Positions 1 through 64,000 of a stretch of DNA of 64,000 nt are shown in pieces. Source of the stretch: Porphyra umbilicalis (lineage: Eukaryota > Rhodophyta > Bangiophyceae > Bangiales > Bangiaceae). Made by a program: the position numbers and the translations under genes. Location of the stretch: contig KV919051.1 of assembly GCA_002049455.2 (NCBI GenBank), forward strand, positions 36,453-100,452, given 5' to 3'. Each line of letters begins with the position of its first letter. Positions within the stretch are counted from its first letter, which is position 1. The notes beneath the pieces were generated by a model. That model made no database searches, was not told where the DNA came from, and saw only the letters and a list, made by a program, of their open reading frames with translations.

Positions 1-83
1 CTAGCCGGTGCCGCCCACTGCTTTCATACCCTCAAGCGGTGTCTGCACAAGCCCCACCCCCCCGCTCGTAGGCGTCCCCAGAG
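1..83. repeat. Direct repeat, copy A
   Basis: This 83-bp stretch recurs at 998-1080 with only two substitutions (C/T at position 45, A/G at position 70), and the start-to-start distance is 997 bp. Weak similarity continues about 20 bp further in both copies (a shared aggccttcga). Copy A begins at the first base of the window, so the true repeat may extend to the left. It could be part of a long terminal repeat or of a roughly 1-kb tandem unit; the sequence does not decide between these. Confidence 0.85.
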
Positions 84-997
84 GGGTCAGAGGGCCTTCG
101 ACAGGCACCCAACAGGCTGACAACAGCGAGGTACGCGTCCACACCCCCCGGCTGCCAGCAACAATGCAAAGGCCCAGCGCGCTAGGGGCTACCGGGGCCC
201 TCCGGCGCCCCTACGTAGGCGCCGGGTCAAACACCAAGACGAGGACGGGTCCTCCCCAAGCGGGTCGGCCCGTCCAATCAGGCAGGAACCGCAACGTCGC
301 GCCGCCCGGCCCACCACCCGGCGGCGCGCAACCCAGCCAATCAGACGCCGAGGGCGGTTCCACCACACCGCCACGGCCCGTCATTGGCCACCGCCAAGAG
401 CCTTCATCACGCCGTGCGCGAGGTTGACGCCACGGCTGACAGTGGCAAGAATCGGAGATTCACAATACCACCACCCCCCAAACCGAGCGCACGGCTCACA
501 GCCGACCACCGCGTGCGCACGGGCAGCCCCGCCCCCAGCCCTACACACGGACAGCACCGCCCGGCCCACACACACGGGCGGCCCGACCGGCCGGCAGCAG
601 CGGCCGGGGAAGAAGACGGGCAGGTCCACCCCAGGGCGGACAGCCAGTGAGACGGCCGCCGCCGCAAAGCGCAGAGGTCCAACCCCCGCAGTGAAGCCGC
701 GCACACAACCACGGCAACGGGGCACGGTCCCGATTGGTACGCCCGGGGCACCAGGACACGAACAGGGATGGGGAAAGCTCCCGAAGGAGAAAATGAGGCG
801 CAACAGCTCAGGGGGGGAAAGGATGGTACGGTCCCGGATAGTATGTTGAGTAGCTACTGTGGATGAATTCAGGGAACACGACAGGCTCGAAAACGTAAGA
901 GCAAAAGCAGTGACGCAGCACTCCCACAAGCAACACCCCGACCAGGGGTGGTGCTCATAGAAGCGCTGCGTCGTACCGGAGGCTGCGCCACCGCCTG
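84..997. other. Spacer between direct repeats, no gene seen
   Basis: The stretch is GC-rich and proline/arginine/alanine-biased in every frame, with no recognisable domain. I see no RNA gene in it. Either strand can be read open for 100-180 codons, which is expected by chance at this GC content. Confidence 0.5.
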
Positions 998-1080
998 CTA
1001 GCCGGTGCCGCCCACTGCTTTCATACCCTCAAGCGGTGTCTGTACAAGCCCCACCCCCCCGCTCGTGGGCGTCCCCAGAG
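998..1080. repeat. Direct repeat, copy B
   Basis: Second copy of the repeat at 1-83, in the same orientation and 81/83 identical. Sequence downstream of 1100 is unrelated to that downstream of copy A. Confidence 0.85.
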
Positions 1081-2049
1081 TTGGGAGGAGGCCTTCGATA
1101 CGAGATCCGATGGGACGCGGCGCACGGCCGCACGGTAGACATCTGCTTTGTGTTTGCCGGCCGCAAGCGCCGTCGCACCATCGACGTCTCTTCGTGCCTC
1201 GATGGCCAGCCTTCTTCTGGAGGGGCGCCGGTCATCTGCAGTTGTGCTGGAAACATTGCTGCTGGCGACACAGAAACCCTCAAGAACCCGACTTTGGTAT
1301 TAATGAAGCTTGCTCAGTGACTTATGTATTGAAGCCGTTGAGGTCAAAGGACGATGGCACCCGTTTGGGCTATCGCGGAATCGTGCCGGTCCGAGCGGGT
1401 GTAACCGCCCCGGCGGCGCGAGCCGCGAAGGGGCGCCGATCCGACCCCGTCGGGGTTGGCGGTTGGTCGGTGTCGCCCGCGACTGTCAAGCGGCACACAC
1501 GCGTGCATGTGTGGTCCGTAGCTCACGCGGTGGGCTCTGTCGGGGCTTGCGCTCGAGCGTGCCCGCGCAAACGGTCCGACGCGTGTGTGTGCTTGGGTGT
1601 GGCCGAGCGTGGACGGATAAAAATCGGGTTCGCGGCGGCGGTTCGGCCAGCGCGTGCTCGGCCATTGTCGTCGTCGTCACATGGTGCCATCTTCGTGGGG
1701 GTTTTTCTACCCCTGAAAACCGACGAAAGCCGTGACGTGGTCCGTGGGTGGCGAGGGGGGGGTGTGCACTCCGCGGCCGGTTTACACCGTGCCGAGCGCG
1801 GGCAGATGGCGGCCGAGCTAGCGGCGCGGAGCCTCCCCGCGTCATTGTGCACGTGCAAACGTTGCTGCCTAACGGCCCTGCTCGATCCGGGGGCGCGACC
1901 GCGAGGCGGGTAGCCTCTGAGTTGAGCTGCGAAGCCGCGGGCAGCGTCGGCGGCACGGGCGGCGTCGGCGGCACAATCGGCGTCGGCGGCACGGCGAGAG
2001 CGGGGCACCCGGCAAGGGCTGCAAGATCGGCGGCAAGGGCGACTCGCTC

Positions 2050-4418
2050 GGCGAGGGCAACACGCAGCGAGGTGGGTGATCACGTGGCTTACGCCGCCGA
2101 TGTCGGGGCGGCAAAAGTGAATCGCTCCACGGATCCGGAGATTCTGCTTCAGTTTCAGCCTCGCGGCTATTACTGCGTGCACGTGGAACCCGTGACAGTA
2201 GTGAATGGCAACCAGATGATCACCGACGAAAGCCTTGATGACGTTTGCGTCCGCAACCGCGCTCGCGCACGCACGCATCGTGCGCACGAGCGATACGGGG
2301 AAAAATCAGGTTTTGTCGACGTGTTGTCGGAACTTCAGTCGCCGAACCACGTTGGCGACCGCGTTGCCGAGGTCCATGGGTACCGCTTCTTCGGTAATCA
2401 AGAGCCCGAGCGCCTAATCTACCAGGTCATGTCGTTGTGCAACGAAGTCTTGCGCTACCACGTGTCCTTGCACCCGTTCCATCAGTTGGTTTGCACCAAC
2501 GCCCTGTTTTTTGCTTGTGCGAGGGACAGAGACGTTCAAGGCGGAGCCACTAATTTAGCTGCTGGCTGCGCAATTGGCCGAAGGCTGTCCTCGTCGCGCG
2601 TTTGTTGGCACCGGACCTTGCGGTACCGTGTGGGCACGACGCCTGGTTGAAAAAATTCGTTCATCGCGTCTCGCTGGTGGCGGGCAAGGAGAACGACGCC
2701 GTCGATGTCGATCGCCGCCCTCGCATGAGCGAGGTACCGAACCCCTTTCGGCTGGAACTGTTTCCGTCCGACCACCGTCGTGCTGCCGACTCCCGCATCT
2801 ACCGCAGTTGCGAGCTACTCCCTACCGTGTGGGCGGCTGGATTTCTCCGTGCGCCACGGACGCTCGACCGTCCCGTTGGCGTCCGCCAATCCCGCAGTGG
2901 GAGCCTGTCACAGGGCTTCGGGTGGCGACCCCGGTGCTGGTGTCTTACCTTGCGGAACCGTTGCGTAACGAGTACAGGTCGGTCTGGCAGTTGGCGTACA
3001 GGCAGTACTACTGCAACTTCGTTGCTGCCTGGGTACGCACCCTGCAGGTGGACAAGATCTCTTTCCGTTTGGACGAGAAGGTCCTCCGTCACTTCGACCT
3101 GCTGGAAAATTCCATGTTGCAGGACGCGCCCGACGGTGAGGCAGCGTATGCCGTATGTTGCAAGATGAACCGGCCGTGGAGGTGTTTCTTTTCAGGGTGG
3201 TCATCAAGGACATTATCAAACATGACGCTGGCTCTTCTGAGGCGCGGCAAGTGCGCGCTTTCTTCAACGCGACCAGAGAGTGTAGTTTCTGCCTACGGCA
3301 CGCGAACGCGGCTTCCATCAAAATCCAACTCAAGGACGACAAGCCCCACCACGCGCGCACCAGCAAGTTTCCGGCCTGCTTCACAAGGCAATTTGTCCGC
3401 CACGCGCAAGGCTCCCGGTCCGTCACGCGTATCAACGACAAGGCTGACGCCAAGTGCGTCACGGCCTCTCAGGAGCTCATGACGGAGCGCGCTCGCAAAG
3501 CCGTCGGCCGCATCCCCGCAGACTAGATGTGCACGGCGACGGAAGCAGAGAATACCGCATGCGCTCGTGGTGGGGGCGGCGCCCCAGCTCCCGCTGTATC
3601 GACCGGCGGCGCTACAGCTCCAGCGAGATCGACCGCCCGTGTGGCGGTGACTGAGCGGTCTATTGCGCCAGTGGTGATGCCATGCGCCGCCGCCGGCTGC
3701 GCTGATGTGCACGGGGGACACACAAGTCCCCCGACCGACAGGTCGAACGCCCCGGTCAGTGGGCCAACGCTACCGATGAGCCGGGATGGGGGACGAGGGG
3801 GGCACACGCCACTGAGCTCTGCTGCACGAGCCTCAACAGGACTCCTTACCATCGCGACAACGCACGCGTGTCGGACCTTGCTCGACGGCCGGGGCTTTCT
3901 GACGTGGCAGCCGTGCTCAAGATGAAGGACAACGACCTTATCCGCGATACGCAGAGCTTGGACTTCAAGGGCTCCTTGTTGTGTGGTATCGAGGTGTCAC
4001 AGAGGGTGCGGGCGACCATGGACGACCGCGGATCGCCATGGATGGAACACACGTCCTTTCATCTTCCCGGGCAGCTGGCTGTCCGCCGCGTGGGTCGCGT
4101 GCGCGCAGTCGGAAAGCGCAGCGATGGGAATCACGCACTCCTTGCCAGATGCAGCCGACGGCGGTTGACAGGGACTGTTCTTTGCAGGCTCGCGGCTGCA
4201 CGCGTCTCCAATGGCAAGTTACCGAGTACGCTACCGAGACAACGTTTTTCTCAGTGCCCATCTCGAGCGAGAACCAGATGGTACACGTAGTGCAGGACTT
4301 TGCCACGCTTGCTGTAAGAAGCGGTATGGACCAACCACCTGCTAGCCTGCTTGCCGACGTGGATGAGCAGCTTTCTATGCGCTACTTCCTCAAAGTGTTT
4401 TGTGCGTTGGACGATTGA
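2050..4418 (+). pseudogene. Fragmented unidentified protein-coding region
   Basis: Stretches with protein-like composition follow one another on the plus strand but in changing frames. They lie at about 2050-2640 (containing LLQFQPRGYYCVHVEPV), 2602-2830 (HDAWLKKFVHRVSLVAGK), 2930-3170 (YLAEPLRNEYRSVWQLAYRQ), 3155-3526 (VVIKDIIKHDAGSSEARQVR), 3868-4080 (DNDLIRDTQSLDFKGSL) and 4200-4418, which ends at a stop. The base composition is less extreme than in neighbouring DNA. Frame changes are not at homopolymers, so this is either a decayed gene or a multi-exon gene whose introns I could not place. I recognise no family; a mobile-element or viral-type origin is possible given the setting, but it is not shown. 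Confidence 0.35.
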
Positions 4419-4463
4419 CTTGATGCCCACGGTGTCTCTCTCTGTTGCTGGGTTTGGGCCACT

Positions 4464-5195
4464 TCACGTGTACTGATGTGCGGGGGCAACAATGGCAGGA
4501 TGACAATTCTTGTTCGACTTGCTGATACAACCGTGCGGCGACACAAGTCGTCCAGCTTCTCCCCACGCGTCTCCAGTTGTCTCAGTAGACCATGGGACTA
4601 AATGTGACACAAGACGAGAACAGCGCACCTTTTCTTTGCACCACAATCGCAACAGGTCGGCGCGCGGAACCCACCCGACTCGTCGACCCACCCTAATCTG
4701 TTCGTGTACGACCCAGCTGCCAAGGGCCGCCCGCAAGTTCTGCTTGCCCTCTATCTCCTCGTAGAATACCACTAGGTCCTGGGCCATGTCGTCTGGGTCC
4801 ACCCACAACAAGACACATGAGCAGACGAGGTGAAGCTTTAGGGCCTCACTCGAACGCTCCAGAAAGCACGAATTGTTTGAAGCGATGGGATAATGATGGC
4901 AGAGGATGTCAATCAGCGCGTCAGTGATGTCACACACCCGCACCCTGCAGTCAGGACACCTGCGGAACTCCATAACTTGGTATACGCAAGGGAGGGGATA
5001 GTTAGACGACAGGGACCCCGAGATTGGGATGGTGGCGGTGGGGCCCCACCGCAAGAGGGGAAATCGTAGGCTTGACGAGTCAAGGCTAGCCTTGACGGAT
5101 AGATCTGATTGGTCCACGCACATCGGACCGGACGCCGGGTCTCTCCCACGAGGGGAGCAGCACGCCAGCCCCCCCTGGCCCAGTTGGGACGCCAT
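4464..5195 (-). CDS. Hypothetical protein with a CPDC cysteine cluster
   Basis: A 243-residue open frame whose middle (about residues 70-190) has good protein-like composition. It contains a cysteine cluster (RRCPDCRVRVC), then helical, hydrophobic stretches (LHLVCSCVLLWVDPDDMAQD) and an acidic segment (VFYEEIEGKQNL). The first 65 residues are less convincing, so the start may lie further in or an upstream exon may exist. No family is recognised. It converges with the fragmented plus-strand region that ends at 4418, leaving 45 bp between them. It could be a small gene of a mobile element; zinc binding by the cysteines is only a guess. Confidence 0.35.
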   Translation of the reverse strand: MASQLGQGGLACCSPRGRDPASGPMCVDQSDLSVKASLDSSSLRFPLLRWGPTATIPISGSLSSNYPLPCVYQVMEFRRCPDCRVRVCDITDALIDILCHHYPIASNNSCFLERSSEALKLHLVCSCVLLWVDPDDMAQDLVVFYEEIEGKQNLRAALGSWVVHEQIRVGRRVGWVPRADLLRLWCKEKVRCSRLVSHLVPWSTETTGDAWGEAGRLVSPHGCISKSNKNCHPAIVAPAHQYT

Positions 5196-6247
5196 CAGCC
5201 CCCACAGGTCTGCTACCCTATCCTATCCTATAGAACCATCTGCGCGCCATCACGGACGGCATGACCCTCGCCGGCGGCGGGGTCGCACGATCCCCGTGGC
5301 GATTGCCACGGCCGTACCTGGCCCCGGTGACGCGTGGTCGTACGGCGCTGCCCGCCAGTGCGGCCCCCTCGTACGGGCGGCCGTCGACCAATGCTGCCCC
5401 CCGCCCCCCCCCACCTCTTCGGGCCCGAGCCACCGGCTGGGTCGATCCTCTGCAGTCGTCCCCCCCCGTCCTGACTGCTGGTAGCCGCCTGCCCCGGGGC
5501 ACCGCCACTGGCCGCCCTCCCCGGGGAGCCGCCGCGGGCCGGCCGCCTCGCCACCTCGGCGCCCGGTGCTGCGCCCCCCTTCCCGTTCTGGTGGGGTCTA
5601 TCACCGCATCATTAGTTGCTGTGCAGTGACGGCCTTCGTGGCGCGCCTCTGATACCTCCTCACCCAGACCTTGGACCCGGCTGCCTACCTGCCGCGCAGG
5701 TGGCGGCACCGCACCGCTGCGCCGCAGCTTGACACCACCGCCGCCGCCCGTGCCCCGTGCTGCTCCTGCTGGCGGTCGCCTGGCGCTTCCTCAATTTTGG
5801 CTGCTGCCCGACGGCTCGCCTGGGTGCCTATCGGTACGTTTTGCTGGTCTTTCGCCGTTCGTTTGATGGCATCGTGAGGGGGACAGCTTGGATACAGCCA
5901 TTCGCAGGCAGTGTGACAAAGGTCATGGCCACCTCTGTCACCCTCCGACCACTAACCACAGGTGCCATGATTGCCGCATCGCACCGTTATCTGTGACCAG
6001 CGACGGCCCTCTCCTGCATGACCCCCACGCCTACCCGTCACCCCCCCCCTCCGCCACCTCCTCCGCTGCACGACCCACATCCGCACGGTCTACCGCGATG
6101 CTCTGCCATGGGACACCACTTGCATTTATCCACCGCTATCTGGTTGGCATCCACTGTGCGCCCCCCACACTCCACCTTCACGGCATCTCTCCGTTCCTCT
6201 TTTTTTTTGTATGCTGTTTTCTTGTCGCGCAGGGGCAACCTGGCGCC
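5196..6247. other. Intergenic, possible 3' splice site before the transposase-like frame
   Basis: Pro/Arg-rich in all frames with no domain. A pyrimidine-rich tract ending in tcgcgcag at about 6223-6232 looks like a splice acceptor directly ahead of the transposase-like frame, so an upstream non-coding or short coding exon may lie here. Nothing else is supported. Confidence 0.4.
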
Positions 6248-9200
6248 ATGGTTCTGTTCCTGCGCGCGCTGGGCGACCTCGTGCGTAACGGCGTCGCCTC
6301 GGAGGCGAAAGCGCTGCCACCTCCCCCCCTGCCTGGCATCAGTCGTCAAGAACTCAACTCTGTCAATGAGCCAACTGCGCGCCGCCCTCTTCGTTGCCGG
6401 TGCAGATGGATGCTCGCTTCCAGCCCCCCGCGCCGCGGCTCCAAGTCGCCCCGGATCCGCAACCAACACCAGATGTACACGTGCTCTTTAGAGGAGCGCA
6501 GTACGCAGGCGGCATCCGTGCTGCGCGTGCCATTGACGGTCTCTGCTGACGCTGCTCTGCACGGCGTTGGTCACACCCATCGAACCGAGGAGGATTGGCG
6601 TTGCTTTGTCGCGACCTCGTCCGACCCCGTCATGCACCACGCCGTGCTTTCCCTTACAAGCGTCGATGGGCACGAGGTGCGAGCCGACGCAACTCGAGAG
6701 GTGATGGAAATGGGGGAAGGCAATGGCAGCGATGAGGTGACGGTGGATGGGGACGCCGACGGGAGCGGGTACCGCTTTCCGGACCTCAGCCAACCGCGCC
6801 CGGGGACGCGGCACGCTTTCGGTGGCAGGACGGTCGGTACTGGCCGCAATACGCGCGCCAATCTGCTGCAGGGGTACCTGCTGGCGATTGCGACGACGAT
6901 CACAAAGATCGGTGTTGAGAAGTGGCTAGAGGAATTTGGCGTAGCCGACGACGACCGCGGCGGCGCAGCGGCTCTCCGCTCCTTCCTTGAGCGCACCCTC
7001 ACGACGCCCTACCGCGGTCAGGTTTGGCCATTGGAGACAGTTTTTGGCGCCATGGCGCAGATTTCTGACACCGACCAGCACCTGTACAAGGAGCAGGAGC
7101 TAATGACGTGCTGGGTGGCGCCCCGCGGGGACATTCAGTGCACGTGCTGCGGCAGCACAGCAAAGGAGGCCACCCTCGACGTGGAAGTACCGACAGTGGG
7201 CGACGATGGGTGCTACCACGCCAAGCTCTTTGGCGACGCTCTGGCAAGTGTCGGTGTCCTGCTCGGTGACCAGGACGGACAGAAGACCCGGCGCTTCGTG
7301 TCACGTGTGGCGGGAGCCGATGTACCAGCTGACGCGGCTGTCGTCAACACGACACGGACGGGGGGGACGGTGGGCGCTTCCGGCGCTCGCCGTGCTTCTC
7401 GAGCGGCCCGTGGTCGCGGTGGGCGTGTTTCTACCAGGTCTGGAAACACTCGGGCACCATCCCAGGTCAATGACGTTGCGGAGGATGCTGAGGTAGAAGT
7501 TTTCCACACCGGTGGTCTCCCTATTGCGGTCGTCGTCGCGGGAGAGGGCCGCAGGAGGGTGCCCGCACCAGTCAAGTGCGCGCGAAAGACCACCTCGTGC
7601 TGCTACTGCGACACAAGTCGCAAGAAGAGCTGCGTGCATGTGCTGCACACGAGGCACCTTCGCCAAGGTGACACAGCGGGCTCCGCTACCGTGCTCGACA
7701 GCGCCACCCCGACGATCGTCAAGGCCATCTCCCACCTCGAATTGTCGGCGTTTAACTGCGACCAGAGCGTGAAGGTGGACATGGACCTGCTCTACGCAGC
7801 ACGCGACGGCAAAACGTACTTTGTTCCTGCGCCTGAGAAGTGCCCCACGTGCGCCACGCCCCGTGGCAGCGCGGCCGCCGACCCGTCCAAGGGCACGGTA
7901 CTGTCAGAGATTTGTGTCGGGTAGATGGAGCTAGACGCATACACCTGCAGTAACAAGGAGTGCGGTAAGTGGGTGTGTGCGGAGGGGCGCAAGGAGGGGC
8001 TGGTCATCCTTTCCCCGTGCACGGCTGCGTCGGTGACGCTAGTGCGGCACTTTGCGTCGCAGGTGGCGGTAGAGGGCAACCCGTTTTCTCAAACGTTCCG
8101 CACGTGGTGGACGTCGGCTCTGGAGCGGCGTCGAGCCGGCGTGTGGTCGTCGGCGACCCCTGGACGTGGCCGCCGCACAGTGTCTCGCCTCCTTTCGGTC
8201 GGCCTACGATTGATGGGCAAGGACGCCCCGTTCTGGCCGTTTTTTTGCGATACCTGCTGCGACGGCGACGAGATTGACGTCGTCACTGCCGATGGGATCT
8301 GGCTCGGCTACCTCCGTCGTCTCCTCTTCAACTACTACGCCACGTACTCGGAGAAGTGCGACTCCAATCCTACCCTGATCCACGCCGCGAGTCTAATCGG
8401 CAGCGAGTGGGTCCGCCGCTACATTCGGCTTGCCCTCACCGAGCCCGGCGCCACGATTGCGGTTTCCACCGAGCAGAGGAAGACGGCCGCACTTGCACTG
8501 GCTGTGCTCCTACCCGGCGTCATGCCGCAGTCCTTTCTCAACACCTTTTCGGCCGACCAGAAGGCCTCCGCTGATGCCCTTCACTCCCTACTCTCCGTAA
8601 TTTGGGATCTTGATTTGGCCTGCGTGCAGCTGGTGAAAGGGGTGCACAGCGCCATGACCAAGTTTATCGCCGCGTCCGAGACGAACAACCGCCCGTTGCC
8701 TGACAACGCCGTTGAGCGCGACGTGGCTGTTAAGCTGAGCGCATGGCTCGCGGCGCGTCCTGTCGGTGCTGGACGTGCGGCTGTGGCGGGACCGCCAGTG
8801 GCGGCGGCGGCTGCGGCAGCGGCGGGCGCAGCGGCGGCGGCTGCGGTCGCGGCTGCGGCTGATGCCGCGGCTGCGGCTGCGGCGGCTGGAAACACCAACA
8901 TAGCAGAGCTGGAAGGCGCACCAGCACAAGATCCGGCGGCTGCAGCAGCTGCGGCGGCAGCTGCCGCGGGAGGCCGCCGCCCGTCACCAACCACGGCCTT
9001 TGAAGTACTGGCCCCAGGGGTCCGGTCGCTTGGGGCAACCGTTGCGCACGACCTGGTTGCGTTTTGTGTGGCGGTGGCGTCAGATCCGGTGGTCTCGGCG
9101 TTCAACCTGGAGCACGCGTCGGGGCTGCGGGGGCTGGCCGCCCTGCTCCGGTCGTCGACTCTGGCCGCGGACCTGCCCGTAGTTCTCAACGAAGCCGTCA

Positions 9201-10171
9201 AAGTTGGGCCCGTTGGCGCCGCGTTTCCGGTGCATCTGTCGTCGGACATGGTCGTCCTGCTCAAGGAGCTGCGGATGGGGGTGGCATTCCTGAACGCGTT
9301 GAAGCAGCTGGCGGTCTTGCGCGACGACGTGGCCGTCGCCACGGCGGGCTGCCTTGACAAAATGGCTGACGCCCTCACCGCATATCACGCGGAGCAGCCC
9401 CTTGTAGCCGACTCGGCAGCGCTCTTTGGAGCCAATTGGTGCGGGGACGGTATGAGCAGGGAGGAAATGCGCGCTAAGTTTCTGTCTGTTTTTCCCGACG
9501 CCAGCGATGACCCGCTCGTGACGGGGATGTACTTCCCTGGACGGCCGCAGTGCTGAGCCTCGGCCTTCCAACGGACGGAGAAGCCGGACTTGGGCGTGTG
9601 CTCAAAAAACTACCAGGACGCGCGCAAGTCGTCCTCGCCCGGGGCGTTCATCATCTGCTGTGCCTGCAGCCACCCAAAGGTTCTTGGATTCGTCGTGTTG
9701 GACAAGCGAGAGGGCCCCCCGGCGTTGCTGGATGCCATCATCACGCGCTTCTCGTACCTTCCTCGGTTTATCGTCTACGACTTTGGCTGTGGCGCAGTGC
9801 GGTCGGCCTTGGGTAAGCTGCCGTGGCTGCTGGCGGTCTCTACGGTGGTCAGTGACGCTTTCCACATCATCAATCATGTGTGTAGCAAGTTCTTTGCGCC
9901 CGCCTCCTTCACCATCCTTAAGCACATGAATACGGTGGCACACGAGCAGCGTAACCGGGCCATCAAGGCGCTCAAGCGCGTACTCGCGGCTTGCGGTCCG
10001 GTCGAGTACACAAGCATCCTCTCCTACCACATGCTGGTGCAGAATATTCGTGCCGCCGCGAGGGACTCGTGTACCACCAGCCTCCCGGAGTCTTTTGATT
10101 TTTCCTCTTTCTATTTTTCTCGTGTGAAGTGTGCATGCGGTTGCGGTCACGGGGAGAGCGATGAGGAGTAA
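6248..10171 (+). pseudogene. KDZ/HMGXB3-like transposase, one frame with two in-frame stops
   Basis: One reading frame runs from 6248 to 10171 and is broken only by TAG at 7922-7924 and TGA at 9554-9556; the protein-like sequence continues in the same frame across both. Part 1 has cysteine clusters (CTCCGS, CCYCDTSRKKSC, CPTC). Part 2 starts YTCSNKECGKWVC and then a conserved-looking GLVILSPCTAASVTLVRH block, and contains an alanine-rich linker at about 8790-8990. Part 3 holds CSKNYQ, then ICCACSHPKVLGFVVLD, an acidic/aromatic IVYDFGCG block and SDAFHIINHVC. This order (Cys clusters, C-HP-GF, E/D, YD..C, D.FH...H.C) is what I recall for KDZ-superfamily transposases and vertebrate HMGXB3-like proteins; that assignment is inference. 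The region before about 6560 switches frame (a better local frame contains LFRGAQYAGGIRAARAIDGL), so the N-terminus is damaged or spliced. Most likely a recently inactivated transposon. Confidence 0.55.
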
Positions 10172-11611
10172 AAGGAAGGGCATCTATGTCATCTTAGCAC
10201 GGCAAGACACTACGGTGGCCCCGATGAGACCGGCCCCGAGTGACTGTAGCGTTATCTCTGCCATTGCCATTTGCCCCATGTACCTACACGGCAGCCAAGC
10301 AACTGTCATGACTGCCGCTGGCCGCCTCTTCCCGCACCAGCTGCATTGCCACCAGCGCAGCCCGACCGCACCCAATGGCACCAATGACCAGAACCGCTCT
10401 CCTATCCTCCAATGCACGGCCACCTTTGTCGCGGCACACTGCCCATGGCCATGACTGCCGCGGCCAATCTGTCACAGCTGCCTGACCGCAAGCACTCTTT
10501 CAGCCAGCCACGCCCCCCATGTACGCCGCTGCTCCCACGACGCCGCTGCTCCCACGACGCCCCCGCCGCCACACAACCGCCTGCAGAAAAGGTGATCGTT
10601 CCCTTCCTTCCACAAAGGAAAGATGCAGGCGTGTACGACATGTCACCTCAAGCCACCTTTCTGGTCTCTGCCAGTTCGAAAAGGACCCTCTGAGAGCGAT
10701 AAAGACGCTGGTGCCACTGGACAAACCCACAAACGATTCCCTCACACCACTCTCCGCATCTCAAGCGCTCCACATCGTTGTGAGAGAGCATTCCGCTTCT
10801 TCCGCACCACGGGAGCACCAGGATTGCTACAGCTGCCCAGAGCACGACCAGAACACCTGACACCACTACTGAAAAATCAGCACGCGGCGGAGTGAGAGTG
10901 GGGAATCTGAGTGGGAGTAACCTTTGGGGGGCTGCCGCGGCTCGCGTCAACTGATACACAGGGCCTGCGGGAGAAATGAAGGGGGGAATCCATGTCCGAC
11001 AGATGCGATGTCGGCCAGGAGTGCTAGTTGGAGGGGGTCTGGCGGTGGCTGCAGCGGCGCCTGGTCGCCCGGTAGCCGCCGCACGGGCGCGAAGCATACG
11101 CACTGGATGGCTGTTTGCTGCGACCGCCAATGGCGCACTGCAGGACGCACCGCCCGGTGGCGGGGATGCCCACTACCCCATACATTCGAGAAACGAGTTT
11201 TGGCCCGCAGCGGGGCAGGGGATGGATGGGGAAGAGGGTGGGTGCAGGGAGGCAGGCGCGCACACAAGAGGAAACAGCTCTGTACGTGCTCTCGGGAGGA
11301 TGCCCTGGTGACCCCCCAGACATCGATTTCGGCGACCGGCCGATCCACCTCTGTGGAAGGGGGCAGCGGTCAGACCCGTCCAGAGGGTCCAATGACGGTG
11401 GTATTTAGATACGCTTCTGATGAATTCCGTGTGTGAGCGATTCGGTACCTCAAATTCCTCGTCGCACGGACGTCGCCTAGACCGGCTTTCAGCCCCACTG
11501 AGCCCTCCTTGCAGAGCCACTTTGTCGGTCTTTCTTGCACACGTCGAGCGAGTGAGCTGTGCCTTGCTCCCCAGGCCCTCCCTGTTGGCGTGCGTCCTGT
11601 GCTTTTGCGTT
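10172..11611. other. Intergenic, no gene seen
   Basis: This stretch separates the transposase-like gene from the helicase. A 17-bp duplication (acgccgctgctcccacg) lies at about 10520-10555. No coding segment or RNA gene is supported. The last 200 bp is presumably the helicase promoter and 5' leader. Confidence 0.4.
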
Positions 11612-13111
11612 ATGACCGACCCCTCCCCGTCCCTCGATGCCTCGCAGCTTCAGGTCGCTCGGTACGTGCTCGGCGGGCGCAATGTGGCCGCAGTGGGAGC
11701 CGCTGGGTGCGGTAAGAGCACCTTGCTGGCACTCATTGTGAGCGTCGCGCGGCAGCGGTGGGGGCCGGACGCTGTCGTCGTGCTCGCTTGGGCGGGCTCG
11801 GCCGCCCAACTCGTCGGTGGCCAAACCGTAGCATCTCTTTTGCACGTGTCGGTTGGGGACGTAAGCAAAGAACGCATACTTTCCCGCATCCTGGCCAACC
11901 CCCAGGCCCGCGGCACTATTGCAGCCGCTCGGCTTGTGGTCATTGACGAGGCCCCAACCATTCCAGGTAGGTGGTTCGATCGCCTGGAATATGTGTTTCG
12001 TCGGGTCGCGGCTCCAGCCATGCAATGCAGGCCGTTTGGCGGACGCGTCGTCTTTGGTATGTTGGTGTGTCTGTCCTTTTTCTTTGAAGCCGGCGCGAGC
12101 TGTGTCTCGGTGCGGGCGAATGGGGGGGGTGGAGGATACTTGTAGGGGAGCAGACGAGCCGCAGTGGCCTGACTCGAATCGTGTCTTTCTGAGATGCTTC
12201 ATTTTTTGTGAGCAGCTGCTGGTGACCCTTTGCAGCTCCCCGCCTTCAAAGTGACGGACACCTCGACGCCGAAGGGGGCTTACATGGAGAGAGCGTGGGA
12301 CGATACGTTCTTTTCCACGCACGGTGTCGTTGTCGAGCTGGTGGGACAGCATCGGCAAGCCGAAGGAGACCCTTTGCTGTCAATCCTCGCACGGCTGCGT
12401 CTCGGCGTTTGTTCTGACGAGGACGTCGCCTTACTGAACTCCACATGGACGGATGAGGTGGAGGAGTGGTCGGACTACCAGCACCTCCGCTCCAGGGGTT
12501 GCGACGCCCAAGATTACAACCAAAAGCGGCTGGCAGCTCTGGACGGCGCCACCGGCACGTTTTCCTGCCGGGACGAGGTTCCACAGCCGGAGCAGACGCT
12601 GCCAGTGGGCCCGCACACCTGCAGTGTGCCAGATCTGCACCTCGCCGCAGCCAGCCTCGTCACGGTGAAGGTGGGCGCCCGCGTCGTCTGCACGATGTCC
12701 TTTGGTGCTGTTAAGACGGGAGCTCACGGCCTGGTTGTCTCGTTTGTGGATGGGGTATCCGTATGTTGCAAGTTTGACGGCGTGCAGGAGCCAGTTGACA
12801 TGCCCTTTGTCAAGTTCTCAGTAATGGATGATGACGAGCGGGAGCTGGGGTGTCGTTGGCAGGTGCCTGTTCTGCTCTCTTGGGCTGTGACTGTGTCCCG
12901 TGCGCAGGGTATGACTATCCGCAAAGTGGCTGTGGACTTCTCTTGCACGACGTGGACGTTGGACGGTTTGGTGTATGCTGCTTTATCGAGAGCTGTATCC
13001 CTTTCCTGTCTGCGTGTCCGCGGGCTGACTAAGGAGCACGTGAAGGTGAGCCAAAACGCGCTGGCGTGGTATGAGAGAGCTCGGTCGGAGCTGGTTTTTC
13101 GGGGGCTGTAG
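11612..13111 (+). CDS. PIF1-like DNA helicase (ATP-dependent)
   Basis: Two exons, 11612-12056 and 12216-13111, give a protein of 446 residues. The intron has a gtatgt donor and a tgtgagcag acceptor, and its removal rebuilds the GD.LQLP motif (AAGDPLQLPAF) that PIF1/RecD-type helicases carry after Walker B, which strongly supports this splice. Visible motifs are Walker A GAAGCGKST (residues 29-37), Walker B VVIDEAP (D112-E113), PFGG just before the intron, and the C-terminal motif V/VI region (WAVTVSRAQGMTIRKV, then YAALSRAVSLSCLRV). PIF1 enzymes unwind DNA 5' to 3' using ATP. The protein is essentially a bare helicase core without targeting or accessory domains, as is common for helicases carried by Helitrons and other mobile elements. 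No HUH Rep domain is visible nearby. It converges on the gene at 13182-15654, with 70 bp between stop codons. Confidence 0.88.
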
Positions 13112-13181
13112 GGCATCTAGTGAAGGCGTTAATCATTTTGGAGAACGAACGAAGCATCAAACCTCTAGCAATCGACACTGC

Positions 13182-15654
13182 CTACTCGGAAAGGTAACGG
13201 TAGTCCCACAGCACTGACTGACGCATGGTATCATGGTCGTCACTGCTACTTCCGACCCCAACCATGTGTGAAGGCGGTGTCTGGCGGCCAAAGTGCACGG
13301 TCTTGTACCGCTCATACAAAACCGACTGGTAGAGCAACGCAGCAAAAGGGTACCGCTCCCGATAGCAGCCTTCCTCCACGCGCACTGCCAATATCTCGAC
13401 CACGGGTACATCCATCTGGACGCGAGCAGCGTACTCGCCGAGCGCACAGGGTACCGCCCACCTCCAGATGATCGCAGTCCCGAGGAGGCGCCCTCTCTGC
13501 GTGGAGTTGGTTGGCCTGTCCCACAGCCGTACTCGCGGGCTGCAGCACACAACATCCAAGAGCGAAGCAAACTCGAGGGAATGGTCTCGTCAGTCGTCCA
13601 TCGAGCCGTTGACGAAGCATGACAAAGGAGATGCCCCCCCCTACGCAGCCCACCCTTCTCAGCGTAGACACCCACACATACCCGACAGAAGCGGCCTTCC
13701 ATAGAAGATCACAGCCACGAAGAGCAGCAGCACCGAGCGTCAAAGGCACCTCTGGGGGACCGCCATCTTCCACCACCTCGTGAGCGCCTGCAGCCAGCTC
13801 CACATCCCCTTCAGACGAAACTGGAAGTACGCCGGCAGCCACCGCCCAGTCATATGCCTTCTCTGTGTGCTCTTCCAGCACATCCACCTGGCAAACGACG
13901 AATAGATGCTTGGAAACGGGCATGCTACCCATGTGCGACCGCACGGGCAACAACACCCCTGAGCCCACGACGACGCCATCCAACAGAAGCGACCACCGCT
14001 GCGGGTGCGGCGGCAGCGAAGACAGCGACCCGCCGCGTCGATGGTTCTCCTGCAATTCCAGCTGCGCGGCCGCCGTCGCAGCAGGAGATGGCGCTGATCC
14101 TCCTCCAAAACCGGCGGCAGTGGCCACTGTGGCGCCACTGGGGGAGGCCGCCGCCGCGTCGCTGCCGTTCGCCGCGTTGACTCTGGCTGCAGCCACGTTG
14201 CCTGAAGCTGCCACCGACACACCGAAGCCAGCCGCCGCAGGGCTGGCAGCCAGAAGGTCGCGACCGGTAGCCCCCGCGTCGGTCGCTGTGGCACGAACGC
14301 TGGCTGCTGCGACGCTAGCAGCCGGCACGTTGCCACCGGCAGCTGCCATGCTGGCCGACGCAGCATTGACGTCTGCTAAAGAGGCGCGGGCAGGTGGTGG
14401 AGCATCACCAGCACCCGCGGCGCCGCCGGCCACTGCGCCACTTCCCACCGGCGCACCGCCGCCGGCAGCCTCGCCGACATTTTGTGCGGCAGCGCCACCT
14501 TCCCCTGCGCCGCCAGTAGTCGCCTCGTCGTTGGCAACCGCCGCGGCTGCCACGGCACCGGCAGCTGCCGCGGCTGCGGCGGCACTCGCAGTGGCGGACC
14601 GCTTGGCCTTGCAGGTAGGCGGCACCTGCGCACCGCTGCAAATCTCCTCCACCAACCACATGTATGCGGCGTCCTTGATGTGCACCATGAAGCATATCAG
14701 GCCGAGGAACCTGACAGGGTCGACGTCCCCGGTGTTTGTCAGCGACGGGGCGGCAACAGTCTGGATGACGTCCTCATAGTTGTATTCAATCGCCACCTTG
14801 GTCACTGCGACGGGCGTCATTGGCAGGTACTTACTCGCCTGCGTCGAGGTGCGACTCCGAGAGGGCAGCCGCGACAAAAAGTCGTTTGCGGCGAGGCGGA
14901 TGAGCTGCAGGAAGTGCTTGGAGAGCGCCCGGTCGGTGGAAAAACGCTCGCGTAGCCGCCCCAGCAGGGAGAAGCACAGCTGGTCTGGCACGACGACTGT
15001 GTTCTCCTCGGTGACCACGAAAGCCTCGCTGCTGTCCACAAACTTTGGCCCCACCATGGGAGCAAAGGAGAGCAGGTCGGGGAAGCGCGCCAGCGGCCGG
15101 GTGGGCATCACGACAGCAGGTGGAGCACGCCGTGGTCGTTGAGTGCGAGCACCCCGGCGAGTCGCCCCCGACGCAGTTGGGCGCGGTTGGCCGCCCGCCC
15201 GTGGGCGTAGGTGCAAATCACCAGGTGGCGTTGCCGGGGTTGACGGGGAAGAACGCCCGAGTTCCTGGGAGCTGCTGCTGCTGGGGGAAGAGAGAGGGCG
15301 AGCACGGACGGGGGGGGGGTCCGCCGACCTGCGCGACGGCCTCGCCCCGTCTTGAACACGCAGCGGCGCGGCGTTGCGTAAGCTCCCCATGATGAGCCGC
15401 ATCCCCGTGGCAATGTTGTTCTGCTCCGCGCTGCTGCATTGCTGGGCGTGATCCCCCCCGTACAGCACCACGGCGCTCTGCCCATTGGCGGGAGCGGCCA
15501 TGAGGAACAAGACGAGATCCCCTTGCGTGGTCTGTGACACCCGCTCACATGCATGCACCGCCATCTCGGCGGCACAGCACGCCGCCGTTTCGCGGCCGTA
15601 GCTCAACGCCGAGAGTGCGTGGCCAACCGATCCCAAGTCCTCCAGCGACGCCAT
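13182..15654 (-). CDS. Unidentified two-exon protein with Ala-rich middle
   Basis: Exons 15654-13682 and 13539-13182 join in phase to a 776-residue protein. The intron has a gtatgt donor and a tgctgcag acceptor, and the second exon is protein-like to its stop. The N-terminus begins MASLEDLGSVGHALSALSYG, followed by AVVLYGGDHAQQCSSAEQ. A second ordered block (about 15060-14620) contains LCFSLLGRLRERFSTDRAL and FLGLICFMVHIKDAAYMWLV. Then about 180 residues of Ala/Gly/Pro repeat and a C-terminal block with LLLDGVVVGSGVLLPVRSH and PFAALLYQSVLYERY. Between about 15340 and 15130 another frame looks at least as protein-like, so a further small intron or indel is possible there. I recognise no family. 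Its position tail-to-tail with the PIF1 helicase suggests a shared mobile element, but that is inference. Confidence 0.55.
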
Positions 15655-17602
15655 GTGTACCGCAACCACCACTACAAACAACAGCGTAGCGGCGGGGGAG
15701 GTGGGGAAGGTGGGGGGGATGGCGGAGAGCCGAGACGGAAGATCAATGGGGCGGCCGAGTACGGGAGAGGCAAGGGAGGTGGGGGGCGATGAAGACCGGT
15801 CTGATGAGGGGGTGGGGGGAAGGGACGGTGTAGACCGATGAGGCGAGGAAGGGGGGGAACAAGAGGAGCGGGGAGGAAACGCGGAGCAGACGGCTGCAAC
15901 AAAGCCGTCGGGCCCAGCGGCGGGGAGCGCCGCGCACTTACGTGAGCACGACTGAGGACGCTCGGGGAGATGCGCTGAGCACTTGGCCATTGACCGCGGC
16001 GCGCACCTCCCGCTCGGGGTGCTGACTTGGCAGTGGGTATGGCGGAAGTATCGTGACGTCACAGGCAGGCGTCGGCCGTCCCATCGCATAGGAACAGCCA
16101 AACGAGGGGGCGCAAGGCACCCCATTGCCCCCCCCAACGATCCAGATCCGATACCCCCCCACCCCCCCCCCTCAAGATTCCGAATCTCCTCCCCCCTACC
16201 TTGACGCCTTGACGGAGCCTTGACGAGTTCCTTGCAACCCGTCAAACCTACGAATACCACCATTCCCCACCGCCACCGGGAGGGCCGGGTCCAATGATCG
16301 TGCTGTCGGTGGGGTCGAGAGCAAGCCGTCGCGGCTAAGTCAAGCGCTGACCGACAAGGCTTACTCGCCATCATCACAGTAAGCCGAGGCTCGGATCACA
16401 GAAACCACGCTGCACGGACTATATCATGTACATGGCCCAATGAAGCAGCGCAAGATCCTAGTAGCATAGCCACGAGTGCGCAAGAGCAGAGCACCAGACC
16501 ACTGTCCGTATACTGCAAAATCTTCATCCACAGATGTCCTCCGATGACTGCTCGAAACAGTCATCCAAACCCTCAGCCAGAGCAATCCTCGATGATCCGA
16601 TGAGCCCCGATGAGGGTTCGAAGACTTTCGACCCAATGCTGATGATGGCGCCGTATCGGCCCCGACGATCGCCCGCCCGCATCATCATCGCAGGTGCCGT
16701 TTCGATCTCCATGCCATAGGGGCCAATCACAGGGCGTTTACGCACACCGTCTTGCTTGCATGCACAATTCAATGTGAGCGAGCGAATCTGGCGCTTGTTT
16801 TGGGCGCTTGTGGTGGTGAGTCCCTGCGTGGTTGCAGGCACGGTGGCGGATCAAAAAAGGTCGGGGGCTCAACGGCAATCTGGACGGAGGGGGTGGGTGC
16901 TCGGACGGTTCCTCGGGCGGGGCTGCGTCTGACAGCGCGCGCGCGGGCCCACTGGCCGCCCCCAGAGTCAGTGGATGGAGGCGCAGCGGCGTGGATGGCC
17001 CTTGGGATGGATCATGATGGTCGATGGTTGACGGACGCGTCGATCGTCGCCGAGTCTGGGATGGCGCCTCTGCCGCCCCCGCGGCAGGCGCCGCGCGACG
17101 TGCAAACACGGGGCTCTCTGGGGAGGTGCTGCGGGCGCAGGAGCGCGGGGGCAGGTCGAGCCGCGGGCGTCGCCCGGGCCCCGCCCTCATACCTTGAGGC
17201 GCGTTGCCGGGGGGCGCCGTGAGCGCCCGCGGCTGGGACCCGCGCCGCCTGTCGCAGGCGCGCTGCCGCTCCCCGGCCCCGCCGCCACCCCGAGCCGCCG
17301 GTGCGCGCCCGGTACCGGCGCCGAGCGGGCACCGGCGAGCCGCTATTTAGCCGTGCCGGTGCGTCTGGCGGTGGGGCGGGGCCGGCAGAGACACACGGGG
17401 ACCCTTTGCCGTCGCGGCGGTGCAAGGTGTGCGCGCTGCGCACCGCGCAGCGGCCGGCGGACAGGTCCTTCCCCCCGTCGCACCGACTCCCCCCCCCTAT
17501 CCTCCGCCTCCCGTCTGGTTGCTTGGCGGCCACGGCGGTTGCCCCTCTGCGGTCCCTCTTCCTGCTCTTCTGCCTCCCACCGCCCCCCTCCCCTCGCCGA
17601 CC
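15655..17602. other. Intergenic region upstream of the transporter gene
   Basis: Contains divergent promoter space. 16380-16850 is more AT-balanced; a short minus-strand stretch near 16524-16720 looks weakly protein-like, but I cannot support it as a gene. 16900-17600 is very GC-rich and presumably holds the ABC transporter promoter and 5' leader; a ctatttag at about 17343-17350 is the only TATA-like string I notice. Confidence 0.4.
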
Positions 17603-20600
17603 ATGAAGCGGCCCGGCGCCAAGACGGCGACCTACTGGCGCACCAAGGAGGAGGTGGAAGCAGAGTATGGGGAGTGGTACAAGGAGCCCCGCTACGACCC
17701 CGAGTCGGACGCGTACGACGCGGCCGCCTACGAGGCGCTCGTCAAGGAGATTGTCGACAAGGCCGGCCTGACGCAACCCGAGGTTGGCGTGTCGTGGCGG
17801 GACCTCACCGCCCGCGTCAACGTCGCGTCGGGCCCCGTGCGGGACACTGTCGGCACGCAGGCGCTCGGGGTGTGGAAGGGCCTCTACCAAACCGCCGTCC
17901 GGTCCGTGCGGTGGGGCAAGGCGACGCGCCTCCCCGAGGCGGAGCGCCACCACACCATCCTGTCGTCCGTGTCGGGCTACGCCCGCCCCGGGGAAATGGT
18001 GTTGGTGTTGGCGCCGCCGGGCGGCGGCGCGTCGACGCTCCTCAACCTCCTCGCGCTGCGGCGGGCGGGGCTCTCCTCCACGGCGGGGCAGGTGCTGTAC
18101 AATGGGGAGGAGATCCCGTGCGCGGACCGGGTGGCCGTCAACCACGTGCTCCGCTTTGTCGGCCAAAGGGACGAACACTTTGCGCAGCTGTCCGTGCGGC
18201 ACACGCTCGCCTACGCGGCCGAGTTTAAGCTCCCCGACTTTTACCCCTACGCGCCGGTGCTGCGCCGCCACCGGGTGCTCCTCGTGGCCCGCACCCTCGG
18301 CATTGTCAACACCCTGGATACGCCCGTCGGGGATGCCATCCTCCGCGGCGTGAGCGGCGGGGAGAAGAAGCGCGTGACCGTTGGGGAGATGGCGGTGGCG
18401 GGCATTGCGGGGTCGGTTGTGGCCATGGACAACTGGTCCAAGGGCCTCGACTCGGCGACGACGCTGGACATTGTGCGGGCCATCCGGGGGTTCACCCGGC
18501 GGAGCCAGTCGGTGGTCATCAGCAGCATGCAGCAGCCACCCGAGGAGGTTTTCAATGAGTTTGACAAGGTACGGCGCGCGTCCTTTTGGCAGTCGGGTGG
18601 GGTGCAGGGGGTTTCACTGTGGACCGTTGGGGGTGCCCTCAGACGTGCGCGTTTGTGTGGATGCCCGGTTGCCGTGCCCATTGCTCCCAGACGACGTGCT
18701 AACCACCATTCTGTCCTTGCCCTCGTTTGCATTGTACTTGCGTTTGTGGGTTGCTGTGTTGTGCTGGCTCCGCCGCATCGCCTCTGTGTTGGCCTGTTTG
18801 ACCCCACAGCTGTGCGTACTAGACGCGGGCCGCTGCCTCTACTTTGGGCCGACCGACAGGGCGCTTGACTACTTTACGGGCCTCGGCTTTACCAAGCCAA
18901 CCACCCGCTCCGTCCCCGAACTCATCACGACCGTCAGCGACCCGGCCTTCCAGGGCGACCTCGTGACCCCCGGCTGTGAGGACACCGCCCCACGCACCGT
19001 CGGCGACTTTGTCGATGCCTTTGCAAAGTCACCCTTTGCCCGAGATGTGACGGCGGCGCTCGACGAGGGCGTCAAGGGCACGCCCCGCCCCGACCTCACC
19101 CCCGACCTGCAACGCAAGGTGCGCCGGCAGTCGCTGCAGAGCCCCTTTCGCCAATTCATCATCCTCCTCCGCCGGTCGGTGCAGCTCATTGTGTCCCAGC
19201 CCGTCACCTTTATCGTGACGGTCCTCGCCAATGTGGTGTTTGGGCTCGTCCTCGGCAGCATCTTCTTCAACGTCGACATGACCGAGTCGGGCGCCTTTAG
19301 CCGCGGTGGGCTGCTCTTCCTCGGCATGCTCTTCCTCGCGTTTGGGGAATTGGGCGGGGTCCCGACCAAGTTTGCGGAACGGACAGTGTTTGCAAAGCAG
19401 AGCAGCGGGGCGGGCTTTTACAGTGTCATGCCGTTTGTTGTGTCTGCCTCGTTGGTGGACGCCCTCACCGTCTTTGTCAAGACCGTGTGCTACTCAACGT
19501 CCATCTACTTTCTGGCGGGGCTCAACCTCGGCACCTTTGGCGAGCGGTTTGCCTACTACATTGCCGTCCTCTTCTTTCTGTCCCTCTTTGTCTCCACCTA
19601 TGCGCGGCTGCTGTCGTCCATGGGGAACAAGGATTTGGCCAACGCGCTGGGCGGGGTCGGGCTGATCGTAATGGTCATGTTTTCGGGCTTCCTCGTCCCG
19701 TACGACAGCATCCCCAACTTCCTCATCTGGCTGTACTGGGCCTCGCCCGTGCAGTGGGCGTATCACGCACTGCTCATCAATGAGTACACGGGCCTTGACT
19801 TTACTTGCTCGCCAGAGGGGTTGGTGCCTTTCAACACGGCCATCCCCGACGCCCTCAAGGTGTGCCCCCCGTCGTTGTCGTCGGGCACCGCGTACGTGGC
19901 CGCCAACTTTCAAGCCCGCCTCGGCGGCATGTGGCGGCTGTGGGACATCCTCGTGCTCTTTGGCTTTTACGTGCTTTGCCTCGGCCTGACCATATTCCAG
20001 ATGTCTCGCCTCAAGCCGCAGGGCTACGCCTACCGCGCGCCTGCCGACGCCATCGACCCGGACGAGCGGTCGGCACCGCGCATGTCCCTCGACGCGCACT
20101 TTAGCCGCAACTCGACGACGAGCCTCACCGGCGCGACGGCGGTGACCATTGGGGCGCTGCGGGACAAGTATGGGAGCGGGGCGGGCGGGGCGAGCAAGTC
20201 GATCAAGGCCAGCGCGTCGGGCGGCGACGTGGCGATGGCGGCGACCACGTCTTCGAGCTCCTCCCACTCGTCGACGGGGGACCCTGTGGGAGCGGGCAAG
20301 CAGTCGACGACGGGCGGTCACGGGGCCGTGCTGACATGGCACAACCTCAACTACACGGTCGATGCCAACGGGGAGCCTAAGCAGCTGTTGAACAACGTGA
20401 TGGGCTTTGCCGAGCATGGCCGCATGCTGGCGCTCATGGGGAGCTCGGGTGCCGGCAAGACGACGCTGCTTGACGTACTCGCCCAGCGCAAGACGGGGGG
20501 TGATGTGGCTGGGGACGTGCTCGTCAACGGGGTCGAGCTGGCGCCGCTGTCCTTTGCCAAGATCTCGGGGTACGTCGAGCAGGCGGACCTCCACGTGCAG

Positions 20601-22727
20601 GAGGCGACGGTGCGCGAGGCGCTCCAGTTTTCGGCCGCTCTCCGCGGCGGCCGCGACGTCTCCGAGGCCGACCAGGCCGCCCGCGTGGAGGACGCGATGG
20701 ACAAGCTGCAGCTGCGGTCGGTGCAAGACCAGCTCATCCTGTCGCTCGCGCCCTCCCACCTAAAGAAGCTGACGATTGGCTGCGAGCTGGTCGGCATTGG
20801 CAGCGACGCCATCCTCTTCCTCGACGAGCCAACGTCGGGGCTGGACGCCCGCGACGCCCTGTCGGTCATTGCGGGCCTGCGGCTCATTGCCGCCGACCGC
20901 GTGGCGGTTGTGTGCACCATCCACCAGCCGTCGCAGGAGCTGTTTGCGTCGTTTGATCGGCTGCTGCTGCTCTCCCGTGGCGGTAACATGGTCTACATGG
21001 GGGACCTCAACGCGGCAGAGGGGGAGCCGCTCGAGGGTGTTGCGGGCGGCAAGCTGATGGCCTACTTTCAAGACCACGGGGCAGCGCCGCTGCCGCAAGG
21101 CCGCAATCCGGCTGAGCACATGGTGCGTTTGGGGCGCCTGGCGGGCGGGGGGCGAGAGGGAGTGGGAGTGTGCGCGCCGCCGTCGTGGACTGGTCGCGCG
21201 TGGGCGGGGATGTGCGGCGGCTATGGCACATGTATTGCGTCGTGACCGCGTGAGCACTCCCATTGACTCGTCTTGCTAACCGCCCGCACGCTCCATATCT
21301 CCCGTTTGCTCCCTATGCTTGCATTGTTTCCTTTTCTGGGCGTATCCTCTTCCTCTCTCGCAGTTGACGGTTATTGGCGCGGGGACGAGCGGTAGCTCGG
21401 AAATCGACTGGAACCGGGTGTGGCTTGACTCGGACGAGCGCAAGGCCATTGAGGGGCGCATCGACGGCTCGGACGGCAAGCCACCGCTGGTGTCGGAGCA
21501 GCTGCACGGCCGCGTCCCCGAGGGCGGCAAGCGCGCCGCCAGCCGCCGCCAGCAGCTGCGCTACTGCATTGTGCGCATGTACCGCCGCTTTTGGCGGCTG
21601 CCCGCCTACAACTTTACGCGCCTCATGACGATGCTCTTTTTGGCGTGCCTCCTCGGGTTGGCGCTGTTGCAGATTGCGAGCTTTTCCAACGACGACAACA
21701 CGCAGGAGGCGGCGGGCCTCATCCCTGGCGCGGCCTTCCTCTCCATTCTTCCGGGCATCCTCTCCACCAACAACGCCGTGTCGCCGGCGATTTCCACTCG
21801 CGCGGCCATGTATCGCGAGCTGGCCGCGGGGGAGTACGGTGTGTGGGCGTTTTACGTCGCACAAGGGGCGGCCGAGGTGCCCTACGCGGTGCTGACGACC
21901 GTTGCGTTTTTGGTTCCGTACAACGCGCTCGTCGGCCTGCCCTGGTCCGCCTTCCCCTTTTACCTGCTCGCGGCCGTGCTCTTCTACACCTTTGCCATCT
22001 TCATCGGGCAGGCGATTGCGGCCGTGTCGCCGACCGAGGAGATTGCGCTGACTCTTGCGCCGCTCGTCAACACAATCCTGAATGTCCTCTCTGGCTTCCT
22101 CATCAAGCGCGCGGATATCCCATCCTACTGGTACGTGTCGTGTTGCTCACGTGGTTGCCTGGGCTCGCTCTTGGGGGCGTGCTTCGATTATCGCTGTGTG
22201 CTCGTCCAGTCTGTATTGCCTGGGCAGCTCTCTGACTCGGCGCTCTCGCTTGTGTCTCCCTGCCATGCATTGTCTGTCTGCTTATACCCTCGCATCTACC
22301 GCCCCTTGCGCCACTGTCGCCCACTTTTCTTCTCCAACTCACACGCGCCTCCCCCGTTCCCCACTGCAGGATATGGCTGTACTGGGCCAACCCGTATGCG
22401 TATTTCAATGCTGCGGTACTCCGCAACCTCCTCTCCGACATGACATTCACGTGCCCGCCCGAGGAGCGCCTGATCATCCCGCGCCCAGCCGAGTTTTCGA
22501 CCTGCACCGCCATCCCCGACGGCGCCAGCTACGTCGACGTGACGCGGCCTTCGGGGGCGCCCGCCTGTGCGGCGTGCCCCATCAACTCGGGGAGCCAAGT
22601 GCTGGAGCGCTTCACCGTGATGGACGTGGACAAGTGGATTGGGATTGTCGCGCTGGTCGGCTTCATCGTGCTCGCGCGGGTGGCGACGGCCCTCGCCCTC
22701 AAGTTCACCCGCCACATGACGCGGTGA
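17603..22727 (+). CDS. Full-size ABCG/PDR-type ABC transporter
   Basis: Four exons (17603-18568, 18810-21122, 21364-22130, 22370-22727) join in frame to 1467 residues, normal for the pleiotropic-drug-resistance subfamily (NBD-TMD-NBD-TMD). These proteins export lipids, sterols or xenobiotics across the plasma membrane. NBD1 has a degenerate Walker A APPGGGAST (residues 137-145, Ala143 where Lys is expected), signature VSGGEKKR (250-257) and a Walker B with D276-N277 instead of D-E. The first TMD follows (for example TFIVTVLANVVFGLVLGSIF, FYSVMPFVVSASLVDAL) and closes with PVQWAYHALLINEY. NBD2 has a canonical Walker A GSSGAGKTT (866-874), Walker B LFLDEPTSGLD (D994-E995) and H-loop CTIHQPS, but its signature is degenerate (APSHLKKLTIG). 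The second TMD ends with a Cys-rich extracellular segment and a final helix before FTRHMTR. The start is the first ATG of a well-formed N-terminus. One composite ATP site is therefore canonical and the other degenerate, as in fungal PDR pumps. Confidence 0.95.
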
Positions 22728-25700
22728 GGGTCACGCGCGGGCCGCCGCAGGCCCAGCGGCGTGTTGCGTTTTTCGGGCAACACCCGGGCCCCTTTTCCTT
22801 TCCTCCTGCTTGGTGACTATTTTTTTTTGTCTTGCTTGCACTGTGTTTGCTTCTTATGTGGTGATAACTGTCTTTCTGTGTGGCATTTGGTCCGTCCATG
22901 GCAGTGGGCTGCGCCAGAGTACCCACGCGACGCCTCGGCTCGCCGTTCTTGGACGGCGTCCGCAGCCGCTCACGGCTGTCCCCGGTATGAGCCCCGCTTC
23001 CCAGTTCAGGCCCATTTACAGCGGACACGGTGTTTGATTGTTCCAGTCTCCTGGCGGACAGCCACCCAGCTGGCGACGCCTCGGACCCGCGCGCTGCAGG
23101 GGCCCGCGACCACCCGGGTGGTGGTACCCCAGGCCCACCCTCACCCGTGAGTGTGGCGACCGCGGCCGCGGCCGCGGCGGTCAGAGTCAGAGGCGTCCCC
23201 GGCCTGGCGGCGGACGCGGCCGGGGGGGGGGGCCCCACCGGGGCAGCCGCTGTGGCGGTTGCCGCCCCCGGCACGGGTCGGCGGCTGGTCGGGGTTTGCC
23301 GCCGCCCCCCCCGCGCGGGCACCGTGGTGGGGGCAAGCCCGGCGGGGGTGACGCGCGACCGCGTGGGTGGGGGTCGGCGCGGCGGGCGGCAGCGGGAGGC
23401 ACTGTCGCAGCGGCCTGGGGCCCGCCCACGTGCGCGGCGCTGGGGCTGCTTCTGGACCCTTGTCGCGCGCCTCGACGCTGCCTGCCGGCCGCGCCCGCAC
23501 GCGCCGCGGGGGGGCGACACCGCCCGCCACGCCGCCGCCCCCCGTGTCCACGCAGCGCGCCGGCGCGCCGCCCCGCGCGCCGCCCCCGCCGGCGCACGCC
23601 CCACCGCGGGGGCACCCCAAGGGGGCCGCGGGAGACGAAAAAAAAAATCGAGCCCGGGCGCTTGGGCGGCGCGCCACCCCCCCCCCCCCCAAAAGGGGTC
23701 GCCACTGGCACGCGCCCCCACCCCCCCAAAAAAACAACAACAAAAAACCAGCGTACGCCGGCCGCCGCCGGCACGCGGCGCTGCACCGCCACGGGCGTGC
23801 GCGGCAGTGCAGACCCCCCCCCCTACAGCTGGCACGGGAGCCACCACCGACGGCGCGCGCGCCCCCCCCCCCCCGGCGCCCCCCCTCTGCACGCAGGGTG
23901 CCCGACGATGGGGCACGCCGCACCCTTGCCGCCGCACCCGCCGGTGCCACGGCGACGGGCGACACACCGTTCCCCCCCCCCCCCCAAACGCGCCGTGCTC
24001 CCTCCCCCCACGCCCACCCCTCCCGGCGGACCGACACACGAGGGGCACCTGCCGCCGCCGACGCCCACCATTGGTGGTGCATCCGCGACGATGTCCTTTG
24101 ACACCGTCGCTGCGGCCGGCGGGTCCCGGCGCGGGGGGCAGCAAAGGCCACCCGCCAACAACGACGACGACAGCGGTGGGCCTGCACCGCGTCCGCCCTC
24201 GGCCCGGTCGTGGAGCACTCCCCCATCCCCGCACCCGCACGGCGCGCACCAGTAGCTTGTGCTGCTACCGCCACTCGCCGTCGAGGTGGCGGCGGCGACG
24301 CGGGCAGAAAAGGTAGTGACAGCGGCGGCGCTGGTGAGGCGGTCCTCGCTGGCGGCGGCGGACGCCGATGAAGGGCCACAAGCAGCGGCGTCGCCGCGCA
24401 CGCCTTCCCCTCCCCGACGTGCCGCCGCTCCGCCTCCCCCACGAGCCGCAGTGGCGTTGCCGTCACGGTCGCGGCACCGTTGGTCACAACGCTCCTACCT
24501 CGTGCAGCCACACTACCACCACATTAAATAGCAACAATCCACACAGGCCCTTGTGTCCATCCTGGGGCATTGAGGCTGTGTCTTGACGGCGCGTGCACGT
24601 GCACGTGATTGGGTCCGAATATGGAGCAACAATATCACCACATTAGCAACATTTTTACCGATTCTCCTCGGGACGACGCCGCAGGCTGTCCCTCCACTTT
24701 TCTCCCGCCACCCTTCTCTGCCCATCGTACGCTTCAGACATCGTTTGTGCGTTTTTTTTCTTTTCGAGGTCTGAAGAGGCGACGTGGGAGCGGCGGCCGC
24801 CGCCCCGGGGGCCGACCAGACCGGGGCGGCGTCAGCGCGTGCGCGTTGGCACGGCGTCACTCTTGGCGTGAGGGAGGAGCGGGGCGCTGCCCCTCCCTAA
24901 ACCTGTGGTGGGCGGCGAGAACGTACGATCTTTACCGCTGGTCTTTTGCAACGCTTGTGGTACGCATGTGTGCCGTATCCGTGCCAACAGTAGCTGCCGC
25001 ACATGACTGGCCAAGAGAAACATGGAACCGTCGGCTGACGCAGCTGAAGTCGACCGCGGAAGTTCCCAAAAAGCAGGAAATGAACCAGCGGCTTGGCAGC
25101 GGCGGGGGAGAGCGCGGTTGCCTGCTTGCAAAGAGGATAGACACGCAGACAACGTGTTGTCCGCTTTTTTTTCAGAGCAAAATTGGTGGCAGCAGCCATA
25201 CCAATCTCCCCCCTTTCTCAAACAAGCGACGTCTTCAATGTGTACGGGGGGGCGTACGAAGCTGCTCCGACAGTATGGGACTCCGCACGGGGAGTTCGTC
25301 CGGCCTCTCGTACAGGTGGTCGTTCTTCTGACTGTGGACGAGAGCTGTTTGCCGATGCGCGGGCCGCCTGCCAGAACCTGGAATGGATCCGGTCCGGAGC
25401 GCAATGAAATCTTGATGATGAACCACTGGGCGGCCTGACAAACGTGCAGCCCGGCGGCACAGACAAGGTTGGCCACGTCTGTTTTTGAACGCGGGGACAA
25501 GAGCTCCTCAGCGACCAGCCGTCGCCGTCTGCTACCAGTCCCTCAGCTCTTGGATCGCATCTGCAGCGCATGACTATCGAGGACGATCACTCCAGTTGTG
25601 TCCCAAAAGAAAGGTGCCACGTAGGCGTGTTCGGCATCGGGCTGGTTGTCCCCACGCGCTGGTCTGCTGGCACAAAAACTGTAGGAAGAAGACTGCCTTG

Positions 25701-26736
25701 TCAGTGCTGTCATGCCTGGCCAACGTGCGGTTCCAGGGGGCCCTCGCGGCAGCGCCGCAAAGGTCATGGAGCCGAGCGCGGCCAGTGGGAATCGGCCAAG
25801 CCGTTTTTCCAGAGCAGGCCACAGAATCTTGCCCGGGTGAACAAGCCTTTGTGGCCTACACGCGCCCGGGCGGTCGGCTGTCCGACAGCCGACCCATCAA
25901 CTGTCCGCGTCATGATTCACGTCCGCCCATCTGTTGGGCAGCCTGTCCCGTTGGCCCCCTGCAACGCGTGACGTTGGACCTGCCAACGGCGCGGGGGTGG
26001 CGCCCCCGCCTCGGGCTGCTTGGCGGGTCTCACGCGCCAATGCCGCGCGGTGCTGCGCGGTCGCCGCGCCACGCCTCACGCGGGCCGCGACCCGGGGTGA
26101 CCCGACCACTTTTGTTTTTGCGCGACGTGCGCACCGCGAGAAGGGGAATGAGGCGAGGCTGCTTGGTGTGGCTGCTGCGTGGTGACGACGGGGTCGCCGT
26201 CTGCCTTGCACCCCGCCGTGCTTTCTTTTTTCCACCAAGGGTGCGGTGTGCCTCTTTGCCCGTCCGACCCAGAGGTGGTACTGTGTTTTGCCATTATAGT
26301 AAGGCGCTGGCCGCCGTTGGCCGCGCGGACCTGACAGTGCGTTCGAGGTGCCCGACGGCTCCTGTCCAGAGCGGTCCTCGGTGGACCGCGCACCGCCGCT
26401 AACGAGGACGATCTGCCCTCAGCTGCTCGGCCGGGGCCAGCCCCCCCGCCCCACCTCGCGTCCGACCGAGTCCCGGCGCAAAACGTGTCCACCCGTCTGA
26501 CACACAAGTCGCGGCGCGAGCGGGGGCCGGTGACTATTTTCGCGCCGCCGCCACCGACGCGTGCGCCATTGGTCGGCGGTCGGTGGTGGTGCACACCCCG
26601 CTTGCCCTCCCCACTGACGGCCCCCGCCGGCGTGGCCGTCCCCGCCGTCGCGCCGACCCGCCACGACGGCACCCCCGTGCGATCCCGACCGGTCGGCGGG
26701 GCGGGCCGGGAGAAGGGCGCCGCGCGTCCCCCCGCT
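22728..26736. other. Long GC-rich low-complexity intergenic region
   Basis: 22.9-24.5 kb is C-rich on the plus strand, with many C tracts and an A-rich stretch near 23640 and 23730. Open frames exist on both strands but are Pro/Arg/Gly/Ala only. A short plus-strand segment near 24090-24255 (MSFDTVAAAGGS ... HGAHQ stop) is the only piece with a start, varied composition and a stop, and it is too short to call. 24.6-26.4 kb is less biased; on the minus strand around 25.85-25.1 kb there are short protein-like runs (FFWDTTGVIVLDSHALQ, then LVCAAGLHVCQAAQWFIIK) separated by a stop. They could be a transposase relic but match nothing I recognise. Confidence 0.4.
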
Positions 26737-29700
26737 ATGGGGATGTGTGCCAACCTAACCGTCCGCCTCGTCGGGCGGCTGCGCTTCAAGACGACGAGCT
26801 CGTGGCGGTCCAAGACGACGACCGACGATGCGCGCGTCGCGCGGTCGGCGTCGGCGCTCGCCATTCCGGGCCTGCGCTTGGTGACGTTGGGGGAGGATGG
26901 GCTGCTGCGGATAGAGGTACGCTGTGTGGGTCGGGTGGCGGGACCGCTCCGCCATTCATGTCGTGGTGGTAGTGCTTGGGCTTTTTGACTGCCGACGGTC
27001 GCCGCAGTCGCCCAAAGCTTGCCCGCTTCATGTCGTGTGTTCTAATATGTGCCCCCGCCTCTTGCTTGCTTTCTTGCGTCGCTTCCGACCTGCTCCGTCC
27101 TTGTTGACCGCCCCCCCCGTCCCCACAGATGGTTGACGGCGAGTTGCAGCTCGCCATCCGGGGCGGCTCGATCCAGGCGCCCGCGGGCGGCCGCCGCCGT
27201 CGGGTGACCGGACGGTCCGCCGCTCCCGCCGGCGACGGCGATGAGGCGGGCGGCGGCGGCGCCGTCCGTGAGGGGCCGGCCGGGGAACCCCTGTACGTGT
27301 ACCCGGGGGAGAAAGGCCGCCGCTCCGGCGCCGACGGGCGCGTGCAGCTCTACTTTGCCAATGCTACCGAGCGAACCGTGTGGCGGATTGCGCTCGAGCG
27401 GGCTGTCAAGGTACGTTTTTTTATCTGTTTGGGGGTCACTGCGGAGGTGGCCATGGATGTGAGGGTGTCCACCCGCTTGTTTCCGATGTCGTCGATAGTC
27501 GTGTCCATTTTCCGCTCGCACACGTGCTGACTTGACCTGTGACATCTCCTTCCTTTGCAGCTGCTGGCCCTTTGCACTGGCGGGTTTGCTCTCTCCGTAC
27601 TGTTTCCATTTCGTCTCCCCAGACACTTGATGAGATGTACTCGGTTGTGCGGTCCCGCTGTTTGGGAAAAGGCGCCTTCTCGTCTGTTGTCCTCGCCTTC
27701 AACGCCACCAGCGGTGCGGCCTGCGCTGTCAAGACTATGGACCTACAGGAGTTGTCTCCTAGAGAGCAGGCTTCCATTGTGGCCGAGCCAGCGCTCCTTT
27801 CGCGGCTATCCCACCCCAACGTCTTGCGCCTCGTCGACGTCTTTATCGACCCGGACGCGGGCACGTTGGCCGTCATCACAGGGTTGGCGGCTGGGGGCTC
27901 TCTCGAGGCGGCTGCCAAGCGCTCGGCGCAGGCGTCGGGGTCCCCCGCCCACTTCACCGAGGAGGCCGCGCGGATGATCATGGCCGACATCCTCGACGGC
28001 CTCGCCTACCTCCACAAAGAAGGGGTTGTCCACCGCGACATCAAGCCGTCCAACATTTTCCTCACTGGCGCGGTCCAGGTGGCGGCAGCGGGGGGTGGGG
28101 CTGGCGGGCCGCCCCGCCCCTTGCCCGCAACGCGCGCACCAAAGAACGTGGGATTTACACCCTCCCTCATGACCCTCACGGCGGACGAGGTGGCGGGCGG
28201 GGCGGGCGCCGCGGGCGCCGCCACGCCCGCCCGCCGGACCGTGAACGCAGTGATTGGGGATTTTGGGGTGGCGGCGCAAGCGTGGCCCCCAGACGCGATC
28301 ACGGACAGCGAGGGCGGCGCCGCCGACGACGGCGACGCCATGTCCGCCGGCGGCCGCTCCTCCCACTCGTCGTCGCGGGGGCGGCGGGGGCGCGACGAGC
28401 GGATCAATACGCCACCCCTGGGCTTGTTTCTGGGGGTCGACCGCAACGGGTCGTACGAGTCCAACGGCAGTCCGGGTGGCGGCTGGCCACGCCAGCTGCC
28501 GCTTGGTAGGCCCGCAGGGCAGGCGCCGAGGCGGCCGTCCATCCCCCCACGAGCGATTGGGAGCGTGGAGCTGCAGGGCGGTGGCTCCTCTGGCAGCGGC
28601 GGTGCGGGCTTCTCCCCCCCACCGGCGTTATTGTACGACCTCATTGGCACGCCGCCCTACATGGCGCCCGAGATGACCGCTCGCGACCCGGGGGGCGAGC
28701 GCATCGGCTACGGGCGCCCCATCGACGTGTGGGCGGCGGGCGCGACGCTCGCGTGGATGCTCGTGGGCGACGAAGGCGTCGCGTCCATGTCCTCTGTCGA
28801 CATGGCCGCCGCCCTGGCCGACGTTTCGCCGGCCACGGTGAGCCTCTTGCGGGGATTGGTGCAGCCGCGCCCCGGGCGCCGCCTCACCGCCGCCACCGCG
28901 CGCCTGCACCCCTTTTTTGACGCGGACGTGCGGACGGCCATGGCCGGCCACCGGCATCACGTGCCGCCCGTCACCCCTGAGGCGGCGGGCGCGCGCCGTC
29001 GCCCCCCGACGCTGGCGGCGGTGGCCGCCACCGCCATGGCCGCCCGCCGGTTGGCCGCCGCGGCCGCCGTGCCGTGGCGGGCGCCCGCGCCACGACGGAC
29101 GGGCGGGGGCGTCGACGGCCGCCGGCCGCGCCGCCCGCCGCTCGTCCGCGACTTGTCCCTCAACGACGCGCCGCCGGTGCGGTTGCCAAACCCGCAAGCG
29201 CCGCCGCGCGGCGGCAGCCCCGCCGCCAACGACCGGCCGCCGCCGCCGCTGTGCTGCGACTGCCGCGCGCGGCGCGACGGGCCGGCCGCCGGGGGGGGCT
29301 GCGGCGCGTCGGCGTCAGACGCGGGCCTGCCGGCAGGCTGTTCGCCCGTCACGTCGGGCATCCAAACGGAGCGGTCGCCGGCAGTGTTGCCCGCCGACCA
29401 GTGGCCGCCGCCGCAACGGGTGCAACCGCCGCCGCCGCCGCGGCCACCGGTGCAACCGCCGCCACCGCCACCCCCACCCGCCCCGCGGCGGCCCGTCCCC
29501 GACGACCTCTCTGCCATCTCCTCCGTGTCGGTGGCCGACGCGCCGGCTGCCGCCGGCACCGCCGACCGGCGCGGCGACGGCCGCCGTGGCCGCCCCGCGG
29601 GCGGCGGGGGGCTCGGCCAGGGCCTCTTTCGGGGGTGGCGCCACCTCGGCTCCCTCCTCCCGTCGCGGTCGTCCGCGCAGGGAGGAAGGGAGCGTGGCGG

Positions 29701-30495
29701 CAGCCACGGCGCTTCTGGGGCGGCGGCCAAGCGTGGCAGCCGCGCGGCGGGGGAGTTGCCCCCGGCGGTGCACCCCCGCGGCGAAGCCTCGACCGCCGCC
29801 CGCGACGCGCGGCCGTCGCTGGCGGCGCGGCAGACGGGGGCGGCGGCGGGCGGCGGCCACCGCCACTCAGTGGCGTCGGGGGGGGCTGGCGCGCGCCCGT
29901 CGCACGCCGGCCGGCCGGGCGGCGGGGGGCGGCGCCACGCCGGCGCCGCGGGCGCCGCCGCGTACCCCCCCCCCCCCCCCTCCGATCGCGGGGCCGTGGC
30001 GCCCGCGTCGGTCGGCGCCCGCCCCCCCCCCCCCCTCCCCCCTCCTTCCGCTTTGCGTCGCGCCTCGAGCCGTCGGCGTCGCCGCCGCCCTTTCTGGGGT
30101 CCCCCCCCGCTCCCCCCTCGGCGAGCGGCGGCTCCTCCTCCAACCACACCCGCGGGGGCATTGCGGCGGCGCACCCGCGGGGCGTCGACCCGATGGGTGG
30201 CTCGGTTGGGGTGCTGCCGGTACTCGCCGCCTTGGCCGTCAACGCCATTGGCCGCGTGCGCCGGCGAGCGGGCGGCCCGGCGAGTGCCGGCGGGGAGCAC
30301 GACGGGCGGGGCGCCCGCCGGCGGGGCGACAGCCACGTCGACGGCGGCGGCAGCTGGGACGGCCGGAGGGATGAGCCGCTGGAGCGGTGGGAGAATGCGT
30401 TTGTGGGGCAGCTTGCCGCCGGCGCGGAGGGGGCGTACGGGGGGGGGGCGTCCGCAGTCGTGCACCGAGGGGAGGAGCAGAGCCTTTTGTTGTAG
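26737..30495 (+). CDS. PH-domain serine/threonine protein kinase with long kinase inserts
   Basis: Exons 26737-26916, 27129-27410 and 27623-about 30495; donors gtacgc and gtacgt, acceptors ccccacag and ctccccag, both introns in phase 0. Residues 1-154 resemble a PH domain, ending in LYFANATERTVWRIALERAV. The kinase domain has LGKGAFSSV (168-176), the ATP lysine in CAVKTM (K191), HRDIKPSNIF (H291), DFG (D367) and GTPPYMAPE (from 496). HRD to DFG is 76 residues and DFG to GTPPY about 130, far longer than usual. Both inserts are Gly/Ser/Arg-rich and probably disordered, unless unrecognised introns lie there. A long Pro/Ala/Arg tail follows. The frame must change at the 14-C tract 30022-30035: after it the plausible frame (GSSSNHTRGGIAAAHPRGVD ... 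EQSLLL) ends at 30495, while the literal frame runs on meaninglessly to 31255. The start ATG (MGMCANLTVRLVG) is the best of several in an open 5' frame. Confidence 0.75.
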
Positions 30496-31217
30496 TGGGG
30501 TGGGAGGGGGGACGTGGTGTGGGTACACACCGCAGACAGCTCTGTTTTTTTCCGCCTCGGTGGTCGTCATCCCGTCGGCAGCGGCGCATCGTCGCGCGCA
30601 CCCAAACTTCGCTCGCCAGCCGCCGTATGGCGGTGGCGGTGGTGAGGAGGAGCGCTCAGAGGACAAGATGCCATCGCGGCTGGGTCGACGCACGAGGTCG
30701 AGGGGGGGGGGGGCGCCCAAAACGTGGGGCGGGGGCGCGGGGGGTATGCGCGAGAAAGCGGGGGGGGCAGCGCCCATGCCGGCGGTGGGCCGGGCAAGGG
30801 AAACTTGTCAAAGGAAGGCTGCCAAACGGCGCTGTGGCTGGACGCAGGGGCCCTCCGTCAACGCGCTCCCCCTCCTTCAACGTTCACACCACGACGCCAT
30901 GGACTCGGGGCGCTGCTGCCCGCTCCCATCCCCGTTGCGAGGTCGCGGCGACCAGATGAAATGGTTGACAGCAAACAGCTGCTGCGCCCTGGGTACCGAG
31001 AGAGCCGCGACACCTCGCTCAAACACCTCGTGTCCATCCGCGTCTCACGCGCACACGGCGCCCACCGTAGGCGCATCGCATCGGCGCGGTGAGTCGGTAC
31101 GGTCGCCGCCGCCGTCGTTGGCAGCCCGTCCGGTCGGCCGCGCAACGCCGCCCCGCCGTCCCCCATGGCTGCCAAGACGCTCTGCACAGAGAAGACGGGA
31201 CGCCAGCTCAGCGGCGG
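30496..31217. other. Intergenic, no gene seen
   Basis: GC-rich spacer between the PH kinase tail and the disrupted minus-strand gene. It contains a G tract near 30702-30712. No supported coding or RNA feature. Confidence 0.4.
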
Positions 31218-32240
31218 TCAGCCCCCCTCTGACACCTGCCGCCCACACACCTTGATCACCGGTGGGTGGCTGAGCGCAAAGACGCGCATCGCCTGGTCGC
31301 CTCCCTCGCCCCGCAGCGCCGTGTCCACCTCCGCCGCGCCAACCAGGTGGGCCACGGGAACAGGCACACCACCACCGGCATGCCGACCACGTACCCGGCG
31401 TCTACGCACGCGACCATCAGCCAGTCGCGCAGAGCGGCGCGGCAGCGAGTCAACCGGGCGGCCTGCTTGCACAGCCAGTGAACCGCCCATCGCGTCGGGT
31501 CGAGGGTGAATGGCATCAGCCGCATGCGCCCGGTCGCTGGTCCCTTCCGCGTCGCGCCCCAGCTCGCACACACACGCGTGTGTGCGGAGCGCCCGTCGCC
31601 CTTGAGGCACACCGGGGAGCCGTCGTGAGCCACAGGACACTGCCCACAGTGCAAGAGGCCGGTGGGGGGGGGTAGAGGGAGCCGCGTCGGCGCTTGTCCG
31701 CGGGGTACACCCCGTCCTGGAGACAGGTGGCTGCCCATGGCTGCAGGAAGAGGATGGCGGACAGGCAAAAGAGCGGCGCTTTGGTCTCTGCGTTGCCGAC
31801 GGTGCGGTTCCGTCACCAGTTGACCAGCGGCAGCCCAAACTTGGCCACGCGCACCGCCGCGGCAGCGCGCTCGACCATCGCGCTCGCGTCGGCCAAGCGC
31901 CGCCCAAACGCGAGCGTCACCGCGCGCGGCAGTGGCGGGGACCCCAGCCGGCGGTCCGCAAAGATGCGGTTCGGGGCACCCGGCGGTCGGGGCGCCGGCT
32001 GCCCCGTCGAGGGTCAGCGGTACAGCGCCACGGCGCACGCGGCGTCGGCCGTGATCCCGAGCTCGGGCGGCAGCGTCCCGCCGACCTCGACTGCGCGCCG
32101 GTGCATCCGCAAACTCAATCACCGGCGGCGTGGCGACGGGCGGCGGTCGGCGCAGGGCCGCAAGCCAACCGAGCAACACCCCCACACGTGGCCGCTCGTT
32201 TGGGTGTGCTGGGGGGAGAGCCGCCGCCGTGCCCCAGGGC
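31218..32240 (-). pseudogene. Disrupted unidentified gene with in-frame TGAs and frameshifts
   Basis: Reading the minus strand from 32240, protein-like sequence appears in successive frames. The first piece contains VGVLLGWLAALRRPPPVATP. A frame change near 32110 leads to RRAVEVGGTLPPELGITADA ... CAVALYR, then TGA (plus-strand tca 32014-32016). The same frame continues as NRIFADRRLGSPPLPRAVTL and ASAMVERAAAAVRVAKFGLP, then TGA again (31813-31815), and again continues in frame as TVGNAETKAPLFCLSAILFL. After the G/C tract at 31664-31672 the frame becomes uncertain; candidates contain DWLMVACVDAGYVVGMPVVV or VDTALRGEGGDQAMRVFAL, the latter with a stop at 31218. The two TGA codons are 201 nt apart. 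It is probably a decayed gene or several sequence errors; the family is not recognised. Confidence 0.35.
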
Positions 32241-32303
32241 CGCCGCCACAGGGGCGGCCAGAGGCGCCCCCGCCGCGCCCACCCCCGACCGCCCGGCGCG
32301 GCG

Positions 32304-33134
32304 TCACGGCGGGGCGCCCGGGGAGCTCGGCGGCGACTCGGGGGCGTCCGCCTCGGCGAGCGCCGCGTGCAACGCCGCGTGCCGCGCCGCCGCGTGCGCG
32401 GCGAGGGCGGTGCCGAGCGTGCCGAGCGCCGCCGCCGCGAGCAGGGGGTTGGGCGGCGGGCGGGGCGCCGGCGTCACGCCCGCGTAGCGCAGCGTCCAGT
32501 CCTGTGGTAGGGGGGCCACGCGAGCACGGTGGGAAGGGCAGAGGGCAGGGGTGGCCAACGGGACGCCACCGGCACAGTCCACACAAAGAAACGACGCAAA
32601 GAGCGGGAGCGCAGGGCGGTTAGTCTTGGTGGACCACCGCAATAGGAGATAGTGCCCGCCAGGCGGTTGCCCTTGGCACGTGCGGGTGTCTAGACCCCAC
32701 CCCCCCCGCAACCGATACCTCCCCACACCCCCCAGCACGTCCCGCTGGCGGCCGACGCGCCCCCCACACGTACCACCACAATCGTCAGGAGGATGCGCAC
32801 CCCCCCCCCCACCGCCCCCACGTCCTGCCCGAGGCGCTGCCCCCCGAGGTACCCCCCCACGAGCTCCACCAGGCCCGCCGCGCCCGCCGCGAGCGCCCAC
32901 CCGCCCACGCCCACGCCCGCCACGCCCGGCAGCCCCGACGCGGCGGCGAGCCCCCACCCCCCCACCCGCAGGGTGCCCCCCGCCACCGCGGCAGCCGCCG
33001 CGGCGGCCGCCACCACCGGCGACACGACCGTCGCCAGCTGTAGGCCATTGTAGGCGGCCAAGGCGGGGGGGCGCCGCCGCGGCCGCCGCCGCGGCCGCGG
33101 GCGGGCGGCGGCGGGGGCGCCCCCGCCGCTGCCC

Positions 33135-33169
<35 letters not shown>

Positions 33170-34592
33170 GCGGCGGCGGACACCCCCCCCGCCCCCGCCG
33201 CCGGCGCCCCCCCACGGGTGGCCGAGGAGCAGGGCGCCGACGCCCGCGGCGGCGGCGCCCTCGACGACCGCAGCGGCGGCGGCAACGGCGGCCGCCGGCG
33301 CCGACGTGGCGCCGCCGTCGGCGGCGGCGAGCGCCACCGCCGCCACCCCCGCCGTCGCCGCCGACAGGGCCGGCGGCGGGCCCGCCAGCGCCGCCGCGGC
33401 GGCCACGACCGCCGCCGCCGCCGCCGCCGCTGCCGTCGGTGGCGGCACGGCGCCGCCGCGGCCGTCGCCGTCGGTGGCCCCCGTGGTGGGGCGGGGCGCC
33501 CAGGCGCCGCGGCGGGACCGCCAGCGGCCGCCGCGGCCGCCGCGCGGCCGCCACGCGGCGCGCGTCAGCCCCACGCCCACGGCGGTGCCGACGACGCGCG
33601 TGGCGGCGGCGACGCTCACCCCCGCCGCGCCCACAACCGCCACGCGCGCGGCGGCGGTGACGCCCGCCGCCGCCGCTGCGGCGGCGACCGGCGGCAACTC
33701 CCCCGCCGCCGCCACCACCGGCCGCCAGACGGCCGACCAGGCGCGGCGGCGGCGGGCACCACCGCCGCCGCCGTCGCCGCCGCCGCCTCCCCCCCGCCAG
33801 TTGTCGTCCGCCCCCCCACCCCCCTCCCCGTCCCCGTCCGCGTCGGCGTTGGGGGTGACCCCCCCCCCCCCCACCCCTCCCCCGCCCTCAGCGCCCGCGG
33901 CGGGGGCGGCGCGACGACGCCCGCCACGCGCCAGCCCCCCAGCACCCCCCCGACGAGCGCCGCCGCGACGGCCGTGACGGCGGCGGCCGACGGGAGGAGG
34001 AGGCCGACGAGCGGCGGGTGGGGCGGCAGCGCGGGGCCGAGCGCCCACGCGGTGAGCGTCGGCGCCGCGGCGGCTGCCGCGAGGGTAACCCCGAGGACGG
34101 CGGCGAGGGGCGGCTCCGCGGCCGCGGCGGCGAGCGTGGCCACCACCGAGGCGGCGAGCGTAGGGGGGGGAGAGGCATGGTGGGAAGGGGGGGGGGAGGG
34201 GGGGGGAGGAGGGGGGGCAGGAAAGCCTAGACAAGGCCGCGGAGGTAGACCAACGCGGGTGGAGGGAGGTAGCGAGAGGCGGCAGGGCCGAGGAGCAACC
34301 GGTGGCGGCGGCGGGGGGGAAGGGCTTGCGCGGCGGAGACGTGGTCCGGGCTACTGGCCAAGAAGGAACCAGAGGGGGCCGCGTGCCGCCGCGGGGGTGC
34401 CAACGTCGGCCTCGGCCGCGTTGACGACCAGTGCCGTGGCGTCGGGGCGAGCAGCGGCGCGGCGGGGCCGCCACGACACCGCGGTTGCGTGGCGGATGCC
34501 GTCGCAGTTGCCGTCGTGGCTTGGGCAGAGGTGGGTGTACAGTCGGGGTGCTCAGGCCAAAGACCAAAGTAGCCTTGCGAAAACTCGGCCAT
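32304..34592 (-). CDS. Putative Ala/Gly-rich multi-pass membrane protein
   Basis: A tentative gene. An open minus-strand region carries many Ala/Val/Gly/Leu helices of membrane-spanning length, for example VVATLAAAAAEPPLAAVLGV and LVGLLLPSAAAVTAVAAALV (34150-33960), RPVVAAAGELPPVAAAAAAA (near 33730), LAAYNGLQLATVVSPVVAAA (33060) and GVRILLTIVV (32800). A gtacgt donor at about 32775 and a ctaccacag acceptor at about 32503 would join the last helix to DWTLRYAGVTPAPRPPPN and a tail ending at a stop at 32304. A frame change is needed around the C tract at 33858-33871. A possible 5' exon starts at 34592 (MAEFSQGYFGLWPEHPDCTP). GC codon bias alone produces Ala-rich frames, so the calls are weak; the final exon and the 33.1-32.8 kb helices are the best part. 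Family unknown. Confidence 0.3.
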
Positions 34593-34789
34593 CAACCGTG
34601 CCGCTCGAGACACGAGTGGATGTGCGCCTCTTTTCGGCGTGTTGCCGCCGCGTCCCAATCCCGCGCCGTCCACGTCGGCGCCGCACCGCCCACCGCGCGG
34701 CGCGTCGCGGCGTAGCCTCGTTGACGCCCACGTGCTTCACCCGCTCCCTCTCGTCGTCCGCAACCTCGTGCGCCTCTTTCTTTCTTGCC

Positions 34790-35182
34790 ATGGCTAGCAG
34801 GAGGGCGTTGACCGCTGCGGCGGCTCTAGCCGGCCGTCTGCCCCCCCCACCGCGTGGTGGCGTCGGCCTCCCGCGCCGCCCCCGGAGTGTTCCCCCCTCT
34901 GCCGCTGGCACGACCCCCACCCTCGCCCCTTCCCACCGCTCGCCACCCTCCCTGGGCGGCGGCACCCGTGGCGCCGCGACGGACGCGTCGGCGGCGGGCG
35001 CCCCCCCCCCCCCCCCCTGGCCACCCCCGACACCTGGTCCGAGTCGGCCTTTACGGACGCCGCCACCGCCACGCTGACGGACATTGCCGACGCGCTCTCC
35101 GACGTCGGCCTCGAGGCGCGCCCCGGGTGGGACGTGGAGCTCTCCGCGGGCGTCCTCCGCATCGAGGTGGGGGAGCTCCCCG

Positions 35183-35223
<41 letters not shown>

Positions 35224-35515
35224 CCCCCGAGGGCGGCGTGTACGTGCTCAACTTGCAGACGCCCAACCGGCAGATTTGGGTTAGCTCCCCCGTGTCGGGG
35301 CCCGCGCGGTACGGGTGGGCGGGGCCGACGGGGGGGGGGGGGGGGGGGGGGAGGACGCCGGCTGGTACGCGTGCCGGGGGGGGGGGGGGTTGTGGGCCCT
35401 CCTCGTGCGCGAGCTGGGGGGGGGTTGGCCGTGCCGCCGGGCGCCGCGTGAGGGGTGGGGGGGGGGATCGGCCGGCAGGGCAGTGGCGGTGCGAGGGCGT
35501 TTGACGCTGGCGTGA
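34790..35515 (+). CDS. FXN: Frataxin (mitochondrial iron-sulfur assembly), frame broken at repeats
   Basis: Frataxin binds the NFS1-ISCU complex in the mitochondrial matrix and promotes Fe-S cluster assembly. The ATG at 34790 begins an Arg/Ala-rich, acid-poor leader ([17 protein letters not shown]) typical of a mitochondrial transit peptide. The conserved domain follows in pieces. [20 protein letters not shown] and [16 protein letters not shown] form the acidic first helix and first strands; [20 protein letters not shown] followed by GPARYGWAG is the hallmark frataxin signature (N-K/R-Q-IW-SSP-SGP-RY); WYACR and [10 protein letters not shown] form the C-terminal helix. The frame changes three times, each time at a simple repeat: C17 at 35001-35017, the GGC run plus C7 at 35183-35228, and G22 at 35330-35351. 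Each block is intact between the tracts, so repeat-length errors in the sequence are more likely than gene decay. The stop of the last frame is at 35513-35515. The Gly insertion before VYVLN would be unusual if real. Confidence 0.85.
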
Positions 35516-36511
35516 CCGCGGTCGTCTTTGAGGACGAAACAGCCAATGAAAGGAGAAATGTGTTTCAAGACAGACGAGGACAGACCTCAACGAGCCCCAC
35601 ACTGGCGAAAGATCCCCCGGCGCATTACAGCATATTATATTTTCCCGATACATGAGATTCTCTTGGAGTCGAGTCTCACACTAATGGTCGTTCCGCCAAA
35701 ATGTGTGGAATCAATGAAGAAAAGGAGGCGCTTTTTGTGCGTTTGATTGGCCCAGACAGCGGTCGGCTTGACTGGGGCTCACAAAATTTAGCCGGAACGA
35801 CGGTCAAGGGAATTCTGTATTTGGTCTTCCATCGTGTACAGCCTAACATTTTCAAATGCAACTGGCGAGAGAGCCTCCTATATATACTTCGTCACGACAA
35901 TCCTTGACAGCACATGTCTCGGTGCCAAGAGGTACCCAGCGAAAAGAAACGAGCTCTGTAAAGCGACGTTGCAAGACGCACGCCGTCAGCCCCACCCCGT
36001 TGTGTGCGCGTGGTGGCTGGCACCCGTTTTCCGCCGTCAAGCGCGACGTGTTCAGGCCACATCCAGACGGCGGTCTGGTACGCGGCGCACGCTGCACCCC
36101 CGACGTGCTCCCTGCCGACGCGGACGCGGTGGACAGCAGGGTGAGTGCGGCCTGCGGGTCGTGGCGGCACCGGCGGTCGTCGGTACCCCGCTTCCTCGTG
36201 GTCGTCAACTCGTCCTTGTAGGTGCCAGTGGGGGGGCGTGCTTGACGCCCTTCGTGTGGGCGCCGCGACCGTTGCCGTTGGCGTCGTGCCGTTGGTTGCT
36301 CGCATCGGCCACCACATTCGGTGGCGTTGGTGACCTTCACGCCGGCTGGGCGGTCTAATTTGTTTTCTTCGTGCTTTGTTGTACTCTCTCCACCGGGGGG
36401 TTCCCCTGCGGACTGGGGCCTGCGTGGGGTGGTTGCGTGCACGCCCCTTCCTCCTCCTACCCCCCGCCCAGCACGCCCTCACTCGCCACCCCCCGACCTC
36501 CTCACCTCACC
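35516..36511. other. Intergenic, includes a less GC-rich island
   Basis: 35530-35960 is markedly more AT-rich than its surroundings, with cattatattttcccg at about 35630. Downstream, 36160-36511 is pyrimidine-rich (cctcctcctacccc) and presumably the promoter and leader of the J-protein gene. No gene or RNA supported. Confidence 0.4.
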
Positions 36512-37882
36512 ATGGAGTCCAACCGAGACGACGCAGCGCGCTGCGTCGCGCTCGCGCGGGCGGCCATGTCGGCCAAGGACGTCCCCCGCGCGCGGCGGCT
36601 GCTGGCCAAATCCCACCGCATGTACCCGACCGAGGCCGCGGCGGCCGGCACCCCCGACGGCGACCTCCACGCCGCCCGCACCGCCGCGGAAGCGGAGCTC
36701 GTCACTGCCGGCCGCTCCGCCGCGCGCGCCGCCGCCGACGCGGACGTGGCGGCGCGGGCGGCGGAGAACCTCCGCCGCCGCCGTGCCGACGAGGCGGCCG
36801 ACGCGGCCGCACGCGCGGCCGCGCCGCCAACCCACACCCCCGAGCAGGCGACGCTGGTGCGGCGGCTGACGGTGGCCAAAACCCACTACGAGGTCATTGG
36901 GGTGGACAAGGCGGCGGTGGATGAGGATAGCCTCCGCCGCGCCTACCGGCGGCTCGCCCTCAAGGTGCACCCAGACAAGAACCCGGCGCCGGGGGCAGAG
37001 GCGGCCTTTCAAAAGCTCACCACCGCCTATGAGGTGCTCTCCGATCCAACCCGGCGGGCCGCGTACGACCTCCACGGGGACGCGGCGGAGAATGGGTCGG
37101 CGCGGTCCGGCGCGTCTGCGGCGTCGCCGTTTGGGATGGGCGGGGGGATGCGCGGCGGCGGCGGGAGCGATCCCTTTGCAGACCTCATGGCCGAACTCTT
37201 CCGCCAACAAACGGCGGGGGGAGGGGGGCAGCGGCGGGGACCCCGCCGGAGGGCGGGCGGCGGCGTCCACATGGGCGGCGGTGGCGTCGGCATGGACGAC
37301 ACGGACTTTCTCTCGTGGCTCTTTGCGGAGCAGGGGGGCGGGCGGGGGCGCCAACGGGCGGCGGGGCCTGGCAATCGCGGCGGGAGGAGAGCGCACGCGC
37401 GGCGGCAGGCGGGTGGCGCGGCGGCCGCCGACGAGCAGTGGACGTTTAGCTCCTTCTCCTTGTGGGCGGTGATCCTCGCCGTCCTCTTTTGGCTATTTGT
37501 CGGCGGCGGCTTGGGCACGACGCACCCGGTGGCCCTCCGCCCGACGCACACCATGCCCGTGCAGCGGCTGACGCCCAACGCGGGGGTGCCCTTCTACACG
37601 GCCTCTGATTGGCCACCGCACGACATGAACCGGGCGACGGTCCGCAAGTGGCTCCGGTGGGTCGAAGTCGAGACGCTCGACGGCCACCTCGTGCGGTGCC
37701 GGGAGGAGCTCGACCGGCGCGCCCAGCTGCAAGCCGAGTCCCACCGCATCTTTGTGTATGGCCAAGCGCAGCGGCGGCAGTTTGCGGACAAGGCGGCGGC
37801 CATGCCGATGCGGTTCTGCAAAAAGTACGAGGCGCTGCGGGTGGCAATGGGCGAGCGCAACCGCTCCCCATACACTGGCTAG
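36512..37882 (+). CDS. ER-membrane J-domain co-chaperone (DNAJB12/14-like)
   Basis: An intronless frame of 456 residues. Residues 1-115 form an Ala-rich helical segment starting MESNRDDAARCVALARAAMS, the type of N-terminus seen in DNAJB12/DNAJB14 (multiplying and preserving small helical repeats such as AKDVPRARRLLAKSHRMYP). The J domain spans about residues 124-190 (THYEVIGVDKAA, HPD at 153-155, ending in DPTRRAAYDLHG). A Gly-rich region with GGMRGGGGSDPFADLMAELF follows. A single membrane segment (about residues 318-336, WAVILAVLFWLFVGGGLG) precedes a DUF1977-like C-terminal domain ending CKKYEALRVAMGE. Such proteins sit in the ER membrane with the J domain in the cytosol and recruit Hsp70 for ER-associated degradation. 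The ATG is the first in frame after a pyrimidine-rich leader. The assignment to the DNAJB12/14 type rests on the domain order; the location is inferred from the family. Confidence 0.88.
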   Translation: MESNRDDAARCVALARAAMSAKDVPRARRLLAKSHRMYPTEAAAAGTPDGDLHAARTAAEAELVTAGRSAARAAADADVAARAAENLRRRRADEAADAAARAAAPPTHTPEQATLVRRLTVAKTHYEVIGVDKAAVDEDSLRRAYRRLALKVHPDKNPAPGAEAAFQKLTTAYEVLSDPTRRAAYDLHGDAAENGSARSGASAASPFGMGGGMRGGGGSDPFADLMAELFRQQTAGGGGQRRGPRRRAGGGVHMGGGGVGMDDTDFLSWLFAEQGGGRGRQRAAGPGNRGGRRAHARRQAGGAAAADEQWTFSSFSLWAVILAVLFWLFVGGGLGTTHPVALRPTHTMPVQRLTPNAGVPFYTASDWPPHDMNRATVRKWLRWVEVETLDGHLVRCREELDRRAQLQAESHRIFVYGQAQRRQFADKAAAMPMRFCKKYEALRVAMGERNRSPYTG

Positions 37883-39074
37883 GCGGGGGTGGTGCACGGG
37901 GGACGTGTGCGGGAGCTGCCGCGCGCGCGGTGGGCTGTTAGGTTTGGCTGTGGCGGCAGCCGCGGCTGGTCGGTCGCAGGGGTGTTGGCGACTTCGCGGC
38001 GGCGCTAGGGCGGCGGGTGTGAGGCGCGGCGCCGCGCCCCTGTGGACTTCTCCCCTTGTGGGTGCAGTTGGCCGTCCGGGCATGTCAGCCGCTGTGGTGG
38101 TTGCTCGACGTGGTGCGGCCGTGCTGCGCATTGCCGTCGTGGAATCCGGCCACGCCTGCTGCACGCACTGCATAGTTGATAAAGCACATACCACAGCGCT
38201 GTCTGCTGTTGTCTACCATATGCCTGGCGGGAACGACCTTTGATGAGGGTTGTTGACTATGAGGGCTAATGCCGGAAAGTAAGCGCCACAGCCGTGGAGC
38301 CGCGTATCCATTCGTCAACCTCTTGTTGAGGAGACCGAGTCGCCAAGCCGCGGCCAAGCTCAACTGTCCGTCACCACGTGTGACACAGTGCAAAAATAGC
38401 AGGTTTATGAACTTGTGGACGTACATACGTGCAGCTCGAGTTTGGCCACTGGTATGCTAGCCGCCTTGTCGAGTAGTTGCGAGAGACACACAACTCTCAC
38501 CCCTATGTCGTGTCTTTCCTTTCCAGATGTGAATCTTCACCAAGGAAGCACAGACAGGAACATGCAGCTGCTGGCAAATGGATGTCTGATTGCCTTTTCG
38601 GACAGCCCTGCCACCGGTGTCGCGTGGATGCTTCTGTAAGCCCGCGAGCAGCGTGGACTGATGATGGCTGGATTGGTGCCGCCACCGCACGAGCCTGCAC
38701 TACCGACGTGCCGGCGTCGCGCTGACCATCTCCTTCCCCCTCTTTTTTTTCTGGCAATGCCGTTGCCCCAACGCCCTTATTATTCCCCTACCTACGCTAC
38801 TGCTGCTACCTGATGCTATCGGTCTCTTTGACGGTTTGGTGACGTCGGTCTTCGTCGTCCTCAGGTCCTGTGGTTGAGCTGTCAGTGTCGCGCGCGTCGA
38901 CAGTTTGCCCGCTGGTACTGGGGGCATCCACTTTTGTCCTGTGGTCTCCATCGTTCTTGTATCCACTGCGCCTTTTCGGAGCTGCGCCTTGGGTGGTATT
39001 TTCGGTGTTGCTTTGTCCCGACGGCCCGGGTTGCCCTTCTTTTCATCCGTCCTCCACCCGCCGGCCGAGCAGCC
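37883..39074. other. Intergenic, no gene seen
   Basis: Mixed-composition spacer between the J-protein and the STRAP gene. A pyrimidine-rich run (tcttttttttctgg) at about 38740 and T-rich leader sequence near 39000-39060 probably belong to the STRAP promoter and 5' UTR. No supported gene. Confidence 0.4.
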
Positions 39075-40076
39075 ATGGCTACCCCCGCTGCGATCCAGCA
39101 GCTCCCGCTTGTGTGCCCTGGCCACAACCGTGGTGTTGTGGAGCTCAACTATAGCGGCACCACCCCCGATGGCGTCTTCTTCATCTCGGCTTGCCTCGAC
39201 GGCAAGCCGATGCTCCGCGACGGCGTGTCGGGGGACTGGATCGGCACATTTGACGGCCACAAGGGCGCGGTTTGGTCTGCCGCCATCACCCCGGACGCCA
39301 CGCTCGCGGCGACGGGGGCGGCCGACTTCACGGCCCGCCTGTGGGATGCCTTGACTGGCGATTCGCTGGCGGTGCTGCCGCAGGCCCACATTTGCAAGTC
39401 CGTCTCCTTCTCGTCCACCGCTGACCGGCTTCTGACAGCGGGCGCTATGGCCGCCATCAGCGTGTATGACGTGGCGCTGGGCGTTGCGCCTCCGCTGTCC
39501 ACCCTCACGGACGGGGAGTTGGCTGCGGGCACCAAGCCGCCGGGCGTCAAGTTTGTGCGCTATGTCGGTACCTCCCCGCACTCGGTGGTATCGGCGTCCA
39601 ACTCGCCGCGCGACGCCTTCCTCTGCACTTGGGACGTGCGCACGGGCGGGGCACCGACGGGCCGCCTGGAGTTGACCGCAGGCGTGCGCTCCGCCGAACT
39701 GTGCGCCGACGGCACGACGCTGGTGGTGGTCACCGACGACTCCAAGGTGCACGTCCTGGACGCGTCGACGGGGGCGGTGCTGCGGGAGCCGCTGCAGGTG
39801 GCGGAGGCGACCGAGTCGGCGAGCCTCCAGCTCCCCGGCCGCAAGCGCCTCGTGACGGGCGGCCGTGACTTGGAGGTGCACGCGTACGACTATGAGACGG
39901 GGGCGGAGTTGGAGAGCCTCCGCGGCCACCACGGGCCCGTGTGGGCGGTGCGGCACGCGCCCGACGGGGAGACGTTTGCGTCGGGCAGCGACGACGCGAC
40001 GGTGCGCATTTGGCGGAGCAACCCGCAGCCCAATTGCGGGGCGGCCGCGGGTGGCGCGACCAATGGGGGTGCGTAG
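39075..40076 (+). CDS. STRAP: STRAP/UNRIP WD40-repeat protein
   Basis: An intronless 333-residue WD40 protein, the normal length for STRAP (unrip). Strong family blocks are visible: LPLVCPGHNRGVVELNYSG near the N-terminus, then FFISACLDGKPMLRDGVSGD, WIGTFDGHKGAVW, ATGAADFTARLWDALTGD, and at the end YDYETGAELESLRGHHGPVW and FASGSDDATVRIWRS. In animals STRAP binds the SMN complex (via Gemin proteins) in snRNP assembly, associates with Unr in translation control and modulates TGF-beta signalling. A role in snRNP assembly is the most likely one to apply in an alga, by family inference. Seven blades can be counted roughly, with the third to fifth more divergent. The ATG lies in a good context (gccatggct) and starts right before the conserved block. 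The gene converges with the RD-rich protein gene, 406 bp apart. Confidence 0.93.
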   Translation: MATPAAIQQLPLVCPGHNRGVVELNYSGTTPDGVFFISACLDGKPMLRDGVSGDWIGTFDGHKGAVWSAAITPDATLAATGAADFTARLWDALTGDSLAVLPQAHICKSVSFSSTADRLLTAGAMAAISVYDVALGVAPPLSTLTDGELAAGTKPPGVKFVRYVGTSPHSVVSASNSPRDAFLCTWDVRTGGAPTGRLELTAGVRSAELCADGTTLVVVTDDSKVHVLDASTGAVLREPLQVAEATESASLQLPGRKRLVTGGRDLEVHAYDYETGAELESLRGHHGPVWAVRHAPDGETFASGSDDATVRIWRSNPQPNCGAAAGGATNGGA

Positions 40077-40482
40077 AGCGCCGGTACCAGACGGACCCCG
40101 GCGTTTTCAACGGAACCGATGTACTCGCTGCGCGGCGAACGTCGTCGGCAGGCCATTACTCCCCAAGCCTGGCGCGTGGCGCGCCCGCAAGGGGGTTGAT
40201 GGTCGCGGCGGCAAGGCTGCGCGGATGGCCCGGCCCCAGGTGGGGGCGAGGAGGGATTGCACTGGACACAACTCATGTTGGGCGGTTGGTGCTTGCATGG
40301 CAGCGTGGCCACGCCACAAAGATGATGGAACCGTGCATGTGTACACGTTTACAGCGGGTGCTTGTGCTTATTCGTGTGTGAGTACGTGGATGTGTGCGTG
40401 TGAGTGTAGCGGCGTGGCGTGTGTTGTCCATCAAGCAAAACCATGACCGGACGGGGCACCCCACCCCTTCCCGACCCCACCT
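40077..40482. other. Convergent 3' intergenic region
   Basis: Holds the 3' ends of the STRAP gene (plus) and the RD-rich protein gene (minus). GT-rich sequence (gtgtgtgagtacgtggatgt) at about 40373-40392. No gene seen. Confidence 0.4.
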
Positions 40483-43400
40483 CTATGATACGTTGCATTC
40501 TTGCCCGACGTCGTCGACGTGCATCTTGGCCAGGTTGTCGTTGTAAGAAACGGCCGAAGCTAAGCGCTCCGCGATGGCTGCGGCCGCCCTGGCCATCTCG
40601 GGCGTCAGGCTGATGCCTGAACCCGACGCCACCGCCGCGTCGAGTGCCCGCCGGAGCACCATGATTTCTCGCTGACCGCTGCTCAGCTGCAGCATGGCAA
40701 ACATCCGGGCGTGACCCTTGGCAATGATCTTGCGGAAGAAGGCCGTCTCCTCATCCGACGTTGCCGCTGCAATCTGCTGCTTGCACCACGTCGACACCAA
40801 GAAGCGGTAGCTGCCAATAGCATCCTGGCGCAGGCGCTCTCCTTCGCCAGACACCCGATTGCAGCGGGTGACGGCCCGAAAGCGGGCCTCCTTGGCGTGA
40901 CACACGTCCAGAAAGCGCAAGGCGGCGGCGCGTGAGAGCTTTGCGGCATGTGCCCTTGCGTCACGAATGGCGGCGCCGCTGGTGCCATTCGCGGCTGCAG
41001 CGGTGGCCGCCGCCCGCGCCCGCTCCAGCTGTTCCACCAGCTCTTGGTAGGAATGAAAGGCGGTCGACTCCCGAGCCGCCAGGCCGGGCAGCGCCGCCGC
41101 GCCGGGGCCCGCCCGCCCGGTTGGCTCCGCCAGATCCCCAGATGCTTGCGCGCCAAGGCTGCCGTTGTTGCTGTGGGCGGCGCCCGCCGGACCACCCCCC
41201 GCACCACTAGCGCCTCCGCCGCTGCCGCCGCCGCCGCCATTGCCACCACTCATGCCGCCACCGGCGGGCGTGGAGAGAGGGCGTGGTGGCCGCAGGGGTG
41301 GCGGGGGGGCCTGTCCCTTGGAGCGGGGAGGAGGCGGCGCTTGCGCGGCGGGCGGGGTGATGGTTCTCGGCACTGGCGGGCTGATGGTCCGCCGCTCGGG
41401 GGGCGGCACGCCCGCCTTGGCAGCGCCCGCCCGCCCAGCGGTCGGCCGCAATGGCGACGGTGTCACTGGTGGGCCTCCCCCCGTTGGCGTCCCCGCCGCG
41501 GCGGCGGCGCCGCCCACACCGCTCGCCCCGCCAGCGTCTGACGCCACCGACCGACGGTCGCGGTCGCGGAAGCGGTCGCCGTCCCGGTCCCGCTTGCGGT
41601 CCCGGCCGCTCGGCCGCTCCCCCGCCTCCGCGTCCCGCTCCCGGTCGCCGTCGCGCGGCCGACCTGGCGCGCCGTCCCGCTCACGCACGCGGCCACGGCT
41701 GCTGCCGCCATCGGGTACTTCGGGCTCGATGCTCTCCCGACCGCGGTCGCGGTCGCGCGCAGACGATGGGGGCAAGGCAGAGCCTTCGCGGCTCGCCCGC
41801 GCCTCCCGCCCGCGGCGTGGACGGTCGCGGTCCCTTTCCCGCTCGCGGTCCCTGTCCCGCTCGCGCGGTTCCCGGTCGCGGTCTCGGTCCCGATCACGGT
41901 CCCGGTCCCGTTCCCGTTCCCGCCGGTCGCGCTCACGGTCGCGGTCGCGCTCGCGCTCACGGTCGCGGCCGCGGCCGCTGCCACGCTCCCGCTCCCGGTC
42001 CCGGTCCCCATCCCGGCCGCGGTCGCGCTCGGAGCGGTCGCGGTCGCCGCGGTCGCCGCGGTCGCGGTCGCGGTCGCGGCGGGAGCCCGGCGACGATGGC
42101 GGCGGGCGCTCGCTGCCCGCCCGTCCGTCTACGCTGCCGGTACCGTCACGGTCCTTGACCGCGCTGCCGGCGCGGGCCACAACCGCGAGAACCTCGACCG
42201 ACGCGGACCGCCGGGGGGTGGCGGCGCCCCTGCTGCTGCTGCCGCGCGCCTCCCGCGTATCCCGCTCACGATCAGCCGAGTCGCGACTGCGGGGGACGCG
42301 CGCTTCGTGCTCCTTACTGTCCCTCTCGTCGCCGCCGCCGTCACGATCCAGCCGAGCGCGCGGGGCATCGCGCAAGCGCTCAATGGAGCGGTGTCCTGGG
42401 GAGGGGGACCTACGAGACCGCCGCCGTCCGAGGATGGATGGTGGTTCGGCACGGCCACCGTCGCCACGGCTCCCTGGCCCATCCCATAAAGGTGGTGGTG
42501 GCTCCCGGCTGTCGCGACCACCAGCTTCTGCCGCATGCGCCGGCGTCACCGCCGCCATAGGGCTCCCGCCTCTGTCAATGGAAGAGGCCTTGGTGGCGTG
42601 CGAGGGCTTGTCTGCCGCATCCCTTCGGCTAAGATGCCGCAAGCCCGTCCGCCCGCTACCGGGCAGCGTCGCTGCAGCATCCGCACGTGTTTTGGCCGCC
42701 GACCCGCTTGTTGGGGCGTCCCCGTCGCGGTCCGCAAACGCCTTGAAGCCCGCAGGCGATGTTTTGGACTTTTTGGCCACGTGCTCCGTCGCTGCCACCG
42801 CGGCCGCGGCGGTGATGGAAGCCGCGGCGAGTGCCGGCGGTGGTACGGTGGTTGGCCTCGACCACGGCGGATCGACGCCCCCACCCCGACCGACCCGGCC
42901 AAGCCCGACGGGTGGGGGTGACCGGGAGCCCCGCTCGCGCGCACCACTGGCAGTCCGCCCAATGGAACGGAGAGCTTCTTTGCCCCGCGGAGACGCATCC
43001 GGTCCGACAGGGCGCAGGCGCTCCAAGCCACGGGGCACCTTGGCATCGCTCGCGACCGCCGCCAGAGCGTCCACGTCCATCGCCGTCCCAGCGGCGGCCG
43101 AAGAACCGCCATAGGCGGGCTCTGCCGATGGGTCCCGCGGCGGCTTGCCCCTGAGCTTGGCGGGCGAGATGCCCCGCGGCAGGGGCGCCGGGGAAAAGCC
43201 CCGCGGCGGCGCGGGCGACACCCCTCGTGGCGGCGCGGGCGCCACGCCCTGCCGCCTCGTCGGGGAGAGCACCCGTGGCTCAAAGGGTCTCAGCAAGGGC
43301 GCGTCGCCCACCGCCTTGGCCGGGGACAGGCCCGCCATGTCGCCTGGGTCGGGGCGGCGTGGATCAGGCACGCCCCCTCTCGGTTTGCCACCCACCGGCA

Positions 43401-44213
43401 GCAGCACTGGTAGCGGCCGCGGCTCCCCAAGCATCCGCACAGGCGGCGAGGCGGCCACGGAGCTGTGGGGTGACAAGGACAGGCGGCGGATCTTGGACGG
43501 CCGGGGCGGGAGCGCCGGCTCCAGCGCCCCGACCGTACCAACCACGTCCACACACAGGGCGCTCAAGTCGCGGAGGAAGTCGGGCCCGCCACCACCGCCA
43601 GCGGGGGCGCCGCCGTCCGCCAGGCCGTCCCCGCCGCCGCGCTCTGTCCGCGTACCGTCGGGGCTACGGGAACGGGACAGAACGGGAGAGTGCGAGACGG
43701 CGCTGCCAGCGGCCGCTAGGGGGGGCGGCGGGCCGCCAAACGATGGGGGGAGGGGCGGCTTGCGGCGGGTGCTGCGAAGGTTGGGCGACAGCGGAGACGT
43801 CCCTAGGATGGTGGACAGGGACGGCTGCTCGGGGTGGGGGGGGGGGAGGGTCGTCCGTACGGATGGGGAGCGAGGGAATCAGCAAGCGCCATCCCAAACC
43901 ACACACAAGCAGCAGGGACAAGGAAGAGTGCGTTGTGAGTCGGCTGTATCGAGGCAACACCAACGTAGACGCACGGACGCCAAGGCGCATGAAACAGTCG
44001 ACGTTCACGTCCTGAACCCTAAAACAGCGGCACCCCCCACCCAACAGGCGGCCCCAACTCAACAGCACAAACACAAGCGCTTTGCTAGAGCCCCGACCAC
44101 AGCCGACAGCACGGCAGCGGCCAGGACGGCGCACGTACCATAAAGTTTTGGAGCGCAGCCGGGAGCCCATCAACGTCCATCCCCTCCCCCGTCGATGGGG
44201 CCGGTGGAGGCAT
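40483..44213 (-). CDS. Arg-Asp/Arg-Glu dipeptide-rich nuclear-type protein
   Basis: Exon 1 (44213-44139) encodes MPPPAPSTGEGMDVDGLPAA plus LQNFM; a gtacgt donor and a C-rich ccgagcag acceptor lead to exon 2 (43824-40483), giving about 1138 residues (or 1127 if the second ATG at 44180 is used). The N-terminal half has SP/RSP motifs and repeated proline-glycine phrases (APPRGVSPAPPRGFSPAP), a lysine-rich potential nuclear signal (EHVAKKSKTSPAG) and many RS/SP sites. At about 42320-41560 the protein is almost only alternating Arg with Asp or Glu (runs like RDRDRDRDRDRE). The last about 170 residues are ordered and helical (FHSYQELVEQLERARAAATA, RFLDVCHAKEARFRAVTRCN, SYRFLVSTWCKQQI) and should be the functional domain. 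RD/RE-rich tracts are typical of splicing and mRNA-processing proteins (for example U1-70K, RED, NELF-E). I do not recognise the C-terminal domain, so no specific function is claimed. Confidence 0.75.
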
Positions 44214-45184
44214 CCCCGCCGGCGGCTGGCGGGCGAGCCCATTTCGCCGCCGCGAGGGGGGGTGTGGGGGCATCGCCGGCCGCCCCGTCCGCGGCGGGCG
44301 ACCGCCGACGCGGCACTCACAGCCAACCGCGCCACGAGGCGGGCGCGCCCCTGCAGGGCGCCAGCATCGGCAACGCGCAACCACAGACGTGCAGCGGGGC
44401 CCGCGGGGGGGAGGTGCGGACACCCCACAGACCGACACAAAAATCACAGCGGGGGGCGGGCCGCGTCCCGCAATGCCCCACCGCGCGTCTCCAGGGGGCC
44501 AAGCGACGAGAAGGGCAGGGCGGGGAAAGGAGGGGAAGCGTACGGTCGCTCCCAACACGTAGGCGGCGCGCAAACGTGACGGGGGCCACGCCGTCGCGCG
44601 GAGGTTGGTGGGCGGGCGGGGGGGGGGGGAGCGGCGGGCGAACAACGGTGACGTGGGCCGGACGCAGCACCCGCGAGCGCCTCTGCCTCTGCGTGGGGGG
44701 GGTCCACGCCTAGTTAAGGTGACTCTTACGGGTCTGAGCATTACACACGACAGAGCTGCAACGTGCTAAAATACCACTGGTCGAGGGCGATTTGGGACGC
44801 GTCCCAATTTTATAGGCCTTCAATGCCCCTGTGAGAGGGGTGGCTGACCGGAGAGGATGAGCAATGGATTGAGCCGTGATCCGCCGGATCACGTGTTGCC
44901 CGCGTTTTTTTGCCCGCTCGTTTCCACGCCGGTCGCCTGCAGGCGTTCCAGAGGCCCCCGAGCCCATACGATCGCCGACTGGTTGTCTTCCTGCTGTGGA
45001 GGGGTGCAATATGGCGGACGACGATGGAGACCGGATGTAAGTGCGACCGTTTTGTGAGGAGCAGCCCGCAGCGGAGCGGGGGGAGGGGGGGGGAGCGGCT
45101 GGGTCCTGCAGACTGCAACAGAGACACTCACATTTTCCGCGTACTATCTACTTACCCCCCCCCCCTTTTTTCTGGTTATTGTGA
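44214..45184. other. Divergent intergenic region
   Basis: Lies between the RD-rich gene (minus) and the transposase-like gene (plus). The left part is very GC-rich. From about 44710 to 45180 the composition is more even, with aaaataccactggtcgag near 44768 and a C tract followed by ttttttctgg just before the transposase ATG. The composition change near 44710 may mark the left edge of the mobile element, but I found no terminal inverted repeat. Confidence 0.4.
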
Positions 45185-48010
45185 ATGGGAAACAGGGCAA
45201 CCACAGTAGACGTCGTGCAGTCCTTTGGAGGCACGATATGGGCGTACCTTTGCGTCGACTGCGCGCGCCTTCTCCTGAAACCTACATCAGGAATGGCTGA
45301 TTGGCGCGACTGGGCCAAGACCTGCCCTAGTGGCTCCTCTCCAGACCTCGTTGCGCGCCTTCCAGTCGTCGCGTGCAAGCGTGGGGCGGCGGCATTGGGT
45401 TTGCACAGCGCAGGGACCCCCCTCGGTCTTTGCGACAGGTGCTGCGCTCGGCGCAAGAGGGCGGCACGTCGCGATCTGGCTCCCTCTCTGTCGGCCACTA
45501 CCCTGCCCCCCCGCTCCCCTACCGCGGGCGTACCCACCCCTGGCGTTCCGCTCGCCCCGCGCCTGCTGCCCCACCTCGGGCAAGCACCAGCTCCCCCCTC
45601 CCCCTGTATGCCTCAGGACGGCTGGCTCGGCTCTGCACTGTCGGTCGGCACCCAGTCGGCTAGCATGGGCGTTTCGACGGGCTTTCCAGACGGCGCCTCC
45701 TCGGGGACGGTCGACCGCTTGGGCGGGGAGCGGCAGGCAGCCGCAAGAGCGGAGTCGCTGGGGCAGCGCCGCCGCGCGGTCTCCCCCACACACGTGGGGG
45801 AAGGTGCACAGCCGCAGGAGCTCCCAGTCGACGCGCGTCGACGGCTGTTGTTTGCCTCTGGTGGCGAGCCCAGTAGTGAGCCCACCCAACCACCACCGTC
45901 GTCGGCGACCAAGCTGCCGGCACTTCCCAGTTGTCGGGAATTCCTTGATGGTCTCAGGGCCGGGAATTACGACCGGGAGCAGGACAAGTCGACACTTGAG
46001 GACATTGCAAGTGCAATTCTGTGGCGTGGTGACCGCCCCGAGATCCGCCTCCGACACAAGAATGGAAGCGTGCGCGTCTACCTACGACAGCTGTCGAGGA
46101 GGAAGGCCCAGGTCAAAACGAGCCAGACAAACAAGCGCCGCGAGGCGGCGCGTCGGCTGCAAGGGGGGGGGGCGCAGGTTGGGGTGGCGAAGACCAAGCG
46201 CTGCAGGACGCGGCCCTCGCGCGGTGCCGTCCAACTCTCTGTCACCGAGCAGGTGGGCCTTGTGGCGGCTCTGTCCATGAGCAACGTTGGGTTCAACCGC
46301 TGGAGATTGGCACTCGGAGGGGCCGCCAGCGGCCTCTGCAGCCTGCCTATACTGCGTGCTAAGCGGCGCGAGCTGTCCGCGCTGCCTGGCAAGAAGGTGG
46401 TCGTGACAGGCTCGGGGGCTCATCTTGTCTCACTTACCGCGGCCATTCAGGAGCGCGTGTCGGCCCTGTGCGACGGCGGACTGTTCGTGGAGAGGCCGAC
46501 CAATGCCTTGGCGGCGCTCAACGACGCGGCGACCGCCGCACCCGGTGTTGCCGCAGCAGCGGACGCCTTTCCTGGCTCGCCCGCCACGTCGGGACCGGAC
46601 GTGCAGATCGTTGTCGGTCTGGACAAGGGCGGAGATCCTGGGACGGTGAAAATTGTGGCTTCAATTATTAACCAGGCGCACCCGAAGAGCCCCTCGAACA
46701 CCATCCTGGTCGGAGTTTGCCCGTGTGACAACGACAAGTACGAAGCCCTGGCCGCCATGATGGAGACGCACCTGCCGCAAATTGACGCCCTCCTGCGTGA
46801 CGGCGTCATGGTGCATGGTGCGCGACGTCCGGTGCGGCTGATGTTCGGGTGCGACTACGACGCGCAGTGCTGCTTCCTTGGCCACAAGGGTGCGACCGCC
46901 ACGCAACCCTGTCTGATGTGTAAGCGCACCCGGTCGCCGAGTGTCAAGCAGGCGCTGCTGGACGCCACACACGGGACGCTTCAAGATGTAAGTGGCAGCG
47001 GGAACCTGCGAGAGGGCGCGCACTTTGCGGACCGCATGGTGATGGACAACGCGACGCGGACTATTGCCATGCCTGGCACGCCGGATCATCATTGCTCGGT
47101 GGCGCGGAGTCCCCTGCTTGGGATTGACCCCCGCCAAATTGTACCAATTCCTCTGCACACAACGCAAGGAATTAACCACCGATTCCTTCGACTTGCTGTG
47201 GAGACGGTGATGGTGTACCGGAGCGCGACTGACGGCGCTGCCGCCGGACGGCAAGCGGGCACCGACTTTGCGCTGGAGCTGGTTGGGCTGCTTCATGAGA
47301 GAGTACGCGTCCGTCCTACCGACTTCCATGGCGGGCTGTTTATTGGACGAGATTGCCACACCATCGGCGACAACAGCGCCCTGGTGTGTGCCGCTCTCGT
47401 GGGCAAGGTCTCGCCAGAGCACCTGGCTGCCTACGAGAAGGCCTGGTCGCTATGGAACAGGGTCCGCAAGACCCTGAACCGCGCCGCCATCATCCCTGCC
47501 GAGGAGGTCGTGGCTTTTCGTGCGGATACGTCCGCCATGGTCACCCTGCTGAAGGGGAGCTTTGGCTGGCTTTCCATTTCCCCAAAGCTCCACATTTTGA
47601 TGTTCCACGCTCCAGACTTTCTGGAGCTGTGGGGCAGCATTGGTCTTTATGGGGAGCAGGGGCTGGAGGCATGGCATGGTAGGTACGGGCAGAATGCTGT
47701 CAAGTATCCGGGCGCAACGGAGTTGGAGCGGGCAGCAGGATTTATGAGGGCAATGGCTCTGGCGCGCGAGGCGGGTGCGGATGTCCTCGCACGCTACGTG
47801 GCGACGCGGAGGTCGGCCGCGGCTGGGGCCCGCAAAGCCACGAAGGCAACCGACAAACGGCGTCGAGAGAACAAGCCGGCGTTGCCGGAGTGCGCCGCCG
47901 AGAGCGCGAAGGCGGCCAAGAAGCGGCTGAAGTGGGCGGTGGGCATTACTGAGGAGGCTGCCAAGACCGTAGGAGCCTATCTCAAGCGTGTTAGTCAGCA
48001 GAGTGTATGA
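45185..48010 (+). CDS. DDE-type transposase-like protein
   Basis: A single uninterrupted 941-residue frame. Residues 20-105 hold a cysteine-rich segment (AYLCVDCARLL, then VVACKRGAAA and LCDRCCARRKRAARR) that could bind zinc and DNA. A Pro/Ser-rich linker follows, then FLDGLRAGNYDREQDKSTLE and a basic stretch. The C-terminal half has the order of a DDE/RNase-H transposase: IVVGLDKGGDPGTVKIV (D480), LMFGCDYDAQCCFLGHKGA (D557/D559) with a CLMC zinc-knuckle-like insert, PLHTTQGINHRFLRL, then KLHILMFHAPDFLELWG and GEQGLEAWHGRYGQN (E824/E828). I infer D480, D557 and E824 or E828 as the catalytic triad. Proteins with GHKG..C..C and EQG.EA.H signatures are known to me as uncharacterised, repeated eukaryotic ORFs, but I cannot name a superfamily. 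The start follows a pyrimidine-rich leader. The frame is intact, so the element may be recently active. Confidence 0.65.
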   Translation: MGNRATTVDVVQSFGGTIWAYLCVDCARLLLKPTSGMADWRDWAKTCPSGSSPDLVARLPVVACKRGAAALGLHSAGTPLGLCDRCCARRKRAARRDLAPSLSATTLPPRSPTAGVPTPGVPLAPRLLPHLGQAPAPPSPCMPQDGWLGSALSVGTQSASMGVSTGFPDGASSGTVDRLGGERQAAARAESLGQRRRAVSPTHVGEGAQPQELPVDARRRLLFASGGEPSSEPTQPPPSSATKLPALPSCREFLDGLRAGNYDREQDKSTLEDIASAILWRGDRPEIRLRHKNGSVRVYLRQLSRRKAQVKTSQTNKRREAARRLQGGGAQVGVAKTKRCRTRPSRGAVQLSVTEQVGLVAALSMSNVGFNRWRLALGGAASGLCSLPILRAKRRELSALPGKKVVVTGSGAHLVSLTAAIQERVSALCDGGLFVERPTNALAALNDAATAAPGVAAAADAFPGSPATSGPDVQIVVGLDKGGDPGTVKIVASIINQAHPKSPSNTILVGVCPCDNDKYEALAAMMETHLPQIDALLRDGVMVHGARRPVRLMFGCDYDAQCCFLGHKGATATQPCLMCKRTRSPSVKQALLDATHGTLQDVSGSGNLREGAHFADRMVMDNATRTIAMPGTPDHHCSVARSPLLGIDPRQIVPIPLHTTQGINHRFLRLAVETVMVYRSATDGAAAGRQAGTDFALELVGLLHERVRVRPTDFHGGLFIGRDCHTIGDNSALVCAALVGKVSPEHLAAYEKAWSLWNRVRKTLNRAAIIPAEEVVAFRADTSAMVTLLKGSFGWLSISPKLHILMFHAPDFLELWGSIGLYGEQGLEAWHGRYGQNAVKYPGATELERAAGFMRAMALAREAGADVLARYVATRRSAAAGARKATKATDKRRRENKPALPECAAESAKAAKKRLKWAVGITEEAAKTVGAYLKRVSQQSV

Positions 48011-48240
48011 TTAAAGGATGAGACGTCTTCCTGAACAGAAACGAGACCAAAGGGGCACCCCGATGATCACGTGTGTTCAGCATCCTACTGGCCGGCCAGT
48101 ATGAACCCTGCGAGACGCCCCTGGAGCTCCATGCCAGGAGCTACTCAAGCGGGCATATGGACAAACTCTGTGTGAGGCATGGCCCGTCGTTTGATCGTGC
48201 GGCCAACGAACATCGCGCCCTGAGCGGGGCGGGGGTCGCT

Positions 48241-49382
48241 ATCACCGACTGTCAGTGTTTTGGGACCTCCCCCTATGCCACTCCGGGTAAAACATGTGCG
48301 CTGAGCACGAATATGGCCTCAGAAAGTGTATTCCATAGGTTCCCCCTCTTTGCCGACCCCACATGGCCCGATAACCGGGCGCCCGGGGCACCATGCCTAC
48401 CTTTCGTGTGCGACATAATGCACAAGCGGTTCTGATATCCTCAGCATAAAGTCGTCGAGACGCACGCATCGAGCTAAAGAAACCCACCAACGGACCAACA
48501 CAGCAGGAGTTATGACCTGCCTTGCACCAGTGCGGCCTACCAAAATCGCACCAGGGGGGGGGGGGGGGTCGTTATCACCGACCGTCGGTGTTTTGGGACC
48601 TCCCCCTATGCCACTCCGGGTAAAGCATGTGCGCTGAGCACGAATATGGCCTCAGAAAGTGTATTCCATAGGTTCCCCCTCTTTGCCGACCCCATATGGC
48701 CCAATAAACGGGCGCCCGGGGCACCATGCCTACCTTTCGTGTGCGACATAATGCACAGGCGGTTCTGATAACCTCAGCATAGAGGCGTCGAGACGCACGC
48801 ATCGAGCTACAGAAACCCACCAACGGACCAACACAGCAGGAGTTATGACCTGCCTTGCACCAGTGCGGCCTACCAAAATCGCACCAGGGGGGGGGGGGGG
48901 GTCGTTATCACCGACCGTCGGTGTTTTGGGACCTCCCCCTATGCCACTCCGGGTAAAGCATGTGCGCTGAGCACGAATATGGCCTCAGAAAGTGTATTCC
49001 ATAGGTTCCCCCTCTTTGCCGACCCCATATGGCCCAATAAACGGGCGCCCGGGGCACCATGCCTACCTTTCGTGTGCGACATAATGCACAAGCGGTTCTG
49101 ATATCCTCAGCATAAAGTCGTCGAGACGCACGCATCGAGCTAAAGAAACCCACCAACGGACCAACACAGCAGGAGTTATGACCTGCCTTGCACCAGTGCG
49201 GCCTACCAAAATCGCACCAGGGGGGGGGGGGGGGTCGTTATCACCGACCGTCGGTGTTTTGGGACCTCCCCCTATGCCACTCCGGGTAAAGCATGTGCGC
49301 TGAGCACGAATATGGCCTCAGAAAGTGTATTCCATAGGTTCCCCCTCTTTGCCGACCCCATATGGCCCGAGAAACGGGCGCC
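48241..49382. repeat. 333-bp tandem repeat array (3 full units plus part)
   Basis: Units start at 48241, 48574, 48907 and 49240, exactly 333 bp apart; the last is truncated at about 49382. Units 1-3 each end in a G-rich run (a 15-G run between units 1 and 2, similar runs after 2 and 3). Each unit carries the same 82-codon open minus-strand frame, which may be fortuitous. Unit 1 differs from unit 2 in both halves, while unit 3 has a unit-2-like first half and a unit-1-like second half (ctgatatcctcagcataaag versus ctgataacctcagcatagag), as expected from unequal exchange or gene conversion. The array starts 230 bp after the transposase-like gene and may form the 3' part of that element. Confidence 0.93.
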
Positions 49383-50756
49383 AGGGGCTCTCCGACTATC
49401 TTTTTTGTGTGCCACTGTTCTTCGACGTGGTGCGCATGCATAGCATCGTGAGTTGAAGCCCAGCGTATGAAGCTCAAGAGGAGCTCACATGGTCCAGTAG
49501 GGGCGGAGCTATGCCGTTTTTGCCGCCGGAGCGCCAGGCACTCGTTGGTGCGAGCTCGATTCCGTTGTGCCAACCTCCAACGCGACCTATTCAAGATTCG
49601 CGCAACGACCGAAAGCGATTCGCTCGCCATCGTCCCGTGCTGGTCCTTGAGCGCTGGTGGGATTGGCCACGTCGCGATCTGGCGAAATAAGTACGCTTCC
49701 TTTCAACAGACGATAGAAAATAACTGACATGAAGGCAGTCGCCCAATGAGAAGTTGCATTTGGATGTAGGAGCCAACCATGTGCAGCAAAGCCTTCAAAA
49801 GCCCGTAAGAGCGGATACACTGGGCCTTAACTAGGCGTGGGTCGCACGGCGCTGGTTCAGCGCGCTGAGAACCCTACGCGGAGCGGGCCGATTGGGTGGG
49901 GGGGGGCGCGCGGCTGCCCAGCACAGAGTGCGGTGCCAATTTGAGCAACAATGGCGTCTGCGTGGGCACGCACGAGGCCATCGTCTGCATCGTTGACTTG
50001 AATGAAGTTTTACGATCTTTCCCATTTTTTAAATATTTTAGTTCAAATGCTGCAGATGCCTTGCGGGATATGGTTGGCTCGCAGAACCATTGGTTTCAAA
50101 TCCGGAGACACTTTTGCGGCCCACACGTACAGATGGGCGCGGAGGCGGGCAGCAGCGCACTTGGCGTCGGCGCGCGAGTGTGCTGAAAGCTTGTTTGTAT
50201 CCACTCATCGCTAGTTTTGATGGAGGATAGAGCGTAGTGTTGCAGCCTTTACAGGCAAGACCAAAGAAACAGCCTTGCAAAGCTGTACGATGGTCGTACA
50301 CTGCACGCTGACCATCGAGTTTCCTACGCTTCAGGTCGGGTACTTCAGTGAGCGCCCGCAACAAGACCGCGGGTAATTCAACCTGGTCTTTCAGTTTTCC
50401 ACGTCTACCTCCCCCTAGGACGCTGGGACGCAGCACATTTCAGGCACGATCAGGTGGCCAGCGATCTGCTTGCGAGAAATCACTGTATTGAAGGACATGT
50501 GCGCGCTTTTTTTACATGTTGTGGTCCATGCAAGACGAAAAGCGACACAGTCGTAGAGATGCAACACACAGAACAGAACGTTGCAGTACGAGGGAAGAAA
50601 AAACTAGCGACACGCGGCGCCCAGAGTCGGATGATACTCGTCGTCGGTAGCTGCTCTGTTGGCTGTCATGGGCACACGCAGAGCAGAGGTGTGGGTACAA
50701 TTCGACAAAGACGGCTGGGCACCAGCGCCAAAGGGCAGGCGGCACGACAGTCGCGC
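49383..50756. other. Intergenic with a less GC-rich stretch, no gene seen
   Basis: 49400-50450 is less GC-rich than average, with ttaaatattttagttcaaatg at about 50029. A short minus-strand run near 50760-50500 is arginine/cysteine-rich without a family. Nothing supported apart from the 3' end of the Lhc gene, which terminates at 50757. Confidence 0.4.
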
Positions 50757-51998
50757 TCAACGGCCAATCGGGGCAGAGAGCCACATACCCAGCTGGGAAA
50801 AGGTCGGCTGCTTGTGTACAATCTGCTGGGAGACGAGGCCCACTGCGAGGGGGTGAACAATAATGGCGGCGGCGGGCGGACGACCACGGAAGCGAGAAGA
50901 AAGGGAAGACGTGCCTCCCAGCCTCGGTGAGTCATGACAATTCAAGCTCGCGTGTCAATCCGGACCTCAAGCCCGATGGGGACAAGAGGCACCCCCCCCA
51001 CCACTCTGTCGACACACACATTGCCGGTCGCTCGCGCAGCCTTGCCCTTCTCCCGAACGTACGGATCCCGAGCATAGCCAGGCGGCCGTGCTTGACCTCG
51101 GCCAGGCGCATGCGAGGCGTGTCGAGGCCGATCGGATCGAAGTCCAGGTCCGCCGCGTCACGCTCGCCGTCAAACATCTTATCCAGCGTCAGAATTTCGA
51201 AGAGGGAGGTGAAGGCGACGATCTGCACCCACCCGCCCCAGTGCACCTGCATCATAGCCTGGAGTTGGTTGGGGTTCTGGAACTGAGGGTCGGGGAGGTG
51301 GACAAACTCAGCAACCATCCAGCCGACGCAGGCCAGCATCGCCACTCGACCGTCTGCCCAAGTCAAACCATGAAGAGGCAGAGCCATTGAGAAAAGGTCA
51401 GAGCCGTGTCAACAGGTGAGAATGCTGCTAAAAGCACTTGCTGGTCGCGTGCTCCCTCGCAGACCCAGTAGCTGCCGAGGTGAGCTATGCTCGAGCGGCT
51501 TTGACATCGATCACAGGCAGAGGTCAACGTACTCTTGACCTCGCCCTTGGCAGCCCAGTCCTGGTCCAGCCACGAGCTCAGCTTCAGCGGATCGAACCCG
51601 AAGTCTACCCACCCCAGCCCAGACGACATGACAGTGAAGAGCAAAAGCATGGAAAGCAAGTTGGAGGGAATGTCAGATAGAAGTTCCAACACCGCGCCGC
51701 ACGCACCATACATCAGATCATGTGAGGTAGCGAAGAGCTGCTCCGCTCCACCATCTGGTTTCCAACGTCGGCAGCCAACCCCTACCATCCTTGCCACCCC
51801 CCTCACTCCTCGGCGCTGCAGCCGGAACGTACACCCGTACTGGTCCTCCTTCAGCGTGGACGGCGCTTCCATAAACGGAAGCGCCTTGGACGCCTTCATC
51901 GTCACGGTGGCGGCCACCGGCGACGGCGCGCCCGTCACTTGGGCGCCCGCAAAGGCGGGGCGGCCCATCAGCGGGGCCGCGCTCACAAATGCCACCAT
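50757..51998 (-). CDS. Light-harvesting chlorophyll-binding protein (Lhcr-type)
   Basis: Four exons (51998-51833, 51604-51533, 51353-51063, 50842-50757) give 204 residues. All three donors read gtacgt, the phases fit at each junction, and each junction restores a conserved motif. The N-terminus MVAFVSAAPLMGRPAFAG followed by ATVTMKASKALPF looks like a red-algal plastid transit peptide with a mature start near the second Met. FGFDPLKLSSWL precedes helix 1, EVKNGRVAMLACVGWMVAEF, which spans the exon 2-3 junction. Helix 2 is HWGGWVQIVAFTSLFEIL. FDPIGLD and the helix 3 motif EVKHGRLAMLGILGLVSQQI span the exon 3-4 junction, and the protein ends MWLSAPIGR. Glu-Arg pairs between helices 1 and 3 hold the fold and bind chlorophyll; such Lhcr proteins serve photosystem I antennae in red algae. 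The usual Asn/His ligand residues look swapped between helices 1 and 3 compared with what I recall for Lhcr. Confidence 0.93.
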
Positions 51999-53791
51999 TT
52001 TGGGGAAGGGGGGATTGAACGGTGAAGGAGGTGGGGGAGAAAAATGAGTGTGGAGGAGGGCGGGACAGACCGAGATGCCGACGGGTGTGCTAGTATGCGA
52101 TGGGGACGACGGCTGGCGCTTGTCTGGTCCTGGAAGACGGGCTGCTGCTCTTATACGTCCGGCAGTGGGCCACTCTCTGCGGGAGCTCTTTGCAGAGTGC
52201 ACCCACAAGTGGGACCGGCCCGCGGCACACCCCAGAGCGGCTCCCAGAGGCCGCGCACGCAGCCGCTGCTGCCGCGCTGTTGCGTTGCAAGCGCCCACCT
52301 CCGGGTCGAGCGCCCCTCCCACTCTGGCGAGATGTGCGTAGCCTGCCAAAGGCTGGTCAGGGGTGAGTCTGGGGACCGTCCTACAGTTTGCAACCAGAGG
52401 CGCATGTCCATCGCGTTTCCTCACATGCCGGCGGCCCAGACAACCGCCACCCGTCCACGGGGAGATCTCCAACGAACAGGGGCGCCTTGCGCAGGCCCCG
52501 CCCAACGCACCACGCCGGTCGGGCACGGCGCTGGGGCGCAATGTGGGGGGTCCCGTGGGTATCCCCGCCGCCGCGATGCAGGCGCGTGCGCCTTCGTGCT
52601 CGTCGGCTCCAGCGTGGGCCGGCGCGTGCCCGATGGCGGTGACTCCCGTCGACTCGTGACATACAATCTCAACGGTTCGATTAACGGAAACGCTGTCCTA
52701 TTGGTCCTTTTCGAATCTCCAGCATTCACTTTGCACCACAAAAGCTGACGCTAGCGGCTGGGTTCAGAGAGGCGCGTCCGTTGGCGACTCCACTCGGCCC
52801 CCGGGCAGGCGAGGTCATCTTCCACTCTCTCGCTGCTGCGCCCCAAAAACCATGCCTACATGACACACCAACCGGAAAACCCTGCCCAGAACCCTGCCTT
52901 GCCGTCGAGCGCCATTCCTGGGACTGGCTGGTCCCAGCGAGGTGCGGGGGGTCGCACGGAGACGCACTGCGCAGACAGCGGTTGGGGTGTGGCGACAAGG
53001 CGTGGCTCACTCGGACCGGGGGCTGTCTGGGCACCTTTGGGTGGGAGAAGAAGGAGGGATCTCCCGCCGGCCGGTAAACTCGACAGTGCACGGGCGTGCA
53101 ATGCCGAGGGGCGCCTTGAATCCTGCGTGGTGGCGATGAAGAGAGCCGGGGGCGATGGCCACGCGTCTTCTTTCCCTCCACGGGCTTCTCGGTTGCAGAA
53201 GATTCACGTACAGCAGGCGGCAGAGTCTGGTATTTGATGGAATGAAACCACACCCTGTCAACCAAAAAGGTCCAGTAGTCCGCGCAAAGGCCCCGCCAGC
53301 GCTGCCCCTGGTTCAACCTCGGCGTTTGAAGGTTCACTTTGACGCTACTCACAGGCATGTACAGATCGCTTCCCTCGTCATTTTCGCCTCCAGATGGGCA
53401 TCACATGCGCCGCGATTGTTGGATGTTTCAATCAGACAGTCGCATAGGGACACTGCCTCTTTGTAGGGGCGGCGCCGGGGTAGGGAAGTGCTTTCACTAG
53501 AAATGGCACCAGCGGAACCTGGCAGCCGCTGTATTCGACGCGTGACGAAACTGAATTGACACGTTTGTTCACAAATGCAACATCAAGTACGTCACTTCCT
53601 CGTAAGAATTTATTACGTATCGGAATTTTTTGCAACCGTGACATGGACACGTGGCACTTTGGACAAGGATCAGGCGGGCGGTCACCGCCGGCGCCTCCTT
53701 CCAATGCATCCATCCGCCCTGGGTGTTGCGCCGCCACCCCCTGGCGGACCTGTTACTGCGCTCCCCCCCCCTCGTACCGGCTTTTGCCGCC
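51999..53791. other. Divergent intergenic region, no gene seen
   Basis: Promoter space for the Lhc gene (minus) and the ATAD3-like gene (plus). Immediately upstream of the Lhc start is a pyrimidine-rich leader on the minus strand. Possible TATA-like sequence is absent or weak. Several open frames exist but with no conserved content. Confidence 0.4.
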
Positions 53792-55881
53792 ATGTGGCGC
53801 TCCGTGTTTGGTGGCGGCGATGGCGACGCTGGCGGCGGCGGCGCCGGCGGCGGCGGCGCCGGCGGCGGCGGCGCCGGCGGCGGCACCCTCCCGCCCGCGC
53901 CCGCCACCGGCGGCAGCGGCGCCGGCGGCAGCAGCGGCAGCGGCCGCCGGTCGGGCGGCGGCGGCGGCAGCGCGGCGGCGGCGGCAGCCACCTCCTTTGA
54001 TCCAACGGGCTTGGAGCGGGCGGCCAAGGCCGCCCGCGAGCTCGAGCGCAACCCCAACGCCGGCGCGGTCCTCAATCTCGCGCGGGAGCAGGAGCTGGCC
54101 AAGCAGGCGGAGCAGTCGGCCAAGCGCGCCGAGTATGAGGCCTACGCCAAGCAACTCGAGCTGCAGCGCGTCGAAAAAGCCGGCGAGGAGCAGCGGCGCA
54201 CGATGGAGAAGCAGGCGGAGCTCAACCAGTCGACCGAGCTGTACCGCGATAAGCTGACTCGCGAGCGCGGCAAGGACGACCTGCGCATGCGCCTCGGCGC
54301 GGAGCAGCAGCTCAAAGAGCAGCAGCGCCAAAAAGACGAAGAGTCGGTCGCCCGCCAAGAAGCGATGCGCCGCAAAACGGCCGAGTACGAGACCGCCCTC
54401 CGCCAACAAGCGGAAATTGCCAAGGCGCGCGCCGAAGCCGAGGGCCGCATCGAGCAGCAGCGGCGGAACCACGACCTCGACATGGAAAAGTCGCGGATGG
54501 AGTTGGCGGAAAAGCGCAAGACGGTGCTCGAGACGGTGTCGACGGCGACGAGCTCCATCGGGGCGGGCTTGTCCTCCTTTTTTGGCGACGAAAAAAAGAT
54601 GGCGGGCTTTGTCGCCACCGTCGGCGCCGCCGCCCTCGGCATCTACACGGCGCGCACGGCCACTACGGTGACGGGCAACTACATTGCGGCGCGGCTGGGC
54701 AAGCCGAGCCTCATCCGCGAAACGTCCCGCCTGTCGCTCGGCGACGTGAGCCGCCACCCACTGCGCTCCCTCCGGCGCCTCGCGTCGCGCGCGCCCGGCG
54801 CGCAGACGGCGCTCGACGGGGTCGTCCTCGAGCCCCACACCGAGACCCGCCTCCGCGCCATCGCGTCGGCGACCGCCAACGCGCGCACGTACAACGCGCC
54901 CTACCGCAACGTGCTGCTGCATGGCCCCCCGGGGACGGGCAAGACGCTCTTTGCCAAGCGACTCGCGCGGAGCAGTGGCCTCGAGTATGCCATCTTTACG
55001 GGCGGGGACGTGGCGCCGCTCGCCGCCGACGGCGTGTCGGCCCTCCACAAGCTCTTTGATTGGGCCGAGACGAGCCGCAAGGGCCTCCTCCTCTTTATCG
55101 ACGAGGCCGACGCGCTGCTCCGCACCCGCTCCTCGGCGGCGCAGGGGGAACACATGCGCAACGCGCTCAACGCCTTCCTCTTCCGCACGGGCGCGCCGTC
55201 CGAGCGCTTCATGGTCGTCTATGCGAGCAACCGGCCACAAGAGTTGGACGACGCTGCCAATGACCGCATTGACGACATTGTCACGTTTGCGCTGCCGACG
55301 GCGACGGAGCGGGCGGCCATGATCCACCAGTACGTGCGGGTGTACTTGACGCGCGCGCGGGTGCCCGTGCAGCTCGAGGGCACCACCCTGTCGGCCGAGG
55401 CGACCATGGCGGCGGGCGCCGCGGGCGCGTCGGGCGCCGGCCCGACGGCGGGCACCACCGTGGATGCGGCGGTGGCGGCGGGCGCTGCCGACGCGACGGC
55501 CGCCAAGCCGGGCGGCGCCACTGCCGGCAGTGGCGCCGCCGACGACGACGTGGCCGTCGAGGCGCGCGGCGAGTGGCCCGCCGTCTGGGCGCGCGTCGTG
55601 GCGGAAACGGACGGCTTTAGCGGGCGGGAGATGGCCAAGCTGGTGATTGGCTGGCAAGCCGCCGCGTACGGCGCGCAGCGGTCGGCGGTGACGGCGGGGC
55701 GGCCGCTGCTGACGGCGGCCACGGCCGTGTCGGTGCTGCAAGCACACCACGCGCAAAAGCGGCTCAAGGAGGCGTGGCACGACCAGCGGGAGCGCGCCGA
55801 AGCGGCGGCGCCGGGCAGCTCGGGGGTGGTCGGCACGTCGGGGGGGGGGGGGGGGCGGCGGCGGCGGCGCAACCTGCATAG
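53792..55881 (+). CDS. ATAD3: ATAD3-type mitochondrial AAA+ ATPase
   Basis: Starts MWRSVFGGGDG with a long Gly/Ala-rich segment, then FDPTGLERAAKAARELE and an Ala/Glu/Gln/Arg-rich coiled coil of about 180 residues (KQLELQRVEKAGEEQRRTME). A hydrophobic segment (MAGFVATVGAAALGIYTARTAT) would cross the inner membrane. The AAA+ domain has Walker A GPPGTGKT (378-385), Walker B LLLFIDEADAL (D437-E438), sensor-1 region VVYASNRPQELDDAANDRID and an Ala/Gly-rich insert at about 55400-55570. It ends with the GFSGREMAKLVIGWQAAAYG helices. This order is specific to ATAD3, which organises inner-membrane contacts and nucleoids. Near the C-terminus a 16-G tract (55840-55855) occurs. The literal frame continues to 56182 with unconserved sequence, whereas a one- or two-base change in the tract gives a stop at 55879-55881, which I take as the likelier end (about 695 residues). 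Confidence 0.92.
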
Positions 55882-56336
55882 GGGGGAGGAGGGGGCGTGG
55901 GGCATTGCCACCGCCCCTGCTCACGATTTTTTTTTTGCTTTTTGCTGGGCGGCGTGGGAGACCCGAGGCCACGCCACGCTGGTGCGGCCTGTGGTCGGCT
56001 GGTGGTCGGCCGTCGTCACCGGTCAGTGCGCTTCTGTGGGTGCGGCGAGGCTGGGGGTTGGGGCGCTGGCGCTGCGGTGCGCTGGCGCCGCCATCACACG
56101 GCAGGTGCGCTGCTGCCGTCCCCTACCACCGGCATCTTTGTTGAGGCACAAGGCGCCTTCCTCACTTCAGCGGGGCACCTGACGGCAGCTTTCGCCGGTA
56201 GATGCAGAGCGCGTGGGCACATCACCGGACCACCTTTTTGTACGTTGCGGCTGATACAGCTTGTGTTTTTTGGTACACCCCCTCCATTCACCCCCCAGGC
56301 GAAGGCGCCCAACCCCCCCGCCCCCGCCGTGCATGG
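55882..56336. other. Convergent 3' intergenic region
   Basis: Between the ATAD3-like gene and the second PH kinase. Holds a T run (gattttttttttgc) at about 55926. The literal ATAD3 frame extends to 56182 in this interval. No other feature. Confidence 0.4.
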
Positions 56337-57904
56337 TTACCTGGCGGAGCGGCGCGACCGCATCTCATTGACCCGCTGGATCTCCTCGTCCGTCACGCCC
56401 GCGTCCAGTGGCGCAATCGGCATTCGCGGGGTGCGGAGGCGGGTGAGGTCGTTGCGGATCGGCTCCGGGTTGCTCCGGTTGATGATCCACGGGTGTCGCA
56501 ACGCCTCGTCTGCCGACAACCGCTCCTCGGGGTTGCGCTTGAGGAGGCACTTGACCAGGTGCATCGCTTCGACAGAGATGCCGCTCCAAAGGTGTTCGGG
56601 GTACCGGATGTTGCCCTCAACAATCATGTTGATGACCGTCTTCGAGTCGGGGTGATTGAATGGCCGCGTGCCGGTCAGGAGCTCGTACATGAGGATGCCC
56701 GCCGCCCAGCAGTCAATCTTTTCATTGTAGCTGGATGCCATGAGCAGCTCGGGGCTGCAGTAGAGGGGCGTACCGACCTTGGACTGGAGGCTGTCGTCGA
56801 CCTCGTCGAGCATGTTGCTCAGCCCAAAGTCTGCCAGCTTGACCTGAAAGGGCCACTCGGAGCTCGAACACAGGATGTTGTCGGGCTTGAGGTCCCGGTG
56901 CACAATGTTGTGGGCGTGGAGGTAGGCCAGCCCGCGAAGGATGTCGCGCACCATGGACGAGGCCAGCTCCTCTGAGAAGGTCTTGTGTTCGGCGAGGAGG
57001 TCAAACAGCGCGCCGCCGCTCATGTACTCGAGCACAAAGTAGAGTTTTTGGTCGTCGACAAACAGGTCGTACAGGCGCACAATGTTGGGATGGTTCACGC
57101 GGCGCAAGATTTCCAGCTCCCGCTGGATGTGCAGGTGCGACCGCGTCTTGGTCGTCGACTTGCGGAGCACCTTGACCGCAAACCGCTCAAACGTCTGGCG
57201 GTCCTTGCCGAGATAGACGCGCCCAAAATGGCCCTCGCCGAGCACCGCGACCAGCGCGTAGTGGTCCCGGATAGTCGAGCGGGAGGCCTGCTTCAGCAAC
57301 TCGAGCCACTCGTTAAAGTCGGCGACGTTTTCCGCAAAGTAGTTCTCCGTGCGGTGGGGCAGGATTATGACAATCTCCAGCGTCGACGGGTCGCTCTCGA
57401 TTGTGGCTTGGGGGAGGGTCACCTCGTATTCGGGATACTCATCGTCCTTCTGTGGGGTGTCAAGCGGAGGACGGCATTGCAGAGGGCGGAAGAAGAAACA
57501 CAGAGCAGCGGCATCGTCCTATCAAAGCCACATCACACAAGACGTATAAGCATCCGCCCACGACGACAGGCAGTTTAAGTCCAGCAGAGACTCGGACACA
57601 ACAAACCAACGATACAAAACATGGAGCAGCAGCAGCAGGAGCCATGGACGCCACAGGGCAAGACGAGAGACACGCCACATACCTTCTTGTAGCAGCTGAG
57701 TTTGGGGCCCTCGAGTACCAAGTAGCGGCTCTTCTTGTGCAGCAAAAACACCCCATCCCGATGCAAAAACTTCCCCCGCTTTAACAACATCCCGCTCTTC
57801 TTGGACGTGGACGAGTAGCGCATCGTCGGGGGCGAACCCGCCCCATTGCGGCGGCCTTCGACGCTCCCGCGCCGCTCCGAGCTCGGCCGCGCGGCCGACG
57901 ACAT
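56337..57904 (-). CDS. PH-domain serine/threonine kinase (CAMK/AGC-like)
   Basis: Exons 57904-57683 and 57449-56337, joined in phase 0 (donor gtatgt, acceptor ccccacag), give 444 residues. The intron sits inside a PH domain (residues about 35-130): SGMLLKRGKFLHRDGVFLL, RYLVLEGPKLSCYKK, then after the splice KDDEYPEYEVTLPQATIE and the closing helix FNEWLELLKQA. The kinase domain starts at about 138: LGEGHFGRVYLGKD (from L144), FAVKVLRK, HRDLKPDNIL, DFGLSNML, GTPLYCSPELL, DCWAAGILMYELLTGTRPF and a typical lobe end LSADEALRHPWI. All catalytic residues are present, so an active enzyme is expected, recruited to phosphoinositide membranes or regulated by its PH domain. The compact subdomain X-XI and HPWI motif favour a CAMK-like class. 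The start is the first ATG (MSSAARPSSERRGS) of a basic, serine-rich leader. Confidence 0.92.
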
Positions 57905-58720
57905 GGCCCGACCGCGCGCGGCACACCGCCCGACCGAGGAAACGCCGGGGGGCAACACGTCGGCCAAGGGAAGCGACGCAGCGAGCGCGGCGAAGCGAGC
58001 AGGAGGCGACGCAGCGAGCAGGAGGCACGGCGCGTTGCCAAGCAAACGGTTGTGCGCGCGAGCAGGGGCGGGCCCGCCAGTGGCGGCCGCACACCTCGGT
58101 CGGGCGCGCGGGCACGGCCCGCGCGGGCGCGCTGCCCGCAAGCAAGGCGGCGGCAAGCGCGGCGACCGCCCCGCCAAAACCCTGCCAGTCACGGGAGCGC
58201 GCGCGGGCGGGACCGACACGGTGCGCTGCGGTGCCGTCTTGCCCAGGCGGTGGTGGTGGTGCCGCTGCTGGTGGGGGCGGGGGGGGGCAACCACGCGGGG
58301 TCTGTGGGCAGCCTTGCTGCGCGGCACGTGCTGTGCTGCTGCTGGCCGCGCAAGACGGATGGGTCCCTGCGAATTGCCTGAGAGCGGGGGTACTCGCTGG
58401 CAGGCTCAGTCGACTTGTGTCTGCTCCTGTCACTGAAAGCTGCGACAAGTGCCCATCATGGGGCACTTGTGACCTCAATGAGTGAGGTCCTCGGAGTTGA
58501 CGGAGAGCCATGGTGACGATTTTCGCGGGCCTGCCTGATTTTCAGATGAAACCACAACACAGCTTTCACTGGTGTGCTGGGGCCCCCCGCCCGCGCAACG
58601 CGCCCGCCGCCCATGCGCGCGTGGCGACGCGCCACGCGGGGGAGCAAGACACACACCGTGGCCGCGTGTGGCGGGCGCCCTCTGTTCCGTGGGGGTTGGC
58701 GGGCGCGCGCCGCCACCCCC
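57905..58720. other. Intergenic region upstream of the second PH kinase
   Basis: Promoter side of the kinase gene: GC-rich Arg/Ala-type sequence to about 58400, then a more AT-balanced stretch containing a perfect hairpin at 58445-58470. No gene seen. Confidence 0.4.
58445..58470. repeat. Perfect 10-bp inverted repeat (hairpin)
   Basis: acaagtgccc (58445-58454) and gggcacttgt (58461-58470) are exact reverse complements around the 6-nt loop atcatg. A second small inverted repeat (cctca/tgagg) follows at about 58474-58488. Function unknown; it lies about 250 bp outside the left end of the inverted-repeat element. Confidence 0.7.
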
Positions 58721-59819
58721 GCACAGTGCGGCTTAGACCATGTACCTGGAAGATCTTGTATCTGCTTGAATACAATTGGATACAAGCTGATACAAGCCTC
58801 GATTTCTTGTACGGATCGGGTGCTTTTCGTACAAAGTTTTTGTATGGCGCTTGCACGACGCTTGCTCGGAGTGCACCGAATCGTTGCATGAGCCTTGCAC
58901 GGTGCCGTGCAGATTGTCTGTATCTGGTTGCACGGCGGTCGTACAGGCGCTACATGCAGCTCGTTTGACTCGCTTCTCGATAGAGAAGAGTCAAGCTGCG
59001 GCTTCCAGGGGCAGTGCCCGTCCACAGAGACTGCGCCACAGCAGTCCTAACCCACCTCGCTGCCCATCAGGGCAGTCTACGCAGGGTATACAAGATGTCA
59101 AGCAGCCAACCCCAGACCACCACCCCCCAACGAAAGTACTGGTGTACCAATGCGATGGGGTGCTTTTTGCATCTTTGGAGACGACAGAGACAAGCTTCCG
59201 ATCATCTGAGGGGCGTGGATGTGACCCGTTCGGCCTGGGTGGCGTGGGGCTACGATGCTGCCGTTTTTGACAGCACGAGTGTTACGGATGCGGGGGGGGT
59301 AATTGTGCGGGTAGGGTAGGGTAGTGCATGTAACTGGGGTGAATATCCATAGGGTAGGTGTCCTGGTCGGGAGCATTACCAGCTGTGACGAGCACAGAGA
59401 AAAGCAGACACTGCCAGGTGATGCGAGGAATGTCCACTTTGGTGCAAGAGGACTGCACCCGGTGCAAGATCTCTGCACGAATCCGCACAGATCTCGTGCA
59501 AGCTGCTTGCACGACTGCAGTGTCCCAGATATTATACAAGTTTCTGGATGCAAGAAACACGTTTGTGGCCGCCATCGGTGCGCAAAACGACGGACAGGGC
59601 TCGTTTTTTATAGACTCACATGCACCTCTTCTGCGGTGCGAACGGTGCAAAAATGGGCTCTGGGCACCGTTTTGCGCGCCCAGGAGCCCCCCTTTGTACG
59701 GCACTTGTACGAGAAAACGACCCTCAGAGGGTCGGAATCGACACCTTGCACCAACCGGTGCAAGCCAGATACAAGCAAATTCAAGGTCTTCCAGGTACCT
59801 GGTCTAAGATCTACTGTGC
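58721..59819. mobile_element. Non-autonomous element bounded by inverted repeats
   Basis: The left end 58721-58756 (gcacagtgcg then cttagaccatgtacctggaa) and the right end 59784-59819, read on the other strand (gcacagtaga then cttagaccaggtacctggaa), match at 30 of 36 positions; weaker similarity (tgcttg, cgtacaa) continues about 50 bp inward on both sides. The 1.1-kb interior is less GC-rich and full of short inverted motifs around tgcaagc/gcttgca and tgtatc/gataca. It holds no convincing coding sequence. This is the layout of a MITE-like, non-autonomous DNA transposon. Target-site duplication is not clear, and the outermost ends are uncertain because the GC-rich flanks also show some mirror similarity. 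Confidence 0.6.
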
Positions 59820-60562
59820 CGTGGGCGGGCGCTGCGGCCGACGCACGCCCGTCGCAGCGCCGGCCGTCGGCCGTGCCGTGGCGCCGACCGTCGGCCGCCG
59901 CGGCCGCCGCGCCGCGCGGCGCACCGCTCGTGGCGGCCGCCCGGGGCGGTCGCTGCGCGGGCCGCGCCGGCGGCGGCGGCGGCAGCGGCGGGTGCCTTGT
60001 CACGGCCGCGGCGGCCGCGGCGGGCCCCCGCCGCCGCGCCACTGCGCGACGGCGGCGCGGCCACGGCGGGCGGCGCGGGCGCGCGCGCACGCGCGCGGGG
60101 CGCACGCCGGCCGCGGTCCCGGCCGCCCCCATCCACATCCGTCGCTTTTTTTGGTTTCTTTTCACGGGCGCGCACGCTCACGTCTATAGTTTAGTGCACA
60201 GGGGGCGCGCGGGGGGGCGGCGCCCCACACCCCGCACGCGCCCGTCGGCGCCACGGCGGTTGTGTGCGCGGCACCCCCCCCCCCCGCGCCACCCGCCGCG
60301 CGACGCGCCGTTGGGGGCGCGGCGGCCACCCCACCGCCGCCGCGGCGGGCGCGCGCCGTGCGCGGCGGGCGCGGGCGCCCCGCCGGGGCCACAGAGCCGA
60401 GCCGCGGCCCCCGCCGCCGCCGCGCCGCGGCGGCGGGTCCGCCACCCCCCCCCGCCATCCCGCCGGGAAACAGGCCGCGCCGCCGTCCTTGGCGGCGGCA
60501 CCGCCGACCGTCCGTCCCACACCCTCTCGCAACCCCCGCCGCCCGTGCCGCCCCCGCTGCCC

Positions 60563-60596
<34 letters not shown>

Positions 60597-60609
60597 CCAG
60601 TTTGGTCCC
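59820..60609. other. GC-rich intergenic region
   Basis: CGG/CCG-rich sequence with a tctatagtttag string at about 60183 and a C32 tract near its end. Open frames on both strands are compositional only. The literal continuation of the DUF547 frame runs through here to 60162 but lacks conserved content. Confidence 0.4.
60564..60595. repeat. 32-bp poly-C homopolymer
   Basis: An uninterrupted C run of about 32 bases, the longest homopolymer in the window, just beyond the stop of the DUF547 gene (on its 3' side). Its length is likely unreliable in any assembly. Confidence 0.85.
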
Positions 60610-62420
60610 TCACGGCCACCCCGCGGTGGCCTTGTTAAACCCCCAATCATAGTCTGCGTAGGTGACTTTGAGGCGCCCCCCCCCCCCACGTGGTCCGCAA
60701 CCATGCGCGTGAGCGTCTCCCCGTCGGGGGGGACCAAGTAGGGCGCCACCCACAGCAGCACGTCGACGAGGGAGGCGCCAAAGTCGGGGGCGTACCACGA
60801 GAGGATTTTGGAGAGGACCACCTCCCGCCCGACCGGGTCGACGGCCGTCGTTTCGCGCAAAAAGGCGCGGGCGGCCACGTCGAGCTCCGCGTCGAGCCCC
60901 GCCGCGCTGTACAGCCGGATGGCCGGGCAGGAGCGCGCCCCACAGTTGAGCGCAAAGTGCACCCGCGGGTCGACGTCGCGGAGCGCCACCACCCGCCGCG
61001 CCTCATCGTCGGCAAAGGGGCGGGGCGCAAACGGGACGGGCCCCGCGCGGTTCCCCCGCAGCACCCCGTGCTCCATCTCGTCGAGCGTGTAGATGCGGCC
61101 GCCGACATTGTAGGCGGCGGTTTTGAAGAGCGCCAGCCGCGCCGCGAGCGTCGACGACGACGGGACGGGGCGGAGGAAGCCAAAGGCAACGACCGCGTGC
61201 ACGACGAGCGCATTGTACAGGTTGATGAAAAAGGCGGCGCGCTCGGGGGGGGGGAGCGTCGACGCGTCCACGACGCGCAGGCGCACGACCGACGCCACGT
61301 AGGGCGCGAGCGTCGGCGTGTCGGCCAACTCGTACCGCACCGCGCGGCGGCTCGGCGTGACGATGCGGTCAAAGAGGAGGCCGATGCGGAGTTGCACCTC
61401 GCGCGCCACGACGGCCATCTCGGGGGGGGTCAAGTGCGACCGCAGGGCCGGCTGGGGGGGGGTCGCCGCCCCCGCAGAGGCCGGGGGGAAGACGCCGGCG
61501 GCGGCGGCGGCCGGGCTCGGCGGGAAGACCACATTGGCCACGTGGTGGCCGACGGGGGGGGCGACCGCCCCGCCGCCGCCGCCGCCGCCGCCCGCCGCCG
61601 CCGCGGATGGGTCGTGGCCCGCGCCCGCGGGCACACCCGCCGCCGCCGCCGCCGCCGCCGCGTCGGGGGCCCCCCCCGGCGGCGGCGGTAGGGGCACGGC
61701 AACGACGAGGGCGCCGCTTGGCCCCCCCCCCCCCCCCCCCAACGCGCCTCGTCTCCTCCCCTCGGCCGCCCCCCCCCCCGCCCCCGGGGCACGGGGCAGC
61801 GCGCACGCCGCGCTCCACGCCGTCCACCCATTGGCAACAACGACGGCGCTCATGGCGGCGGCGGCCTCGTCCGCCTCGGACTCCCCGTCTCCGTCGGCGG
61901 CGCTCGCGGCGGCGGCCACCTCGCACGCGCCGCCCGCCACCGCTGCAGCGGGCACCGCCACCGCCGCCGCCGCCGTTGCCCCCGCCGCTGTCGCCGGCGC
62001 CATGGCCGGCGGCGGCAGCGGCAGCTCCCCCGACGACGACGGGCTCGTCTGCCGCACCGCCGCCGGCGGCGCCGCCGGCGCCGGCGCCAGCCCCCCCCCC
62101 CCCCCCCCCCCTCTGGCGGCGGCACGGGCGGGGCGTCCAACGCCCCGTGGCGCACCTCATTCAACACGACCGGCGCGCGCGCGAAAAAGTTGTGCACCGC
62201 ATCCCGGTAGCGGCTGCGGAGCGACGCGACAATGCCGCGGCTGCGCTTGCCAATCGGGGGGCTCACCGGCAGCCGCACCGACGCGCCGCTCGTCGACGCA
62301 ACGGCCGCCTCGGCGGCCGCCGTCGCCGCCGCCGCCGCCGTCCACGGGGAGGGGGGGACGCCACGACGCGCCCCGCGGCGGCAACGGCCGCCGCGGCAGC
62401 GCCCAGGGGGGGGTCCGCAC

Positions 62421-62456
<36 letters not shown>

Positions 62457-63182
62457 AGCGGCAGTGGCGGCGGCGGCGGCGGCGGCGGGGCCACCGGTCG
62501 CCGCCACCACCCCGCGCGAGTCAAAGAGCGGCGTCCGCGGCGGCGCGGGCGCAGGCGGGACCGCGACGGAGAGGGTGGGGGACGCTGCCGGGGGGTGGGT
62601 GGGGTACGGCCACCCCGTGGGGGACGGACCGGCGCCCGTCGAGACGACGGCCATGGCAGACGGCTCGTCGTCCGCGTCGGGGCACGCAACGGCGTCGGAA
62701 AAGACGTCCCCGGTGCCATCGTCAACGACACACGGGTCGCCGGGCTGCACGACGGCCGCGGCGGTGGCAATGCCATTCCCGACCGCAGGCGCAGCCGCCG
62801 CCGCCGCCGCCGCCGCCGCCGTCGTTGCCGCCGCCCCGCCGCCGGTTCCGCCGTCCCAGTGGCCGCCGGCGGGGTGACCCGCCGTCGAGCCGCCGGCAGC
62901 GGGTCTTGGCACCGCCGCACCGTGACCGCCGCCCGCCGCCAGCCGGCCGCCAAGACCGACCCGCCCCCCGTCTCGTCCCGCAACGCCATGGTCGCCACCA
63001 CCACCGCCGCCGCCGCCGCCGCCACGGCCACCACCAGAGCCACCGCCACCAGCACCACCACCGTTACCGCCGCTACTACCAGCACCACCAGCACCACCAG
63101 CACCACCACCACCGTTACTCCCGTCGTCAGAGGAGCCCGCCCGCGGTGCCCGCAGAGTCCGGCGCACCGTCTTGGCGGTCAT
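60610..63182 (-). CDS. DUF547-domain protein with long low-complexity N-terminus
   Basis: The conserved domain lies at about 61420-60610: AREVQLRIGLLFDRIVTPSR, then FFINLYNALVVHAVVAFG (the DUF547 core), FKTAAYNVGGRIYTLDEMEH, VHFALNCGARSCPAIRLYS and VVLSKILSWYAPDFG. The family-typical end (VTYADYDWGFNKATAGWP, stop at 60610) is in a different frame, reached at the C tract near 60676-60688 (GGGG/RLKVTYADYDW). Upstream, protein-like stretches also change frame at homopolymers: GIVASLRSRYRDAVHNFFAR (about 62230-62170) and CVVDDGTGDVFSDAVACPDA (about 62740-62680), with C runs at 62093-62113 between. I place a tentative start at 63182 (MTAKTVRRTLRAPRAGSSDD). DUF547 proteins are widespread in plants and algae, often with glutaredoxin or DEP domains, and their biochemical role is unknown. 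Domain certain, N-terminal extent weak. Confidence 0.75.
62998..63120. repeat. Imperfect CAC/CCG trinucleotide repeat
   Basis: Repeated cac, cca and ccg triplets (accagcaccaccagcaccac and similar) over about 120 bp, read on the minus strand as Gly/Ala/Ser-rich sequence within the presumed N-terminus of the DUF547 protein. Confidence 0.75.
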
Positions 63183-63337
63183 TGCTCGGCGCGCGTCGCC
63201 GTCGTGCGCGGCGGCCGTCGTCAATGGCGGCGCCGCCGCGGCGTGCCGCCAACCCGCCCGCCGCGGCGTCGCCGCCGCCGTCACGGCCGTCACGGCAACG
63301 CGCCGACGCCGCGGCCGCGACGCGGGCGGCGGCGGCA

Positions 63338-63370
<33 letters not shown>

Positions 63371-64000
63371 GCGGAAGCGGCGGCCGAGGCGGCGGCGACG
63401 CCGACAGCACCGCCGCTGCCAGCGGATGGCGGCGGCGGGCACGAGGCGACCCCCCCGCGGACGCCGTTGTGGCGACGCCCCCGCGACGCGCTCCGCGCGG
63501 CGGCCGGCGGCGGCGGCGGTGGGCGGGCGGTCGACAGCGCGCCGCGTGCGACCGACAACCGCCGCCGCGGGCGGGTGTGTGTCGGTTGTTGCACGTGGGT
63601 GCTGCCGCCGTTGCCGCCGCTGCCGCCGCCCTCGCCCCACCAGACAACACCGCCACCCCACGCCGTGGGCGGGTGGCAAACCAGACCACGGGGCACCACG
63701 ACCGGGGCGGTGTGTGCCGCGCTCCTCCCACCCACCCCCCCCCCCCCCCCCCCCCGCCGCCCCCCCCCACGCCGCCCCTTGACCAAACTCCACCGCGTCG
63801 CGGACAGGCCGTCGGTGCCTGCGCGCGACCGTGCCGCCCGCGCCGCGAGAGCGCGTCGGCGCGCGGGAATGCGCGCGCGGGCGGGCGGCGGGGCCAACCC
63901 CACACGGCGGGAGGGGCGTGCACTCGCTCCGCACCGCGACCGAGGCGGGACGGGAATGGCGAGCAGCGGTCGGGGGGAGACGGGGGGGGGGGGGGGGGAG
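63183..64000. other. GC-rich end of window, no gene supported
   Basis: Contains GTCGGC hexanucleotide repeats near 63340-63370, a C18-type tract near 63737-63754 and a G tract at the very end. The minus-strand frame of the DUF547 N-terminus stays open through here, but without conserved sequence. Confidence 0.4.

Follow-up and report, generated by a model that had tools for sequence, protein, structure and literature searches.

Organization of the locus and its surroundings

The locus described here lies in a 64,000-nucleotide stretch of Porphyra umbilicalis DNA, which is referred to as the window. The locus comprises an intact frame of 941 codons on the plus strand, with an ATG at 45185 and a stop codon ending at 48010, which is enclosed by inverted repeats and a duplicated tetranucleotide (Table 1). 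The left terminal inverted repeat (TIR) is followed by a leader of 465 bp and the transposase gene. A tandem array with a 333-bp unit begins 127 bp beyond the gene, and another 388 bp separate the array from the second TIR.

Table 1. Features of the element, with positions counted from the first letter of the window
Feature	Position	Strand	Basis
Left target-site duplication GGTC, 4 bp	44701..44704		flank comparison
Left TIR CACGCCTAGTTAAGG, 15 bp, perfect	44705..44719	+	inverted-repeat scan
Second end motif CTCTTACGGG, bases 19-28 from left end	44723..44732	+	end comparison
Transposase gene, 941 aa	45185..48010	+	intact frame, DUF1280 at residues 469-536, motifs
Transposase layout	Cys-rich N-terminus C23-C87, low-complexity linker, DDE core D480/D557/E824 or E828		
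Transposase Cys/His motifs	C(2)C 576/579, LH 657-658, H(4)H 803/808		read from translation
333-bp tandem array, downstream of transposase gene	48138..49436		Tandem Repeats Finder and repeat search
Second end motif CTCTTACGGG, bases 29-38 from right end	49802..49811	-	end comparison
Right TIR CACGCCTAGTTAAGG	49825..49839	-	inverted-repeat scan
Right target-site duplication GGTC	49840..49843		flank comparison
Whole element, 5,135 bp	44705..49839	+	terminal inverted repeats and GGTC duplication

Tandem Repeats Finder reported 3.6 units of the array (48197-49388) and a repeat search four, of which the last has 76% similarity to the first. Of the 333 positions, 328 are identical between units 2 and 3 and 285 between units 1 and 2, and a G-rich run is found inside the units. 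An 82-codon antisense frame recurring along the array was rejected as a gene, as it recurs merely because the DNA repeats. Four frames of the element other than the transposase were compared with Pfam and three of them gave no match; the frame at 49467-49724 was rejected as coding with an AAA_lid_3 score of 13 bits (E 0.078) against a cut-off of 27.2. Among the frames scanned there is no second gene. The GC content of the leader (58.8%) and of the trailing part (57.1%) was considered as a sign of foreign origin and dropped, because the region at 50-52 kb beyond the element is equally low (58.3%).

A fragment of a chlorophyll-binding protein is located at 50935-51387 on the minus strand. It matched 265 PDB sequences, of which the best 60 are named light-harvesting or chlorophyll-binding, with LHCI as the label of the top match and ACPI, ACPII and FCP among the others. 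Further frames of the window match protein kinases, DnaJ, WD40, ATAD3 and ABC transporters. The transposon sits between ordinary genes of a eukaryotic host that looks like an alga, probably one of the red lineage. The ABC transporter at 18378-22443 extends over two plus frames, which contain the membrane and the ATP-binding parts. Two very long overlapping frames, 40483-43878 on the minus strand (without a Pfam match) and 41057-43114 on the plus strand, cover a repetitive stretch rich in Arg, Ser and Asp, and a 101-bp direct repeat (1-101 and 998-1098, 92% identical) is found with a distance of about 1 kb. An earlier note on this DNA, made from the sequence, had regarded the other elements as broken. 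Our check of this statement was confined to the PIF1-like helicase fragments at 11.4-13.1 kb. They are spread over two separate plus frames between 11396 and 13108 (PF05970 PIF1, E 1.3e-13; PF02689, E 5.2e-6 and below its own cut-off), and perhaps derive from a decayed Helitron or are exons of a PIF1 gene.

Coding status and residues of the transposase

The window has a GC content of 67.6% and contains 52 stop-to-stop frames of at least 300 amino acids, several of which overlap on opposite strands. Since long chance frames are so common, the length of the transposase frame is by itself weak proof of coding, and we take the frame as coding because of its Pfam match described below. A stop codon directly precedes the ATG, and the stop-to-stop version of the frame likewise starts at 45185. 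The earlier reading of an intact 941-residue protein is borne out by the translation, which runs without internal stop, and D480 (GLDKGG), D557 (GCDYDAQC) and E824/E828 (EQGLEAWH) are all at the positions given in that reading. The Cys-rich N-terminus is also present (C23, C26, C47, C64, C83, C86 and C87). For the insert, which had been written as GHKG..C..C, the cysteine pair is real and the spelling was loose, as the actual pair is C576-x2-C579 (CLMC). In addition, the protein contains L657-H658 (LH) and H803-x4-H808 (H(4)H), which had both been overlooked; the order is C(2)C, LH and H(4)H, all between D557 and E824/E828.

When the whole protein was shuffled 5000 times, the ordered pattern D-D-C2C-LH-H4H-E turned up in 26 cases, and 5000 shuffles of residues 441-870 gave it 10 times. 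It is therefore just moderately rare and by itself not strong evidence, so that the case for the identity of the protein rests on the Pfam match and on the ends of the element. The distance from H808 to E828 is 20 residues, which presumably equals the spacing between the second zinc histidine and the catalytic glutamate of RAG1, and for this reason we favour E828 over E824 as the catalytic residue. Single-sequence AlphaFold models without relatives reached a pLDDT of 37.8 for the whole protein and 35.1 for residues 465-865, too poor for a fold search.

Element ends and target-site duplication

To define the ends, the regions 43.3-45.2 kb and 48.0-50.6 kb were compared for inverted repeats beginning with CAC and flanked by 2-5 equal bases. 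The top of eight candidates, 44705/49839, matches at 15 of 20 bases, with the first 15 identical throughout and GGTC duplicated on both sides. Five equally large control regions yielded 4 to 27 candidates each, with best scores of 12-14 out of 20 and duplications of 2-4 bp. The simple score of 15 out of 20 is close to these values, and it is the contiguity of the match together with the duplication that distinguishes the pair. An inverted match of 15 bp occurred in 5 of 500 Markov-simulated pairs, and none of the 500 combined it with a 4-bp duplication. Within the whole window, 1101 inverted 15-mer pairs are 0.3-15 kb apart and nine of them have a 4-bp duplication; the remaining eight are GC-rich words in which one or more of the four bases are missing. 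If only pairs with all four bases are counted, a filter chosen post hoc when the list had already been seen, one of 15 has a duplication.

The inverted match continues one base outward (44704/49840), where the flanking C and G chance to pair, and the end of the element was set at CAC because of the GGTC duplication. With these ends the flanks of two, three and five bases differ (three bases, GTC and GGT; five bases, GGGTC and GGTCG), which is why the duplication is given as 4 bp. The element is complete-looking, and its ends and the GGTC duplication, both missing from the earlier note, are now located.

Allowing up to three mismatches, the TIR sequence occurs just twice in the window, and a tblastn search of the window with the transposase returned the gene itself and otherwise nothing better than E 0.43. 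The window therefore holds one insertion as a single copy, without an empty site for comparison. Judged from the sequence, the perfect TIRs and the intact duplication suit an insertion of no great age, and the transposon may be active.

Family assignment and alternative explanations

In Pfam the transposase matched DUF1280 (PF06918) with an E-value of 6.6e-7 and 29.6 bits against a curated cut-off of 25. The match covers residues 469-536 and surrounds the first aspartate (D480) only, and the sole other entry listed (E 0.26) stayed below its own cut-off. Majorek et al. (2014) described DUF1280 as putative Chapaev transposases, which they placed in the RNase H-like superfamily and grouped with RAG1 in one clade (PMC3985635), and DUF1280 counts are given in a table for Hydra (PMC7642931). 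As marks of Chapaev, Zhang et al. (2014) named C(2)C, LH and H(4)H, ends of the type CAC...GTG and a target duplication of 3-4 bp (PMC4079192). All three published motifs are present in the transposase. Nothing was listed by Pfam over the N-terminal region with the seven cysteines (residues 23-87); at the N-terminus of Chapaev a Chapa zinc-finger domain has been described (PMC4411706). Family and motifs support the predicted DDE-type transposase with a Cys/His insert, and we are confident that the element with these ends is a structurally complete cut-and-paste transposon of the CMC (CACTA-Mirage-Chapaev) clade. Within the clade the Chapaev type is the most likely branch. The element is a further member of an already named group and no new superfamily.

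Nested in this explanation is the possibility, which we consider the less probable one but worth weighing, that the element is a member of classical CACTA/EnSpm, Plavaka, ESTA or Lanisha, which are other branches of the CMC clade, or of an algal branch that has no name. The whole clade has C(2)C and H(3-4)H in common, and its duplications range from 2 to 5 bp (PMC12730594), Repbase moved Chapaev into EnSpm (PMC4455052), and the DUF1280 match is short. On the other hand, it was DUF1280 that Pfam listed, and neither Transposase_21 nor DUF1258 was among the matches up to E 10, a limit at which the HMMER filters nevertheless remove most matches above about 0.1. Furthermore, the 4-bp duplication differs from the 3 bp of fungal EnSpm families, the 2-3 bp of Plavaka and the TA of ESTA (PMC12730594).

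A domesticated host gene, derived from a transposon that has lost its mobility, would also have an intact frame, a single copy in the window and host genes on both sides. We regard this as unlikely, as the perfect TIRs and the intact GGTC duplication immediately flank the element. The third-position GC of the gene (72.2%) is also unlike that of three other genes of the window (84.5, 87.5 and 82.3%), which likewise suits an insertion that is not old. Least probable of all, and hardly to be expected, is a truly undescribed superfamily, as proposed in the earlier note under the terms "no named superfamily" and "undescribed transposon group": the Pfam match is not full-length and a PDB sequence search up to E 10 listed six sequences (best 0.052) with no transposase and no RAG or Transib chain among them, but DUF1280, the full set of Chapaev motifs, the CAC...GTG ends and the 4-bp duplication speak against it.

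Asymmetric end motif and proposed mechanism

The 10-mer CTCTTACGGG is located just inside the TIR at both ends of the putative Chapaev-type element, with a difference in position of 10 bp. Counted from the CAC heptamer (CACGCCT), the spacers are 11 bp on the left and 21 bp on the right. Among 19,954 pairs of 30-base stretches from the window, 51 shared a word of at least 10 bases, and shuffling the two end stretches produced such a word in 7 of 20,000 cases. The spacers of RAG signals are 12/23, as are those of a few Transibs; the spacers of amphioxus ProtoRAG are 27/31, and other invertebrate RAG-like ends depend on about 15-17 bp (PMC8355894, PMC7204232). By analogy, the ends could carry bipartite asymmetric signals whose spacers differ by about one helical turn, as the 12/23 spacers do in RAG signals and in some Transibs. 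We hold this interpretation to be doubtful, because the element is a single copy and an indel of 10 bp at one of the ends would account for the spacing equally well. Among the papers listed for at least three of the terms Chapaev, Transib, heptamer and nonamer, none contained the word Chapaev. If the arrangement is functional, an end rule with one turn of asymmetry would be an older and wider trait of the CMC/Transib clade that reaches beyond animals, and if it recurs in further copies, it would bear on the origin of the 12/23 rule of V(D)J recombination.

For transposition we propose that the transposase binds the element ends, perhaps also CTCTTACGGG, and pairs both ends. Cleavage at CAC would be carried out by a zinc-stabilised RNase H-type DDE site in which D480 and D557 act together with a glutamate, probably E828 and otherwise E824. 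The element would then be joined to a new site whose strands are cut 4 bp apart, a stagger which repair would convert into the duplication, and the 333-bp array may be passenger or regulatory DNA of the element.

Searches for relatives

Protein scans gave two pattern matches in viral contigs and 13 in prokaryotic genome contigs, with no relative in either, and tblastn found no relative in a phage collection. Two degenerate motif patterns matched nothing in the viral contigs and a third gave 63 loci, none of them a significant relative (best E 0.58); the pattern of the element ends was absent from the prokaryotic genome and viral contigs. As these collections are not meant for eukaryotes, the absence of relatives there means little. 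A literature search of titles and abstract openings for Chapaev together with alga or Rhodophyta revealed no algal Chapaev, and no title or abstract opening among the best 20 of 429 matches on transposons and red algae dealt with one. PMC8533490 names Chapaev only among its references. A 2015 paper puts the number of Repbase families of Chondrus crispus, a red alga, at 1,181 (PMC4455052). An orphan frame has become a defined element with ends, a target duplication and a transposase that can be named, so that copies are searchable and activity is testable.

Comparison with known systems

With the CACTA/EnSpm elements of fungi and plants the element has C(2)C, H(3-4)H and CAC...GTG ends in common (PMC12730594). 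The fungal families produce a 3-bp duplication (PMC12730594) compared with 4 bp here, and no Transposase_21 match was listed.

Transib and RAG-like elements share C(2)C, H(3-4)H and the DDE motifs (PMC12730594) as well as ends starting with CAC, and the core end repeat of RAG-like elements of about 15-17 bp (PMC8355894) is comparable to the 15 bp found here. However, their duplication is 5 bp long (PMC7204232) instead of 4 bp, no second gene was found in the present element, and the six PDB sequences included no RAG or Transib chain.

In the case of Chapaev, the hosts in the two studies are animals (PMC3985635, PMC4079192), whereas the present host looks like an alga, and a Chapaev-type element in an alga would extend the host range beyond these animals. 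The silkworm element encodes 556 amino acids in two exons (PMC4079192), compared with 941 in a single frame here, and the internal 333-bp tandem array is a further difference of the present element. The Chapaev3 subgroup has a 3-bp TWA duplication between A and T (PMC4079192), whereas GGTC is duplicated here. Shared with Chapaev are DUF1280, the motifs C(2)C, LH and H(4)H, the CAC...GTG ends, the 4-bp duplication and perhaps also the Cys-rich N-terminus.
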